A DNA stretch of 64,000 nucleotides from an uncultured Schlesneria sp. (GTDB taxonomy: Bacteria > Planctomycetota > Planctomycetia > Planctomycetales > Planctomycetaceae): the NCBI GenBank assembly GCA_903899985.1, contig CAIULL010000128.1:1-64000 (forward strand), in the 5' to 3' direction. A program made the translations under genes and the position numbers. The notes beneath the pieces were generated by a model. The model saw only the letters and a list, made by a program, of their open reading frames with translations. It ran no database searches and was not told the DNA's origin. This document shows, piece by piece, positions 1 to 64,000 of this stretch (the stretch's first letter is position 1; each line of letters begins with the position of its first letter).

Positions 1-2885
1 AAATGCTTCGGGCGACAACGTTACTTGGTGCCAACTGATCATCGAAGACCTGAATGCTGACCGTGCGAGGTGTCGTCGTCGGCGTCTGGGCATGGTTCAG
101 ATAGGTGACCCCATCCAGTGCTTTCAGGAACGTGCTCTGTGAGGCAAGTCCCGACAACGCCAATTCACCAGTCGATGCGGTCCAGGTCGCGTAAAGCGAA
201 CCGGCTGAGGCACCGTCGATGACCAACTGATCTTCACCAGGAACATAATTTCCTGTGATCTTGATCGACGCATATCTCAAATTCGGGCTGTCGTAATCCG
301 TAATTACGGTTGTGGCCGTAATCGGTCGGGCGTTGGAAGCATTCGGATCGCTGGTCTTGTAAATCACCGGAGTCGTTTCAATTCCTGAAAGAATCGGTGG
401 TTGATTGACCGTCGCAATGTTGATGTTGCGAGTCACCGTATTGCTGTTCAGAGGATTATCGTCAGTCACCGTAAAGCTGACCGTTCGCTGCGGAGCCGTC
501 ACCCCGTCCTGGCTGTTCGCAAATGTGACCGACCGCAAGGCCGACCGGTAATTGCTGACCGTATCCGTCCCTGTCAGCGTCAATGTTCCGGTCGCGGGAT
601 TCCAGCTACCTGTGATCTTGGACGTGTTTGTGAACGCCAGGACATCGAGGCTCTGACCGGCGTTGTAGTTGCCGGTAATCTGAACCGTGGCACTGGTGAT
701 GAAATTGCTGTTCGGATCTGTCACGAGAATGTTCGGAGCGATCACCACCGGTGCCGCAGTTTCGGTGTAATTCAATGGCGTCGTATCAACAGCCGTCAAC
801 ACCGGCGGTTTGTTGATATGAATGACATTGATGTTTCGCGAGACCGAGTTACTGACCAGGCTGACATCATTGGTCACCGTGTACGTCACGGTGCGTGGCA
901 ACACAACAGGGTTGTCATGCGTGTTGCAGTAAGCGACCGACTGCAGGGCTGCGGTGTAGTTGGCCAGTGTATCCAGTCCCGTCAGGGTCAACGTACCAGT
1001 ATTTCCATCAAACGAGCCGGTGATGTTGGCCGTGTTACTGAATTTGAGGAAATCCTGGTATTGCGTGTAGTTCCCCGTGATTTGAACCGTCGCACCCGTC
1101 AGATATTGACGGTCAACGTCGGACACCTGAACCGATTGGGAAATCGGGGTGGTCGCATTGACGTAGTTTGGTGCCGCGTCCTGGATGTACTGCAGAGGCG
1201 TCGATTCGATGCCTGAAAGCACAGGAAGGGCGTAAACTGGTGTGACGTTAATGTTGCGACTGAGCGAATTGCTGCTCAGTCCCCCATCGTCGATCACCGT
1301 GAAGGTGACCGTACGAGCCAGGGTTCCAGGGTTATTACCGGTCGTATACGTAATCGATCGCAATGCGGTCTGGTAATTCGCCACGGTATCGGAACCAGAC
1401 AAGGTCAGCGTACCAGTCACTGCATTAAAGATTCCCTTGATATTCGACGTATTGACGAATTGCAGCAGATCCTGACCCGCCTTGTAATTTCCGGTGATCT
1501 GAACGATCGCTGACGTCAGATTGAGACTGTCGACATCGGATGTCCTGATCGTCGAAGTCACATGAACCGTCGTGTTCTGGACGAATCCGATGGGGTTCGC
1601 TTCGATATTGGACAGAACTGGTGCGTCATTCACCGTGGTAATGTTGATCGTGCTCTGGACCACATTGCTGGTTGGATTGATGCTCGCACCGTCATTCACC
1701 TGGTACGACACGGTTCGGGTGAGAGGCGTGTTCAGCGTCCAGTTCGAATTGGAGTAGGTCACCGCTTGCAGAGCCGCTTGCCACTGAGCCACCGTCGCCG
1801 TCGCCCCGGCCGAGGTGAGGGTCAGCACACCACCGTTGTTGGACTGAACAGCGATGTTGCCCATGGTGGCCGAGTTATTGACGAAGCCAAGCACATCCTG
1901 ATTGGCGTAGTACGTCGTCAGCGTGATTGTCGCCGAAGCGAGTGTCGCGGTGCTTGTCGAAGCCACCGTGATCGATGGGTTAATCGCAGCGGCAGGATCT
2001 TCTTCGGTGTAAGCCAGCGTGCTTCCGCCAGACAGGACTGGTGGGAAGACCGCTCCGGTGATGACCGTTGTCGTCAGCGTATTGCTGATATTATTGACCG
2101 ATTGACCATCATCGACGGTGAACGTGATCGTCGGGTTAATCGGATTGAGATCACCGCTGATGTTGGTGTAGGTCACCGCTTCGAGTGCAGCCTGCCATTG
2201 TGCCAGCGTTGCAGTATCACCAGGCGATGTCAGGCTGAGCGTTCCGTTAGCGTTGCTGACAGCAACGATGTTGCCCATCGTCGCATTGTCGTTGACGAAC
2301 CCAAGTACGTCTTCTGTCGGGACGTAATTGGTGATTGTCACCGTTGCATTCAACAACGTTGCGCTATCCGGGTCGTTGACGGTGATTGCCGGGTTAATCG
2401 CAACGGCACCCTGACCTTCGGTGTAAGGGGTCGTTGAAATCACCGATGCCAGCACCGGTGGATTATTCACCGGGATCACATCAATCTGCCGAGTAACGAC
2501 AGCACTGGAAAGATTTCCTGAAGCACTCAGATTATTGAAATCGTTGATCTGGAACGAGACCGTTCGCACTGCAGGGTTCGGATTATGCGACAGATCCTGG
2601 TATTGGATCGACTGCAACGCGTAACGGTAATTCGTAAACGTGTCGTTACCGGACAGCGTCAATGTTCCAGAACTTGCATCCCACGAACCGCTGATGTTAC
2701 CGATGTTTGCCGGGTAGATCAGTTGATCTTCACCAAACTGGTAGTTGCCCGTAATCTGAACTGTTGCCGATGAGGCCTGATTCAACTCGGGCGAGATGGC
2801 AATGACAGACGAAGTCACTGGGACAGTCACGAAGGTGTTAACGTCTTCGACGTAAGTGACTGGTGTCGTCTCAAGATTAATCAGC
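1..2885 (-). repeat. Tandem ~139-residue protein repeats within the giant surface protein
   Basis: The same inter-repeat phrase recurs near 401, 812, 1229, 1625, 2045 and 2460, so the period is about 410-420 bp. Each unit translates to a domain with ATVQITGNY, then L-F-x-NT, then GTLTLSG, then an NxxxxTVxFTV ending, followed by a VNxPPVL-type linker. The copies are diverged at DNA level, so this is domain duplication and not a recent tandem array. Confidence 0.8.
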
Positions 2886-5800
2886 GCCGGAGGTGCATCG
2901 ACAAAGCTCAGCTTGATCGTCACGGTCGCGGTATCACCGAGCGAAGGTGTTTCGGCGTCAGTGGCCAGCACGCGGAGACCAAACACAGGGTTCTTCAGGA
3001 AGCCAAGCGCGGCACTGTTATTGACCGTGATGGCACCCGTATTCGGATCGATCGCAAAGGCATTGCCGGGGTTACCACCAATGATGGAATACGAGTACGG
3101 TCCTGTTCCATTCGATGCGGTAATCTGGATTACCGACGTAGTGTTCGGGGAGTGTTCAGGGATTGTTATGGACAGGTTTTGAGGCAACGTGGGAGCCTGG
3201 CCCTGTAGCAAATAGACGGTGTCCGAAACTGTGGTGAAGTAACCGGGATTACCCGCATCCGTTACCGTCACCAGCAGATTGAACTGCGGATTGGTGTTGT
3301 AGTCGACCAGATGCGGGTCGGTCACGGTAATGATGCCCGTGACGGGATCGATCGCGAACGCGCCCGTGGAATTACCGCCAGTGATGGCGTATGACAGCGG
3401 CACCGAGTAGTTGTCACGGTCACTGGCATTAATTGTTCCCACAACGGCACCCGCAAGACTGTGCTGAGCAACATTGAAGACTTGCGTTGCGACAATCGGA
3501 GCTTCTCGCTGCTGATTGACCGTAATCGTCATGTTCGCGGTGGTCGCATAGGCGGGAACACCCGCTTCTGTCACGGTGACGGACAGCGTAAAGACAGAAT
3601 TGACGTCCCACACGACTGCGGCTGCGTTTGCGACGAAGATCTGGCCCTGGAGGTTGACGCCAAACGCACCGCCTGTGTTACCTCCCGAAATGATAATCGA
3701 GGAAATATTGGGAATCTGGCTGGGTGTATCTGGGTCGGTAATCACGATCGTACCAACGAGCGTCCCATTGATGGTGCCAGGTGCAGCACCGAGGAACGTA
3801 CCTGTTGGCGTCGACTCGTTGACGCTGAAGCTCTGGTCTGCCATCTTCAGCGGCAAGTTTACCTGGGTGAGGTTTACAGTGAACATCCCTGTCGAGAACA
3901 AGGCGTTTGGCGTCCCGTTATCCGTTACCTTAATCGTCAAGTTAAATTGGTGATTAGGAACAAAGTAGTACATCAAGGCCGCAGAATTATTGACGGTCAA
4001 CTGCCCCGTCACCGGATTAATCGCGAATGCATTGTTCGTATTGCCACCGACAATAGCGTAACTGGCGATCGAGAAATCGGTCTGACCTGGCTGGGCCTGA
4101 ACTTGTCCGACGACAGTTCCGTTCCCGAGGTGTTCGGGAATCGTCGCGCTTCCCGGTTGGACAATCGGCGGGGTCGAATCAACGCTGATCAGATTGATCA
4201 CGACGGGAGTGTCCGCGTACGTCGTCTGACCATTCATGGTATTTAAGACATGCACGGTGATCGTAAACGAGTTCTGCTGCAAGTAACTGAGAACCGCGAC
4301 GTTGGACAAACCGGTCACGTTCTTGACCGTGATATTACCATTGGCATCGATCGCAAAAATCCCATTGTAAACCGTGCCGTTGATGTTGATGAAGTTTCCG
4401 CTGGTGATGCTGTACGAGAGTTTGCCCAGCCCATTCGGAGCGAGCGTATCCGGGTCGGTGGCGACAACCTGTCCCACGTACGTGCCATTCGGCGAAGCTT
4501 CATTAATCGAGAATGGGCCGTTTTTCACGATGGTGACGGGCAGAGCCACGGGCGTCACAGTGATATGCAGCGTCGCAATTTCTGAGAGGGGAGCGACGTT
4601 CTGAGTGTAACCGAGGGCGTCGGCATCAGGATTGTCAGTGGTAATCTTGATCTGGAGATTATAGTTGTTGACGAGTGCATAACTGAGTGCGTTCGTCGTA
4701 TTGATTGTAACTTCACCAGTATCGGGATTGATCGCGAAGGGACCGTTGACATTGCCGCTTCCTGGGACCGGATTATTCCCTCCAACGATTGAGTAACTCA
4801 TCCGTTGTTGTGGCTCAAGTGGATTGAATCCGGCGCTGGCGACACGAACTGACCCCCCTGCTGGGACGAAGTAGTCGGGGGTCCCATTGACCATATCAAA
4901 GAAACCGACGCTTTGTGTGATCGGCGCGTTTTCAGCAACCGTCATATTTGTTGTGGCTTTGGCGATGCTCGGGAGATTCTCACCGACATCGAGCAATCGG
5001 ATAAACAGAAAGGTATCCGTGGTCGTGGTGCCTAAGGTACTTGCGGCACCATCAATGGGAAGGCCGGTTGTGGTGCTGACCAGGCTGTTAGGGACGGCGG
5101 TCTTCGAGTAGTTACCGACCGCATCCTGGGCTCGAACCTGAACGTCGAAAATCACGTCCTGATAAGGAGCACTGGCATTAATTGTCAAACCGCCAAGACC
5201 CAAATTGCCGACACCCGACCCGTTCGCTCGTGCTTCAAAGTCCAGGAACGAAGGATCGATCACTCGCACGACCCCAGTGTAGGGATCGATGGACAACGCA
5301 GGATGACTGGCGTCAAACCCCGGAACGGTTCCGACGAAACTGTAGGTCAGCCGGCTGGTGAACAAGTTACTATCGGGACTTACGGCGTTGACTGTGCCAA
5401 CAATCGTGCCTGCGGGGCTGTTTTCTGCGACATGAAGGACGTTCACACCATCATGATGAATCGCCAACGGTCCGCCAGGGTAATTGGCTGGTGAAGTGGT
5501 GTTATCATCACCCCCTTGAGTAATTTGGTTCGAGGCCGTTGAGTATGGCGTAATGGCCCCATATTGCGGGTAACTCGACCCTGATCCGTCAGGGTATAGG
5601 TTTTGACCGTACGGATACTGAGGTACAACGGGCAACCTTTCGGACACGGTCTGATTTAGATATTGGACGGTATGCGGAATCAAATTAATCGTTATGTTAA
5701 TTGTTCCGGTATTTCCCAAATTGTCTGTCGCTGTCAGCGTCAGGTTAAACACAGGATTGACGGCGGCATCGAGGGCATAAGGATTCCAGACCTCAACGAC

Positions 5801-6178
5801 ATCCTTGCCACCGACAACAGCCATCTGAAATGCGTTATTGGTATTCCCCGACGATATGACGGTATTGCCGGGAGTGTAAACGGGGAACGGAGCAGACGAA
5901 GCGGTATTCGGATCGGAAACAAAAATTGTCGCGACCTGCGATCCGACCGGCGTACTGTTACTGGGGTACGGGTAGATCTGATATTCTTCATTAATGTTAA
6001 ACGTATTATTCCCGGAGTTCGACGTCACAATCAGGTTGGTCAACATCTGTCGCCGTTCGAGCATTTCGATCATGCTTGGTGCTGGCGAATGGACCGTTCG
6101 GCGTTTGCGACTACGGACACGAGTCGTCGAATACTTCAAACGCCCAAAAACCGATGACAACCAAGAACGTAGAACCAT
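1..6178 (-). CDS. Giant cadherin-like repeat surface protein (3' part cut by window edge)
   Basis: The minus frame is open from ATG 6178 to base 1, giving at least 2059 residues; the C-terminus lies outside the window. The N-terminus is strongly basic and reaches a LERRQMLT box near residues 40-47. This matches the LE-x-R-xML box that starts many giant planctomycete surface proteins and is thought to belong to an unusual export signal. The first half (roughly 6000-2900) reads as cadherin-like repeats with phrases such as AFAIDPVTG and NNSAAL. The second half (2880-1) has at least six repeats of about 139 residues with phrases such as ITGNY and GTLTLSG and spacers of the VNxPPVL type. There are no catalytic motifs. 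The likely role is adhesion or cell-surface architecture, possibly calcium-dependent; this is inferred from repeat type only. The many plus-strand frames across this region are antisense shadows. Confidence 0.88.
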   Translation of the reverse strand, partial: MVLRSWLSSVFGRLKYSTTRVRSRKRRTVHSPAPSMIEMLERRQMLTNLIVTSNSGNNTFNINEEYQIYPYPSNSTPVGSQVATIFVSDPNTASSAPFPVYTPGNTVISSGNTNNAFQMAVVGGKDVVEVWNPYALDAAVNPVFNLTLTATDNLGNTGTINITINLIPHTVQYLNQTVSERLPVVPQYPYGQNLYPDGSGSSYPQYGAITPYSTASNQITQGGDDNTTSPANYPGGPLAIHHDGVNVLHVAENSPAGTIVGTVNAVSPDSNLFTSRLTYSFVGTVPGFDASHPALSIDPYTGVVRVIDPSFLDFEARANGSGVGNLGLGGLTINASAPYQDVIFDVQVRAQDAVGNYSKTAVPNSLVSTTTGLPIDGAASTLGTTTTDTFLFIRLLDVGENLPSIAKATTNMTVAENAPITQSVGFFDMVNGTPDYFVPAGGSVRVASAGFNPLEPQQRMSYSIVGGNNPVPGSGNVNGPFAINPDTGEVTINTTNALSYALVNNYNLQIKITTDNPDADALGYTQNVAPLSEIATLHITVTPVALPVTIVKNGPFSINEASPNGTYVGQVVATDPDTLAPNGLGKLSYSITSGNFININGTVYNGIFAIDANGNITVKNVTGLSNVAVLSYLQQNSFTITVHVLNTMNGQTTYADTPVVINLISVDSTPPIVQPGSATIPEHLGNGTVVGQVQAQPGQTDFSIASYAIVGGNTNNAFAINPVTGQLTVNNSAALMYYFVPNHQFNLTIKVTDNGTPNALFSTGMFTVNLTQVNLPLKMADQSFSVNESTPTGTFLGAAPGTINGTLVGTIVITDPDTPSQIPNISSIIISGGNTGGAFGVNLQGQIFVANAAAVVWDVNSVFTLSVTVTEAGVPAYATTANMTITVNQQREAPIVATQVFNVAQHSLAGAVVGTINASDRDNYSVPLSYAITGGNSTGAFAIDPVTGIITVTDPHLVDYNTNPQFNLLVTVTDAGNPGYFTTVSDTVYLLQGQAPTLPQNLSITIPEHSPNTTSVIQITASNGTGPYSYSIIGGNPGNAFAIDPNTGAITVNNSAALGFLKNPVFGLRVLATDAETPSLGDTATVTIKLSFVDAPPALINLETTPVTYVEDVNTFVTVPVTSSVIAISPELNQASSATVQITGNYQFGEDQLIYPANIGNISGSWDASSGTLTLSGNDTFTNYRYALQSIQYQDLSHNPNPAVRTVSFQINDFNNLSASGNLSSAVVTRQIDVIPVNNPPVLASVISTTPYTEGQGAVAINPAITVNDPDSATLLNATVTITNYVPTEDVLGFVNDNATMGNIVAVSNANGTLSLTSPGDTATLAQWQAALEAVTYTNISGDLNPINPTITFTVDDGQSVNNISNTLTTTVITGAVFPPVLSGGSTLAYTEEDPAAAINPSITVASTSTATLASATITLTTYYANQDVLGFVNNSATMGNIAVQSNNGGVLTLTSAGATATVAQWQAALQAVTYSNSNWTLNTPLTRTVSYQVNDGASINPTSNVVQSTINITTVNDAPVLSNIEANPIGFVQNTTVHVTSTIRTSDVDSLNLTSAIVQITGNYKAGQDLLQFVNTSNIKGIFNAVTGTLTLSGSDTVANYQTALRSITYTTGNNPGTLARTVTFTVIDDGGLSSNSLSRNINVTPVYALPVLSGIESTPLQYIQDAAPNYVNATTPISQSVQVSDVDRQYLTGATVQITGNYTQYQDFLKFSNTANITGSFDGNTGTLTLTGLDTLANYTAALQSVAYCNTHDNPVVLPRTVTYTVTNDVSLVSNSVSRNINVIHINKPPVLTAVDTTPLNYTETAAPVVIAPNILVTDPNSNFITSATVQITGNYNAGQSLDVLAFTNTSKITGSWNPATGTLTLTGTDTVSNYRSALRSVTFANSQDGVTAPQRTVSFTVTDDNPLNSNTVTRNINIATVNQPPILSGIETTPVIYKTSDPNASNARPITATTVITDYDSPNLRYASIKITGNYVPGEDQLVIDGASAGSLYATWTASTGELALSGLASQSTFLKALDGVTYLNHAQTPTTTPRTVSIQVFDDQLAPSNVVARSI

Positions 6179-6582
6179 GGGAGCTGCCTTTTTTTCGCCA
6201 AGCTTTGCGGAAGGTTTACAAAACAATTGACCGCGACTGCGAGCCTGATTCTCGAATAGTGCGGCGACCGATCCTCTGGTCAAAAACTGTATTCTGCTGG
6301 GTCGATTGACCCGAATTTCACTGAAGACATTACGGCGGTGAACCAGTTTCGCCGCCATATAACAGGTCTATTTCTCAACGTCCAAAAAGATTACGCAGCT
6401 AGACCAAGCGCTTGCAAGCGCTGATTTTGCCAAAAGTTTTCAACTGTACATTTTTTTGAAATCGGTGGCTGAGTTTTCTGAAAGTGATTGCTGAGTATAG
6501 CATGGACCAAGAGTCGAACAGCTCGATTCTGCCGATTCTTCCCAAAAAAACAGCTTACGATCCTGCCTAGACTGGACTGACG
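6179..6582. promoter_or_regulatory. Divergent intergenic region
   Basis: This 404-bp stretch lies between the giant surface-protein gene (minus) and the symporter gene (plus), so it must hold both promoters. It is AT-richer than its surroundings, with several T and A runs near 6188, 6450 and 6541. I see no convincing operator, RNA gene or good Shine-Dalgarno in front of the minus start, and no small ORF I would defend. Confidence 0.4.
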
Positions 6583-8118
6583 ATGCTTCCCGATTTTTCA
6601 CTCGACCTCGCCGTGCTGACTGTGTACCTGATCAGTGTGGTCGGCTTCGGTTGCTGGTTCGCCTGGCGGGCCAGTTCCTCTGAACAGTTCATGTCGGCGG
6701 GTCGATCGATCCCTGGCTGGGCTGTCGGGATGTCGATCGTCGGCTCGTACATCAGCAGTATCAGTTTCATCGCCAATCCCGGAAAAGCCTATCAGCACAA
6801 CTGGAACGCGTTTGTCCTGGCCCTTTCCATGCCGCTGGCCGCCTGGATTTCGGTCAAATACTTCGTCCCGTTTTACCGCCGCTCAGGGCAAGTCTCCGCA
6901 TACGAACACTTTGAGGCTCGATTCGGCCCCTGGGCCAGAACGTATGGGGTCGTCTGTTTCCTGCTGACTCAACTCGCAAGGCTCGGAACAATCCTGTATT
7001 TGCTGGCTCTCGCACTGGCACCACTTGTCGGCCTGGACGTCAGCACGATTATCGTCATCAGCGGCATCGCGATCACGATCTATCCCCTGCTTGGCGGAAC
7101 GGAAGGGGTCATCTGGACTGGTGTTGTGCAATCGGCAGTGCTTGTCGCCGGGGTGGTGATCTGCCTGATCGCGGTCGTGCTGGAAATCGACGGCGGTGCG
7201 CCAGAATTATTCCGAGTCGCCGCCGAGAACCATAAATTCAGCCTGGGGGATTTTGGAACCAGCCTCTCGGAATCGACATTCTGGGTCGTACTGATGTACG
7301 GCATGGTGACGCACCTGCAGAACTTCGGCATCGATCAAGGGTACATCCAGCGATACGCGACCGCGAAATCTGATAGTGACGCGGGCCGCAGTGTCTGGAT
7401 GGGTGGACTTTGCTTCATCCCAGTGAGTGCCGCGTTCTTTTTTATCGGAACGGCTTTATTCGTGTTGTACGGACAACGTCCCGGCGCATTACCCGAGGGG
7501 ATCAAGCCGGATGCCGTCTTTCCTCACTTCATCGGCACTGAATTACCACCGGGCCTGATGGGGCTTGTCCTGGCAGCAATTTTTTCCGCTGCCATGGATT
7601 CCAATCTGAACTGCTGTGCAACGCTTTATCTTTGCGATATCCATCGCCGTTATTTTCGGCCCAGCGCCAGCGAGCGGGAATCGATGCTGGTTCTCCATGC
7701 TTCGACGTTCGTCATGGGGGCCCTCAGCATTCTCGCGGCCCTGGCCATGATCCAGGTCAAGACCGCCCTTGATGTCTGGTGGAAGCTCGCGGGAATCTTC
7801 AGCGGAGGGATGCTGGGGTTGTTTCTACTGGGGTTGCTCTCGCGGCGAGCCACCTCGAAACATGCCGCGCTGGGGGTTTCAGCCGGTGTTGCGGTGATTG
7901 CCTGGATGACGTTTTCGCCAATTTTCAAGGATTTTCTGGGCGCACATCATGCCGCGTGGCTGGTCAGTCCGTTTCACGACAACATGATCATCGTGGTGGG
8001 AACGTTGACGATTTTGCTGGTTGGTCTTGCTGTCAGCCGCTTTGCAAAACGGCAAAATCGCGAAGATCCGCAGCGACCGGCGGAAGAAATCACAGGAATC
8101 CAGGAATTGGCGACGTGA
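6583..8118 (+). CDS. Sodium:solute symporter (SSS/SLC5 family)
   Basis: The 511-residue product is almost entirely hydrophobic helices, as expected for a 12-13 helix Na+-coupled symporter of the LeuT fold. The N-terminal part carries the family pattern: FMSAGRSIPGW near residues 30-40, then YISSISFIANPGKAY, and later TEGVIWTGVVQS. The length is normal for the family. The substrate cannot be read from sequence. The gene downstream is a DapA/NanA-type aldolase starting 71 bp later on the same strand, which suggests uptake of a sugar acid or sialic-acid-like compound that the aldolase then cleaves; this link is inference. Start ATG 6583 is preceded by a weak GGA. Confidence 0.88.
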   Translation: MLPDFSLDLAVLTVYLISVVGFGCWFAWRASSSEQFMSAGRSIPGWAVGMSIVGSYISSISFIANPGKAYQHNWNAFVLALSMPLAAWISVKYFVPFYRRSGQVSAYEHFEARFGPWARTYGVVCFLLTQLARLGTILYLLALALAPLVGLDVSTIIVISGIAITIYPLLGGTEGVIWTGVVQSAVLVAGVVICLIAVVLEIDGGAPELFRVAAENHKFSLGDFGTSLSESTFWVVLMYGMVTHLQNFGIDQGYIQRYATAKSDSDAGRSVWMGGLCFIPVSAAFFFIGTALFVLYGQRPGALPEGIKPDAVFPHFIGTELPPGLMGLVLAAIFSAAMDSNLNCCATLYLCDIHRRYFRPSASERESMLVLHASTFVMGALSILAALAMIQVKTALDVWWKLAGIFSGGMLGLFLLGLLSRRATSKHAALGVSAGVAVIAWMTFSPIFKDFLGAHHAAWLVSPFHDNMIIVVGTLTILLVGLAVSRFAKRQNREDPQRPAEEITGIQELAT

Positions 8119-8188
8119 ATTTGAGCGACAGTCGATAAACTTGATTCCGATCCCCACGTTTGAAACAGGTCCCTTGGAGTTTTCATCT

Positions 8189-9151
8189 GTGTCGCCAACA
8201 CAATCTGCACCGACAACTCTGCCGCGAATTCGAGGAATCGTCCCGCCGATGGTCACGCCGTTAAACGGACGGGACGGGCTGGACCACCCGGGATTGGAAC
8301 GGCTGATCGCTCATCAAATTGAAGCGGGGGTGGCGGGTTTGTTTGTCCTGGGGACAACCGGCGAAGGCCCCAGTCTTTCCTATCGACTGCGGTATGAACT
8401 TGTCGAACGGACGTGCGAGCTGGTTGCCGGCCGGATTCCTGTGCTGGTCGGTGTCACCGACACCTCGATGGAAGAAGCATTGGAATTATCGCGATTCGCC
8501 CAGGGAGTCGGCGCCAGTGCCATTGTCGCCGCGCCCCCCTACTACTTCTCGGTGGGACAGATCGAAGTTGGCAACTTCCTGTTAGAACTTGCGGAACAGT
8601 CGCCGTTGCCGATGTTCGTCTATAACATGCCTTCGTGCGTGAAACTCTCGCTGTCGTTTGAGACCGTCGAACGTCTCACAAGACACAAAAACATTTGTGG
8701 CTTGAAAGACAGTGCCGGTGACATCAACGCCTATCGAAAGCTGCTGGAACTGCGACACGTTCGGCCTGACTGGACATTCCTGATCGGTCCCGAACACCTG
8801 ACGGCAGAATCTGTGCTGTTGGGGGGCGACGGGGGTGTCAACGGCGGCGCCAATCTCTGTCCGCAGCTGTTCGTGAACCTCTTTCACGCAGCAGAACGTC
8901 GTGATCAGGCCGCGATCGACCGATTGCAGGCCGACGTGATCCGTCTTGGTGGGCTGTACAATACCCTGGGAGACGGACCATCAGGTTATCTCAGAGGGCT
9001 GAAGTCGGCGCTCGCGATTGCGGGGATTTGTTCCGATCACCTGGCACCTCCGTTTGGTGCGATCACAGAAGTTGATCGGTCGAAAGTCACAGACTTCCTT
9101 TCATCAATTGCGCTCGCTTCAGTACCTGCGACGACCGTCCCTATCAACTGA
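8189..9151 (+). CDS. Dihydrodipicolinate synthase / N-acetylneuraminate lyase family aldolase
   Basis: Class I Schiff-base aldolase of the DapA/NanA superfamily, 320 residues. The GTTGEG motif is at 55-60, the catalytic Tyr of YNxP at 145 and the Schiff-base Lys of GLKDS at 173. I place the start at GTG 8189 because GGAG lies about 10 bp upstream; the open frame extends back into the symporter gene but that part does not look coding for this family. The family members cannot be told apart safely by eye. With a neighbouring SSS symporter and no lysine-biosynthesis genes nearby, a catabolic aldolase (sialic acid or 2-keto-3-deoxy sugar acid) is more likely than dapA itself. Confidence 0.85.
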   Translation: MSPTQSAPTTLPRIRGIVPPMVTPLNGRDGLDHPGLERLIAHQIEAGVAGLFVLGTTGEGPSLSYRLRYELVERTCELVAGRIPVLVGVTDTSMEEALELSRFAQGVGASAIVAAPPYYFSVGQIEVGNFLLELAEQSPLPMFVYNMPSCVKLSLSFETVERLTRHKNICGLKDSAGDINAYRKLLELRHVRPDWTFLIGPEHLTAESVLLGGDGGVNGGANLCPQLFVNLFHAAERRDQAAIDRLQADVIRLGGLYNTLGDGPSGYLRGLKSALAIAGICSDHLAPPFGAITEVDRSKVTDFLSSIALASVPATTVPIN

Positions 9152-9168
9152 AACGTTGCCAAATGGAT

Positions 9169-9299
9169 CGGGAGGGCGAAGCTCCTGCTGAGCCGCGAAG
9201 CAGGTACACGCATCGACTTAGCGGCTCGTCAGGAGCCTCGCCCTCCCGGTGATTGGACACGCATCGACTTAGCGGCTCGGCGGGAGCCTCGCCCTCCCG
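9169..9299. repeat. Cluster of GC-rich planctomycete-type short repeats
   Basis: Three copies of a 28-nt unit are present: 9169-9196 in forward orientation, 9221-9248 and 9272-9299 in inverted orientation. Copies two and three sit in a tandem 43-nt unit beginning ACACGCATCGACTTA (9206-9248 and 9257-9299, 51-bp period). Copy one against copy two can fold into a long hairpin. Translated, the unit reads GEAPAEP or SAGASPS, strings that I recall recurring in spurious planctomycete protein annotations. This suggests a dispersed REP-like family. The rest of the 360-bp gap up to cysC shows nothing else I can name. Confidence 0.75.
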
Positions 9300-9511
9300 T
9301 GGTTGGGTTGCGGGCAAAGTCATTGACGGGCTGGCGCGACGAACGATCGAAGCTTCCCACCGTTTTGTCTTATCCCTACACTTTGCCCGGCGTGTTATCA
9401 CGCCGTCAAACGATAGCCCGACGTGCAGCGAGGGAACACAAAACAAGCCTTTCGCTGCATGTCAGGCTGATAAATCATCCGGCTCTGGCGAATTATTCAA
9501 GGTTGTTGTCC

Positions 9512-10123
9512 ATGACCGAGCAAAAGGCCACCAACGTCACCTGGCACGCACACGCGGTGTCGACACAAGACCGTTGGAAATTAAATGGTCATAAAGGGGC
9601 TGTCGTGTGGTTTACCGGCCTTTCGGGCTGCGGAAAGAGCACAATTGCCAACGCCGTCGACTACAAGCTTCATCAACGGGGCAAGCATACGTTCGTCCTT
9701 GACGGCGACAACATTCGTCTGGGTTTGAATAAGAACCTGACTTTCTCGGCAGAGGATCGAACCGAAAACATCCGCCGAATTGGTGAGGTTGGCAAGCTGT
9801 TTGCCTCCTCCGGCTGCATCACCTTAACCGCGTTCGTCTCGCCGTATCGCCGCGACCGCGACAGTGTGCGGGAAATCATTCCAGCGGGTGAATTCGTGGA
9901 AGTCTTTGTGAATGCCTCGCTGGAAACCTGCGAAGCGCGAGATCCGAAAGGTCTCTACAAGAAGGCGCGTGCTGGCGAAATCAAGAACTTCACCGGGATC
10001 TCTGATCCTTACGAAGCTCCCGTCAATCCGGAACTGATTCTTGACTCGGACAACAAGAATATCGATCAACTGGCGGACGAAGTGATTGCGTATCTGGAAA
10101 AACAGGGCATCATGACAGCCTGA
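9512..10123 (+). CDS. cysC: Adenylylsulfate (APS) kinase
   Basis: Phosphorylates adenosine 5'-phosphosulfate to PAPS. The 203-residue product has the P-loop GLSGCGKST at 36-44, the DGDNIR motif at 64-69 and the FVSPYRRDR segment typical of the family. The start is ATG 9512 with AAGG about 9 bp upstream; the open frame begins earlier, within the repeat cluster, but that part is not CysC-like. No cysD, cysN, cysH or sulfate transporter gene lies nearby, so PAPS made here may serve sulfation of carbohydrates or reductive assimilation; the sequence does not decide. Confidence 0.93.
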   Translation: MTEQKATNVTWHAHAVSTQDRWKLNGHKGAVVWFTGLSGCGKSTIANAVDYKLHQRGKHTFVLDGDNIRLGLNKNLTFSAEDRTENIRRIGEVGKLFASSGCITLTAFVSPYRRDRDSVREIIPAGEFVEVFVNASLETCEARDPKGLYKKARAGEIKNFTGISDPYEAPVNPELILDSDNKNIDQLADEVIAYLEKQGIMTA

Positions 10124-10226
10124 TCGCCCGCGCCACAAATGACCGGATCGAAGCCTCGGCTGCAAATTGTGGTCGAGTTGATATGAACATCTCGTTGAAC
10201 TCCTCAGTCTCTCAAGAAACAACCGT

Positions 10227-10979
10227 ATGAATGTGATCGATTTATCAGGCAAAGTGGCGGTCGTCACGGGTGCCGGACGAGGGCTGGGTCTGGCTACAGC
10301 GACTGCGTTACATGCCGCAGGCGCAGCGGTTGTCCTGAACTATTTCGAGGACCGGGAGGGCATCAATCAAAACCTGGCGAAGTCTGCCGCGACCGCGCTG
10401 GGGGACCGGGCGATTGCCCTGCCGGCGGATGTTCGAGATCGAGCGGCTTTCGAAGTCATGCTGGATGACGTCGTTCATCGCTTCGGGCGGCTCGACATCG
10501 TCATCAACAATGCGGCCATCCTTCGCGATAAATCGGTCAAGAAAATGACGGACGACGAATGGTCAGATGTGATCGAAACCAATTTGACCGGCGTCTACAA
10601 CGTTTGTAAGGGGGCTCAATCACGGTTGGCAACTGGGGGTCGGATTGTCAGCATGGCCTCGATTTCAGGCGTGCTGGGATTTTTCGGACAGGCCAATTAC
10701 TCGGCGGCGAAAGCAGGTGTCATCGCACTCACCAAGGTTTTGAGCAAGGAACTGGCACCGCGAAATATCACGGTCAACGCTGTTGCACCGGGGGTCGTGT
10801 TGACGGAAATGGGTCAATCGATTCCTGAAAACGTGCGCGAGCAGATGCTGACGAATATCCCCTTGCGGCGGTTCGGAGAACCTCAGGAAATCGCCAATGT
10901 CATTCTGTTTTTGTGTAGCGACCTGGCAAGCTACGTGACAGGCCAGACCATCCACGTGAATGGGGGCTGGTGGGGTTAA
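10227..10979 (+). CDS. SDR-family 3-oxoacyl reductase (FabG/PhaB-like)
   Basis: Classical short-chain dehydrogenase of 250 residues. The nucleotide-binding TGAGRGLG motif is at 14-21, NNAA at 94-97, and the catalytic Ser145, Tyr158 and Lys162 are in place. The C-terminal [14 protein letters not shown] is typical of FabG-like members. The stop overlaps the start of the CoA-transferase gene (TAATG), so the two are translationally coupled. This suggests a joint role in short-chain acyl-CoA or 3-hydroxyacyl metabolism. Whether it reduces acetoacetyl-CoA, another 3-oxoacyl thioester or an unrelated carbonyl cannot be told from sequence. Confidence 0.87.
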
Positions 10980-12523
10980 TGAGTCGGATCGACAGCCTGC
11001 TGTGTTCTGCAAACGAAGCGGTTTCCCGGATTCCTGAGGGAGCCACGATGGCCTGTGGAGGCTTTGTTGGTGCGGCACACCCCGAAGCGCTGACGGCCGC
11101 TCTGGAACGTCGATTTTTAGCAAGCGGAAGCCCGACCGGATTGACACTGGTTTATGGCGCCGGTCAGGGGGATGGTCACTCTCGCGGATTAAACCACCTT
11201 GGCCACGCGGGCCTGGTGCGGCGAGTCATTGGTGGTCATTGGGGATTGGTTCCCCGCATCGGGCAGCTTGCACTTTCCAACCAGATCGAAGCTTATAATT
11301 TTCCACAAGGTGTCATCTGCCAGCTTTACCGGGACATCGCGGCAGGACGCCCCGGCTGCATTACTCACATCGGATTAGGAACCTTCGTTGACCCTGTGTT
11401 CGGCGGCGGACGTTTGAACGCGAAGACGACCGAACCGCTTGTTGAACGAATCGTGCTTTCGGGTCGCGACTGGCTGTTTTACAAGTCATTTCCCATTCAC
11501 GTCGGATTGATTCGTGCGACATCGGTGGACCCGTATGGCAATCTGTCGATGGAAGAAGAAGCGGTCATCGGTGATGTGCTGCAGATTGCCCAAGCGGTGC
11601 GAAATTCTGGTGGGATCGTCCTGGCCCAGGTCAAGCAGGTCCTCGAAACGCCGCTGCCGCCGGTTCAGGTGTGTGTCCCCGGAATTCTGGTCGATCGTGT
11701 GGTCGTTTCGGAATTGAGCGAACACCCACAGACTTTCGCAGAACCGTTAAACGAAACGTATTTTCAACCCGCCTCGCCAATGGCTGCAGCGAAATATTTC
11801 GCATCACTCTCGAAGTTGCCACCTGATGAGCGTCGAATCATTGCCGCCAGAGCGTGCGATGAACTACATCCTGGAGCGATTGCGAATCTGGGAATCGGGA
11901 TGCCCGAGGGGATCGCTCGAATTGCGGCAGAACGAGGGATTCTCGATCGGATCACGCTCACGGTTGAAAGCGGCCCGATCGGTGGAATGCCGGCGGGAGG
12001 GCTTAGTTTCGGTGCCGCAGTTCATCCGCAAGCGATCGTCGACCAGCCGTCTCAATTCGATTTTTATGACGGCGGAGGATTGGACTTCGCGGCACTCGGG
12101 GCGGCTCAAATTGACCGCCACGGCAACGTGAATGTCTCTCGCTTCGGTTCGCGCCTGGCAGGTGTCGGGGGCTTCATCAACATTTCTCAAAGCGCAAAAC
12201 GACTGGTCTTCTGCGGCACACTCACGACAGGAGGTCTGGAGGTTACGATCGAAAACGGCGGCCTGAGAATTGTACGTGAAGGGACGAATCGGAAATTTGT
12301 GAATGACGTGGAACAAGTTTCATTCAGCGGCAAGACGGCTCGTGATCGGCGTCATGACGTCCTGTTCGTGACAGAACGCGCGGTCTTTCGCCTGGTGGAC
12401 GAAGGGATCGAATTGATCGAGGTTGCCCCGGGAATCGATGTCGAAACTCAAATCCTGGCTCAGCTTGATTTCCGACCCGTCATTCGAGATATCAAGCCAA
12501 TGTCAGGTCATCTTTTTCACTGA
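10979..12523 (+). CDS. Acyl-CoA:acetate CoA-transferase (YdiF/propionate CoA-transferase type)
   Basis: Family I CoA-transferase with fused alpha and beta parts, 514 residues. The N-terminal half contains the GFVGAAHPE region. The C-terminal half carries the catalytic glutamate, Glu330, in [14 protein letters not shown], where the acyl-glutamyl-CoA intermediate forms. It ends with the RDIKPM segment typical of the PCT/YdiF group. The start at ATG 10979 overlaps the SDR stop codon; a GTG at 10970 would add only three residues. It probably exchanges CoA between short-chain acids such as acetate, propionate and 3-hydroxybutyrate. The exact acids are unknown. Confidence 0.9.
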
Positions 12524-12589
12524 ACCGGTAAGAACTTAGAATGATCCGGGTACTTTCATCGCGGTTTTTTTGACAATTATCTGAATACT

Positions 12590-12691
12590 GTGCCACTGCT
12601 TGACCGTCTTCGGTCAAGCAGTGCTCTTTAGCCGACGGAAGAAGAAGAAGAAGAAGACACTGCTTCTCCGAAGACTCCGAAGCAGTGGCAC
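12590..12691. mobile_element. MITE-like palindromic element A, copy 1
   Basis: A 102-bp element bounded by terminal inverted repeats GTGCCACTGC (12590-12599) and GCAGTGGCAC (12682-12691). Inside, 12594-12606 pairs with 12611-12623 as a perfect 13-bp stem with a TCTT loop, and 12658-12666 pairs with 12679-12687 as a 9-bp stem. A GAA-repeat tract joins the two hairpins. A second copy in the other orientation is at 14325-14417. It ends 12 bp before the next gene's start, so it forms most of that gene's leader and may terminate transcription from the CoA-transferase gene. No transposase is present. Confidence 0.72.
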
Positions 12692-12703
12692 GGGAACCTT
12701 AAT

Positions 12704-13201
12704 ATGGGATTTGAAATGGGGTTGAAGGAAGAATTCCGTTCCGCGTGGCTGGCCGGTAATTCGTTTGATGAACTGCTCGAGCGACTGGTGATTGAAACTG
12801 CGTCGCGAGCCTCCGGCCTGTGGAAGTTGGAAGAAAACCATCTGGTTCTGATCGGCTTTGGCTGGACAAGCGATATGCCGCGTGATGTCAGCTCGGGATT
12901 TCAGGCGGCGACTCGCCGTGTCCCGCTTGATCAGATCGGCCTGGGAATTGTGAAAGCCGCAGTGACGGTCAAGCCGGCGATTGGCCGACGCGATCCGAAA
13001 GAATCGGGGCTTGATGGATCTGCCACATGGATCGCGCGGTTCGGGGCAAACAGCTCATTGGCAGTCCCGATTCGCCAAAAGGAAACGCATCATGTCATTG
13101 GCGTGCTGGCAGTTTCAACCTCTGCGTTTGTTGAAGAAGATGATTCGCTCTGGCAAACGCTGATCGCCCTGGCCGATGAACTTGGTTCGGCTGCGTCGTA
13201 G
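12704..13201 (+). CDS. Small GAF-like sensor domain protein
   Basis: Cytoplasmic 165-residue protein with the pattern of a lone GAF domain: a helix with FDELLERLVIETA, central strands, then a SSLAVPIRQ and VIGVLAVS pair and a final helix with a run of acidic residues. The length is normal for a single GAF domain, and there is no attached kinase, cyclase or DNA-binding part. The ligand is unknown. ATG 12704 is the first start; ATG 12716 is an alternative, and neither has a strong ribosome-binding site. Its leader is almost wholly element A. The GAF call is from pattern only. Confidence 0.7.
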   Translation: MGFEMGLKEEFRSAWLAGNSFDELLERLVIETASRASGLWKLEENHLVLIGFGWTSDMPRDVSSGFQAATRRVPLDQIGLGIVKAAVTVKPAIGRRDPKESGLDGSATWIARFGANSSLAVPIRQKETHHVIGVLAVSTSAFVEEDDSLWQTLIALADELGSAAS

Positions 13202-13207
13202 CAACGC

Positions 13208-13331
13208 GACCCCACCCCCTCCACGGGGGTGGTTAAAGGGCTTTTGCACCAGGATCATCGGCAGTGAATTTGTCCGAATTCAAACTCTAGGGCAAAGGCC
13301 CCTTGACCACCCCCGTGGAGGGGGTGGGGTC
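13208..13331. mobile_element. MITE-like palindromic element C, complete copy
   Basis: A 124-bp element with perfect 25-bp terminal inverted repeats, 13208-13232 and 13307-13331 (beginning GACCCCACCCCC). Each arm also folds on itself (8-bp stem, 5-nt loop), and imperfect complementarity continues inward, so the whole unit can form one long hairpin. It lies between two convergent genes (GAF protein and lptB) and could act as a bidirectional terminator. A diverged left half is found again at 44552-44613. No coding capacity. Confidence 0.75.
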
Positions 13332-13388
13332 TGGCTTACTTACGGTCCCTTACTCGTCGTGTGAGGTCACCGCTCCTCAACGCTAGCC

Positions 13389-14201
13389 TCAAGCCGCTTT
13401 GTTTGCTTTGTCTGCCGCCGCAGCCGCTGCTGCGGCATCGATCTGACTTTGAAACGCCCCTTTACTTTCGATGATCGAGCTGGCATCGAAGCGTTTACCA
13501 AAGTAGTACTTCTGCGCGTTTTCATCGCCAAGGACCGTCGCCGCGTCTCCACTCACCAGGATTTTTCCCGAGAACACAATGTAGCTGCGATCAGTAATTG
13601 TCAGCGTTTCACGCTCGCGATGGTCCGTTAACAGGATTGAAATCCCGCTTTGCCGTAAATCTGCGATGATATCCTGAATACTGTGAATGGTGACCGGATC
13701 GATCCCCGTGAAAGGTTCGTCCAGCAGAATCAGTTTGGGTCGACTGGCCAGACAGCGAGCGATTTCCAGTCGTCGCCTTTCTCCCCCCGAAAGTGTTCCG
13801 GCCAGTTGTTTCCGCTTTTGGGAGAGGCCGAACATATCCAGTAATTCATCAGCGCGAGCCATTCTGTCGCGGTAAGACAGGGGTTGAAATTCCAGGACTG
13901 CGTAGAGATTCTGTTCGCCCGACAGTTTACCGAAGACACTATCATTCTGTGGCAGATATCCCATTCCATGTTGAGCCCGTTTGTACAGGGGCCAACGAGT
14001 GACATCCGTTCCATTGAAGATGACCCGCCCCTCGGTGGGAGTCACGAGACCGACAGCCATACTGAAGCTGGTTGATTTGCCCGCGCCGTTGGGGCCGAGC
14101 AAGCCGACCACCTCACCCGGATCAACGTGAAACGAAACTCCGTCGACGGCACGCTTGCCAGGAAACTGTTTGACGAGCTTAACGCACTGTAACAATGACA
14201 T
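13389..14201 (-). CDS. lptB: LptB-like ABC transporter ATP-binding protein with Ala-rich tail
   Basis: ABC ATPase of 270 residues. Walker A GPNGAGKST is at 36-44, the Q-loop in YLPQND at 82-87, the LSGGE signature at 137-141, Walker B LILLDEP at 157-163 and the H-loop His at 194. The YLPQ...SVFGKLS and LLTDHRERETL stretches are close to LptB, which energises lipopolysaccharide extraction from the inner membrane with LptFG. After residue 245 it has a non-conserved tail ending in an alanine-rich run (256-263), longer than the usual 241-residue LptB. The lptA, lptC, lptF and lptG genes are not in the window, so the LptB assignment is by motif only; another export ATPase is possible. Confidence 0.82.
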   Translation of the reverse strand: MSLLQCVKLVKQFPGKRAVDGVSFHVDPGEVVGLLGPNGAGKSTSFSMAVGLVTPTEGRVIFNGTDVTRWPLYKRAQHGMGYLPQNDSVFGKLSGEQNLYAVLEFQPLSYRDRMARADELLDMFGLSQKRKQLAGTLSGGERRRLEIARCLASRPKLILLDEPFTGIDPVTIHSIQDIIADLRQSGISILLTDHRERETLTITDRSYIVFSGKILVSGDAATVLGDENAQKYYFGKRFDASSIIESKGAFQSQIDAAAAAAAADKANKAA

Positions 14202-14324
14202 GATTCGTCCTCCATGACGTCTTTGTCTTAGATGCCTCTGGCATCAACTGTCTGTCTACGTTCAATCTGGTTTTGTATTGTCACTGGCAACCGGGCACTT
14301 TGTCAAACTTTTCCAGAGGATTCT

Positions 14325-14417
14325 GTGCCACTGCATCGGAGTCTTCTGAGGAGCAGTTTCTTCTCGTTCTGCGAATCGAAGAGCACTGCTTGACCGAAGA
14401 CGGTCATGCAGTGGCAC
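14325..14417. mobile_element. MITE-like palindromic element A, copy 2 (inverted)
   Basis: A 93-bp relative of the element at 12590-12691, in opposite orientation. It is bounded by GTGCCACTGC (14325-14334) and GCAGTGGCAC (14408-14417). The hairpin near its right end pairs CACTGCTTGACCG with CGGTCATGCAGTG (one mismatch) around an AAGA loop, the complement of the TCTT loop in copy 1. It fills most of the 236-bp gap between lepB and lptB. The middle has diverged more than the ends. Confidence 0.7.
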
Positions 14418-14437
14418 CCAGATTTCGATGATTCCTG

Positions 14438-16270
14438 TCAGCGAATCCGCTTCCATCGCCACCACTGCGGATAGAACGGTGCCGCGTAATCAGGGTAGGT
14501 ATCGACAACAGCCTCTCCACGTTGATTTCGATAGGGGGAATGATTGATGACTGGATATCCTTTTCCACCATTAAGGAAGGGAACTCCATGCGGCCAATAA
14601 ATGAAGAACGCTTTTCCCAACAGTGCCTGACGCGGAACCGCGTGGCGATTGGCGGCATGACGTCTGGCGTTCGGCCAAAGTCGGCTATCCTGGCTGCGCG
14701 GACTGTTATCTCCCATCACAAAAAATTCATCGGGCCCGAGCGTTCCAAACAGCGCGTCATTGTGTTTGCCCGTGTAAAGCCTGCCGTATTCGTCCGGTTC
14801 AGTCAGATATTCACGTATCCGAATCGACTCGGAAAGCTCCGGTTCGTGCGAGGTAAAGTCGCCAGCATCGTTCGGGACACGTTCGGAACGGTAGTAAATG
14901 TCTCGTTGCAGGACAAGATTTGATACGCGAGCACTGATTCCATGAGCGGCGACGCCGGCGGGAATCAGGTCGGATTCCTGAGGGTTGCGGTTGTCAGGTG
15001 CATTAAATTCAGCCTTAGAACCAAAGGGAATCAATCCACTATTGGTCCAATTGCTGTTGACCCACAGGCAGAGACGGTCATCCACATTGGCGAAAGCGAA
15101 CGTGTAGGTACCTGGTCCACGGACGGGGGTCGGCGCTTTTGCCATCTCGACACTGGTCGAGTCGGAATTCACTGACATATCGTCATTCTGAAACAGCGTT
15201 GCCTCGCCCGATGTGACATTAATATGACAACGATAGCGACGGACCCCTTCGGTTAACTCGAAAATCAGCTCCGATTGAGCATCGGTCACCGAGGTGATCT
15301 CGACGGTGCAGTTCAGCGTCAGGTCACCAACCCAGAAGCGATCATCGTCGATGTTGAAACTGCGACCGCCTGTATAAGTATTGTATCCGCAGAAGTCCGT
15401 AATGAGCTGGGGCCGTGGCTTTTTCAAAGGTTCGTTCTGGTCTGCGACCTCGCTCCATTCCACAGTGGACGGGATAAGATGCTGATAACGAATCCATTTC
15501 GTTTCGGCAGTCGCATCGAGCGAAAAGCTTCTGGCTTTCGCATCATGTCGCCAGCTCTTTTCGTCGTAACTCCATCCGTCAACCGCATCGGCAGAATTTG
15601 TTCGAGAGACTGGCGTCCACCGTTCAGGCCACCCTTTCGCGAGTAAGTCAACTGGCGGATGTCGATCGTCATAGACCAGTAATTGCAGCACCTTCTGCTT
15701 GTTGGGATTCTGCTTTCGCAAGATTTCGAAGGGACCCTGATCCCCTTGACGAGCATAAACATCCCCTTGCGAGACCAGAATTGTCTCACCGGGAAGACCC
15801 ACCAGACGTTTGATGTAATTCTTTTGCATGTCTTCCGGATAGCGGAAGACAATCACATCCCAACGCTCGGGATTGCCGATCTGATAGGGGAACTTGTTGA
15901 CGAGAATTCGGTCTCCCTTGAAAACCGGCAAGTCACGAATGTTGTTGGGGTGTCGGCAATTAGGGCAAATTGATTCTTCGATTCTTCGGACAAGATAACC
16001 GTCGTCGTCCAGTTCGTCACTGGCGCCCACCTCATAGTGCTGGTGACACTCGTCGCAGACAATATCCTTATTTCGGCCGAATAATGTCGGCGCCATGGAA
16101 CCGGTTGGAATGACAAACGCTTCCGCCACGAACGTCCGAAACAGAAGTGCGAGAACGAAAGCAAAAGCAATCGATTCCAGTGTTTCCCGGCTGGCATCCT
16201 GATTTGGCTTGCCACGTGTCGGCTCAGTGGTCTTGGAACCGGCAACATCGGTCGAATTGGATCTGCTCAT
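14438..16270 (-). CDS. lepB: Signal peptidase I with zinc-ribbon and large inserted domain
   Basis: Type I (leader) signal peptidase, 610 residues against about 320 in E. coli. One N-terminal membrane helix (about 32-48) precedes the catalytic Ser58 in PTGSMAPT. The general-base Lys154 lies in NYIKRLVGLPGE, and the C-terminal FVMGDNSPRSQDSRLW box is intact, so the enzyme should be active. Between Ser and Lys is an insert with two CxxC pairs (Cys72/75 and Cys102/105), a likely zinc ribbon. Between Lys and the C-terminal box sits about 350 residues of beta-rich sequence not found in standard LepB. I start at ATG 16270; the frame is open to ATG 16357, but those 29 residues look untypical. Confidence 0.88.
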   Translation of the reverse strand: MSRSNSTDVAGSKTTEPTRGKPNQDASRETLESIAFAFVLALLFRTFVAEAFVIPTGSMAPTLFGRNKDIVCDECHQHYEVGASDELDDDGYLVRRIEESICPNCRHPNNIRDLPVFKGDRILVNKFPYQIGNPERWDVIVFRYPEDMQKNYIKRLVGLPGETILVSQGDVYARQGDQGPFEILRKQNPNKQKVLQLLVYDDRHPPVDLLAKGWPERWTPVSRTNSADAVDGWSYDEKSWRHDAKARSFSLDATAETKWIRYQHLIPSTVEWSEVADQNEPLKKPRPQLITDFCGYNTYTGGRSFNIDDDRFWVGDLTLNCTVEITSVTDAQSELIFELTEGVRRYRCHINVTSGEATLFQNDDMSVNSDSTSVEMAKAPTPVRGPGTYTFAFANVDDRLCLWVNSNWTNSGLIPFGSKAEFNAPDNRNPQESDLIPAGVAAHGISARVSNLVLQRDIYYRSERVPNDAGDFTSHEPELSESIRIREYLTEPDEYGRLYTGKHNDALFGTLGPDEFFVMGDNSPRSQDSRLWPNARRHAANRHAVPRQALLGKAFFIYWPHGVPFLNGGKGYPVINHSPYRNQRGEAVVDTYPDYAAPFYPQWWRWKRIR

Positions 16271-16584
16271 ACGGTCTTCTAGAAATCGGCTGGAAAGCAA
16301 GAACGTGGAACGGAAGTCTCCAGTTTCAAAGACACTTCCGCTATGGCGCTGATGCACTCGGTCGTGGAAAATCTTCTTGACGGGGCCTCAGCTTCTGTCC
16401 TTCGAAACCGGCAAACCAAAAAACGTCGCTTGGGCATCAACCCATGCGGCTCAAAAGTTTTGAGGTCTGGATCCCGAAACGACAAAGACTGACGGCCTCG
16501 ACATGCAGGGGATCATAACGAAATCAACAAAACTCGAAAATGCAGACTCGTCGACCAGAGACAGCGAGTTTGATTGTCCGATTC
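16271..16584. other. Intergenic region upstream of lepB
   Basis: This 314-bp stretch between the response-regulator gene and lepB (both minus) shows no convincing gene, repeat or hairpin. It should contain the lepB promoter. The short minus frame at 16279-16485 has no recognisable features. Confidence 0.4.
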
Positions 16585-17046
16585 TTATTGCTTTAACCCC
16601 AAGGTCGTTAAAGCGGCGGCGTCGACTTCTTCCAGATAGGCCAACAGGCGGTCACGTTGACTGGTCAGGTGCCGAACACGCAGCAACGATTTGACTCGCG
16701 TTGTCAGTTCCAGTCGATTAACCGGCTTCGTCAGGAAATCGTCGGCCCCCGCCTGAACCGCGCGTTCAATATCCCCCATTTCGGCGAGGGCTGTCACCAT
16801 GAGAACGGGGATGTCACGAGTCGTTTTATCGGCTCGCAACTGTTTACAAACTTCGTAACCGCTCAGCTTGGGCATCATGATGTCGAGCAAGATCAGGTCC
16901 GGATGGAATTCCAGGACCTTTTTCAAAGTCTCTCGTCCATCATGTGCCATCGCGATCTCGTAGTCTTCATCTGCGAGGTACGCATCAAGCAATTCGCAGT
17001 TCTGAAGATTATCGTCGGCAATCAGAATTCTTGACGTCGCCGTCAT
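16585..17046 (-). CDS. Single-domain response regulator (CheY-like)
   Basis: Receiver domain of 153 residues. The acidic pair Asp11/Asp12, the phospho-acceptor Asp55 in LLDIMMP, the switch Thr85 and the invariant Lys107 in LTKP are all present. After the receiver there is only a short helical tail of about 30 residues, so it has no DNA-binding or enzymatic output domain and probably acts by protein contacts or in a phosphorelay. No histidine kinase gene is in the window. ATG 17046 is preferred because GGTGG lies just upstream; a GTG at 17058 is the alternative. Confidence 0.9.
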   Translation of the reverse strand: MTATSRILIADDNLQNCELLDAYLADEDYEIAMAHDGRETLKKVLEFHPDLILLDIMMPKLSGYEVCKQLRADKTTRDIPVLMVTALAEMGDIERAVQAGADDFLTKPVNRLELTTRVKSLLRVRHLTSQRDRLLAYLEEVDAAALTTLGLKQ

Positions 17047-17341
17047 TTCGCACACCACCGGTCAAAAGTTCTATTTGTCACTCAGTCGAGGTTTCTCAAC
17101 CGCAAAACATCTGTCCATTGCGTCTACCATCGGCCATGCGGAGTATAGCTTGTCCGTCGCGGTAGCGGAATCTATGCGACGAATCCGCAGCCAAACTGTC
17201 GATTTGGCTCGGCAGGAACTCGATTCCCTGCTAGATTGAAGCGAGTCATCGTTTCGTACAAGTTCAATCTCCGTCACATCGAGAAGGATTTTCGCACTCA
17301 AAGAAACCAATTGACCCACAACAAACTTGAAGCGGATCTTT

Positions 17342-17728
17342 ATGTCACTTTTTCAGATTCGATTGATCTTCGTCGTTGCGGCAGTGGCTGAGATTCTTTT
17401 CGGCCTTGGTATTCTTGTGGCGGGCCCCGCGATTTTTCAATGGGCCGGAATTTCCGCTCCGAATCATTGGGGACCAATCCAGTTTGCCTCTCTGTTGCTG
17501 GTCATCTTCGGTCTGATGTTTGCAGCGGTTGCTTTCGATCCGGTCAGTCAGCGGAACTTGATTCGGTATGGATTGCTTTTAAAACTGAGTTTTTGTGGAT
17601 TGATCGCGTATTATTGGATGAGATCTGAAGTGCCGATGGTGCTCAGGATTTGTGCCATTGGCGATGCGATCCTGTATTTGTTGTTTCTGGTTTCTTATCT
17701 CAAACTTGGAAAACGGAATTCCGCCTGA
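17342..17728 (+). CDS. Small four-helix membrane protein, function unknown
   Basis: A 128-residue hydrophobic protein with four predicted membrane helices separated by short loops; the second loop carries NHWGPIQFAS. I do not recognise a named family with confidence, but the arrangement resembles small DUF-type membrane proteins. The frame starts at TTG 17327; ATG 17342 is the more natural start. The spoVR gene follows 53 bp downstream on the same strand, with no evidence for a shared role. Confidence 0.65.
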   Translation: MSLFQIRLIFVVAAVAEILFGLGILVAGPAIFQWAGISAPNHWGPIQFASLLLVIFGLMFAAVAFDPVSQRNLIRYGLLLKLSFCGLIAYYWMRSEVPMVLRICAIGDAILYLLFLVSYLKLGKRNSA

Positions 17729-17781
17729 GAATGTGTCCACGTTCCATTTGACGAACAGTTGTCATTGTTGCAGGGAAGCCC

Positions 17782-19305
17782 ATGGCCATTTCAACCGCTC
17801 GAACGCTGCCTCCACAACTTCGCGATATTCAGCTTCAGATGGAGGCACTCGCAAAAAGTTACGGACTGGATTTCTTCGAAACGATTTTCGAAGTGCTGGA
17901 TCTGGAAGAGTTGTGCATGTTCGCCGCGTACGGCGGGTTTCCGGTTCGGTATCCGCACTGGCGCTTTGGGGCCGAATACGACCAACTGCTCAAGACCCAT
18001 ATGTACGGGCTGCAGCGCATCTACGAAATGGTCATCAATAACGACCCCTGTTATGCGTACCTGTTAAACACCAACGAGATGGTCGATCAGAAACTGGTCA
18101 TCGCTCACGTGTACGGGCACTGTGATTTTTTCAAAAACAATGCCTGGTTCGGCCAGACAAATCGCAAGATGCTGGATCAGATGGCCAACCACGCCACTCG
18201 TGTCAGCCAGTACGTCGACCGCTATGGTTTTGAGAAAGTCGAAGAATTCATCGACGCCTGCCTGTCACTGGAAGACCTGATCGATATGCACTCGATGCAC
18301 ATCAAGCGGGCACCCGACGTGATGCCACTCCCGCACGCGGCGTTACTGCGCGAAGATGATTTTGAATATATGCAGTCGGGAAGATTGCCATCGAAGGGGT
18401 ATATGGATTCATTCATCAACCCCCCTGAAGTCCTGGAAAAGGCGGCTCGGGAAAAGCATCAGCAGGAAGAAGACCGGGAGAAAAAGAGGTCGTTCCCCGA
18501 CGAGCCGCAGCGTGATGTTCTATTGTTTCTGCTGGAGCACGCTCCGTTAAGGGACTGGCAGCACGATATTCTTGCCATTATCCGTGACGAGGCCTATTAC
18601 TTCGCGCCCCAGGGGCAGACGAAAATCATGAATGAGGGCTGGGCGAGCTACTGGCACACCACCCTGATGACGAAACACGGCCTGACGGATGCCGAAGTGA
18701 TCGACTATGCCGACCACCACAGCGGTACGGTGGCAATGAGTCCTCAACGAATCAATCCTTACAAGATCGGGATTGAGCTTTATCGCGACATTGAAGAACG
18801 CTGGAATCGAGGCCAGTTTGGCGCGGAATATGAAGATTGCGACAACTGGGAAGCAAAGCAGAAGTGGGACAAGCAACTGGGCCTGGGCCGCAAAAAGATT
18901 TTCGAAGTCCGGCGGATTCACAATGATATTACGTTCATCGACACGTTCCTGACTCCGGAATTCTGCAAGAAGCACAAGATGTTCTCATTCGCGTTCAACG
19001 ACAGCAGTGAGAATTACGAAATCGCGTCCCGGCAATTTCAGGAAGTCAAAGCACAGCTGTTGAACAGCCTGACGAATCACAGCCGACCGTTTATCTATGT
19101 CGTCGATGCGAATCATCGCAATCGGGGCGAACTTTACCTGCAGCATCGATTCCAGGGGGTAGAACTCAAGCAGGACTACGCACAGGATACGCTAAGAAAT
19201 CTGCATAAGCTGTGGGCCAGACCAGTCCACCTCGAATCGGTGATCGACGATAAGCCCGCCGTGATTTCGTTTGACGGCACGAATCATCTTGTCAAAAACA
19301 AATGA
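17782..19305 (+). CDS. spoVR: SpoVR family protein
   Basis: Full-length SpoVR/YcgB homologue of 507 residues. Recognisable blocks are the aromatic YPHWRFG segment near residue 55, VIAHVYGHCDFFKNN near 108-120, the NEGWASYWH block near 285, and the C-terminal half with NPYKIGIELYRDIEERW. In Bacillus the protein is needed for spore cortex formation, but it is widespread in non-sporulating bacteria, usually beside the PrkA-type kinase (YeaG) and the YhbH/YeaH protein in a stress operon. Neither partner lies beside it here. The biochemical function is not known. Confidence 0.93.
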   Translation: MAISTARTLPPQLRDIQLQMEALAKSYGLDFFETIFEVLDLEELCMFAAYGGFPVRYPHWRFGAEYDQLLKTHMYGLQRIYEMVINNDPCYAYLLNTNEMVDQKLVIAHVYGHCDFFKNNAWFGQTNRKMLDQMANHATRVSQYVDRYGFEKVEEFIDACLSLEDLIDMHSMHIKRAPDVMPLPHAALLREDDFEYMQSGRLPSKGYMDSFINPPEVLEKAAREKHQQEEDREKKRSFPDEPQRDVLLFLLEHAPLRDWQHDILAIIRDEAYYFAPQGQTKIMNEGWASYWHTTLMTKHGLTDAEVIDYADHHSGTVAMSPQRINPYKIGIELYRDIEERWNRGQFGAEYEDCDNWEAKQKWDKQLGLGRKKIFEVRRIHNDITFIDTFLTPEFCKKHKMFSFAFNDSSENYEIASRQFQEVKAQLLNSLTNHSRPFIYVVDANHRNRGELYLQHRFQGVELKQDYAQDTLRNLHKLWARPVHLESVIDDKPAVISFDGTNHLVKNK

Positions 19306-19585
19306 GATCGCCTGTACGAGTTTGTAGGTACCTGCCCGATTCGACAATCAGAACAATTTTTTCCCGACAACAAAAAACTTTTTGTTTGAGTTGATCGAGC
19401 GGGTCATTAGTCTCTTCGAATTTGGGCGATATTGATCCGTTTAGACGTGTGTTGGGCGTTTTAATATTCCAACTCGCAACATGTTTTGGCAGAACGTTTT
19501 TTGAGTTTCAGCGGTTCGCTAAATGCTCTGTTATGAAAGGACTCCTATTCTTGACGACGACTTTTATGCTGGTGGTATCAGTTAA

Positions 19586-20119
19586 GTGGCAGAATGCGCT
19601 ACTCGTGTTTTTCTTACCGTGGGCAACGTCGATCCCTTTGACCGGCTCGTCCAGGCATTTGATGAGTGGATACTGACGCGCCCCGCAGATTGCACGAAAG
19701 AGATTGTTGCGCAAATTGGTTACGGACGTTATCTTCCGAAAAACTGTCCGTACGTCAGATTTCTCCCACCGTTGGATTATCAAAAAACTTTCGAGCGAGC
19801 CCAATTCGTGGTGGCTCACGCTGGCATGGGGACGATCATTACTGCGGTTGAGTTAAGAAAACCGCTTATCGTCATGCCGAAACTTGCCTCACTGGGTGAG
19901 CAGCGGAATGATCACCAGCTGGCGACAGTTCGCGAGTTCCGAAAGCTCCCCTTTTTGCAGGTCGCTGAATCCGAAATCGAACTCCCTCAAATATTGAACA
20001 TCGCCATCGAAGAGACTGCGATAAGCAATCGATTTCGATCCCCTGAATCACTTGGCGTGGAATTTCAACCGAGCCCCACTTTGATCAATTTCGTCAGTGA
20101 CTTCGTAAATCAATGTTAG
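19586..20119 (+). CDS. Alg13/PssE-like glycosyltransferase subunit
   Basis: A 177-residue protein similar to the C-terminal, sugar-nucleotide-binding half of GT28 glycosyltransferases. It opens with RVFLTVGNxDPFDRLV, close to the FVTVGT-FDRLV start of PssE/EpsF/Alg13 proteins, and has the AHAGMGT loop near residue 78 and a KP-LIVMPK segment. Such proteins work with a membrane partner (PssD/EpsE/Alg14) to transfer the second sugar of a lipid-linked chain; no partner gene is adjacent. The start is GTG 19586, directly after an in-frame TAA. The surrounding 19306-20383 is AT-richer than its neighbours, which may mean later acquisition. Confidence 0.75.
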   Translation: MAECATRVFLTVGNVDPFDRLVQAFDEWILTRPADCTKEIVAQIGYGRYLPKNCPYVRFLPPLDYQKTFERAQFVVAHAGMGTIITAVELRKPLIVMPKLASLGEQRNDHQLATVREFRKLPFLQVAESEIELPQILNIAIEETAISNRFRSPESLGVEFQPSPTLINFVSDFVNQC

Positions 20120-20383
20120 GCTCGGGGAGATCGGTTTGTAAGAAAAATCTCCGTGTCCCCGCAGTCCGACGCGATTGTCGTCTCGGCTTATTCCAACGGC
20201 ATTACATGTCGAAGCCCAGGCTGGATCGGCTTGCGGTCTAACCTGGGTAGTGACAAATGAAGTCGGCTTTTCCCAAACCGGGTGACCGATCACCAATAGT
20301 CCGGGGGGCGGAACGAGTAATTTACAACTTTTGTGTCGTTATCGTCATCAACGCCGATGCCAGCGGCGTCGGCCACGTGGCCA

Positions 20384-21682
20384 TCAAATAAACGGTGTGA
20401 CACCGGGTCGAGCGAGTGGTGGAACGTCGACTTTCGTTTCCCAACTGGTGATTTCGGGGATCAGCACCTGCTTTGAATTGAGAGCCATGTCCCAGGTGAC
20501 CTGCTTGCCCGTGTAACCCGCCATGCGGCCCATGATTCCGGCCAGCGTGCTGGTAACCATGCGATCGCCGTTGTTGATGTGCTTGCCGGTGCGGATCGAG
20601 TCGAAGAACTCGTCGTGTTCGACCTGGTACATGTTGGGATTGGGGCCTTCGTATTTCCATGCGTTGGGTCCGGTAATTCCGACTCCCCCCTTGATGTAGG
20701 CAGTCCCTTTTGTCCCCATTACCAGCAGGTTGTTCTCGTTATGACAACCGACGATTTGACGCTGCGCGAGGAACCCTCGTGCTCCGTTTTCCCACTCGTA
20801 ATTCACTTCGATGTGATCGAAGATATTGCCGCCATGAGCAGGGACCTGACGACCACCGATCGCTGTACAGCTGACAGGCGGGGCATCTTTCATGACCCAC
20901 TGCAACCAGTCGACGGTGTGAATGGCCTGCTCGACAAGGCCGTCCCCAGAGAGGAAGGTAAAGTTGTACCAGTTACGAACCATCCACTCGAGATCGGTGA
21001 TCCCGGCGGGGCGAGTGCTTTCCGGCGGCATGGGTTTGACTGGGCTTGTCAGATAGGTTCCGTAGACCGCGACGACATCACCGATTTGGCCTTCGTGAAT
21101 TCGCTTGAAAAGCTCTCGGCGAGCCAGGTCGTATCGCCAGCAAAATCCCGCCACAACGGCAAGATTCTTTTCTTTGGCGAGTTTGATAGACTCGATCACG
21201 GAACGGACGCCAGGTGCGTCGGTCGCCATCGGCTTTTCGGTAAAGATATGTTTTCCGGCTTCGACCGCAGCCCGCAGATGATAGGGGCGGAAACCCGGCG
21301 GCGACGCCAGCAACACGACGTCAGATTGATCGATGACCTTTTTGAACGCGTCGAGTCCGACAAACTTGTTGGCATCGGTGACCGCGACCTGTTGTTCGAT
21401 TCGCCTGTTCGCCTTGAGATTGTTCAGGCTGGATTCGATCGCATTGAAACTGAGATCAGCGACTGCGACCAGTTTGGATTGCGAGTCAGCCTGCAGCGCT
21501 TCACCTGCCGCCCCGGTTCCGCGTCCACCACAACCGACGAGACCAACTTTCAACTGGTCACTACCTGCCGCGAACAGGCTGGAATTCAGACTGAAATTCA
21601 AACCTGCAGCACTGGCAATCGCCGAGCTTGTTTTCAGAAAACCCCGTCGCGAGGTTGCGTCAGTCGAAGTCTGATCTTTCAT
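20384..21682 (-). CDS. Tat-exported Gfo/Idh/MocA family oxidoreductase
   Basis: The 432-residue product begins with a twin-arginine signal (SRRGFLK, Arg12/Arg13) and a hydrophobic, Ala-rich h-region up to about residue 38. A Rossmann fold follows with VGLVGCGGRGTG, and the EKPMA motif of the Gfo/Idh/MocA family lies near residue 150. Export folded with NAD(P) bound is the known behaviour of glucose-fructose oxidoreductase and is common among planctomycete paralogues. The substrate is probably a sugar or cyclitol and cannot be specified. A second, distinct paralogue is at 41314-42630. Confidence 0.9.
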   Translation of the reverse strand: MKDQTSTDATSRRGFLKTSSAIASAAGLNFSLNSSLFAAGSDQLKVGLVGCGGRGTGAAGEALQADSQSKLVAVADLSFNAIESSLNNLKANRRIEQQVAVTDANKFVGLDAFKKVIDQSDVVLLASPPGFRPYHLRAAVEAGKHIFTEKPMATDAPGVRSVIESIKLAKEKNLAVVAGFCWRYDLARRELFKRIHEGQIGDVVAVYGTYLTSPVKPMPPESTRPAGITDLEWMVRNWYNFTFLSGDGLVEQAIHTVDWLQWVMKDAPPVSCTAIGGRQVPAHGGNIFDHIEVNYEWENGARGFLAQRQIVGCHNENNLLVMGTKGTAYIKGGVGITGPNAWKYEGPNPNMYQVEHDEFFDSIRTGKHINNGDRMVTSTLAGIMGRMAGYTGKQVTWDMALNSKQVLIPEITSWETKVDVPPLARPGVTPFI

Positions 21683-21941
21683 CGAATGAACTTTCCAACG
21701 ATTTCGAAAAAGTAATGCTGATCGGGGCCGGTTGAGAATTCTGTTCCTTCCGTTGAACGATATCTGCGCTCAGCGAGACATCGTTTCTCACTCTAGAAAT
21801 GCTACAAATCGGAGGCGCTGGATGCGAGCAATCAAGACCTGTTTTTTCGGTAATCACCATGTATTTGGGGTTCGATACCATCAGGCACTGGCAACCGCTA
21901 CACTTCATGCATCATTTCGAGGAGTTTACAGAGGAATAGAC

Positions 21942-22385
21942 ATGGCGAAAGCGAAAGTTCGTCGTTCGGATCTCAAACCGGGAGAAGTCCTGTGCACTTA
22001 TTGCACCGGGCGGTGTTGCCGATATTTTGCGTTGCCAATTGAAACCCCCACCACCTGGGGCGACTTCGATCACATGCGATGGTACGTCATGCACGGCAGA
22101 ACTGCGATTTTTGTCGACGGCGGAACGTGGTATCTGCTCGTATTCGGGGATTGTCAAAATCTCATGGAAGACAACCGTTGCGGCATCTACAACACGCGAC
22201 CGCAGATCTGTCGAACGTACACGACAGACAATTGCGAGTACGACAACGACGCCTGTTACGACAAGTATTTCGAGTCGCCTGATCAACTGTGGGAGTATGC
22301 TGAAGCCGTTTTACCGCCGAAGCCGCAACCCCGGAAAAAAGCGGGCGAACCGAACCTTCCGACCCTACCAATGCTCAGTAGTTAA
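21942..22385 (+). CDS. YkgJ-type cysteine-cluster protein
   Basis: A 147-residue protein with the CxxCxxxCC arrangement (Cys18, 21, 25, 26) followed by Cys71, Cys80, Cys90 and Cys98, matching the YkgJ/UPF0153 zinc- or iron-chelating family. The start ATG 21942 has a good AGAGGAA ribosome-binding site about 8-10 bp upstream; the open frame extends back to 21732 but that part is not family-like. It ends 59 bp before hisS on the same strand, so the two may be co-transcribed. The biochemical role of the family is unknown. Confidence 0.85.
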   Translation: MAKAKVRRSDLKPGEVLCTYCTGRCCRYFALPIETPTTWGDFDHMRWYVMHGRTAIFVDGGTWYLLVFGDCQNLMEDNRCGIYNTRPQICRTYTTDNCEYDNDACYDKYFESPDQLWEYAEAVLPPKPQPRKKAGEPNLPTLPMLSS

Positions 22386-22444
22386 GTCGTTCTCACCTCC
22401 TCACACTTTAATCATTCGCCAGAAAAGTCAACCTCAACGGTTGA

Positions 22445-23773
22445 ATGGAATCCGCTGTGTCTCACTTAATTGAACCTCGCACCCTCAAGGGTTTTCGCGA
22501 CTTCCTTCCCGAAGTCATGCTCGTTCGCGAACGTCTGATGGAGACAGCCCGTCGCGTTTTTCGCAGTTATGGTTTCAGCCCGATCGATACTCCTGCTTTG
22601 GAATACGCTGAGATTCTGACGGGAAAAGGTGGCGAAGAATCCGATAAACAACTTTTTCGCTTTAAAGACGGCGGCGAACGGGATATCGCTTTGCGATTCG
22701 ATCTGACGGTTCCTCTCGCTCGATTTGCCGCTCAACATTCATCGGCGTTGGGGATGCCCTTCAAACGTTATCATATTGCACCTGTCTGGCGCGGCGAGAA
22801 CACTCAACGCGGGCGATACCGGGAATTCATTCAATGTGATTTTGACACGATCGGCACCGAGTCGAACTCGGCCGACATCGAAACATTGCTCGTGATTCAT
22901 GATCTTTTGATTGGACTGGGATTCGAACGGTTTACGATTCGAGTCAACAATCGATTAATCCTGAACGGCGTACTCAGTTTTCTCGGACTGACCGACAAGA
23001 CAGTCGGCGTGCTTCGAGCGATCGATAAATTGCCAAAGATCGGCGAAGACGGTGTCCTTGCCGAGATGGTTGATAAGGTGGGGACAACGATCGATCAGGC
23101 CAAGCAAGTCTTGCTGACGGTCGGTCCCCAGACGGACCTTGATTCTCTTGAGTCCAGGTTTGCCGGAAACGAATCGGTTTTAATGGGAGTCAGCCGACTG
23201 CGGCAACTGTTTTCCGCCGCCGCAACTGCGGGAATACCCTCAGATCGAATCGAACTGGATGTTTCGATCGCACGGGGTCTCGACTATTACACCGGAACGA
23301 TTTACGAGACATTTCTCACGGATCTTCCCGGGATCGGCAGTATCTGTTCAGGCGGCAGGTACGACAATCTCGCGGGGCTTTTTACGAAAGAACGGCTACC
23401 GGGAGTCGGCGCCAGCCTGGGTCTCGATCGCCTGCTGGCGGCCATGGAAGAATTGAAACTGCTCGGAACGGAAGCCACCCCTGCCCCGGTCCTGATGACT
23501 CAGTTTGATGAGTCCCGGCTTGGCGACTATTTGCGAGTGGCTCGAGCGTTACGAGCTGCCGGGATTGGAACTGAAGTTTTTCCTGACGCGAAGAAACTGG
23601 GAAAGCAGTTGCAATATGCTGACCGCAAAGGTTTCCGAATTGCATTGATCGCTGGTTCCGACGAATTTGCCAAAGGGGTCTGGCAAATTAAATCACTTGC
23701 GAAGGGAACCACGGTCACCGTATCTGAAGGTGAGCTCGTGAATTCGATTACGGAAATCTTGTCAGCAAGCTGA
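22445..23773 (+). CDS. hisS: Histidyl-tRNA synthetase
   Basis: Class II aminoacyl-tRNA synthetase charging tRNA-His, 442 residues, normal length. Motif 1 lies around FSPIDTPALEY, motif 2 around YHIAPVWRGENTQRGRYREF, and the histidine-specific boxes RGLDYYTG and CSGGRYDNL are intact. The C-terminal anticodon-binding domain follows from about residue 345. The N-terminus carries RTLKGFRDFLP, the usual HisRS beginning. It is downstream of the YkgJ-type gene with a short gap, and convergent with the PP2C gene, from which it is separated by 29 bp. Confidence 0.97.
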   Translation: MESAVSHLIEPRTLKGFRDFLPEVMLVRERLMETARRVFRSYGFSPIDTPALEYAEILTGKGGEESDKQLFRFKDGGERDIALRFDLTVPLARFAAQHSSALGMPFKRYHIAPVWRGENTQRGRYREFIQCDFDTIGTESNSADIETLLVIHDLLIGLGFERFTIRVNNRLILNGVLSFLGLTDKTVGVLRAIDKLPKIGEDGVLAEMVDKVGTTIDQAKQVLLTVGPQTDLDSLESRFAGNESVLMGVSRLRQLFSAAATAGIPSDRIELDVSIARGLDYYTGTIYETFLTDLPGIGSICSGGRYDNLAGLFTKERLPGVGASLGLDRLLAAMEELKLLGTEATPAPVLMTQFDESRLGDYLRVARALRAAGIGTEVFPDAKKLGKQLQYADRKGFRIALIAGSDEFAKGVWQIKSLAKGTTVTVSEGELVNSITEILSAS

Positions 23774-23802
23774 CCAAACCCGTTCGAACGGTGATCGATA
23801 AA

Positions 23803-25200
23803 TCAATGATGGTCTGGAGGTAATTTGACTTCCGAGGCAGACTTGGATTTTGAACCATTCGAATCGGGTTCTTTCACCGTGTTGACCGATGGCGCGCTCC
23901 CCTTTTTGGGAGGTTGCTGCTCCTTTTGCTGTGTCTTTCGTTGCTGGTGAATCGCATCCATCAACAAATCAAACAGCTTTCCGTAATCAACAAGTGCCCG
24001 GCCAAAAAGTCGTTTTTCCACGGCGTTACGTGCTTTACGAAAGACCTCTTCGTATTCAGTCCAGTTGACCGGCCAGTGATCTTCAATCGCTGCTCGTTGC
24101 AGGTCGGCCTCCATTCGAGTCAACTGGTCAACGAATTCGTCGGTGATTCGTGCCGGTGCAACGCGATAGGGACGCCAGGCAACAGTCGAACGAGGATCAT
24201 ATTCAACCGGCTTGGGCTGATTGTGACTTCGGTGCCAGATCCAATACCCGATTCCAGCCAACGTAGCGACGGCAAGAATTGCCCCCCCTTGCAGACGTCG
24301 TTCTTTATCCAGTTCGAAAAAATAGAGACCGACGAGAAAGAGAGCCGCGAAGAGACACATCAAACCGAATCCTCCCCAACTCAATCCCTCAAATCGAGAC
24401 GGTTGTGGCGGCAGTTCGTAGACGACATCAGCCCCTTCCGGAACGTCACCCGTCTGAACGATGATCACCGTAATATTATCAGGGCCGCCTCGTAAGTTTG
24501 CCAGATTGACAAGTAAACGGCACGCTTCTGTGGGGGGAACCGTTCCGGCGATCATACCGATCTCGGCGTCGCTGAGCAGGCCACAAAGTCCATCCGAGCA
24601 GAGGAGGAAAATATCCCCTGGCAGGACAGGAAGTGGACCTTCGATATCCACGTTAACAACGGGTTCGGGCCCCAGCGATCGAGTAATGACGTTACGCGGA
24701 CAAAGACGTTCGGCATCACGCGGATTCACTCTGCGGGATTGAATCATTTCCCAGACAAGACTGTGGTCGCGAGTCAGTTGATCGATCTGCGATTTGCGAA
24801 TTCGATAAACCCGGCTGTCTCCGACATGTCCAATCACTGCTCCTCTCGAACAAAGAACCAGCGTCGAACAGGTCGTTCCCATTCGTTGAAAGTCGCGGTT
24901 CTGAGTCCCTCGTTCGTTGATCGCATCATTCGCTTCTTCGATGGCCGTTTTTAATGCTTCTGAGGGTGTCTTTCCGTGAAGCTTGGCGAACATGTGCGGA
25001 ATGGTATCGGTTGCAATCTTGCTCGCCAGTTCGCCAACCGCGTGGCCTCCCATTCCATCGGCCACGACAAACAGATGCCCTCCTTCGTCCCATTCCTCTT
25101 TTGTCTGACAAAGAGCAACGGCGCAGGAATCCTGGTTATTCTTTCGACGAAAGCCGATATCGGTTAAAGCCGCATATCGGACTCGTTGCTCCCAGAGCAT
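23803..25200 (-). CDS. PP2C-type Ser/Thr phosphatase with two membrane helices
   Basis: The N-terminal 250 residues form a PPM/PP2C phosphatase: Asp24 in NNQDS, the metal-binding ADGMGG (Asp48, Gly49), GHVGDSR near 129, SDGL near 207 and GGPDNITVI near 245. Two membrane helices follow (about 278-298 and 304-322), then a cytoplasmic, charged tail of about 140 residues rich in Lys, Gln and Pro. The enzyme should remove phosphate from Ser/Thr residues set by Hanks-type kinases; one such kinase is encoded at 27097-29331. The membrane anchor and tail are additions to the minimal Stp/PrpC form. Confidence 0.92.
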   Translation of the reverse strand: MLWEQRVRYAALTDIGFRRKNNQDSCAVALCQTKEEWDEGGHLFVVADGMGGHAVGELASKIATDTIPHMFAKLHGKTPSEALKTAIEEANDAINERGTQNRDFQRMGTTCSTLVLCSRGAVIGHVGDSRVYRIRKSQIDQLTRDHSLVWEMIQSRRVNPRDAERLCPRNVITRSLGPEPVVNVDIEGPLPVLPGDIFLLCSDGLCGLLSDAEIGMIAGTVPPTEACRLLVNLANLRGGPDNITVIIVQTGDVPEGADVVYELPPQPSRFEGLSWGGFGLMCLFAALFLVGLYFFELDKERRLQGGAILAVATLAGIGYWIWHRSHNQPKPVEYDPRSTVAWRPYRVAPARITDEFVDQLTRMEADLQRAAIEDHWPVNWTEYEEVFRKARNAVEKRLFGRALVDYGKLFDLLMDAIHQQRKTQQKEQQPPKKGSAPSVNTVKEPDSNGSKSKSASEVKLPPDHH

Positions 25201-25422
25201 CTTGAACCCTAACCGTTAACGATCAGCGACGGGTCGTCCATGCTGATTCCAAAAATGGAAAAGCAAGACTTCGTCAGCAACGCTGATATCGTTCCAATAT
25301 TCAGTGGATGGTAACGCCTGAATCGTAACACGGCTTTGAAGACAAGAAAACTGGATCGTGACTCGATTCGGGCTGAAAACGCGAGAGACTTTCCGAAAGC
25401 ATAATATGTTCTTCAGCTTGCT

Positions 25423-26940
25423 TTAAGGTTGAGAGATGTTTCGAATCTGTACAGTCGCGTCGCCATGATTGTCGTGAAGAGAATTCCAGGCGTCGTTGAG
25501 TCTCAGGTAAAGCGTTCCTGTTAAGGGAGCTTTAAACTTGCGTTCGCTTCCGAGCGCGATCACGCTGAGCATCGAATCGTCGGGGCCTCCAGCAGGACCA
25601 GATTCCGTCCGCAAGCAACCTAAAAGTGTGCCGATTGGATACCCGTCGAAATAACGAAAAGAAATCCCGCGTGGTTCACTGATCAACGGTTTCGATCGGG
25701 GACTCGTTTCAGCCAGCGTAAAACGTCCGGTGGCAGTGACCTCGTACGTTCGTCCTTGCTCAAGCAGCACGCGACTGGACTGCCAGCCTCGATTGGCTTC
25801 AATTGTAACGGTCTGGCTGGCCCGATCATCCTTCAGAGTTTCGCCGGGCTTGAAGTCGATCGCTGCGCGCTGGACATCGTAACCATACTGCAGATTGCAG
25901 AGGAATAAACGCCATTCTGTCGCCAATTCTCGTTGGTCCGCAGCGAATGCTTCCGAGAAAATTCGGACAAACTGAGTTCCTTGAGTAAAGCCGCCAAGCT
26001 TCTGAAACCGCTCGTGATAGTGAGGGTTTCCATCGAGAAATGCGCAAAGAGCCCACGACCAACCGTATGGATCCGGAGCGACGAAATCGGAAGCGGCCAA
26101 AGCCATGATCGCGGGGATCGTTAACGGCTTGTTTGCCAGAACATCTTTTCGAACAATCGTGATCCGGCCAAAGCCAGCGAAATCATGAGGTGAGGTTGGC
26201 ATCTCTCGAAACGTGGCTGGCTTTTCTCTGTGAAGTTGATGTGTTCCAAAGTATTCAGCCATTCCTTCCAGATACCACAGCGGAGCATCAACGCCCGGCA
26301 TGAAATTCATGAAACAGTGCGTGGCTTCGTGGAGCAGAAGATGTCGGCGATAGTAATCAAATTCCTGTTCGCGCATCCAGAATTCGTTTCGTCGTTGAGC
26401 ACCATGCTCAATCGTGAAATCCTCAGGTAATAGACCAAGCTCCTGGAATAATGCCATGTCCTGAATCAGATAACCAGAAATCTGAAAATCGGTTCCCGCA
26501 ATGTCCGGGGGAAGAGGCCCAAAATAGTCCTCGAGCGCGACGTACAGTTGATCGATCAACGCTGGAAGGGGGCGAGCGACTTCTAGGTTAATGTCCGTGT
26601 AAAGCTTAAGTCGCTTCGATTCGAAAATGTGAACACCGGCACTGGCAAGACGATCTTCATCGTGACGAGGACGTCGATCGGCAGGTCGAACAATTCGTTC
26701 AGGACGGTTAACCGGCGTGATTGAAGCCGCTTCGTCAGTGTCCGTAATGGTTGTCGTCTGCTGCGTTTGAGCCGAAGGTCGATCATTCGAGCGTTGTGGC
26801 GGTGGTTCGACGCTTGTCGATTCAGGTCGTTTTGCCTGGTCACAGCCCGTCAGCCACACCAGGAACCACAGTCCGACGACAACCCGTGACTTCAAAATTG
26901 ATGGACGCGAAACCGACGGCTCTCGCGCGGTGGCAAACAA
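25423..26940 (-). CDS. Lipoprotein with gluzincin-type (HExxH) metallopeptidase domain
   Basis: A 505-residue lipoprotein: basic start, hydrophobic stretch 20-30 and lipobox LTGC with Cys33. A disordered Pro/Thr/Gln-rich linker follows to about residue 95. The centre carries HEATH at 204-208 and, 17 residues later, EGMAEY at 225-230, the zinc-ligand pattern of gluzincin (peptidase MA) enzymes, so His204, His208 and Glu225 are the probable zinc ligands. The last 150 residues are beta-rich and may bind a ligand. It sits between a PP2C phosphatase gene and a divergent membrane Ser/Thr kinase gene. The substrate is unknown. Confidence 0.8.
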   Translation of the reverse strand: MFATAREPSVSRPSILKSRVVVGLWFLVWLTGCDQAKRPESTSVEPPPQRSNDRPSAQTQQTTTITDTDEAASITPVNRPERIVRPADRRPRHDEDRLASAGVHIFESKRLKLYTDINLEVARPLPALIDQLYVALEDYFGPLPPDIAGTDFQISGYLIQDMALFQELGLLPEDFTIEHGAQRRNEFWMREQEFDYYRRHLLLHEATHCFMNFMPGVDAPLWYLEGMAEYFGTHQLHREKPATFREMPTSPHDFAGFGRITIVRKDVLANKPLTIPAIMALAASDFVAPDPYGWSWALCAFLDGNPHYHERFQKLGGFTQGTQFVRIFSEAFAADQRELATEWRLFLCNLQYGYDVQRAAIDFKPGETLKDDRASQTVTIEANRGWQSSRVLLEQGRTYEVTATGRFTLAETSPRSKPLISEPRGISFRYFDGYPIGTLLGCLRTESGPAGGPDDSMLSVIALGSERKFKAPLTGTLYLRLNDAWNSLHDNHGDATVQIRNISQP

Positions 26941-27096
26941 AGAAAATTGAATCTTTCTTCCCTTAAACGTTGATACGCCCTTATCACACCGTCACAGTTG
27001 GTCGACTTTGCAGTCAGCATATGAGTATCGTAAAAGTAATGGAATGATCTGCGAAACGAAAATTCCGTTTATGAATTCCGTCAACTGGGGGCCACA
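26941..27096. promoter_or_regulatory. Divergent promoter region between lipoprotease and kinase genes
   Basis: This 156-bp gap separates two divergent start codons and must contain both promoters. Part of it (27000-27070) is AT-rich. No specific operator was recognised. The shared region would allow joint control of the metallopeptidase and the kinase. Confidence 0.4.
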
Positions 27097-29331
27097 GTGG
27101 TTCTGTCGAGCTCGCAATTCGTGACCGCTGGTGAGAAGAATGAAGTTCTGGGTGAGACTCTCATTCAGGACGCAGACGCGGTTCAAAAGTCGCTCGAATT
27201 GAGCGAGTTAGTCGGCGAGGCGCCGTCGGTCGTACCAGGTTATCGCATCCTGAAACCGATCGGTGAAGGGAAATACGGTTCGGTCTGGCTGGCCCGCGAG
27301 CAGAATACGGGAAAGCATGTGGCCATTAAGTTCTATACCCATCGTCGTGGAGTCGATTGGTCACTGCTGGGACGTGAAGTCGAAAAGCTGGCTGTGTTAT
27401 ACACGTCCCGAAACATTGTCGGTTTGCTTGCCGTTGGCTGGGACCATGATCCACCCTATTACGTGATGGAATACCTGGAAAACGGATCGTTGGCCGCCAG
27501 ATTAGCCGCTGGACCGCTGACGACAACGGATGCGGTCCGAATTGCGACGCGTGTCTGTCAGGCGCTGGTCCACGCACATGGCAGCGGGATTCTGCACTGT
27601 GATCTGAAGCCAGCGAATATCCTGCTCGATCAGGATTTTGAGCCTCGGCTCTGCGATTTTGGACAATCTCGCCTTGCGGATGAGCATAGTCATTCGCTGG
27701 GAACATTATTTTACATGGCACCTGAGCAGGCCGACTTAAAGGCCGTACCGGATGCTCGCTGGGACGTGTACGCCCTGGGAGCGTTGATTTACAACATGCT
27801 CACAGGCAGCCCTCCCTTCCGAACAGAAGAAAACGAGCGAAAGCTGAGTGCCGCCAGTTCGCTCGAAGATCGACTGGCGATTTATCGTCATCTTGTTCGC
27901 GCGAGTTCAAAGCCATCGACACACCGTCATATTTCAGGCGTCGATCAGCAACTTGTCGAAATCGTCGATCGCTGTCTGGCGGCTGATCCGGCCAAACGAT
28001 TTCCCAATGCTCAAGCGGTTCTCGACAAATTAACAGGTCGAGAACGATTTCGAGCACGTAGACCTTTGATTTTATTGGGACTGATTCTGCCTTTGTTGTT
28101 ATTGACATGCATTGTCCCGCTCGCCATGAAAACCATGAATGATGCGGTTCAGATTACACTCGAGAATCTGACGCGACGTGCGCTTGAAAGTGACGTCCTT
28201 TCAGCAAATCTGCTGGCTGACAGTATCAATCGCGAACTCGAAGATCGTCGTCATGAACTAGAAACCCTGGCAAAAGATATCCGACTTCGTGAGGAAGTTG
28301 CCGTGTTGGCAACATTGCCAAAGGAAAAGCGATTTCCGCTTGAACAGCGCCTTGATCGGCTCAAACGTGAAAATGATGAGCGTCTGAGAGAATTAAGCAG
28401 GGTTCTGGACGCCAGCTGGTTTCTACTGGACTCTTCGGGAATCCAGCGTTGGAGAAATCCCCCCAATTCCAGGCCCGATGAAAACCTTGCGAGGCGAGAT
28501 TTTTTCAACGGGAGTGGAATTGACTGGCCTGAAAATGAAGAAGTTCCGGTCGACATTCACGCGATCACCAGTTGCCATATTTCAATTCCGTTTAAGTCGA
28601 CGATGAGTGAGCTTTACGTCGTGGCGATGTCTGTTCCGATCTTCGATCCCAAAGAAGGCGAAGTCGTGATTGGTGTCTTGTGCAGGACACTGACCCTGGG
28701 AAGTTTAATCAAAGATTACCAGCGAAACTGGCAAAGCAAGGAAGCCGACGGTGTGAACAGAAAGCTGGCGATTGTCGATGGCGGAGATCTGGACGGCGAA
28801 CATCACTGGCAACTGTTGGCGCATAGCTGGATGGACGATTCAAAACTCGGGCAAATCACCGAAGCTGACTTCAGGAAGTTGAGGCTGGAAGGAAATGTGG
28901 ACAAGGACGTCATCCAGGACCTTGAACAATTAATGCGTCAAAGCCGAAAAGGGGAACAGGCCGCGATATCAGATGCCGAGATTGACCGGACCACGCGCTA
29001 TATCGACCCTGTTAATCAGTTTGATCCTGTCATTTACGGAGGTGAATGGCTGGCCGCTTTCAGCCCCGTTGGAAACACCAAATGGGTGGCTGTTGTTCAG
29101 GAACGGAAAGATGCTGCGCTTTTGCCCGTCCAGAATCTTCAGACCAGAATGCTGAATTCGGCGATTGTGGCGGTGCTTGTCGTTTTCGCGCTAGTCGCAG
29201 GATCTTGGTGGTTGATTATCGCCTTACTTAACGAGCGAGCTCCACGCTGGCTGAAGTTCTGGAACAAGAGTTCTGCGTCTTCTGCTTCTCCAAATATGTC
29301 ATTAACAGGCAAAAGCGCCGACAGTGCTTGA
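27097..29331 (+). CDS. Transmembrane Ser/Thr protein kinase with extracytoplasmic sensor domain
   Basis: A 744-residue Hanks-type kinase. The kinase domain covers about 50-315: glycine loop IGEGKYGSV at 55-63, Lys78 in VAIK, catalytic loop HCDLKPAN at 167-174, DFG at 187-189 and APE near 208. The catalytic loop has Cys168 where most kinases have Arg, so it is a non-RD kinase. A membrane helix at 323-345 is followed by a coiled-coil-like charged stretch and a region of about 350 residues resembling Cache-type sensors, then a second helix near 697-717 and a short cytoplasmic tail. The sensor region therefore lies outside the inner membrane. The GTG start has a G-rich stretch upstream. Confidence 0.92.
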   Translation: MVLSSSQFVTAGEKNEVLGETLIQDADAVQKSLELSELVGEAPSVVPGYRILKPIGEGKYGSVWLAREQNTGKHVAIKFYTHRRGVDWSLLGREVEKLAVLYTSRNIVGLLAVGWDHDPPYYVMEYLENGSLAARLAAGPLTTTDAVRIATRVCQALVHAHGSGILHCDLKPANILLDQDFEPRLCDFGQSRLADEHSHSLGTLFYMAPEQADLKAVPDARWDVYALGALIYNMLTGSPPFRTEENERKLSAASSLEDRLAIYRHLVRASSKPSTHRHISGVDQQLVEIVDRCLAADPAKRFPNAQAVLDKLTGRERFRARRPLILLGLILPLLLLTCIVPLAMKTMNDAVQITLENLTRRALESDVLSANLLADSINRELEDRRHELETLAKDIRLREEVAVLATLPKEKRFPLEQRLDRLKRENDERLRELSRVLDASWFLLDSSGIQRWRNPPNSRPDENLARRDFFNGSGIDWPENEEVPVDIHAITSCHISIPFKSTMSELYVVAMSVPIFDPKEGEVVIGVLCRTLTLGSLIKDYQRNWQSKEADGVNRKLAIVDGGDLDGEHHWQLLAHSWMDDSKLGQITEADFRKLRLEGNVDKDVIQDLEQLMRQSRKGEQAAISDAEIDRTTRYIDPVNQFDPVIYGGEWLAAFSPVGNTKWVAVVQERKDAALLPVQNLQTRMLNSAIVAVLVVFALVAGSWWLIIALLNERAPRWLKFWNKSSASSASPNMSLTGKSADSA

Positions 29332-29511
29332 CTGTCACATTCTACCCAAACCCCGTAATCCTTTTCGTCCAACGATGTGACGATGGAATCGTCAAACTCA
29401 AGTCAGGCCGCCGAACCGACGATCAAAGTGTATGACACCAGGGAGTTTTCTGTTTGCCCCCGATTCACATTGCGCGGCAATCCACTTCGAAAAATCGTAA
29501 AGGAATAATGA

Positions 29512-30090
29512 ATGTCGCATGGGAATCACGACCAGTTTCGGTTGGGCTTCCTGACGGCGGTTGAGGACGCAGAACGGGGATACGTTGGCGGCCTGCTGAT
29601 TACCAACCGATTCGGACGACCACTTGAATTCCAATGTACTGCGCCTGTCAAACCCAACAGGACGCAGCAAATCCTGTATGGCCCGACGTTAAGACCTTAC
29701 GTTTTAGGGGAACTAATCGGACGAACACTTCTCGAAAAGGTTGGCGTCAAACCACATCTGGTTCTCGTCGAATCCTTAGATCTGCTTGATCTTCGTGCCG
29801 CAACGTCAACTCCCGTTGTCAGCCTCGTTTCTTCGGTTAAGACATCGAAAACAAAAAAAGCCGAAGAAACAGAGGACGGGGAAAATGGGCAACCTGAAAA
29901 GAATCTGCCGAATTCCATGAGATTAGGGAATGAAGCGGTTGTATTTCACTCATCGCACGACGAAGACCGAACTGAAATTGAGAAGTTTGCAAAACTTGTC
30001 CCTTCCGATGCCGATCTTCGCGAGCCGTTTGAACGGGTTCGTGAGGCGTTGGAGGAAACAATCCGACTGAGCATGGCCCGGCCGGCATAG
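29512..30090 (+). CDS. Conserved-looking protein of unknown function
   Basis: A 192-residue soluble protein that I do not recognise. ATG 29512 has a good AAAGGA site about 9 bp upstream. Residues 1-100 look folded, with alternating hydrophobic strands (RLGFLTAVE, GGLLITNRFGRPLEFQ, ILYGPTLRPYVLGELI). A charged, low-complexity linker rich in Lys, Glu and Gly (108-130) follows, then a final helical part. The SNF2 ATPase gene starts 154 bp downstream on the same strand, so the two may be co-transcribed. Confidence 0.75.
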   Translation: MSHGNHDQFRLGFLTAVEDAERGYVGGLLITNRFGRPLEFQCTAPVKPNRTQQILYGPTLRPYVLGELIGRTLLEKVGVKPHLVLVESLDLLDLRAATSTPVVSLVSSVKTSKTKKAEETEDGENGQPEKNLPNSMRLGNEAVVFHSSHDEDRTEIEKFAKLVPSDADLREPFERVREALEETIRLSMARPA

Positions 30091-30244
30091 CACAATTCAT
30101 TTCACGTTTGCTTTTTTGAAATGTTGACATCGGGCGTGGCCGGTTCGATTCATTTCCTTATTGTCAACGTGGGTCGGTGTTCGGCGCAACATTTCAGTCT
30201 TAGCTCGATCCGTCGTTCGAGCACGGGTCGATCGAGGTGGTTAC

Positions 30245-32230
30245 ATGGCCGAGGCGAATACTTCTAAAGCCCGTTTGCGTTCCGCCGGGTCACCGCTTCA
30301 AGGCCCCCATTGGACGCCCCTGCAAGAGATTGACGCTCGAGAACTGGTTAGTAATACGCAAGATTCTCTTGACGAACTGATCAGCGATGTCGAAGTGACC
30401 GTCGTTCCAATAAAGATGCGCGTCGACATTCACTCCTCAGGCCAGAACGTCGCGCTCAAACGCTGGCCCGCAGTTGAAATCGAACCGCAAAGTCTGCCAA
30501 AAAGTCCAGGCTTGATGCCGTCGTGGAAGCCGACGAGGCCAAAGGTTTCGACTTATGGGATTCAGTTTCCCGAAGGAATGGCATTAATCGCCAAAAAAGA
30601 TGGCGACAAACCTGCGGGGAAGCAGGCGCCGGGCGAGATCATCCAATCCGCAGCTCCTCCGATTGAAATTTTGCCGGATTACGAGCCTCCGACTGTCGCT
30701 TCATTGATTGACGGACTTGACGAAGTTCCTCTTAAAAAGCCTGTGACTCGGATCAAGCCGCCCGAAGACGCGTTGTCGATCGAAGATCGACTCTTTTACC
30801 TGCTTCAGCCACCATTGCAATCGTGGCTTGCCGGCCAGGAACTGATCATGCCCTTCGAGCCGTTCCCGTATCAGTACGAAGGAATCGGCTGGCTGTTTTC
30901 CAAATCATCGGCGTTGCTTGCTGATGAAATGGGTCTCGGTAAAACGATGCAGACGATTACAGCCATTCGCCTTCTGGTCCGCAGCGGACAGGCTCGTCGA
31001 GTGTTGCTTGTCTGCCCGAAGCCGTTACTCCCGAACTGGCAAAGAGAATTTCGAACCTGGGCCGAAGAACTGCCGTTTGTCGTCGTTGAGGGGGACGGTG
31101 AGCGACGCAAGTTGACCTGGACAATGCCTGGCGTTCCTGTACTGATTGCCAATTACGAATCGCTGGTCCGTGACTTTGCCGCATTCGGGGAAGGAGAATT
31201 TCCCAAGTTTGATTTGATCGTGCTGGACGAAGCACAACGAATCAAAAACCGAACGTCGCGCACGGCAGTCACTGCACGTGCACTGCCTCGTCGCCGCAGT
31301 TGGGCGCTGACCGGGACGCCGATCGAAAATCGTCCGGAAGAACTGGGTGCACTTTACGAATTTCTCGAAGTCGTTCCCCCCAACGCCACTCCTGATTTGC
31401 GACAGTTACAGTCGCTGGCCAAGCAATTCATCCTTCGAAGAACAAAAAACCTCGTGATGAAGGATATGCCGCCACGTCTTGATCGCGATGCGTATCTTGA
31501 ATTGCTTCCTGCTCAAAAGTCAGCCTATGAAATGGCGGAAAAAGAAGGTGTGATTCAACTGAATGAACTTGGAGATTCCATCTCCGTTCAGCACGTTTTT
31601 GAACTCGTTCTGCGATTAAAACAGATTACTAATTTCGACCCGTTGACGGGCGAAAGCGCGAAGCTGGAACGGCTCGAAGCGGATATGGAGGAAATTGCCG
31701 CCAGTGGAGGCAAAGCCATTCTTTTCAGTCAATGGACCAAAGTCATCGACTGGCTGGCGAAACCCATGGAAAAATATGGCGCGCTGATTTATCACGGTGG
31801 CATTCCCAACAAGCAGCGTGAACCAATCCTCGCCAAGTTCAAGGAAGATCCGAATGCCCACATCCTGATGATGAGCTACGGCACCGGGGCTGTCGGATTG
31901 AACCTGCAATTTGCAGGATATGTGTTTCTTTTTGATCGGTGGTGGAATCCGGCAATTGAAGACCAGGCGATTAATCGTGCCCACCGAATCGGTTGCAAAA
32001 GCCAGGTCATCGTGACCCGATTTATTTCGAAAGACACGATTGAAGAACGAATTGACAAAGTTCTGACGGAAAAGCGAGAACTGTTTGCCGCCATTCTGGG
32101 AGACGGTGACGATACAAATGTCTCGCTGAGTATGAATGCTGCAGAGATCTTCGGACTTTTCGACCTGAAAGCTCGACATGGCAAAGGAACTCGCGCCATC
32201 GGCCCCAAAGCGGCCCCCCCAACGACGTGA
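30245..32230 (+). CDS. SNF2-family DNA-dependent ATPase / helicase-like protein
   Basis: Superfamily 2 motor of 661 residues. The first 200 residues are an N-terminal extension without a known domain. The motor follows with motif I DEMGLGKT at 227-234, motif II DEAQ near 329, motif [11 protein letters not shown], and in the second lobe [18 protein letters not shown] and the [10 protein letters not shown] motif VI. No nuclease or methyltransferase domain is fused. ATG 30245 is chosen because GAGGTGG lies about 5 bp upstream; the frame is open to 30161. Bacterial SNF2 proteins remodel protein-DNA or RNA polymerase-DNA complexes; the target here is unknown. Confidence 0.92.
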
Positions 32231-32361
32231 CCTTCGAAGTTTGGATTGGGTTTGATCGTTTCCTTCTGTTCGGATAATGTCTGGAGCAGGAATGATTGGC
32301 TTTCCTGACCGCACTGATGTGCGAAACAGGCATGCCAGGATGATTGAGAAGGATCGTTCGA

Positions 32362-33222
32362 ATGCCAAGGAATGTCGCCCGACGTGTCCGTTGTTTTATT
32401 CTATTGAAACAATTCGTGGCAGGTGTCTTGTCCCTGACGCTTGGCGCGTCCGTGTCTCTGGCACAAACGCGTGCTGAGCCGGTGAAGACAACTGCTCCCA
32501 AGGTCGTTCCGGAAATTCAACCGGCAGCTGACGAAGCCCATCCGCTCTACGTTCCACTGCAGATGGCTTATCAGGCCATGGAGCCTTTGTCAGAAGTTCG
32601 TGATTACGAATGTGTGTTCACCAAGCGTGAACTGATCGGTAAGAAGCTGGTCAAGACATCGATGAAAATGAAGTTCCGCGACGAACCGTTCAGTGTCTAT
32701 CTGAAATTCCTCGACACGAATGCAGGTCGAGAGGTTCTGTACGTCAAAGGACAAAACAACAATAACCTGCTGGTTCGAGAAGCGGGTATTAAAGCTCTCG
32801 TGGGTGTCGTAACACTTTCACCCACCGGACCTGATGCGATGGCCGAAAACCGACATCCGGTCTCCTCAATCGGCATGAAAGAAATGCTCAATATGGTCAT
32901 TAAACAGTGGGAGGCTGAGGCTAAATTCGGGGGAACGACAACCCAGAAAAGACCCGACTCGAAACTCCCAACGGGTGAAACGTGCACCGTCTACGAATCA
33001 GTTCACGAAAAGCCTTATAAAGATTTCAAATTTCACACGACTCGTTTGTGGATCGATGATAAGTCAGGTCTGGCTATCGGCGTTCAACAACTCGGCTTTC
33101 CTGGCAAGAACGACAAAGAGCCACCGACCGTCGAAGAATATTTTTACACCGATCTCAAGCTGAATCGAAAACTGACTGACGCTGACTTCGACAAGTCGAA
33201 CAAGAGCTATTCCTTCCGATGA
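32362..33222 (+). CDS. Exported DUF1571 family protein
   Basis: A 286-residue protein with a signal peptide (basic start, hydrophobic FVAGVLSLTLGASVSLA, cleavage near residue 36). The mature part begins with a helix containing YQAMEPLSEVRDYECVFTKRE and continues as beta-rich sequence typical of DUF1571 proteins, which are concentrated in planctomycetes; the fold may resemble LolA/LolB-type lipid carriers, but that is uncertain. ATG 32362 has GAAGGA about 8 bp upstream. The last four bases overlap the panC start (ATGA), so the two are translationally coupled. Confidence 0.85.
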   Translation: MPRNVARRVRCFILLKQFVAGVLSLTLGASVSLAQTRAEPVKTTAPKVVPEIQPAADEAHPLYVPLQMAYQAMEPLSEVRDYECVFTKRELIGKKLVKTSMKMKFRDEPFSVYLKFLDTNAGREVLYVKGQNNNNLLVREAGIKALVGVVTLSPTGPDAMAENRHPVSSIGMKEMLNMVIKQWEAEAKFGGTTTQKRPDSKLPTGETCTVYESVHEKPYKDFKFHTTRLWIDDKSGLAIGVQQLGFPGKNDKEPPTVEEYFYTDLKLNRKLTDADFDKSNKSYSFR

Positions 33223-34097
33223 CACAACGAATTCTGCCATCGCCGACCCCAGTTGTGGCCGAGACTTTGGCCGAAATTCGAGCATCGATTGCTGATTCTC
33301 GGAAAACCGGTCGATCGATCGGATTTGTTCCGACGATGGGAGCCCTTCACGCAGGACATGTCAGCCTGATCGAGCGAGCCAGATCAGAATGCGATACGGT
33401 CGTCGTCAGTATCTTCGTCAATCCAACTCAATTTGGTCCGAATGAAGATTTTCAACGTTACCCACGACCCCGTGAACTTGATTTGAAAATCTGCGGCGAT
33501 GCCGGTGCGGACATCGTTTTTTACCCAAGTGTCGACGTGATGTATCCCGTCGGCTATCGCACTTTCGTTGAAGTACAGGGATTATCTGACATCCTGGAAG
33601 GGGCAATCAGGCCCGGTCATTTTCGCGGCGTCGCGACAGTGGTGACCAAGTTATTCATGATTGTTCTGGCTGATCGAGCCTTTTTCGGCCAAAAGGATTA
33701 TCAGCAGCAGTTGCTGATTCGAACAATGACGAACGAGCTGAATATTCCAACAGAGATCGTAACGTGTCCCACATTGCGCGACCCCGACGGAATGGCGATG
33801 AGCAGCCGCAATGCCTACCTCTCGGCAGACGAACGGCAACGTGGGCTGTGCTTGTCACAAGCCCTGAATCACGTCGCAAATCTGGTCGAAGCTGGGGAAC
33901 GAGACGTTCAGAAGCTTGAGCGACAACTTTGTGAGCGAATGGCTGCGACGACGGGAGTGATTGTCGACTACGGAGTGATCGTTGATGCCGGAACGTTATC
34001 CGGATTAACCGATGCGGTCCCCGAAATGGTTGCATTGGTCGCGGCTCGCGTCGGAACGACTCGATTGATCGATAACCGTGTCTTAAGACTGGCTTAA
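33219..34097 (+). CDS. panC: Pantothenate synthetase
   Basis: Joins pantoate and beta-alanine with ATP to make pantothenate, the last step of vitamin B5 synthesis. The 292-residue length is normal. The HIGH-type motif is MGALHAGH (40-47), followed by NPTQFGPNEDF, the FGQKDYQQ segment and the MSSRN signature that replaces KMSKS. The start ATG overlaps the DUF1571 stop by four bases. lgt follows 26 bp downstream, so DUF1571, panC and lgt probably share a transcript. panB and panD are not in the window. Confidence 0.97.
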   Translation: MTQRILPSPTPVVAETLAEIRASIADSRKTGRSIGFVPTMGALHAGHVSLIERARSECDTVVVSIFVNPTQFGPNEDFQRYPRPRELDLKICGDAGADIVFYPSVDVMYPVGYRTFVEVQGLSDILEGAIRPGHFRGVATVVTKLFMIVLADRAFFGQKDYQQQLLIRTMTNELNIPTEIVTCPTLRDPDGMAMSSRNAYLSADERQRGLCLSQALNHVANLVEAGERDVQKLERQLCERMAATTGVIVDYGVIVDAGTLSGLTDAVPEMVALVAARVGTTRLIDNRVLRLA

Positions 34098-34123
34098 CGA
34101 ATTACGAATGAGGAATTCGACAA

Positions 34124-35266
34124 ATGCGCCAAGTTCTTTTTCAAATCCCCTTGGATCGCCCGTGGAACCTGGGACCGTTCGGCGAAGTCCCCGGTTTTGG
34201 CTTCGGTCTTGTGCTGGTTCTCTGGGTGTTGATTGGCATCATGATTTTCATTTCACATGGTCGCGACACCGACTGGAAATTAGACCTTTCCCATGAATTG
34301 TCATCATTTGCGTACTGGCTGGTCGTCGCGGGAATGATTGTGTTCGGTGCTCCGTACATCGGAGGATATCTCCGTGAGAACGGTTCACCGAACTTCCGTG
34401 ATGGATTGCCGGTTTTTGGTTACGGGCTGATGCTCTTTATCGGTTTTAGCTCCGCAGTTTCACTCGCGACCTTTCGCGCCGAACGTGAAGGACTTTCCAG
34501 TGATTTGATCTGGGATCTGTCAATCTGGCTGTTTATTCCAGGCATTGTTGGAGCTCGTTTATATTATCTTTGCCAATACTATGACCGAGTCTTCACCGGT
34601 GTGCCCAGCTCGGAATGGTTGATGGCCGCATTCAATCTCTCGCAAGGTGGGATCGTCTTATATGGCGGCCTGATCGGCGGAGCGCTGGGTTATTTTGCCT
34701 TCTGTTTTGTACGTCACATCAGGCCACTCGCTCTGGCTGATATTATTGTCCCCTCCGTATTCGTCGGCATCGGATTTGGCCGGATCGGCTGCTTCTTGAA
34801 CGGTTGCTGCTACGGTGCCGCCAGTTCGCTGCCGTGGGCGGTTCAATTTCCACGCGACAGCGCCACATTTGCGTCCATGGTGGAAAAGGGACTGGTTGAC
34901 ATCAATGCAGCCTGCACACCTCCACTGCATCCGACACAAATCTACAGTTCGATCGACGGCTTCATCATCGCGGGAATCACTGCGTGGTATTTCGGACACC
35001 GGCGGCGAAACGGTGAAGTCCTGGCCGTCGCACTTTTGATTTACCCGGTCACACGCTTTTGCATGGAACTATTGCGCGCCGATGAAGTGGGGCAATTGAA
35101 GACCAATTTGACGACAGCACAACTCGTCAGTATTGGACTTTTCGTCGTTAATCTCATTTTTATGGCTTACCTCTCGCGACGCCCTGCAGTTCGCGAACCA
35201 ATCGTTTTGCCGCCGCAAAACACCAAACCTTTAGCCACATCAGCCTCGCGTATCGTCAACATTTGA
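34124..35266 (+). CDS. lgt: Prolipoprotein diacylglyceryl transferase with N-terminal extension
   Basis: Integral membrane enzyme that moves diacylglycerol from phosphatidylglycerol to the lipobox cysteine of prolipoproteins. The family signature GRIGCFLNGCCYG lies near residues 219-231 with its catalytic Arg, and HPTQIYSS near 268. The 380 residues exceed the 291 of E. coli Lgt: about 90 extra residues with two additional predicted helices precede the first core segment, which begins around VFGYGLMLFIGF. ATG 34124 has GAGG about 10 bp upstream. Confidence 0.95.
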   Translation: MRQVLFQIPLDRPWNLGPFGEVPGFGFGLVLVLWVLIGIMIFISHGRDTDWKLDLSHELSSFAYWLVVAGMIVFGAPYIGGYLRENGSPNFRDGLPVFGYGLMLFIGFSSAVSLATFRAEREGLSSDLIWDLSIWLFIPGIVGARLYYLCQYYDRVFTGVPSSEWLMAAFNLSQGGIVLYGGLIGGALGYFAFCFVRHIRPLALADIIVPSVFVGIGFGRIGCFLNGCCYGAASSLPWAVQFPRDSATFASMVEKGLVDINAACTPPLHPTQIYSSIDGFIIAGITAWYFGHRRRNGEVLAVALLIYPVTRFCMELLRADEVGQLKTNLTTAQLVSIGLFVVNLIFMAYLSRRPAVREPIVLPPQNTKPLATSASRIVNI

Positions 35267-35421
35267 AGTGCGGGATATGTGCGACTGCGCCAGACAAGAT
35301 CCTGAAACAGGTTTGCGCAAAATCCAAAAGCTCATGTTTGCCGACGATCATCAATCGGTTTGACGCGATCTCATTGCTTTGACAAAACGCTTGTTTGATG
35401 CGTAGTCGGTACGCACCGTTC

Positions 35422-35440
35422 CGATTTTACTCTAAAATCG
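35422..35440 (+). promoter_or_regulatory. Perfect 8-bp inverted repeat at the uvrC start
   Basis: CGATTTTA (35422-35429) and TAAAATCG (35433-35440) are separated by CTC, and the second arm ends 4 bp before the uvrC ATG. It occupies the place where a ribosome-binding site would be, and no Shine-Dalgarno is visible. It could be an operator or an RNA hairpin restricting initiation. It does not match the classical LexA boxes of E. coli or Bacillus. Confidence 0.4.
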
Positions 35441-35444
35441 TCTT

Positions 35445-36785
35445 ATGACCGATTTGCCCCCCGAACCACAGCCAACCGTTGACCCGAAAGAAAAGGTGAA
35501 GTCGTTCCCCTCGTCGCCCGGCGTCTATCTGATGAAAGACGACAAAGGCCGCGTGATCTACATCGGCAAAGCTGTCAACCTGAGGAATCGAGCGGGAAGT
35601 TATTTCACAAAACAAGCCGCCGAGGACATCCGTACGGCGAATCTGGTTCCGGAGATCAAAGACCTCGATTTCATCGTGACCGATAGTGAAGTCGACGCAT
35701 TGTTGCTCGAAGCGAGGCTCGTGAAAGATGTTCAGCCTCGCTTCAACCAAGAGCTCAAAGACGACAAGACGTTTCCGTACCTCGAAATCTTTATTCGCGA
35801 GGAATTCCCGCGAGTCGAGTTCACTCGCAAACCACGACCGCGTGGCACCAAGCTTTACGGCCCTTTCACCAACGCCAAGCGATTGCGTGGTGCCATCGTT
35901 GTCCTGCAACAGATCTTCCAGTTCCGCAACTGCACATTGGATATCAAAGAGGCGGACGACCGCTGGCGCTGGTTCCGTCCCTGTCTGCTGGCAAGCATCA
36001 ATCAATGTTCCGCTCCCTGTAACCAGCGAATCAGCCGAGAAGCTTACCGGCGGGATATCCGTCGACTTCGATTATTCCTGGACGGCAAGAAAGAAAGTCT
36101 GTTCAAAGAACTTCGACGCGAAATGCAGTTGGCATCCAAAGAACTGAAGTTCGAAAAAGCAGCGCGTCTTCGTGATCAGATTAAATCTCTTGAAAACCTC
36201 AATCTTTGTGGCGACCTGCGGGAACACGCTCAGCCCGAAGTCTTTCAAGTCGACCCGAAGCGAGGATTGCTCGGGCTGAAAAAAGTGTTTGACCTTCCAG
36301 CAATTCCGCGAAGGATTGAGGGGATGGATATTGCTCACCTGCAAGGAGGCGAAACCGTTGCCAGTTGCGTCCAGTTCATTGATGGTCTTCCCTTCAAGCA
36401 GGGCTACAAGCGATTCAAAATTCGCACAGTCGATGGGGTCGACGACTTTGCTTCCATGCGAGAAGTCGTCAGCCGCCACTTTCGACGCCTACAACAGGAG
36501 AGCGAGCCGTTTCCGGACTTGCTGCTGATTGATGGAGGCAAAGGTCAACTTGGTGCCGCAATGGCCGCACTTGAAAGTATCGACGTAAAAGCTCCCTTTG
36601 TCTGTTCACTTGCCAAGAAAGAAGAAGAGTTATTCTTGCCCGGTCAGTCTGAACCGAAAGTCCTGAGCAAGCACTCGTTCGCGCTGAGGCTGCTGCAGTA
36701 TGTACGCGACGAATCTCACCGTTTCGCTCAGCAGTATCATCATCTTCTTCGAAAGAAATCGACGTTTGGGGACGATGCAAAGTGA
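35445..36785 (+). CDS. uvrC: Short UvrC-like excinuclease subunit
   Basis: A 446-residue protein with the N-terminal GIY-YIG nuclease domain (GVY at 26-28, YIG at 39-41), a cysteine-containing region (CLLASINQCSAPC), the UVR motif near 226-255 and the RNase H-like second nuclease domain from about 293 (GMDIAHLQGGETVAS, then LLLIDGGKGQL). It stops just after that domain and lacks the C-terminal tandem helix-hairpin-helix DNA-binding domain; the linker between UVR and RNase H-like domains is also short. E. coli UvrC has 610 residues. Both nuclease domains look intact, so dual incision is possible in principle. Confidence 0.92.
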   Translation: MTDLPPEPQPTVDPKEKVKSFPSSPGVYLMKDDKGRVIYIGKAVNLRNRAGSYFTKQAAEDIRTANLVPEIKDLDFIVTDSEVDALLLEARLVKDVQPRFNQELKDDKTFPYLEIFIREEFPRVEFTRKPRPRGTKLYGPFTNAKRLRGAIVVLQQIFQFRNCTLDIKEADDRWRWFRPCLLASINQCSAPCNQRISREAYRRDIRRLRLFLDGKKESLFKELRREMQLASKELKFEKAARLRDQIKSLENLNLCGDLREHAQPEVFQVDPKRGLLGLKKVFDLPAIPRRIEGMDIAHLQGGETVASCVQFIDGLPFKQGYKRFKIRTVDGVDDFASMREVVSRHFRRLQQESEPFPDLLLIDGGKGQLGAAMAALESIDVKAPFVCSLAKKEEELFLPGQSEPKVLSKHSFALRLLQYVRDESHRFAQQYHHLLRKKSTFGDDAK

Positions 36786-36866
36786 GATTTATCGTTACAA
36801 TATTGAGGCTCGCCCACGCCTGACTTCGACCGCAACAGTCGATGTTCGCCACTTACGGGGCCAAAG

Positions 36867-38324
36867 ATGTCGCTGCGATTCGTTTCCGACCAATCCTTCA
36901 ATAGCGTTCGTGTCAGTCGACGTGAGTGGCTCAGGATTGGCACGCTGGCGGGTTTAGGTTTCGGAGCGGCTGCAGCAAACATAGTCTCACATGCGGTCGG
37001 TAAAGAGACCGTCGCCGGTGCCGAGACTCCCATCGGGTTTGGTCGTGCGAAATCGGTCATCGTTTTGCTGGCGAGTGGTGGCCAAAGCCAACTGGAAACA
37101 TGGGACCCGAAGCCAAACGCGCCCGACGGAATCCGAGGCGAGTTTTCATCAATTGCGACTTCCATACCGGGTGTCAGATTTTGCGAACACATGCCTCGGA
37201 TCGCGCAAGCTGCAAATTTGATGACGATCGTCCGCAGTATGTCTCACGACGATCTGGACCATGGATCAGCCATTTACCTGTCACTGACCGGGCAATTTCA
37301 TCCACGGAAATCATCGAACTTTCCACCCCGCCCTGAAGATGCACCCGCCTTGGGTGCCATCCTGCAACGAATCCGTTCACCCGGGCAGTTTCCTTATTCC
37401 GCAATTCAACTTAACGGCCCGGTTCTGATCCCCGATGCCCCCTCACCTGGGCAGTACGGCGGATTCCTAGGCCGAAAGTATGATCCGCTGACAATTGGTG
37501 ATGTCACACAACCATCAATTATTCTCGATGGACTTGAACCACTGCCAGAATTGCCAACCATGCGTCAATCGGCTCGTACGTCGCTTTTGGAAGCGTTTGA
37601 TCGTATGCGGAAACAGGCCGACTCCGATCGATCGATGCGTGTGATGAACGATCTCTACAAGCAGGCTCATTCCTTGCTGGAATCGCCACGATGCCGTCAG
37701 GCGTTTGATCTCTCAAAAGAATCCAACGCCGTTCGCGATCGATACGGACGATTTCGTTCAGGTCAGGCGTGCCTCTTAGCCAGAAGGCTCGTTGAGGCCA
37801 GTGTTCCCCTCGTGACCGTATTCCTGAATGAAAGTATTCGGGGCCAGGATACGGCATTCGGACAGACAGATGCTTATGGCTGGGATACCCACAACGACAT
37901 TTTCGATTCCATGAAGAATCACTTGTTGCCCAGGTTCGATATTTCAGTGTCGGCGCTACTGGAAGATCTTAACCAACGTGGGTTGCTCGATTCGACGCTA
38001 GTGATCTGCATGGGAGAATTCGGCAGAGCTCCGCGTGTTGCCCCTGAACCGAATTTCGCAGGTTTCTCACCTGGTCGCAAACATTGGGCGGCCGTTTATT
38101 CAATCGCAATGGCTGGCGCAGGAGTCGCACGCGGGCATGTCGTTGGTTCGTCAGACCGGATCGGAGGTTACCCCGAAACAACACCGATCTCACCAGGTGA
38201 CGTCGCCGCAACGATCTTCTCGTCGCTGGGGATCGACCACTCCAAACATTTTACGGATGCCACAGGTCGCCCGATTCCGATCGCCACCGGTAAGCCGATC
38301 GGCGAACTGTATAGCGCAACGTAG
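36867..38324 (+). CDS. Tat-exported DUF1501 protein
   Basis: A 485-residue DUF1501 protein with a twin-arginine signal (SRREWLRIGTLAG at 17-29). The body resembles the alkaline-phosphatase/sulfatase fold: an N-terminal strand VIVLLASGGQSQLETWDPKP replaces the usual metal-binding Asp region, MSHDDLDHGSA follows, and near the C-terminus come CMGEFGRAPR and KHWAAVYSIAMAGAG. Planctomycetes carry many DUF1501 genes, mostly paired with DUF1549/DUF1553 cytochrome-type genes; none is adjacent here. It is convergent with a second DUF1501 gene at 38449-39894. Confidence 0.92.
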   Translation: MSLRFVSDQSFNSVRVSRREWLRIGTLAGLGFGAAAANIVSHAVGKETVAGAETPIGFGRAKSVIVLLASGGQSQLETWDPKPNAPDGIRGEFSSIATSIPGVRFCEHMPRIAQAANLMTIVRSMSHDDLDHGSAIYLSLTGQFHPRKSSNFPPRPEDAPALGAILQRIRSPGQFPYSAIQLNGPVLIPDAPSPGQYGGFLGRKYDPLTIGDVTQPSIILDGLEPLPELPTMRQSARTSLLEAFDRMRKQADSDRSMRVMNDLYKQAHSLLESPRCRQAFDLSKESNAVRDRYGRFRSGQACLLARRLVEASVPLVTVFLNESIRGQDTAFGQTDAYGWDTHNDIFDSMKNHLLPRFDISVSALLEDLNQRGLLDSTLVICMGEFGRAPRVAPEPNFAGFSPGRKHWAAVYSIAMAGAGVARGHVVGSSDRIGGYPETTPISPGDVAATIFSSLGIDHSKHFTDATGRPIPIATGKPIGELYSAT

Positions 38325-38448
38325 CGGCGGCTTCGTCCGCCAGAAAAAAGCGCAGCTGTTTTCGGGCAGTCACCAACCGCCTCGCCCCAAAACCAACGCG
38401 CAAACGATCACGCTATTCTAAACCCATCTCCCGACGCGCACTAAAAGA

Positions 38449-39894
38449 CTAGGAAAGGACTTCTTCCATCGGACGTCCGTGATCGAGAACCGGCGACGGA
38501 CGGTTTTGCCTGTCGGGAACTCGCATCTCGGTTTCGATCCCCAGGCAGTGATACATTGTCGCGGCAATGTCGGCTGGACCATATGGTCGTGTCAGTGGAT
38601 ATGCAGCCTGTTTGTCAGTCGTCCCGACGACCTGCCCCGCTCGAATTCCTGCGCCGGCAAAGAACATCGACCCACAAGCACCCCAGTGATCGCGACCACC
38701 GAGTGAATTGATCTTCGGTGTCCGACCGAATTCAGTCAGGTAAACGATCAATGTTGAATCGAGTAACCCGCGCTGTTTCAAATCGGTGATCAGGGCAGCA
38801 AACGCCTTGTCGATGCCCGCGACGCTGTAACCTCGTTTGCACATCTCGGAAACGTGAGGGAACTTCTGTTCGGGAACATTATGAATATCCCACAGGTTGC
38901 CGTAATCAGGGTCATACCCATAGTCGACCAGCACGAATCGGGCACCCGCTTCGACAAGTCGCAGAGCCAGCAAGCACCGCCCGCCGATCTTCGTGCGGCC
39001 ATATTCATCACGGGTCGGATCGGATTCTTTCGTAATATCGAACGCATCGCGAACTTGCGGAGACGTCAAAAGATTGAGTGCCCCGTTGAAATGTCCTTCC
39101 ATCGCGGGAAGGGCGCCTGACCGTTCGATACCATGCAAAGATTCTTCCAGGCTCGAGCGAAGATCACTACGACGTTTCAAGCGTCCGATCGTTACTTCGT
39201 TTGGGAAACGCAATTCGGGTGGATTCAGATCTTCATGGGACAATGGCGACGGAACCAAGGCTTTTTCGCCCACGGTGAAGTCCGGTTGGTCAGGCTGCCC
39301 ACCAACACAGAAAGGAGCGTACTGGTTTCCAAGCCACCCTCCCACAAATAAGTTATGTGGCGGAGGCCCCGGTCGAGTAATCCCCGGAACAGCGATGTAC
39401 CCTGGCAATCCATTTCGCGGTCCGAGCAGGTATTGAACAATGGAACCGATATTCGGTTCGGTAAAGAGTTGAGCCTGCGTCACCTTACGACCCGAAAGGG
39501 TATAGACCTGACTCAGCAGATGATCGTCGCTGTCATGAGAGAACGATCGAACCGTACACAGATCATTCGCAATTCGCGCCAGGTTCGGACAGACCTCAGA
39601 AAATTGAACGCCAGGAATCGCCGTCGGGATTGCAGACAACGTTCCTCGAATCTGTTCAGGTGCATCCGGCTTGGGGTCGAGCGAATCAATGTGAGTGACG
39701 CCTCCGCCCATCCAGAGGAAGATCACCGATTTTGCTTTCGCATTGGGCGAAGGAGCAAAAGCGGCATTCGCAGTTCCCGTCAAGAGCCCAGGCAGCACAG
39801 AAGCAGACAGCGCCAATGGCCCGACCTTCAACAGGTCTCGTCGACAAACGAGCGACTGAAGGTTTTCTAACTGAGAGTTACGGTGAAGCGACAT
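38449..39894 (-). CDS. Tat-exported DUF1501 protein, second paralogue
   Basis: A 481-residue DUF1501 protein with twin-arginine start (CRRDLLKVGPLALS, Arg18/Arg19) and a cleavage site near TANAAFA. Conserved family blocks are WMGGGVTHIDSLDPKP, SHDSDDHLLS, LTEFGRTPK and GRDHWGACGSMFFAGAG. It is clearly diverged from the neighbouring copy at 36867-38324, so it is not a recent duplication. The two converge on a 124-bp gap with only a weak hairpin near 38326. No DUF1549/DUF1553 partner gene is next to it. Confidence 0.92.
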   Translation of the reverse strand: MSLHRNSQLENLQSLVCRRDLLKVGPLALSASVLPGLLTGTANAAFAPSPNAKAKSVIFLWMGGGVTHIDSLDPKPDAPEQIRGTLSAIPTAIPGVQFSEVCPNLARIANDLCTVRSFSHDSDDHLLSQVYTLSGRKVTQAQLFTEPNIGSIVQYLLGPRNGLPGYIAVPGITRPGPPPHNLFVGGWLGNQYAPFCVGGQPDQPDFTVGEKALVPSPLSHEDLNPPELRFPNEVTIGRLKRRSDLRSSLEESLHGIERSGALPAMEGHFNGALNLLTSPQVRDAFDITKESDPTRDEYGRTKIGGRCLLALRLVEAGARFVLVDYGYDPDYGNLWDIHNVPEQKFPHVSEMCKRGYSVAGIDKAFAALITDLKQRGLLDSTLIVYLTEFGRTPKINSLGGRDHWGACGSMFFAGAGIRAGQVVGTTDKQAAYPLTRPYGPADIAATMYHCLGIETEMRVPDRQNRPSPVLDHGRPMEEVLS

Positions 39895-40249
39895 CCAGAG
39901 AAATCTCCGACCGGGAATTCAAACGATTCCGTAAATCTTTTCAAATTGAAGACTGAAGTCTTTCGACGCTGGCGGCTCTCCTTCAAAGCGAACCACAAGC
40001 ATTGTCGCCTTCATTCTCGCCATTATGCCTCGCCAGCCCGAACCGAGACAAGACATCAATCGAATTTGATGGTTGAATCGCGTCGAACCCCGCAGAATTT
40101 GCTACGGGTCACCGAAGTGATCCCATCGTCGCAGGCTCAATTCAGCGCCCAGTTTTTAAAGTCAACCGAAGAAAGCCTTCGTTCGTAACCGATTTCCGAA
40201 TCACACTTCAGACGTTGTTCGTGCGGAAAAGAGATTCGGCTTTGATAAG
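39895..40249. other. Divergent intergenic region
   Basis: This 355-bp stretch lies between the second DUF1501 gene (minus) and the Rpn-like nuclease gene (plus). It should hold both promoters. I see no repeat, hairpin, RNA or small gene that can be supported. Confidence 0.4.
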
Positions 40250-41176
40250 ATGTTCATTTCCATCGAATCCATCAGGTGTTCACCAGGAAATCCCGTTGTG
40301 TCCGTAATTGGAATCAACCCAACCGTTGATTTTGCCTTCAAGCTGATGTTGGGAAGTCCCGACCACGCTCGAGTGACCGTCCACTTTCTAAACGCGATTC
40401 TTGGAAACCAGACTCGAATTACTTCGGTCGAGTTTTTGAATCCCTTTCTGGGCAAAGATCGTGGCGACGACAAATTGTCGATCCTCGACATCCTCGCCAC
40501 GGACAATCATGGACGTCAATTGAACATTGAAATTCAGACGACAATACCATTGGGAATTCTTCAGCGCCTGGCTTACTACGACGCCCGCCTTTTCGTCGAT
40601 CAGATCAAAGATGGAGAAAAATACCACCAGTTGCGCCCGGCAATTGTGATTTGTGTTTTGACCAAGCCTCTTTTTTCACAACGGACAGAATTGCATTCTG
40701 ATTTCCGTTTGCGGGATGCTGCGGGGAACATCTTTAGTGACGACTTGCAGATTCACACATTAGAATTGACGAAGCTGAACGTGACTCGCGAGAATCTAAC
40801 GAATGCGACCTCCGCAGAACGCTGGGCCTACTTTTTGTCGAACGCTGAAATAATGACCGAAACGGAAATTCGCGAGCTTTTTGCGGAGCCGGAGTTTGAA
40901 GAAGCTGCAGGAGTGCTGGAAATGATCAACCAATCCCCCGAGCAACTCCAAGAGTATCGAGCCAGGAAAAAATTTCAGATGGACGAAATAGCCCGTCTGG
41001 ATTACGCGAGAGAGGAAGGTCTCCAAAAAGGGGAACTTCTTGGACAGATAGGAATCCTACAATCAATCCTCGGGATTTCTGAGCCGATCCGCGAACATCT
41101 TCTGAGTTACGATCTCTCGCAACTCAAGGATTTGTCGCAGAAACTTCAGCAACTTTTAAATCAGCGCGGCAACTGA
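40250..41176 (+). CDS. Rpn-type recombination-promoting nuclease (PD-(D/E)xK family)
   Basis: A 308-residue member of the Rpn/YhgA-like transposase_31 group. The PD-(D/E)xK core is visible as Asp80 in SILDILATD followed by Glu94 and Gln96 in NIEIQ, then the YYDARLF helix. The N-terminal NPTVDFAFKLMLG is the usual opening. The C-terminal third is helical and charged, with a glycine- and glutamine-containing tail. E. coli Rpn proteins cut DNA and promote RecA-independent recombination. A shorter start, GTG 40298, would fit the family length as well. There are no flanking inverted repeats, so it is not part of a recognisable IS. Confidence 0.85.
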   Translation: MFISIESIRCSPGNPVVSVIGINPTVDFAFKLMLGSPDHARVTVHFLNAILGNQTRITSVEFLNPFLGKDRGDDKLSILDILATDNHGRQLNIEIQTTIPLGILQRLAYYDARLFVDQIKDGEKYHQLRPAIVICVLTKPLFSQRTELHSDFRLRDAAGNIFSDDLQIHTLELTKLNVTRENLTNATSAERWAYFLSNAEIMTETEIRELFAEPEFEEAAGVLEMINQSPEQLQEYRARKKFQMDEIARLDYAREEGLQKGELLGQIGILQSILGISEPIREHLLSYDLSQLKDLSQKLQQLLNQRGN

Positions 41177-41313
41177 TTGAGGGATGGACTCGCGGTCAAA
41201 CTCAAATTCACAGGTGTTGAACTTGCTCCCTTGGCCGCTGTTTTCTCTGACGAAGCAATCGGAGCGAATTCTCTCATTTCCAATCAGATCAGTCCGACGA
41301 AAATTGAAACATC

Positions 41314-42630
41314 ATGCACATTCCCTTCTCGCGACGTTTGTTGTTGAAGTCGATGGCCGCTGCTGCCGCTTCCACGACATTGCCTGGTTGGTTTATTGAA
41401 GAGTCATTGGCCGCAGACCCGACGGCTCCGTCAACCAAAGACAAGCCACGAGTTGCCCTGATTGGTTGCGGTGGAATGGGAAGTGGCGATGCGAATTCAG
41501 CCAGCCGCTTCGGTACGATCATCGCCGTCTGTGACGTTGATGAACAACGAGTCTCGGCCGCACAAAAGAAATGGCCAGACGCCGCCCCGTTCAAAGACTT
41601 CCGAAAATTGCTGGAACGCAAGGATATCGACGTTGTTATCTGTGGAACGGTCGACCACTGGCACACGCTGATCTCGATTGCATCCATGAGAGCCGGAAAA
41701 GACGTCTACTGCGAAAAACCATTGACGCTGACGGTGGATGAGGGAAAGCAGATTGTCAAAGTGGCCAAAGCGACTGGCCGCATCCTGCAAACTGGCAGCC
41801 AACAGCGAAGCAATGCCCAATTTCGACTGGCGTGTGAACTGGTACGCAATGGTCGAATTGGTACGTTGAAACACGTCGATGTCTTTCTTCCTTCCGGCCA
41901 GCGCGGCGGCCCATTCGCGAAAGCCCCCATACCGGCATCACTCGACTGGGACATGTGGCAGGGGCAGACACCCAACGTCGATTATGTTCCGGAACGGACT
42001 CACACAACGTTTCGTTACTGGTGGGATTACTCGGGTGGAACAATGACCGACTGGGGCGCCCATCACAATGACATCGCTCTTTGGGGGATGGGACTCGAAC
42101 GAAGCGGTCCGGTTTCGGTTTCAGGCAAGCCATCGGTTGAAATGATCCCGGGTGGCTACTCCGCGGCAAGCGAATATCGTGTCGAATACAAATACGCTAA
42201 CGGCATCACGCACAATTGCCATAGCACGTCAGCCAACGCATGGAACGGCGCAGTCGTCGATCCCAAGGGGCAACAGCACGGAGTGAAATTCATCGGCACG
42301 GACGGTTGGATCTGGGTTTCGCGAGGCGTGCTCGAAGCGAGTAATCCTGAGCTTCTGGTCGCACCACTTCCATCAAACGCCGAGCGACTCTACGTCAGCG
42401 ACGACCATATGGGCAATTTCTTCAGTTGCGTACAATCGCGTAAACCAGCGATCTGCGAACCCGAGATCGGTCACCGGTCAGCCTCAATCTGTCATCTCGG
42501 AACGATTGCCATTCGAACCGGCCGAGACCTGAAATGGGACCCCGTCAAAGAAGAGTTCATTGGTGACACTGAGGCGAACTCATTCCTTTCGCGAGAAATG
42601 CGCAAGCCATGGACCCTGGAAAGCGTTTGA
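41314..42630 (+). CDS. Tat-exported Gfo/Idh/MocA family oxidoreductase, second copy
   Basis: A 438-residue protein with a Tat signal (SRRLLLK at 6-12, Ala-rich region, LAADP cleavage area near 34). The dinucleotide fold shows VALIGCGGMGSGD, CDVDEQR, and the family EKPLTLT motif near residue 130; WWDYSGGTMTDWGAHHNDI near 230 is characteristic of planctomycete GFO-like oxidoreductases. The probable substrate is a sugar derivative outside the cytoplasm. It is distinct from the copy at 20384-21682, sharing the family pattern but not the detailed C-terminal half. It starts 137 bp after the Rpn-like gene. Confidence 0.9.
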   Translation: MHIPFSRRLLLKSMAAAAASTTLPGWFIEESLAADPTAPSTKDKPRVALIGCGGMGSGDANSASRFGTIIAVCDVDEQRVSAAQKKWPDAAPFKDFRKLLERKDIDVVICGTVDHWHTLISIASMRAGKDVYCEKPLTLTVDEGKQIVKVAKATGRILQTGSQQRSNAQFRLACELVRNGRIGTLKHVDVFLPSGQRGGPFAKAPIPASLDWDMWQGQTPNVDYVPERTHTTFRYWWDYSGGTMTDWGAHHNDIALWGMGLERSGPVSVSGKPSVEMIPGGYSAASEYRVEYKYANGITHNCHSTSANAWNGAVVDPKGQQHGVKFIGTDGWIWVSRGVLEASNPELLVAPLPSNAERLYVSDDHMGNFFSCVQSRKPAICEPEIGHRSASICHLGTIAIRTGRDLKWDPVKEEFIGDTEANSFLSREMRKPWTLESV

Positions 42631-42842
42631 TTCCATAAAGATGCGACAAACGTCAGTAATTCCCTCTGATTTGGATCACGTCATTGAATCATTGTGTTGA
42701 CGAGATTTTAACTCGGTGATTCGTCTTTGCGCAATTGCCTGGTTCGCCTATTCTCAATCGGCAATTGATGCCGATTCTCGTTGGTTTCCGGCGAGTACTT
42801 CGGGTACTGGAAGACTTGTTGAAACGATGCTCAGGGCGAATC

Positions 42843-44504
42843 ATGCCAAGGATGGCGGTTTCGATGGGATGGATCTGCATGGCGATCGCCGTGACGGCGA
42901 GCCTGTGTGGCTGTCTATCCCGATCTCCCTACCAATCGATGACCAGCAGCAGTGTCTTGCCTGCTGACCGTTCGGCCTATTACAAGCCACTTCCCCATGA
43001 AGCACCAGGTCTGACTGCGGTACCGTCTCAGCAACCTGCGGTTGCGAATGCAGGTCCTGCAATCGCATCGGGAAACACTTCGGGATTGACTCTTGTCAGC
43101 ACAAGCCCTTCGCCAGACGCGAGCAATTTTCCCGCCGTACCACGCAGCACCGTAGCGACACCTGATTTGGGCCACATCTATGGGCGAACGGTTCAGTCCG
43201 ATGATCGGGATCGCAATCCGATTATTGTGATACCTGGTGTTCTTGGATCGCGGCTGGTTGACAGTCAGACCGGGCAAATCGTGTGGGGTGAATTTGGTGG
43301 CGACAGCATCAATCCCGCGTCGTCCGGAGGTGCTCGGCTGATCGCCTTGCCAATGAGCGAAGCCAAGCCGCTGGTCTCCCTCACCGATTATGTAAGACCA
43401 GCCGGAACCTTGGACGCGCTCGAGATTCGCGTATTGGGAATTCCGTTTCAGATCAATGCCTATCGAGATTTGCTGACGACACTCGGCGTCGGTGGTTATC
43501 GTGACGAAAAGTCGAATCTGGCAAATATCAACTACGGCGATCAAAGTTACAGCTCATTCCAGTTTGACTATGACTGGCGGCGAGACAATGTCGAAAACGC
43601 TCGACGTTTGCACGCCTTTATTCTGGAAAAGAAGAAATATGTCGAAGCCGAGCGGCGCGAACGACATGGCAAGGATTTTGAGCCTGTTCGTTTTGATATC
43701 GTCGCTCATTCGATGGGTGGGCTTGTCGCTCGATATTACCTCGAGTACGGCGCAGCCGATTTACCAGCCGACGGTTCAACCCCGTCGGTGACGTGGGCCG
43801 GTGCCGAAAATGTCGCTCGACTCGTCGTAATCGCCACTCCGAATGCCGGATCGCTTGATGCCGTGACGAATCTCGTTCAGGGTGAAACGTTGTCTCGTTT
43901 CCTTCCCAAGTACGAAGCGGCGATCCTGGGCACGATGCCCTCGCTTTATCAATTGTTACCACGATCTCGTCACAGGCCTGTGATCACCGATGGGGACCAT
44001 CGGGCTGTGGACATCATGGATCCCAAGGTCTGGCTGCGATTCCGCTGGGGACTGATGGATCCTCGTCAACAGGTTGTTCTAAGAGACCTGTTGCCAAATG
44101 TAGGCGACCCTAATGTGCGGCAGAGAATCGCATTCGACCATCTGACCAAGTGCCTGAACCGGGCAAGATCATTCCACGCGGCACTCGACGTTCCGGCGAA
44201 ACCCCCTGCGGGGACGACGATCCACCTGATCGCCGGGGACGCTCATCCAACGACGACCCAGCTTCGCGTGGATAATCGGGGTGGCCTGACCGTCGCAGCC
44301 TGGCAGCCGGGTGATGGCAAGGTGAGCCGCCCGAGTGCTTTAATGGACGAACGGTATTCCGACGGAGTCAAATGGACTCCCCGACTCGTGACACCGATCG
44401 CCTGGTCGAACGTGAATTTTCTCTTTGCAGATCATCTGGGTCTTACCAGCGATCCAGGCTTCGCAGATAACATCCTGTTTCTGCTGCTGGAATCACCGCA
44501 TTAG
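42843..44504 (+). CDS. LCAT-like acyltransferase/lipase, lipoprotein
   Basis: A 553-residue lipoprotein: hydrophobic start and lipobox LCGC with Cys24, then a Ser/Pro/Ala-rich linker to about residue 110. The alpha/beta-hydrolase part begins with PIIVIPGVLGSRLVD, has the FDYDWRRDN segment of the lecithin:cholesterol acyltransferase family, and the nucleophile elbow AHSMGG with the Ser near residue 290. It should hydrolyse or transfer acyl groups of lipids at the outer face of the inner membrane or in the outer membrane. ATG 42843 is picked because it gives a proper lipoprotein signal; the frame is open to 42735. Confidence 0.85.
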   Translation: MPRMAVSMGWICMAIAVTASLCGCLSRSPYQSMTSSSVLPADRSAYYKPLPHEAPGLTAVPSQQPAVANAGPAIASGNTSGLTLVSTSPSPDASNFPAVPRSTVATPDLGHIYGRTVQSDDRDRNPIIVIPGVLGSRLVDSQTGQIVWGEFGGDSINPASSGGARLIALPMSEAKPLVSLTDYVRPAGTLDALEIRVLGIPFQINAYRDLLTTLGVGGYRDEKSNLANINYGDQSYSSFQFDYDWRRDNVENARRLHAFILEKKKYVEAERRERHGKDFEPVRFDIVAHSMGGLVARYYLEYGAADLPADGSTPSVTWAGAENVARLVVIATPNAGSLDAVTNLVQGETLSRFLPKYEAAILGTMPSLYQLLPRSRHRPVITDGDHRAVDIMDPKVWLRFRWGLMDPRQQVVLRDLLPNVGDPNVRQRIAFDHLTKCLNRARSFHAALDVPAKPPAGTTIHLIAGDAHPTTTQLRVDNRGGLTVAAWQPGDGKVSRPSALMDERYSDGVKWTPRLVTPIAWSNVNFLFADHLGLTSDPGFADNILFLLLESPH

Positions 44505-44990
44505 CGGATTACCAAACGCCGCAAACGTGTTTGCGTAACGGCCGACCTGCGACACAACCCCACCTCCCCTGCAGGGGTGGAAACGGGCCTTTGCACGAGA
44601 GTCATCAGTGAATAACGGCAGGTTGTTGCCAGGATCAATGAAACCTTTTTACGCAAGTAACCGCAGCGACTTCGGACTTCTTCCAGCTCGGTACTTGACA
44701 TGTGGCGTCAAGTTTCGGACTTTCTTCCAAAGTAGCCATCATCGCTCCGCGTAACGAGCCTTATACGGTTGACGATCAATCAACACTGAGCTGTGACTCA
44801 GCTTGGTTTGATCATAAGCCTCAACAATATGATCTCTCGGCAATGATTGGCAGGTTTTCGAGACAGGCTCATCACGCGGAGCGATGATGGCGGCTTTGGC
44901 CTGACGCGAATCCTTGATTGATTCGTCGGGAGTGTGTTGTTACCGGCATTTTTCGTCGGGGCAAGTCGTCTTCATGAAGGGAACTGTCGG
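44505..44990. other. Long intergenic region with half copy of element C
   Basis: A 486-bp gap between the lipase-like gene and the PVC cytochrome gene. It holds a 7-bp hairpin at 44520-44535 (CGCAAAC/GTTTGCG, no T-run), the partial element C at 44552-44613, and the leader of the downstream gene. The remainder (44620-44930) shows nothing else I can support. Confidence 0.45.
44552..44613. mobile_element. Element C, diverged left-half remnant
   Basis: The stretch starting CAACCCCACCTCCCC and running through GGGCCTTTGCAC and CATCAGTGAAT lines up with the left half of the element at 13208-13331 (hairpin arm, then GGGCTTTTGCAC, then ATCATCGGCAGTGAAT). The right inverted repeat is missing, so it looks like a decayed or truncated copy. 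Confidence 0.6.
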
Positions 44991-47900
44991 ATGATGATCT
45001 TGATGTCGGTTCGAAAGATGGTTCACAAACCGAAGGCTGCTGCATTGAATCGCTTGAACGACGTTCCTGGTTTGTCTGGCCGATTCAGTCTCCATCGGCT
45101 GATCCCCGTCGCTTTGTTGGCATTGACAATGTCAACACAATTGGCCAGTGCCGTTGAAATCAACCTCAATGGTCACACCTTCACTTTGCCAGACGGATTT
45201 GAGATCGAACTTATCGGACGTTCACCATTGGTCGATCGTCCGATCACGGCTGACTTTGACGAACAGGGTCGCCTTTACGTTGCCGATTCTTCGGGGTCAA
45301 ATGACAAACCGAACCAACAGCTCATCGACCGAACCCATCGCATTGTTCGGCTGGAAGATACCGATGGAGACGGGCAGTTCGACAAGAGCGTTGTCTTCGC
45401 TGACAAAATGATGTTCCCTGAGGGAACGCTCTGGTATGACGGTTCGCTTTATGTGTCTGCTCCACCCAGCATCTGGAAATTGACCGATACCGATGGCGAT
45501 GGCGTCGCCGATCAACGGTCAGAATGGTTTGAAGGTAAAACTCTCACCGGGTGTGCAAATGACCTGCATGGCCCGTATCTGGGCTTGGACGGCTGGATCT
45601 ACTGGTGCAAAGGGGCCTTCGCCGAACAGACTTACGAACAAGCACCCACAGTCGTTCGCACAAACGGGAAAACGAGGTCACACGAGCCCAGTCAACTAGT
45701 GACCAAAGCGTCCCATATTTTCCGTCGCCGGGCAGACGGAACGGGACTGATCGAAAACGTCATGACCGGCGGGATGGATAACCCGGTGGATGTTGTCTTT
45801 ATGCCAGGCGGCGAGAGGATCTTTACGACAACGTTTTTGCAGAACCCTGGCGGCGGTCTGCGGGATGGTTTGATCCATGCCGTTTACGGAGGGGTCTACG
45901 GAAAAGTTCACAACGTCACCAACTTTTATCCTCGTACGGGTGACTTAATGCCGCCTCTGGCCCACATGGGACCTGCCGCGCCCTGCGGGCTGACTCGCTA
46001 CGAGTCCAACATCTTCGGCGATGACTATCGCGACAATCTGTTTGCCTGCCAATTCAATATGTACAAGGTGTCCCGACATTCGCTTGAACGTGACGGCGCC
46101 ACATTCAAATCAACAGACTCAGACTTCGTGGTTTCGAGCAACATCGATTTCCATCCAACAGACCTGATGGAAGATGCCGATGGCAGCCTGATTATTTGTG
46201 ATACCGGCGGTTGGTACACATTGTGTTGTCCAACGTCTCAGCTTACCAAGCCCGATATTCTGGGTGGAATTTATCGCGTCCGACGAACTGGAACGTCAAA
46301 GGTAAACGACCCGCGTGGACTGAAGTTAGACTGGTCCAAACCGATCAACAGCAGTCTCGTGGCGAGACTTGGTGATGCACGTCCCGCGGTTTGTTCAAGG
46401 GCCATGCAGGCCCTGGCAAAGGGGGGTGAAGCGGCGGTTCGAGAATTGACCGCAGCCGTTGATTCGTCGCCGAAAGAACAAATACGTCGCAATGGCATCT
46501 GGACGTTGACCAGAATTGACCATCCGAAGGCAAGATTGGCGGTCCGCAAAGCGATTGCCGACCATGACCAATCGGTTCGACTGGCCGCGCTCAGCTCTGT
46601 AAGTCTCTGGAAAGATAAAGAGGCCATCTCCGCTTTGTACAAATGCCTGGAAGACCCGTCCCTGGCAATCCGAAGAGCCGCAGTCGAAGCGTTGGGAAGA
46701 ATCGACGTCGATTTAGACATCGCTCGCCTGCTTCGATCAGTCGCAATTCCGTCGACCGATCGGGTGTTGCAACATTCAGTGACATTCGCATTGATTGAAA
46801 ATGCGATGCCAGTTGATTTGAGCATCATTCCCAAAGCCTCATTGACGCCGATGATCGAACGAGTGGCGATGATCGCAAACGAACAGATGAAGGGTGGCCA
46901 TGTCGATCCTCAACAGGTCGTCCCGTGGCTCACATCGAAAGAACCATTGCTGCGTGAGACCGCTCAGTGGCTGGTAGGGCGGCACGCTGAATGGGGTGAT
47001 GCATTGGCAGGATACCTGCGCGAACGTCTGGCCGTCAGCAATCTGAACGAGCAGGATCGACAGGAACTCGTACAGCAATTGGCTCAATTTGCGGGAAATC
47101 CTTCAATTCAAACATTGCTGGCGACCGTCGCCGGTCCAGCAGCCAAAGCCACATCAAGAGTCAGACAAATCGCCCTTGACTCCATGCGAGCATCGGGCCT
47201 GAAAGAGTTACCCCTTTCGTGGCTTGATTCGTTGAAGGGGACGATTGTCGAAAGGGATCCGACGTTGTCTCCGATTGCCATCAATACGCTCAGATCATTT
47301 GCCGTCAAAGGAGGTGACGTCGAACTGCAAGCGGCATTGCTGGAGATTGCCAGCAGTCCGACGTTCGCGGACGGAGTTCGTGTTGAAGCGCTTGCGGCAA
47401 TCCCCGATGTCGGAGTGCAACCCGCGGCGGAGCATCTGCAGTTACTCGCCGGCAACCTGGGTGAAGTGTCCAGTGTCAGCACTCGATCCGCAGCAGTCGA
47501 TGCTCTGGTAAAATCAAAGCTTGAACCGGTTTCATTGGCCATTCTTGTTGATTCGATTCCTCAAGTCGGACCTCTCGAGCTGAACCGGTTACTCGGCGCT
47601 TTCGAGCATTGTTCGGATGAAGCCGTGGGACTCAAACTGGTCGCCGCACTCAAGCAGTCTCCGGTTTTGACCAGTCTTCGAGTCGATGCCGTAAAAAGCC
47701 GACTGGCAAAATTTCCAGCCAGCGTGCAGACCGAAGCGGAAGCGCTTTATGCGGCAATCAATGTTGAAGCGGGCAGACAACAGGAAAAGTTGAATGACCT
47801 GGTCGGCAGTTTGACAGGCGGTGACATTCGCCGTGGACAGGTTGTCTTCAACAGCCAGAAGGCGGCATGTTCAGCCTGCCACAACGCGGGGGGATACAAG

Positions 47901-48239
47901 GGAGGCAACATCGGTCCGGATCTTTCCCGGATTGGAAAAATCCGGACCGAACGAGACCTCTTGGAATCGCTGGTTTTCCCGAGTGTTAGTTTTGTTCGCA
48001 GCTATGAACCGGTTCTGGTCGTCACCAAGTCAGGCAAACAGTTTAACGGCCTGATTCGCAAAGAAACGCCAGATGAGATCACGCTGGCCACGGGAGCCAA
48101 GGAAGAGGCCCGCGTCCTGCGATCAGAGATCGAAGAAATCCGCCCCAGCACCGTCTCGATCATGCCCGCCGGTCTCGATACGCAACTGACAAAACAGCAA
48201 TTGGCCGATCTGATCGCCTTTTTGAAGTCAAAACAGTAA
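44991..48239 (+). CDS. PVC-type membrane-bound dehydrogenase/HEAT repeat/cytochrome c protein
   Basis: A 1082-residue exported protein: signal peptide with a hydrophobic region ending in STQLASA. A beta-propeller-like dehydrogenase domain (about 65-440) carries repeated DTDGDG stretches. HEAT-type helical repeats fill about 450-910. A C-terminal c-type haem domain has the CSACH haem-attachment site (Cys960, Cys963, His964), followed by a GQQFNGL-like beta segment. The order propeller-HEAT-CxxCH is the hallmark of a family abundant in planctomycetes. The electron donor is unknown. ATG 44991 has AAGGGA upstream; the frame opens at GTG 44934. Confidence 0.93.
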   Translation: MMILMSVRKMVHKPKAAALNRLNDVPGLSGRFSLHRLIPVALLALTMSTQLASAVEINLNGHTFTLPDGFEIELIGRSPLVDRPITADFDEQGRLYVADSSGSNDKPNQQLIDRTHRIVRLEDTDGDGQFDKSVVFADKMMFPEGTLWYDGSLYVSAPPSIWKLTDTDGDGVADQRSEWFEGKTLTGCANDLHGPYLGLDGWIYWCKGAFAEQTYEQAPTVVRTNGKTRSHEPSQLVTKASHIFRRRADGTGLIENVMTGGMDNPVDVVFMPGGERIFTTTFLQNPGGGLRDGLIHAVYGGVYGKVHNVTNFYPRTGDLMPPLAHMGPAAPCGLTRYESNIFGDDYRDNLFACQFNMYKVSRHSLERDGATFKSTDSDFVVSSNIDFHPTDLMEDADGSLIICDTGGWYTLCCPTSQLTKPDILGGIYRVRRTGTSKVNDPRGLKLDWSKPINSSLVARLGDARPAVCSRAMQALAKGGEAAVRELTAAVDSSPKEQIRRNGIWTLTRIDHPKARLAVRKAIADHDQSVRLAALSSVSLWKDKEAISALYKCLEDPSLAIRRAAVEALGRIDVDLDIARLLRSVAIPSTDRVLQHSVTFALIENAMPVDLSIIPKASLTPMIERVAMIANEQMKGGHVDPQQVVPWLTSKEPLLRETAQWLVGRHAEWGDALAGYLRERLAVSNLNEQDRQELVQQLAQFAGNPSIQTLLATVAGPAAKATSRVRQIALDSMRASGLKELPLSWLDSLKGTIVERDPTLSPIAINTLRSFAVKGGDVELQAALLEIASSPTFADGVRVEALAAIPDVGVQPAAEHLQLLAGNLGEVSSVSTRSAAVDALVKSKLEPVSLAILVDSIPQVGPLELNRLLGAFEHCSDEAVGLKLVAALKQSPVLTSLRVDAVKSRLAKFPASVQTEAEALYAAINVEAGRQQEKLNDLVGSLTGGDIRRGQVVFNSQKAACSACHNAGGYKGGNIGPDLSRIGKIRTERDLLESLVFPSVSFVRSYEPVLVVTKSGKQFNGLIRKETPDEITLATGAKEEARVLRSEIEEIRPSTVSIMPAGLDTQLTKQQLADLIAFLKSKQ

Positions 48240-48249
48240 GAAAATGGAA

Positions 48250-48292
48250 ACACGGAGCAGCCCGAGTGATGGGCTGTTCCGTGTTTTGTTTT
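48250..48292. terminator. Rho-independent terminator
   Basis: A 14-bp stem, 48250-48263 with 48271-48284 (one G-T pair), closes a 7-nt loop and is followed by TTTGTTTT on the plus strand. It lies 10 bp after the cytochrome gene. The other strand carries a weaker T-rich run, so it may also stop transcription from the convergent carB gene. Confidence 0.88.
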
Positions 48293-48338
48293 CCAAACAC
48301 CTTGTCAGTTGGCGTCGACACGTTTCGGTATCACAACT

Positions 48339-51300
48339 TTACGCCGACGGATTGGCTTCACGTGCCCAGTCCTGGATCGCTTTGACTTCGGGAGCCGGAT
48401 GTTCTCGAAGTGCTTCCAGGGCGGAAACGACGGCAATACAGCCAGGCAACGTTGTGACGCACGGTATGCGATTGACCACAGAAGCCGATCGAATGCGTCC
48501 TTCGTCAGTCCTCGCACCCTTACCACTTGGTGTATTGAAGATCAAGGAAATTTGCTTGTTGGCCATGTGATCCAGCAGGTTGGGGCGACCTTCCTGCAAC
48601 TTCTTGACGGTTTCCACTTCCAGGCCATACTCGCGGAAGATTCGGGCAGTGCCACTCGTACACATGATCTTGAAGCCGAGTTCCTGCAGCCGGCGAACTT
48701 GCGGAATGATGGCGTGCTTATGACGACCAGCCAGACTGATGAAGACCGTTCCTGACTGAGGCAACTTGTTGCCCGCCGCAATCTGGCTTTTCGCAAACGC
48801 GATAGGGAACGTATCCGAAATCCCCATCACTTCGCCGGTCGATTTCATTTCGGGGCCGAGGATAATGTCGACACCCAGGAATCGATTGAACGGGAAGACG
48901 CTCTCTTTCACCGATGTATACGCGGGGACAACTTCCTTTGTGACGCCTTGTTCCGCTAACGAGACACCGGCCATGATCTTTGCCGCGATTTTTGCCAGCG
49001 ATACATTCGTTGCCTTGGAGACGAATGGCGATGTCCGGCTGGCACGTGGATTCACTTCCAGGATATAGACCAGGTATTCAGCGGCACTAGACGAAGTGCC
49101 TGGCGTCCCCTTCTCGTCTCCAGATCGTTTCACCGCGAACTGGATATTCATCAATCCGCGAACCTGAAGCTCTTTGGCAAGGGCATAGGTCGCCTGCTTG
49201 ATCTCTTCAATAATCGAAGCGGGCAACGAATAGGGTGGCAGAACACTGGCGGAGTCACCCGAGTGAACCCCGGCTTCTTCGATATGCTCCATCACGCCGC
49301 CGACCAGTGTCAGCGTTCCATCAGAAATCGCGTCGACATCGACTTCGACCGCGTCTTCCAGGAATTTATCCACGAGGACCGGGCGATCGGGCGAAACATT
49401 GACCGCCTCGTTCATGTATTTGGTGACGGAGTCTTCGTCGTAACAGATTTCCATGGCTCGTCCCCCCAGCACGAAGCTGGGGCGAATCAAAACCGGATAA
49501 CCGATTTCGTTGGCGATGGCTCTCGCTCCCTGGGAATCAAAGGCCGTTCCGTTCGGAGGTTGTCGCAAGCCGATCTTTTCGAGGATTCCCTGAAATCGTT
49601 TACGATCTTCGGCCGCGTCGATCATGTCAGGACTGGTGCCGATGATATTGATCCCGGCTGCTTCCAACCCGCGAGCAAGATTCAGTGGCGTTTGACCACC
49701 GAACTGCACGATGACGCCATCCGGCTGCATCCGGTCGCAAATGTTAAGTACGTCTTCTGTCGTCAGTGGCTCGAAGAACAGCAGATCGGATGTGTCATAG
49801 TCCGTCGAAACGGTTTCCGGGTTCGAATTGACCATGATGCTTTCAATCCCCAGTTCGCGCAACGCAAACGAGGCCTGGCAACAACAATAATCAAATTCAA
49901 TCCCTTGTCCGATCCGGTTTGGGCCACCCCCAAGAATGATAATTCGTTTTTTGGCACCTTTCGGTGGAGTTTCGTCTTCTGATTCGTAGCTCGAATAGTA
50001 ATAAGGGGTATAGGCCTCGAATTCCGCCGCACAGGTATCGACTTGTTTGAACGTTGCGACAATTCCCATCTGTTTGCGGGTCGCACGAACTTCGGTTTCG
50101 GTCGAATCCCACCAGAAGGCAAGCTGCTGATCCGAGTAGCCGTGTCGTTTAGCCTTGCGAACGAGATCGGGCGTCGCCTGTTTGAGCGAATTCACTTTGC
50201 GAATTTCGTCTTCGACAAAGATCAAATTCTGGATCTGGTTGAGAAACCACGGGTCGATGTTCGTCAGTTCAAACACCTGCTCAACCGTCATGCCCGCTTT
50301 GAATGCGTAACGGATATAGAACATCCGGTTTTCATTCGGTTTCGAAAGCATACTTTCGATGAGCTCGGTTGTCGGTTGCTTCGACGTCCCCCAAAGATCC
50401 TTTTTGCCTCCACCCAGTCCGAAATGACCAATTTCAAGCCCGCGAAGCGCTTTTTGAAGCGACTCTTGAAACGTGCGGCCGATCGCCATGGTTTCGCCGA
50501 CGGATTTCATCTGTACTGTCAGCTCAGGGTCGGCGTCAGGGAATTTCTCGAATGTCCAACGAGGAATCTTGGTGACGACATAGTCGATCGTCGGCTCGAA
50601 GCAGGCGAGTGTTTCTCGCGTAATATCGTTTTGAATTTCATCGAGCCGGTATCCAACAGCGAGCTTTGCTGCGATTTTCGCAATCGGGAAACCGGTCGCC
50701 TTCGACGCGAGTGCACTTGATCGGCTCACACGCGGATTCATTTCGATGACAACCATCCGACCGTTTCGCGGATTGATGGCGAACTGGACATTGGAACCAC
50801 CTGTTTCGACGCCGATTTCTCGCATGACGGCGATCGTGGCGTCGCGCATCCGCTGATATTCTTTGTCGGTCAAGGTTTGAGCCGGAGCCACCGTAATCGA
50901 GTCGCCGGTGTGAACACCCATGGGATCAAAATTTTCGATCGCACAGATAATGACGACATTATCTGCGTTATCGCGCATGACCTCCATCTCGTACTCTTTC
51001 CAACCAATGATGCTCTCGTCGAGCAGCACTTCATTAATGGGAGAAAGTTCCAGACCCTTCCGTACTTTTTCCTCGAATTCGTCCCGATTGTAAGCGATAC
51101 CACCGCCTACCCCACCGAGCGTGAAGCTGGCTCGGATAATCATCGGCAACCCGATTTCTTCGAGAGCCAGTCGAGCTTCGTCCATGTTGTGAACGATGCG
51201 GCTGTTGCAGACATCCAGCCCGATTTTAAGCATTGCCTGCTTAAAGGTGTCGCGTTCCTCGGCCTTCTTGATCACGTCAACTTTGGCGCCCAGCATCTCG

Positions 51301-51638
51301 ACGCCAAACTTTTCGAGCACGCCGTGTTTCACGAGGTCCATCGCCGTGTTCAGCCCCGTCTGTCCGCCGAGTGTCGGCAACAACGCATCAGGCCGTTCAA
51401 CTTCGATGATTTTCGCGACGTACTCCCAGGTAATCGGCTCGATATACGTGCGATCAGCCATTTCGGGGTCGGTCATGATCGTAGCTGGGTTTGAATTGAC
51501 CAGCACGACTTCGTACCCCTCTTCGCGAAGGGCTTTGCAAGCTTGGGTTCCGGAATAGTCAAACTCGCAAGCTTGGCCAATCACAATAGGGCCAGAACCG
51601 ATAATCAGAATCTTATGAATGTCGTCGCGACGGGGCAC
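48339..51638 (-). CDS. carB: Carbamoyl-phosphate synthase large subunit
   Basis: Makes carbamoyl phosphate from bicarbonate, ATP and ammonia delivered by CarA, for pyrimidine and arginine synthesis. The 1099 residues fit the family. Two ATP-grasp halves are seen, beginning [22 protein letters not shown] and [22 protein letters not shown], and an MGS-like regulatory domain occupies the last 140 residues. I start at GTG 51638, giving the classical MPRRDDI opening; AAGGT lies about 9 bp upstream, while the frame is open to 51683. carA is not adjacent. Confidence 0.97.
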
Positions 51639-51887
51639 GGCGGCGGACCTTGATAGGAGCGTGAGGCGGGCGGAGCGAGCCAAGGCGATTCAGTCCCTGG
51701 CCACTCCACTCCAGGGCCGAATCGCGCAAAACCACCCGAGACTAACAAACGTTTCCAGAGTTTCAAGGAACGAGGGAAGAGTTACTTGGAGAAATCCCGA
51801 TTTCTTCTCCATTGTCCCGTGCGATCTCGCTAAAACCAGCTTAAAATACAAGATGTTCCGGTTTATTCCTCAAATTCCAGGTTCCTC

Positions 51888-52466
51888 ATGATTGTCGAAG
51901 GAATTGTGACGACGCTCAATCGTGGCGACCAGCTGAATATTGCTCCGATGGGTCCGATTGTCGACGAAACGATGACGTCATTCGTATTTCGTCCGTTTCG
52001 GTCCTCAACAACGTACCGGAATCTTAAAGAGCGTCCCTATGGTGTTTTTCATATCGTGGACGATGTACTGTTGATCGCTCAGGCCGCCTTGGACCGCCTG
52101 GAAAAGGCTCCTGCCACGCGCAATGCCGAACGAATCGCCGGACGAGTCCTGACCGACTGCTGTCGGTGGTATGAATTCGAAGTGGCCAGCTTTGACGATT
52201 CGTCGGAGCGGACAACTTGCAACACGACCGTCGTACATACCGGACGGCTTCGAGACATGTTTGGCTTTAATCGAGCCAAACATGCCGTGCTCGAAGCAAC
52301 AATCCTGGCGACCCGGCTGCATCTCGTACCGGAAGCCGACGTTCGAAAGCAGCTTGAAGCCTTAGTCAGCCCGGTCGAAAAGACCGCTGGCCCCCAGGAA
52401 CAGGCCGCTTTCCTGCTGGTAACGAACTTTGTCGAAGACTGGTATCGAAGTTCGGCATCGCGTTAA
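51888..52466 (+). CDS. DUF447-like protein
   Basis: A 192-residue protein that opens with VEGIVTT and continues with NIAPMGPIVDE, FRPFRSSTTYRNL and GVFHIVDD, resembling the DUF447 group, a flavin-reductase-like split-barrel family. I recall such genes in methanogens and in methylotrophs or planctomycetes that use tetrahydromethanopterin, but the link is from memory and not from this window, which has no other C1 genes. The C-terminal half has HAVLEATILATRLHL. ATG 51888 lies 250 bp from the divergent carB start. Confidence 0.72.
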   Translation: MIVEGIVTTLNRGDQLNIAPMGPIVDETMTSFVFRPFRSSTTYRNLKERPYGVFHIVDDVLLIAQAALDRLEKAPATRNAERIAGRVLTDCCRWYEFEVASFDDSSERTTCNTTVVHTGRLRDMFGFNRAKHAVLEATILATRLHLVPEADVRKQLEALVSPVEKTAGPQEQAAFLLVTNFVEDWYRSSASR

Positions 52467-52551
52467 GCCGCTAGAAGCAGTTCGCCTGAAGCTTCCGCTC
52501 CATGAACCCGTGGCCTTTTTCGATACCGACAACGTCAAGTTCCTCAAGTGA

Positions 52552-53034
52552 TTAAAACATTGGTGCACGGCCGCACTGACGGCGGACAACCGCCCATTGT
52601 CCAGCGTGCATCAGCCAATGGCATCCCTGCATCGCGAACATTGACGCACCGGTTGGAGCATACTCAACGCCAGTCGGCTTATCGAAGTCAGCGTCACTCA
52701 TTTTTTCCAATGCGGAAAGCGTTCCTGCATTCGTCACTTCGAACGCGGCCATCAACTCGGCCTTCGTATGAAAATCGGCGGGATTATCGCTATGAGCGGT
52801 TTCCTTCGTGTACTTTTCAGCGAACCCTGCTGGAAGTTCTGGCATCGAGCCAGGGGCGACTTTTTCGATCATGCTGTGCTCGGATGCAATCAGGTGTCCG
52901 ACCTGCCAGGTAATGTGATTACAACCAGGACAGGGCCGCTTCATCATCTCGGCATCGGTCAGGTCGCTGAGGTATCCTGCGGAAATCATTTTTCCGGTAT
53001 CAATCGAAATCTTGAGTGCTTCGCGAACGTTCAT
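52552..53034 (-). CDS. DinB-like metal-dependent protein
   Basis: A 160-residue four-helix-bundle protein of the DinB/YfiT superfamily. The metal-binding triad is His47 in WQVGHL and His139/His143 in HWLMH, in the expected spacing. Members act as thiol-dependent transferases or are of unknown function; the name comes from a DNA-damage-inducible Bacillus gene. It starts 185 bp downstream of the last gene of the membrane-protein operon on the same strand, but nothing ties it to those genes. Confidence 0.85.
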   Translation of the reverse strand: MNVREALKISIDTGKMISAGYLSDLTDAEMMKRPCPGCNHITWQVGHLIASEHSMIEKVAPGSMPELPAGFAEKYTKETAHSDNPADFHTKAELMAAFEVTNAGTLSALEKMSDADFDKPTGVEYAPTGASMFAMQGCHWLMHAGQWAVVRRQCGRAPMF

Positions 53035-53219
53035 GGTTTTTCCTTAATGAAAAATTGATCGCATCTGGATCAGACCCGCAAACCAGTCGGATTGCATCGT
53101 CTCCTCGTCAGACCTTGAAGAACTTGGATCGTGTCGCGCCGTTGTTCAACTGTCAATCAACCAACTCATCTGGCAATCTCGGTCAGGCATGCGCAAGCTA
53201 AGGTGTTATGGTTTTGAAC

Positions 53220-53447
53220 CTATTTTTCCTCGGGAGAATCTCCAAAACACCGTGCTGGCAATCGGATCAGAACACAATTCAAAAATCCGAGCGAAAAAAT
53301 CCAGGCAACCGCACTGTTGGCTGGAAACAAGGCGACCGCGATGATGCTGCCAATGATCACTAACAGATGAATCGAGTGGTACAAAATCAACTGTCGCCGT
53401 GATTTTTGAGTTACTGGCGGAATCTGACCCGACGGCATATTTGGCAT
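53220..53447 (-). CDS. Small two-helix membrane protein
   Basis: A 75-residue protein with a basic start, two predicted membrane helices (about 25-43 and 45-64) and a short acidic end. No family is recognised. It follows the 149-residue membrane protein gene by 24 bp on the same strand and so is probably the last gene of the membrane-protein operon. The frame lies in a lower-GC stretch. Being short and unmatched, it is less certain than its neighbours. Confidence 0.55.
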   Translation of the reverse strand: MPNMPSGQIPPVTQKSRRQLILYHSIHLLVIIGSIIAVALFPANSAVAWIFSLGFLNCVLIRLPARCFGDSPEEK

Positions 53448-53471
53448 GTTGAAACAATGTTGACCGTTGCA

Positions 53472-53921
53472 TTAGTCAAGTATCGATGAAAGTATTATCG
53501 CGACTGTGACCGCGCAGCCACCAATAAAACCCGCAAAAGTATAAAAAAACACGGTCTCGGTTCGATCAATGGGATGGACGTTGCCCCAGTATACAATTGC
53601 CAGCCCAATCGCTGTTGATGCGATCGGTCCAAGAACAATTGATGCGCATCCTAGTGAAAATCGTCGTTTGAGCCGTTTTGCTTTGAATTGCTCTTCAGAT
53701 TCGCCTGTGATGCCTGTCCAACGGCCCCCAGTCGCGATACCCCATACCGCAACAAAAAGCAGTGCAAGCACAAGGACGACGATCATTTGTCCGCCGCGCC
53801 GCCCGTGAATCAGAAGCGAAGGCTTTGCACTGAATACGAAAAACGTCGCAATACCTAATGCGATCGTTCCGATCTGTAAGCGTCGATCAGGCGGTTTTTC
53901 AGCTGGGGTGGTCATGAGCAT
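53472..53921 (-). CDS. Four-helix membrane protein, function unknown
   Basis: A 149-residue protein with predicted helices at about 17-34, 44-61, 93-112 and 123-147 and a basic loop after the second helix (EEQFKAKRLKRR). No family is recognised. It starts 28 bp after the end of the 309-residue membrane protein gene, on the same strand, so it is probably part of that operon or an addition at its end. ATG 53915 is a possible alternative start. Confidence 0.65.
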   Translation of the reverse strand: MLMTTPAEKPPDRRLQIGTIALGIATFFVFSAKPSLLIHGRRGGQMIVVLVLALLFVAVWGIATGGRWTGITGESEEQFKAKRLKRRFSLGCASIVLGPIASTAIGLAIVYWGNVHPIDRTETVFFYTFAGFIGGCAVTVAIILSSILD

Positions 53922-53949
53922 AGCTCAAATGGAATGACGGGATCCCTCT

Positions 53950-54879
53950 TTAGATTCGCACCAGACCCAGCCACTCATCAAACAGGAATTGCAGACGCAT
54001 GGTCAACAGCGTGATGCGTCCCATGACGGTGAGGGCAAACGAAGCTCCGAAGCTGATCATCAGCACCCAGATCCCGACGCGTGAGATCCGTCCGACCAGA
54101 CCTTTATGTTCGACGGAAAAGTAGAAATATGTGACACACGACAAGACGCTGATCACGATCACAATATTTTGAATCGACTGCTTCCAATCCAAGGCACTGC
54201 CACCAGATGCGTCAGCTGAGAATACGACGAGAGGCAGAACCGTGCTGCGGATTTGACGCACAAAATCTGCGTCCAGGAAACTGGTTAATTTCAAACCGGC
54301 TGTTGTGCCAACCACGAAGGCCAATGGCCAGCGACCCATCCAGGCGATCTTGGGAATTAAACGACAAAAGACCATGCAGCCGAGTACGACCGGAACGAGG
54401 TAAAGATAGTCCGCTTTTACATTCGTCGGAGTATCCGGCAAGAACGCATAACGTGCCACATCCGGTGCCAGCTTGACGAGCACCTTGGCGACAAGAACTT
54501 CCCAAAAGTTGGTGACGATCCAGTAACCTGCGGAAACGCCGACGATAATTGACTCAGCCAACTTGTAAAAGACGTTATCACGATAGAGATACGAGAAAAT
54601 GCATAACGTGAGCAGTGCCGCGATCCAGATTCCTGCCGTACGAGAAAAACTCCAGATGGCTTCGGGATCGCCTTTCGCCGCGGGTTCATAGATCACCGTT
54701 TTCACGGCCGCAGAGACGTCGGACGCTTCTTTGGCTGCAGGAATAATCTTACCGGTTGTGGCATCGACGCGCACGACAAATTGCTGGCCGACGCCTCGTT
54801 CTGTTCCAAGACTTTGGAATGCCAGTAGCAAGCAGCCGCCGAGGAACATGGCGGTCCAAAACCGTGTTTCGCGATTCAT
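53950..54879 (-). CDS. Membrane complex subunit 5: six-to-seven-helix protein, unknown
   Basis: A 309-residue protein with an N-terminal signal anchor (about 8-22), a soluble loop of about 60 residues, and then six or so membrane helices from about residue 83 onward, with the RLIPKIAWMGRWPLAFVVGT segment central and a last helix before the C-terminal FDEWLGLVRI. The start ATG overlaps the stop of the upstream gene by 4 bp. No family was recognised. Position and overlap make it a subunit of the same complex as the four genes upstream. Confidence 0.72.
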   Translation of the reverse strand: MNRETRFWTAMFLGGCLLLAFQSLGTERGVGQQFVVRVDATTGKIIPAAKEASDVSAAVKTVIYEPAAKGDPEAIWSFSRTAGIWIAALLTLCIFSYLYRDNVFYKLAESIIVGVSAGYWIVTNFWEVLVAKVLVKLAPDVARYAFLPDTPTNVKADYLYLVPVVLGCMVFCRLIPKIAWMGRWPLAFVVGTTAGLKLTSFLDADFVRQIRSTVLPLVVFSADASGGSALDWKQSIQNIVIVISVLSCVTYFYFSVEHKGLVGRISRVGIWVLMISFGASFALTVMGRITLLTMRLQFLFDEWLGLVRI

Positions 54880-55760
54880 CGACGTGGTGTCCTTCGATAA
54901 CGATTCGCCAGGTGGATTCCGTTTCCGAGTACGATCAGCCCAATCATCAGCCGATGTGCCCAGCGCTGTGCGCCCCCTCGCAAAAAGGCTGGCCGCTTAT
55001 TTCGGTTGGCGTACGGATTCGGATATTTCGCCGCCAGCATTGTTTCGTACTCGATCGCACCGCGGATTCCAGTGACGAGTCCCAGAAGTTGATCGGGGTA
55101 ATACGGGAACAGTTGCGTTGACTGAACCCCGGTGCAGCCGATGGCAATCGGGATCTTCTGCGGCGTCGCCGCGTATTGCACCCACTCCTTGCCGCCAGGA
55201 AACCCTGCCGAGACATTCACGATCAGGTCCATTTCCTTGACGCTCGGGACACCGGACATGATCGAAAGCTCGTCTAAACTGGTTCCCCTGGCGTCCTGCG
55301 GTCTCGCTTTGCGAATATCCGACGACATCTGGCTGATCGCAACAGCGTCACCGGCCAGATAGCCCAGGTTCATGTAGTCGACACCATAGACATATTGCCG
55401 ATCGCCCGAACCAAAGTCCGCCTGAACAACCGCCTTGATCGTCGATTCGATCATCGGTTTTCCCGTTGGCCAGATTGTGACGAAATACAGTTTATGATGC
55501 CGCAGACAGCAGTGCCTGGTAAACCCGAGTGCCATCGGATAAAGCTCGGCGGCCGATGTCGGGTCAAAGTCCATCGCCATCAAGATCCGTGACCCTTCCG
55601 GCAACCGCTCGATCTGATCAAACAGTTTGATCGTGGGTGGCGAAGGAGTCTCATCAGAACCGATCTGTAACAGAATTGGGGACAGAACGGCGAGTGCCAT
55701 TCCCAGGAAAATCCAGCGGCGATCGAGTCCGTTCAGTTTGTTGAGCAATGGGGAAGTCAC
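54876..55760 (-). CDS. Membrane complex subunit 4: soluble domain between two membrane helices
   Basis: A 294-residue protein with a helix at about 14-34, a soluble domain of some 220 residues (about 40-265) and a second helix at 268-286 before a basic tail. In the soluble part, LPEGSRILMAMDFDP, CLRHHKLYFVTIWPTG, DLIVNVSAG and IPIAIGCTGVQSTQL look like strand-loop elements of an alpha/beta fold. It overlaps both neighbours by 4 bp. It is paired in the same operon with a second protein that has a similar helix-domain-helix layout (56467-57519). Function not known. Confidence 0.72.
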   Translation of the reverse strand: MTSPLLNKLNGLDRRWIFLGMALAVLSPILLQIGSDETPSPPTIKLFDQIERLPEGSRILMAMDFDPTSAAELYPMALGFTRHCCLRHHKLYFVTIWPTGKPMIESTIKAVVQADFGSGDRQYVYGVDYMNLGYLAGDAVAISQMSSDIRKARPQDARGTSLDELSIMSGVPSVKEMDLIVNVSAGFPGGKEWVQYAATPQKIPIAIGCTGVQSTQLFPYYPDQLLGLVTGIRGAIEYETMLAAKYPNPYANRNKRPAFLRGGAQRWAHRLMIGLIVLGNGIHLANRYRRTPRR

Positions 55761-56467
55761 TCGTCACCTCCCAGGTACGATCGATCGAGCCCCAGCAGAA
55801 TTCGCAACGAAGTGGCAACGACCCCAAGTGCGATCCCGATCATAATGGCACGCTGACCGGCGGTGACAAACGTTTTGCGGATAAACTCTGTCAGGTCAGC
55901 AATCGGAAAATACGGCAGAGCTCCCTCGACGGGTGGCGGCAGAAACAACGATGTGATCTCACGGTCTCGTGTCTGACCAACCAGCACGATTAACGCCGTC
56001 AGCAGCAAGAGAATGGCTTCGACGTTTTTCGCGCGAAAGGCTCGAAAAGCCGCTGAGGCAACGTAAAAGGCGAGTAGCGCGAACATGGTCGAAACAATCG
56101 GACTGAACAGGTACTGGTAAATCCACCAGAATCCGCTCCCTTCCTGCTGAAATGGCCCGGACCAGGCAAATTTCAACTGCTGTTCGGACTCGGGAACGGC
56201 GCCAACCTTAAGTAATCCCACAGCGATCGTGATGAAAAACGAAAGTAAAGTCACCGTCGAAAAGCCCCATCCGGCTTCTCGATCAGAAATCTTTTTCAAA
56301 TGGTGCAGGCAGAGGTTCGCACCGCCAAGCATCATGGCAATCGTTGCCACAATCGTGAACCAGTCTTCGGCGATTTGTCGCACAGGCAACAAAGGGGGCG
56401 AGAAGTTGGCGACGATCATGATGAAGCCAACGATGCTGGCAATCAGTATCGGAACGGTCTTTGACAT
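55757..56467 (-). CDS. Membrane complex subunit 3: multi-helix protein
   Basis: A 236-residue hydrophobic protein with five or six predicted membrane helices, for example 4-22, 36-55, 67-86, 112-134, 138-158 and 205-224. A short conserved-looking loop carries FQQEGSGFWWIYQYLFSP. The start ATG 56467 shares one base with the stop of the upstream gene (TGATG), so it is coupled; the frame extends further upstream to 56578 inside the neighbour and that part is not real. No named family recognised. Confidence 0.72.
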   Translation of the reverse strand: MSKTVPILIASIVGFIMIVANFSPPLLPVRQIAEDWFTIVATIAMMLGGANLCLHHLKKISDREAGWGFSTVTLLSFFITIAVGLLKVGAVPESEQQLKFAWSGPFQQEGSGFWWIYQYLFSPIVSTMFALLAFYVASAAFRAFRAKNVEAILLLLTALIVLVGQTRDREITSLFLPPPVEGALPYFPIADLTEFIRKTFVTAGQRAIMIGIALGVVATSLRILLGLDRSYLGGDE

Positions 56468-57519
56468 CAACCACCCTTCAAGACGGTGTCGGTGATCCAC
56501 TGCGAGCGTCGCGGCAAATTCTGACCTTCTTCGCTTTTCCCGCGAGGCGATATCGAATCCCATGTCGCCAGCGAACAACCGAAAAGCAAAAGAACGATCG
56601 CGGCCAGTTTGCCAAAGTCCTGCCCTTTCAGCATCCCCATCTGTGCCGGTTCACCAGACAGATACGCTGACGCGGCAAAAAGCTCTTCGCCGAGAAGCGT
56701 ATAGTCACAGGCAGCCACAAAGAACGGAAGTTGCGTTGTTTCAGCCGTTCCTGCAATCTGGATTGCACCCACAGCATTCCCCGCTTCAGCAAGGAACAGA
56801 GACTCGGCGAAAAATTTTCCAAGAAAAAAGCAGGCCGCCGGTTTTTCGCGGTACATCCATCCGCAGACTGATGCGACGTAACCAAACTGTTCGTCGGTAA
56901 TGTAATGAATGCGATCTTCGTTGTAATAGTCGGGGCGACCCGCCGCGAGAGCCGCTGCCTGGACCGCTTCCCGTGCCGCCGTCATCACCAGCGCCCTCGA
57001 CGTCGGGACTTCGAGCGGCGTGTCGTATTCCGCCGCCATTTTTGCCACGCTCGATAGAACCATCAGTCCCGCGACGGTATCAATCTCTTTTATGTCTTCG
57101 ATGCCGGGGACAAACAGAATGGGTTTCCCCATTTCGGTCGCCCGCCCCACTGCTTCTTCCATCGCCAGCAAACCCGCGATCGGGCGTACGTAAAACGGTT
57201 TTCCCCGTCGTGCCAATTCCGTGCAGATGATCACGGTCGCACAAATGGCAATCGTCAGCAGAGCAAATGACGTTTTTCCGGTATCAAACCAGACCCTTTG
57301 CTTGGTCGATCCGGCGCTCTCGTCTGCCAATGACAAGGCGGGAAAGACCACCAAAAACAACAGCATTGCCAATGTTTTTTTTGTGAAGCGCACGCGTTCA
57401 CGGCAATCCCATGGACGTTTACCGACAAAAACAAGTGATTCAAATGCTGATTGGCCGCCCGATTTGACTCGCGTCGTAATGATTTCCTTTTTGGCATTCG
57501 TGTCAGAATGAAAATCCAT
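56467..57519 (-). CDS. Membrane complex subunit 2: DUF6754-like protein
   Basis: A 350-residue protein with a hydrophobic segment near 48-65 (signal-like), a membrane helix near 80-100, a large soluble domain (about 105-300) and a C-terminal helix near 305-325. The soluble domain opens with KPFYVRPIAGLLAMEEAVGR, then ILFVPGIEDI, PLEVPTSRAL, and closes with AASAYLSGEP. I believe this matches DUF6754, recalled from memory. The start ATG has AGGGGTG close upstream, overlapping the stop of the preceding gene, so the two are coupled. Confidence 0.75.
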   Translation of the reverse strand: MDFHSDTNAKKEIITTRVKSGGQSAFESLVFVGKRPWDCRERVRFTKKTLAMLLFLVVFPALSLADESAGSTKQRVWFDTGKTSFALLTIAICATVIICTELARRGKPFYVRPIAGLLAMEEAVGRATEMGKPILFVPGIEDIKEIDTVAGLMVLSSVAKMAAEYDTPLEVPTSRALVMTAAREAVQAAALAAGRPDYYNEDRIHYITDEQFGYVASVCGWMYREKPAACFFLGKFFAESLFLAEAGNAVGAIQIAGTAETTQLPFFVAACDYTLLGEELFAASAYLSGEPAQMGMLKGQDFGKLAAIVLLLFGCSLATWDSISPRGKSEEGQNLPRRSQWITDTVLKGG

Positions 57520-57522
57520 TTG

Positions 57523-58650
57523 TCACCCCTCAATCAATTCTACGTTGGCGCGAGGAACTGTCACCTCGGAACAATTGGCCAGAGTGACATTGACGACACG
57601 CGCCAGCGATTCGGATTCCAGGACAACCTGTTCGTGAGGCAGACCGGTCACCTGTCCCAGTACGCCGAAATAAGGTTCACGGATCACTCGAACGGAAGAG
57701 CCGACATTAAGCGCACCCGCAACCCGGCCGGCATCGCGGCTTTCGTCAGGCAGGGGCGCAACCAAAGGAATCACAATCTCAGGCCGCATGACGCCGGCGC
57801 GAATCTGAGTCGTACCATTCACACTGGCGTCGCGACCGGAATGCGAAGCCAGAAGATCGAATGTTCGACGAGCCATCGCAATGTCACCGAACCCTTCCGT
57901 GACGATAATTGTCGTTCCCAGCTTCTCAGTTCCCGTCACGGCAACTCCCAGGTCATAGCCCAGGATTTCTCGCAGATCGTGATCATCGATCCCCCCCGCG
58001 ACAATTGCCGAGGCGCCAACTTGAATTGCTTTTCGGACGGCATTTCCAGTAATTCTCCGTCCGCCGATGACGATACAGCCCCGGTGTTCGGATGTAATCA
58101 CGCTTTCGGTCACGTCATCGTCAGGAGAATTTGCGACGAGGCAAATCTTGCCAAATGCTTCGCCACCAATTCCAAAAATTCCCTGGATCAAGGCCACATC
58201 GGCTTCGACGACGACCCCTTCATTCGGAATCACTTCGACAATCATCCCGGAAAGATAGGCCAGGACCTGCACGGCATTTTGGGGGCCCCGTAAAATCACC
58301 TGCCCCGTGATTTTGGATATCGCTTCAATTGTTCCGTCTGACGGCGAAGGAAACTCCGACTGAAAGTAACCGAAGAATCCCTTCGTCCGTGCGAGCGAAT
58401 CACCGGCACGAACTGCCTCGCCAATTTTCCGTAACATGCTGCGAGACAGGTCTGACGGAGAAATCCCCAAGCGCTTAGCAAGATTGATCGGAACGGCGTC
58501 ACCCGGAAGAAATGTTCGAGCCACGACATCCTGTGCACTGACTTGATCACCGACCCGGACCACGACGTCGCCCGCAAGCGGCAGAAGCCTACGGCACCGC
58601 CAGCGGCAACCGCGTGAGACCATCAAACCTGGAGTATAAGCCTGTGCCAT
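57523..58650 (-). CDS. Membrane complex subunit 1: barrel-sandwich/KOW-like soluble protein
   Basis: A 375-residue protein without membrane helices, first in the operon. The first 160 residues have biotinyl/lipoyl-like barrel-sandwich features (LPLAGDVVVRVGDQVSAQDVV, then SPSDGTIEAISKITGQVI, ending VEVIPNEG), similar in style to the N-terminal domains of RnfC and NqrA. A central domain carries GRRITGNAVRKAIQVGAS and GGIDDHDLREILGYDLG. The C-terminal 60 residues resemble a KOW motif (GSSVRVIREPYFGVLGQV). I start at ATG 58650; GTG 58671 adds seven residues. No cysteine cluster typical of Rnf is present. Confidence 0.72.
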   Translation of the reverse strand: MAQAYTPGLMVSRGCRWRCRRLLPLAGDVVVRVGDQVSAQDVVARTFLPGDAVPINLAKRLGISPSDLSRSMLRKIGEAVRAGDSLARTKGFFGYFQSEFPSPSDGTIEAISKITGQVILRGPQNAVQVLAYLSGMIVEVIPNEGVVVEADVALIQGIFGIGGEAFGKICLVANSPDDDVTESVITSEHRGCIVIGGRRITGNAVRKAIQVGASAIVAGGIDDHDLREILGYDLGVAVTGTEKLGTTIIVTEGFGDIAMARRTFDLLASHSGRDASVNGTTQIRAGVMRPEIVIPLVAPLPDESRDAGRVAGALNVGSSVRVIREPYFGVLGQVTGLPHEQVVLESESLARVVNVTLANCSEVTVPRANVELIEG

Positions 58651-59211
58651 GCGTTCCAATCCAATCACCACAACTCACCCGAGGGGATCGTCGCAAAGAT
58701 TTCGAAAGACATCAATCGACAAACGGAAACTTGCGGGAAGTTCGTATTTATCTTTCCACCGCTCGGGCGGAAATCGGCGTCCATTAATCTCGTAATCTCG
58801 AAAAAAGACGACCGCCAACACTGAACGATGAAATCGATACCCCCAAAAGATCCTGAATTCTCAGAAGTCCGAGAATGAAGTCGGCCGCCAGAAAATTATC
58901 CGCTGTGTCAGCCCCCTTTTTTTAAATTCTGGCTGGATTTATCTGGATGACGCGAATAATGAATTGAGAATGATCGTTGAATGGCTCGGTAGAGACCAAT
59001 ACAGATCCTGACTGGTCCGTGTTAAGGTGATTATTTAATCTAGGCCAAGCCAACCATGGATTGTCATGTGCGGCGATTTGTCGCAACGACACGAAATCCA
59101 GATAATTCAATCCAGATAATTCAACAATTCATTCGTACAGAGAACGACGAAATCGGCTGTGATTTCCTCAAAGCCGTGAAGTCTTTTTATGACCAACAAA
59201 AAAGGGAGTTC
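58651..59211. other. Intergenic region upstream of the membrane operon
   Basis: About 560 bp without a supportable gene, between the operon (minus) and the GT-C-like gene (minus). It should contain the operon promoter. The GC content falls toward 58900-59200 and a T-run occurs at 58914-58922. No hairpin, repeat or RNA was recognised. Confidence 0.45.
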
Positions 59212-60618
59212 TCAGGCCTCTCCCAAACCCTTGGAGAGCGTCGTGACAACCTCCTTAAAGGCCACAAAGTTTGAGATCCCTGCCGAGACGATTGTCGTAA
59301 GCAACACTCCTCGGAAAGTATTTCTGGCAAGGGAACTCAAGCCACAATCAGGAACAAAAATTCCCGAAGCAACAATCGTCAGTAGTGGCAACATGTGAGC
59401 CGTGTAAAGAAAGGGCATTTGTCCATAAAACAGATGCATCACAAAGAACAATACGAGCGTGATGAACGACGCTTTTCGAGTCCGGAAACCATTCATTAGG
59501 CTCGAATCTAATGGCTCAATTCGAGTGGGCTCAAAAACTGCCTGAGACCGGAACACAGATAAAACACCCGACAACAAGAGGATACTCCAGGCAAGACTGG
59601 CGACAATGCTCGATATCGTATCGAACTGAATCCCCTTGAGCCTTGCCGATAATACGAGTGTGTCCTCGAAAGTCAGACCCGCTTTCGTTCTGAAAATACT
59701 CGGTATCGTGATAAATTCCACTTTTGGAACCACGATCGGGCTCACGAGAAGGTGAACGGGTCTCGCCCAAAGCGTCACTGCGTTACTCGCACCGACGTGA
59801 ACGGTTTCTTTGAGAAAAAGACGAACGTTAAAAAAGAGCGTCGCGTCTCCAAAAAATCGATCTTGTACAACGGATAAACATGCCGCCAGGAACAGTACTG
59901 TTGCGAAGTAGGCCAACAGTGGGCGAATCTGTTTCTTAAAGGTTTCAGTGATAGAACGAAGGGAAACGTTGTCGAATACGCCGTGAGCGGTCAGAGCGGC
60001 AAACACGGTCGCTGCAAAATTTGTGATGGTCACAGACATTGATGCAACACCCGAGAAGATCGTCAGTGCGATTCTCGCGCTGGGCGAAGTACATTTGAAC
60101 CAATAGACCGCATGTAATGCGATTAAAAGAGTCGTCGCTCCGAATGGAAACGTTTCGATTACCGAATACCAGAAGATAAATCCGCCAGAAGCCAGGTAAA
60201 GTAACGTCAATAGTACGCGGTCGATTGCTGGAAGACGGAATTTTCTCAAAAGAGACCAGAGTGCCGCTATCGACACGGAAGAATTAACCGCCAGCATAAG
60301 TCGAATTGAAAAATATTCATTATGCACAAAGGTGTTGATTGACTGAGTAATGGGCCAAAACACAATCGAAAAGAGTGGATGTTTAAATGTATCATGATGA
60401 CCGCTTGCACGAATCGTCAGGTTTTCGAACACCCTGGGAATGTCTGCGTCAAAATAGGCATTCAGATAGATCCAACCGATAAGCCCCTTGGGAGGGGACT
60501 CGGATAAAAACCACGAAAACGAAAATGCAACGATCAGGAGCAGAAGGAGTTCAATGAGACTCGGTTTGACAAATTTCCCAAGCGTCGAAACTGTCGTTTG
60601 CGATTCGATCTTTGTCAT
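59212..60618 (-). CDS. GT-C-like multi-pass membrane protein
   Basis: A 468-residue protein with about ten predicted membrane helices. The N-terminal loop after the first helix carries FDADIPRVFENL and GHHDTFKHPLFS, with acidic residues in the position where GT-C glycosyltransferases (ArnT/PMT type) keep a catalytic Asp-containing motif. This suggests transfer of a sugar from a lipid carrier, but no specific family was recognised and the metal-binding Asp cannot be confirmed. The gene is AT-richer than the adjacent operon and stands alone between two long gaps, consistent with later acquisition. Confidence 0.7.
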   Translation of the reverse strand: MTKIESQTTVSTLGKFVKPSLIELLLLLIVAFSFSWFLSESPPKGLIGWIYLNAYFDADIPRVFENLTIRASGHHDTFKHPLFSIVFWPITQSINTFVHNEYFSIRLMLAVNSSVSIAALWSLLRKFRLPAIDRVLLTLLYLASGGFIFWYSVIETFPFGATTLLIALHAVYWFKCTSPSARIALTIFSGVASMSVTITNFAATVFAALTAHGVFDNVSLRSITETFKKQIRPLLAYFATVLFLAACLSVVQDRFFGDATLFFNVRLFLKETVHVGASNAVTLWARPVHLLVSPIVVPKVEFITIPSIFRTKAGLTFEDTLVLSARLKGIQFDTISSIVASLAWSILLLSGVLSVFRSQAVFEPTRIEPLDSSLMNGFRTRKASFITLVLFFVMHLFYGQMPFLYTAHMLPLLTIVASGIFVPDCGLSSLARNTFRGVLLTTIVSAGISNFVAFKEVVTTLSKGLGEA

Positions 60619-61001
60619 GGTTTACCTGCTAAGCATGTTCGCATTGACAGTGATTCTTGAGAATTTGTGCCGGGCAATGAGCAGATCATTTCCACAAGTG
60701 ACTTCATTTCTCAACAAAGAACGTTTCTCCTTGTAATCATCCAGACGTATCAGCATACGCCAAGCTTGCAATCCAATCGACACAATTCGTTAATGCACAT
60801 CATCGCAAACAAGTGCGAGTTCATTTCGTCGACAATGCAAGGAGGAGGGCCTCATTCTCAGGGTTAAACGATGACTTCGAAACGATTTGCTCATCGACGA
60901 TCACCGTTTTCCGCCAACAAATTGTGTCAGTCCCCGGCCGGTGATCGGTTACGATTTGGAGCAACACCATCGACGGTCTGAATCCTGCTGGAAGTTCGCG
61001 T
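60619..61001. other. Intergenic region
   Basis: 383 bp between the GT-C-like gene and the HdeD-like gene, both minus. The base composition is AT-rich next to the GT-C gene and returns to GC-rich near 60940. No gene, repeat, hairpin or RNA can be supported. Confidence 0.4.
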
Positions 61002-61604
61002 TCATGACACGAATGTCACGGGAAGTCGGCGAACATTAATTCCGATCAGGAAATAGAGCCAGCCATTAAAAATCAGGTCGATACCCAAAAAAGTACCGAT
61101 GACCCACAGCCCCGAAAACGGTGTCTGCTGCCAGATCATCACACCCAGTGACAGCGTGATGATTCCGTTAACAAGAACCCAACCTCGCCCTCGGAACGAC
61201 CCTGACAACGCCGCGATAATTCGGAACAACCCACCCACCATGAAAAATGACGCCATCAACAGGGTGTAAACGATCGCGGCTTCTTGCGGATGCCGGACAC
61301 AAATCGCGCCCATCACCAGTTGAAGCACTCCGGTCAACAGCGTGAGGAAAAATCCGCCCCAACTTCCTGTAAAGAACGAACCCGCAATGTAGGTAGCTCC
61401 TCCCAGGATCAGAAAGAATCCAATCACTTCAACGGTGGCGATCGTATAAAGTGATGAATAAGTCAGAGCTGACACCCCCAGCGCAATAAGTGCCACGCCG
61501 AGCAACACAAACCAGATCCACGCCCCTTGCAGCTTCTTCAGATCTTCTTGAATGATGGGTGACAATCTGGAAAAGGGACTGGTCGAAGGGGTGTCAGTCG
61601 ACAT
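61002..61604 (-). CDS. HdeD-like (DUF308) membrane protein
   Basis: A 200-residue protein with six predicted membrane helices in three similar pairs, the pattern of the HdeD/DUF308 family: WIWFVLLGVALIALGVSAL, then GGATYIAGSFF, and a final helix pair with GTFLGIDLIFNG. HdeD of E. coli is linked to acid resistance at high cell density, but the family's molecular role is not established. The first 25 residues are polar and cytoplasmic. The length is typical. Neighbouring genes give no further clue. Confidence 0.85.
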   Translation of the reverse strand: MSTDTPSTSPFSRLSPIIQEDLKKLQGAWIWFVLLGVALIALGVSALTYSSLYTIATVEVIGFFLILGGATYIAGSFFTGSWGGFFLTLLTGVLQLVMGAICVRHPQEAAIVYTLLMASFFMVGGLFRIIAALSGSFRGRGWVLVNGIITLSLGVMIWQQTPFSGLWVIGTFLGIDLIFNGWLYFLIGINVRRLPVTFVS

Positions 61605-61721
61605 GAGCGAGTTCCAGATGAGTTAGTTTGTTCAGAACGGTCACGGATTCGAACTGGATTGATGCTCATTGATCGCAAAAACCAAGTAAATTCCGCAGGG
61701 CGAAATCAGTCAAAAATTGCG

Positions 61722-64000
61722 CTATCGTCGGCGTCGCACGGGAGCTTCTGCCTCTTTATCCCATTCGATGTTATGTCGTTTCTCCAAATTCTTTTGCCAT
61801 CCAATAAAGACGGTCCGTAGCGGCAATTGAGCCAGCGACTCGTAAGGAGATTTGATAATCGGATAGAGACCCGTGAATCGCTCGCCCAGAAAGCGTTTTC
61901 GTTGCGCCTCTTGTTCCACACCACCATCGTTCCTTGCGGAGTCACGATCGCGAACCTTGACCACATAGTACGTGGATTTACTGGCGTTGCTGGCAACACC
62001 AATTTCGCCTTGTTTCAGATCTTCGAACACCACTTTCATAAATTCATTGTCCACATTCGGGATCAATGGAATATCAGTCGTCAATGGATCGCCTTGAGCT
62101 GAAGGAACGCTTTGAGGGGACGAAAGCCAGGTGAACTCGGGAGTTTCGATCACGGTCAATGCAGGATCATTGCTCTGGCCGGTCGATGATTCACCTGAAA
62201 CGGCTGCAACAAGGTTATTACCGTTGAGTTTGGCTTGTTCAGCCAGGGCTTTGGCCCGTTTTTCGGCGAGCAGTCGGGCCTGATCGAACTTCCATGCGCG
62301 AATGGCTTTCTCGCGCACGACTTCCTCTTTCAATGAGGTGACGCGGGCGGGCGTATCATTAATCTTCCAGTAGGCAAACGATCCTCGTCGTGTCCTCAGA
62401 TCCGCCCGTCGCGGCGAATAAAGCGGCATTCGCGATTCACCTTTTTCGTCTCGATACAAGATCACATCGGCAGCAACCTGCGACCGTTTCTGAGTGTCGA
62501 ATGCCATGCCAATCGGCTGAGCCAACAGATCCTCATATTCCCATTCCGGTGTCTCTTTGTATTCCAGATCGTTTTCGGCAGCATACTTTTTCAATTTATC
62601 TGCGATGATCTTCACCTTTTCGATCTTCTCATTGGGCTCGATGGTCGTGTCATAATCCAACCCCAGAGGGATCATGAACTCGCTGGCCTGATCGAGCGCC
62701 GCAGCGATAATCCCAAATGCTTTCTCTCGCGCAATCGTTTCCCGAATTTCCAGCTTGAGATCGTCATTCAGCTCTCTCAATTTTGGTTGCGGCAACGATT
62801 CTGGAGAATTACTCAGTTTCGGGAGTGAAATTTCGGACGCATCTGGTTTGGAAATTGTCTTCTTGCCCTCATCGTCATCCGAAACCGGAGTCGCCGGGGG
62901 TTCTGGGATCGATTTTGTGGAATTTGCTTCGTCTGATTTCTCGGCGTCAGGTTCCTTTTCAACTTTCTTCTCCGCAGCGTCGTCGTCGACTCCACATTTG
63001 GATTCGGATTTCGATTCTTCGGAATTCTTGTTATCGCCTCCTTCTTGGCCCTTTTTCTGATCAGCGTCCTCAAGCTTTTTTTCTTCGGCCGCAGGTTCGG
63101 GCTTCTTTTCTTCCGTTTGCAAGCTCTTTCGATCTTCTGCTTTTAATGCATCTGCCGCATCGGACGGGGCTTTCTCGTCGGGCAGCTTTGGGGCTGTTGA
63201 CTCCTTCATTTCCGGGGCACGGTATCGGTCCTTGTTCTTTTCGTAGTATTCGCGAACTTCCTCATCGCTCGAATTAATTTTCTTCTCGAATTTTTCAAAG
63301 TCCGCCGTCAAGTACGCCAATTGGACCCGGGGCATTGCCGTGAAACCAGGTCGAGATTCATCCTTCCACGCGTAGTTTTTGAATTTCTCGAAGAACAGAG
63401 TCAGTTCTGCATCGGACGGCTGACCAATCTCGCTGACAAAGTCATTCACGGGAATGGCGACGGCCTGCAAGGACTCCTTAAGATTCATCATCCGATATGA
63501 ATCCCACAGCTGGTGAGGTGTCTGCTGCATGTATCGCAGTGGCTCGCGCGTCTGTGTGTACTGAGCAAATTGGGGCGGGACTTGAACCTCGACATTGGGC
63601 GGCACCATCAAACGCATGGCAAGTTGTGCGGCCAGTTCCTCTTTCAGGCTATCGACAAGTTCGCGTTCGCCAAGCTTTGCTTCGCTCAGACTTGCTCGAT
63701 TATCCTGCCGGGTCAGATTGCCATTAAACGCTTTCTTCAGAAATTCATTGGCCCCTTCGTCTGAGACTTGGATTCCCATTCGTTTTGCATCGGATAACCA
63801 TCTGCGATGATCCACGAGTGACTCGTCGTCAATCGGGCCGAAACCGCCGAAACCAGCCTGTTGTCGGTCGCTGAGCCGGCGAGAGGCTGACGAAAAATAC
63901 ATATTCGTCCGTTGCCGTTTCTGGGCCATTCGGTCGAGATCCTGTCGTGTGAAATTGCCGAAAGCGGTTTTCACAACTGGCTTTGCCTGATTCATGGCGC
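61722..64000 (-). CDS. SurA/PpiD-like peptidyl-prolyl isomerase, 5' end beyond window
   Basis: At least 757 residues after ATG 63995, but the frame stays open to base 64000 and the visible start looks like the region just after a membrane anchor, so the true start is probably outside. The visible part begins with VVKTAFGNFTRQDLDRMAQKR, as in planctomycete SurA/PpiD-type proteins, then a helical N-domain. Its middle (about 250-420) is a low-complexity stretch rich in Glu, Lys, Ala, Ser and Asp with no expected structure. The C-terminal third has DALTV-, GEIGVASNASKSTYYVVKV-type chaperone/PPIase elements. It is likely a periplasmic folding factor for outer-membrane or secreted proteins. Confidence 0.75.
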   Translation of the reverse strand, partial: AMNQAKPVVKTAFGNFTRQDLDRMAQKRQRTNMYFSSASRRLSDRQQAGFGGFGPIDDESLVDHRRWLSDAKRMGIQVSDEGANEFLKKAFNGNLTRQDNRASLSEAKLGERELVDSLKEELAAQLAMRLMVPPNVEVQVPPQFAQYTQTREPLRYMQQTPHQLWDSYRMMNLKESLQAVAIPVNDFVSEIGQPSDAELTLFFEKFKNYAWKDESRPGFTAMPRVQLAYLTADFEKFEKKINSSDEEVREYYEKNKDRYRAPEMKESTAPKLPDEKAPSDAADALKAEDRKSLQTEEKKPEPAAEEKKLEDADQKKGQEGGDNKNSEESKSESKCGVDDDAAEKKVEKEPDAEKSDEANSTKSIPEPPATPVSDDDEGKKTISKPDASEISLPKLSNSPESLPQPKLRELNDDLKLEIRETIAREKAFGIIAAALDQASEFMIPLGLDYDTTIEPNEKIEKVKIIADKLKKYAAENDLEYKETPEWEYEDLLAQPIGMAFDTQKRSQVAADVILYRDEKGESRMPLYSPRRADLRTRRGSFAYWKINDTPARVTSLKEEVVREKAIRAWKFDQARLLAEKRAKALAEQAKLNGNNLVAAVSGESSTGQSNDPALTVIETPEFTWLSSPQSVPSAQGDPLTTDIPLIPNVDNEFMKVVFEDLKQGEIGVASNASKSTYYVVKVRDRDSARNDGGVEQEAQRKRFLGERFTGLYPIIKSPYESLAQLPLRTVFIGWQKNLEKRHNIEWDKEAEAPVRRRR

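Follow-up and report, generated by a model that had tools for sequence, protein, structure and literature searches.

The window (the whole 64,000-nucleotide stretch analysed) carried five genes of a defined gene set (I, H, A and B to E) in which an ATPase superfamily of soluble-enzyme repair was tied to a membrane module. The system was widespread: all 80 genomes sampled from Zixibacteria had it, as did 76 of the 294 sampled from the phylum of the window and, as given in the sequence records, about ten further phyla; yet no description of it was found in the literature searched. In the window, A-B-C-D-E was a real operon of five minus-strand ORFs (58650..53950), all of them under purifying selection with respect to the sister species (dN/dS 0.06-0.12). 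We infer that the products form a transport-type complex and that a common ASKHA ATPase energises or activates it. The features of the operon were the following:

57523..58650, minus strand: gene A, soluble, 375 aa, ATG start (ORF; dN/dS 0.080; Pfam on 18 homologues)
58294..58431, minus strand: Biotin_lipoyl-matching part of A, barrel-sandwich region (Pfam E 0.0013; residues 81-126 of the 382-aa frame)
56467..57393, minus strand: gene B with probable GTG start (open frame 56467-57519; dN/dS 0.116 over the whole frame)
56557..57297, minus strand: DUF6754 domain of B, predicted cytoplasmic (PF20539 match; Rossmann-like in the AlphaFold model; charge counts)
55757..56467, minus strand: gene C, polytopic membrane protein with six hydrophobic segments, ATG start (ORF; hydropathy scan; dN/dS 0.084)
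54876..55760, minus strand: gene D, membrane-anchored, Rossmann-like domain predicted extracytoplasmic, GTG start (ORF; AlphaFold; charge counts; dN/dS 0.060)
53950..54879, minus strand: gene E, polytopic membrane protein with five hydrophobic segments (ORF; hydropathy scan; dN/dS 0.075)

The original prediction of coupling by 1-4 bp overlaps or a 3-bp gap held for three junctions: B and C shared 1 bp (TGATG), and the overlaps of C with D (GTGA) and of D with E (ATGA) were both 4 bp. It probably did not hold between A and B, where the 3-bp gap holds only if B begins at the first possible start of its frame. In that frame, codons 1-45 evolved nearly neutrally (dN/dS 0.84 vs. 0.02 for codons 81-350, with respect to the sister species), so the true start of B is probably a GTG at 57393 (the sister species has ATG at this codon), and the gap would therefore be about 129 bp. 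The block conserved between the window and one related locus (L073) ended at 58650, where A starts. The intergenic gaps tabulated for the relatives assume that every frame begins at its first start codon, and may thus overstate tight coupling. Two small membrane proteins encoded downstream, formerly attached to the operon, were rejected as subunits, since they had no relatives beyond the sister species in the loci searched: the ORF at 53472-53921 had one relative, in the sister species (72% identity; 120 loci searched), and the ORF at 53220-53447 had none among the 120 loci.

Synteny was broad, extending over many bacterial phyla rather than being confined to this genome, and C, D and E of the window had no accepted Pfam match, in place of clear matches to unrelated known families; both results supported the view that this membrane system is tightly coupled and uncharacterised. 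The complete set B, C, D and E was present in 107 of 121 sources (two pairs among the 120 loci, L070/L096 and L044/L124, are duplicates). In 13 multi-module loci, same-module partners were far better matched than within-locus shuffles for all six pairs (r 0.83-0.92 vs. shuffle means of 0.18-0.22, a level reached by 0 of 1000 shuffles; 39 of 156 modules were left out as incomplete). B-C-D-E was thus usually inherited as a set, behaving as a module. Exceptions were six loci in which at least 4.6 kb of sequence followed B but profile search found no adjacent C-D-E (L034, L068, L092, L098) or D-E (L035, L108); within the family of the window, a few loci had A-B without adjacent C-D-E.

One soluble and four membrane partners had been proposed, which fitted A to E; the soluble side, however, also included H, overlooked in that proposal, and often a small soluble protein, I. 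Both H and I were encoded on another contig in the window genome. H was an ASKHA ATPase of about 600 aa from the GlmL/MutL superfamily: it exceeded the PF13941 gathering score (427.8 bits in locus L033, 425.5 bits in the window genome), with a match spanning nearly the full model (6.3e-128). The DCGSTTTK, DIGGATTD and SGG positions, which we take to be the phosphate and adenosine motifs of ASKHA ATPases, were nearly invariant among 62 H sequences, and the ATP motifs were thus intact as in the rest of the superfamily. Unlike other members, H of the window genome was below the NCBIfam cut-offs for the GlmL equivalog (218.5 bits vs. 475), for glmL_fam (159.6 vs. 204.05) and for Or-4, had about 115 extra residues after the MutL region, was found together with A and the membrane module, and occurred without glutamate mutase. 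Glutamate mutase is the known client of GlmL; of the 294 genomes, 5 had GlmE (PF06368) above the cut-off, none of them with B or a strong H, and on this distribution H was rejected as a glutamate-mutase helper.

H was linked to the operon by gene order, fusion and co-occurrence. It was followed by A in 46 of 61 H genes of the relatives, and the two were fused in three Neomarinimicrobiota records (L077, L084, L103); one D-E fusion was also found (L116). Fused H-A paralogues existed without B-C-D-E in the flanks examined. H, A and B occurred together in 67 of the 294 genomes (B without A in 8, B without H in 6), and Fisher tests treating these genomes as independent gave 1.5e-53 (A, B), 3.4e-55 (H, B) and 1.2e-61 (H, A). 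For these counts, five weak H matches (genomes G010, G098, G197, G235, G290) were removed from 79, and one of the 71 A matches (G053) was a 28-residue piece at a contig end. The copy ratio was unequal in Zixibacteria: 364 B matches in 80 genomes, with A in 76 (all but G319, G365, G366, G373) and H in 78 (all but G343, G365; several matches partial, e.g. G334, G364, G366), nearly always as one close copy (two close copies of H in G377).

The membrane proteins agreed with their predicted layouts. B was a full member of DUF6754, as had been suggested (PF20539, 385.6 bits vs. a cut-off of 27, E 1.2e-115), a family with no assigned function and not named in the literature searched; it comprised a signal-like stretch, a short ectodomain, a membrane helix, the DUF6754 domain and a second membrane helix. 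AlphaFold models confirmed the helix-domain-helix layout of B (pLDDT 88.3) and D (pLDDT 93.5) with the same order of secondary-structure elements, and charge counts placed their domains on opposite membrane faces (B cytoplasmic, D outer, both predicted). The multi-helix character claimed for C and E was borne out by hydropathy (six and five membrane segments). Profile comparison detected no homology between B and D or between C and E. Foldseek returned no match at E<=0.001 for B and six for D; the matches of both were set aside because the TM-score by query length was <=0.32 among the 50 listed for each. Profiles of A, B, D and E, and H itself, found nothing convincing in sequence searches of the PDB; the best match was that of NusG to the KOW end of A (0.016).

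The most favoured explanation, held tentatively, is that the H-A pair drives or resets B-C-D-E, which moves or hands over a ligand. B, C, D and E would usually form a four-subunit membrane module, with the Rossmann-like domain of B at the cytoplasmic face, a domain of the same element order in D at the outer face, and C and E polytopic. The cytoplasmic ATPase H would work with the barrel/KOW protein A, often also with I, and most likely would hydrolyse ATP and, via A, drive or reset conformational changes in the module; a small ligand could then be moved or handed over from one Rossmann-like domain to the other. The scheme presumes that H, A and B to E form a physical complex, and it also presumes the ATP coupling, the topology, the direction of the process and the substrate. 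A single H-A pair may serve one or several modules, a division of labour that would resemble ECF-type ABC transporters, in which one soluble energising unit is common to several membrane modules; unlike these, no ABC ATPase was matched by Pfam in A to E or H, and the ATPase has the ASKHA fold. In a bolder reading, which we consider rather unlikely, the system would be a primary membrane machine of a new class: a four-subunit transporter powered directly by an ATPase of ASKHA fold that is akin to enzyme reactivases, with one ATPase-adaptor pair powering several (up to about six) paralogous modules per cell.

Several observations speak against the favoured scheme: the known relatives of H act on soluble enzymes, by repair or activation, and not on transporters; six loci lack C-D-E or D-E next to B; some genomes have B without A or H; B and D showed no homology by profile; and fused H-A paralogues occur with no B-C-D-E in the flanks. 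H-A might, as with its GlmL-type relatives, be an ATP-dependent maturation or reactivation chaperone that loads or repairs a membrane enzyme formed by B-C-D-E, one chaperone attending several paralogous enzymes. Membership of H in PF13941, its best NCBIfam matches (GlmL-type accessory proteins) and the presence of one H per several modules, as expected of a catalytic chaperone, are consistent with this reading; however, none of B, C, D and E bore a recognised enzyme signature, and there is no known client, glutamate mutase being absent from genomes with strong H. We regard it as possible, though doubtful. A quite improbable reading is an Rnf/Nqr-like redox-driven ion pump with A in the role of RnfC/NqrA. 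A combined a barrel-sandwich (RnfC/NqrA/biotinyl-like) N-terminal part, a middle domain without recognised fold and a KOW-like C-terminus. The resemblance to RnfC/NqrA was weak in the window protein itself (Biotin_lipoyl 0.0013, NqrA 0.054, no RnfC_N match) but clearer in its 18 homologues: RnfC_N in 10 (best 5e-7; Pfam, E up to 0.05) and NQRA_N in 4 (best 0.02). The absence of the iron-sulfur cysteine pattern was rightly noted originally, because no Cys/His column of A reached 90% among the 18 homologues; C had none either, and B (C207), D (H269) and E (H258) had one each. The pump was set aside for want of a conserved ligand set, and A also differed from RnfC/NqrA in its KOW-like end, its ATPase partner and its unrelated membrane genes, C, D and E having no Pfam match to Rnf/Nqr subunits.

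A role in envelope or membrane-lipid assembly appears improbable. PlsX (4), CdsA-type (4) and AMP-binding (3) proteins among 113 flanking proteins scanned are a weak hint, given with no background rate (166 candidates; the 113 were 111 of 131 listed plus two L153 proteins; family counts from the first 25 of 103), and Phycisphaerae loci adjoined fatty-acid genes; the same scan, however, gave a very mixed neighbourhood of 103 families, and modules elsewhere adjoined sugar, SAM or ABC-importer genes. A defence system was rejected, PADLOC giving one weak match alone ('Control_protein', 0.0025, on C). One scan of viral contigs revealed no viral relatives of B. Long B proteins have, in our reading, an FnIII-like ectodomain (a weak Pfam fn3 match, 0.08, in one of five).

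The operon in the window comprised genes for a soluble barrel-sandwich/KOW-like protein (A), a DUF6754 (PF20539) protein (B), two polytopic membrane proteins (C and E) and a membrane-anchored protein (D). The following features were located in and beside it:

58650 to 53950, minus strand: the five genes, in the order A-B-C-D-E
57393: GTG codon, probable start of B
59212-60618: unrelated 468-aa ORF with no Pfam match, lying between A and the next feature
61002-61604: relative (90% identical) of a DUF308 protein encoded 18 bp before A in L073, the sister-species locus

The original prediction of a five-gene coupled operon was borne out by the overlaps B/C (1 bp), C/D (4 bp) and D/E (4 bp), and B was a clear member of DUF6754, as had been proposed for one gene. 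For C, D and E of the window, Pfam gave no accepted match and NCBIfam none above cut-off. The closest named relative found, L073 (an uncultured Schlesneria record, 95% identity across the B segment), was alignable from 53951 to 58650, limits in keeping with an ATG start for A and with where E ends. All five genes were under purifying selection with respect to this locus (dN/dS of 0.080, 0.116, 0.084, 0.060 and 0.075 for A to E respectively). Within the B frame, dN/dS was 0.84 (nearly neutral) for codons 1-45 and 0.02 for codons 81-350; judging from this near-neutral segment, B probably starts at the GTG, in which case the A-B gap would be about 129 bp instead of the 3 bp first proposed. The two small genes downstream of E could not be retained as operon members: among the loci searched, only the sister species held a relative of the first (dN/dS 0.289 at 72% identity), and no relative of the second was found.

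DUF6754 was present in 76 of 294 sampled genomes from Planctomycetota, the phylum of the window, and in none of 14 control genomes. A scan of named genomes gave at least 575 confirmed relatives, 80 loci being kept; among the matches listed, these were titled Planctomycetota, Neomarinimicrobiota, Zixibacteria, Gemmatimonadota, Acidobacteriota, Cloacimonadota, Latescibacterota, WOR-3, Fermentibacteraceae, Stahlbacteria, Caldithrix and others (labels from record titles only, nearly all metagenome assemblies). All 121 sources (the window and 120 loci) had a profile match for B; for C the number was 114, for D 110, for E 107, for A 75 and for H, an ATPase described below, 63. B, C, D and E were all present in 107 sources, and A to E were all found as separate frames in 64; D and E formed a single reading frame in L116. 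Fourteen sources lacked at least one of the genes C, D and E; eight of these extended 2.2 kb or less downstream of B. The other six lacked C, D and E (L034, L068, L092, L098) or D and E (L035, L108) by profiles despite 4.6 to 8.9 kb downstream, so that they showed A-B or A-B-C alone, and at least three (L034, L035, L068) belong to the window's own family. Because of these loci, the module is described here as usually, not obligately, four-subunit, and the best reading given below is rated a little less confidently.

Of the first 40 loci fetched, 24 encoded a protein of about 600 aa, H, mostly directly before A. H of L033 belonged to the MutL/GlmL superfamily of ASKHA ATPases (PF13941, 6.3e-128); H scored far below the cut-offs for GlmL, the accessory protein of glutamate mutase. 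The gene following 61 selected H genes was A in 46 cases, B in 3, another gene in 8 and an opposite-strand gene in 3, with one contig end. H and A formed a single reading frame in L077, L084 and L103 (874, cut at the contig end, 999 and 1006 aa), all titled Neomarinimicrobiota. The single PF13941 protein of the window's genome was encoded on another contig (C233; L153:8231-10075), adjoining a 108-aa gene, I (L153:7817-8143); both sit behind two ORFs, a large one and one of AMP-binding type that by our reading may be lipid-related. The I family occurred in 56 of 121 sources and, where the neighbour was readable (34), preceded H in 24 and B in 8. A membrane-type protein of about 160 aa recurred two genes before H (L099:4813-5295 and 14 other loci), the one member tested having no Pfam match.

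Among the 294 genomes, many of them incomplete, A was found in 71 and strong H in 74; A and B were shared by 68, H and B by 70, H and A by 70, and all three by 67. The mismatches were B without A in 8 genomes, B without H in 6, A without B in 3 and H without B in 4. Glutamate mutase was above cut-off in five genomes, all of which lacked both B and strong H; four of the five carried weak H-like hits, presumably true GlmL, which were left out of the H counts.

Selected B genes numbered one in 96 sources, two in 12 and three in 12, with none selected in one. In the 13 loci with at least two complete modules, the distances of B, C, D and E genes belonging to one module correlated at 0.83 to 0.92; within-locus shuffles of module membership gave mean correlations of 0.18 to 0.22, and for none of the six pairs did any of 1000 shuffles reach the real correlation. 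All 80 genomes sampled from the phylum of L088, a record titled Zixibacteria, had DUF6754 (364 matches, which can include fragments; five in 44 genomes). A was found in 76 of them and H in 78, nearly always as a single close copy; four also had distant paralogues of the fused type, with an H part 42-44% identical. In each of ten genomes checked, nine of them titled Zixibacteria, a single close H accompanied 3-6 B matches (distant H in two), the extra modules being located elsewhere in the genome.

The AlphaFold models of B and D were confident (pLDDT 88.3 and 93.5, respectively), both with a helix, a helix-strand alternating Rossmann-like domain of six strands and a closing helix; by our reading of the element lists, the two appear to share a common element order. 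The Foldseek matches listed for either model were generic only. Lys/Arg counts were 0.44 before and 4.37 after the first helix of B, and 3.61 before the first, 1.14 after the first and 3.75 after the last helix of D, from which the B domain is predicted inside and the D domain outside. In the best reading, cytoplasmic H would act through A to drive or reset a membrane module that has a ligand-binding-type domain on each face, one H-A pair serving several modules. That H-A is instead a chaperone or reactivase is nearly as likely, because the known relatives of H act in this way. The RnfC barrel and KOW parts of A, supported in only some homologues, are, with the GlmL superfamily of H, the known families touched. 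A redox pump is an unlikely reading. We know of no system matching this combination of parts and a shared ATPase. In the open-access library searched, no paper contained DUF6754, PF20539 or PF13941, and among the matches listed by broader searches none concerned the A-B-C-D-E/H system.

Six of 14 further module regions adjoined nucleotidyltransferase, SAM synthetase and S-adenosylhomocysteinase-like genes, and five (L167, L168, L170, L173, L176; C uncalled in L173, D in L170) were divergent from a sugar-type ABC importer (Pfam on examples; S-adenosylhomocysteinase and permease names are our own reading). L171:7689-12222 had the order D-E-B-C beside a receiver-like regulator gene, its D frame carrying HAMP and PAS domains ahead of the D domain, and L169:8542-10318 a tandem pair of B genes followed by C-D-E. 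The distant paralogues L154:7275-9749, L155:7310-9817 and L159:700-2808 carried H and A parts in single frames (825, 836 and 703 aa) with no B-C-D-E in the fetched flanks, and one of them adjoined an ORF reading like MraZ.
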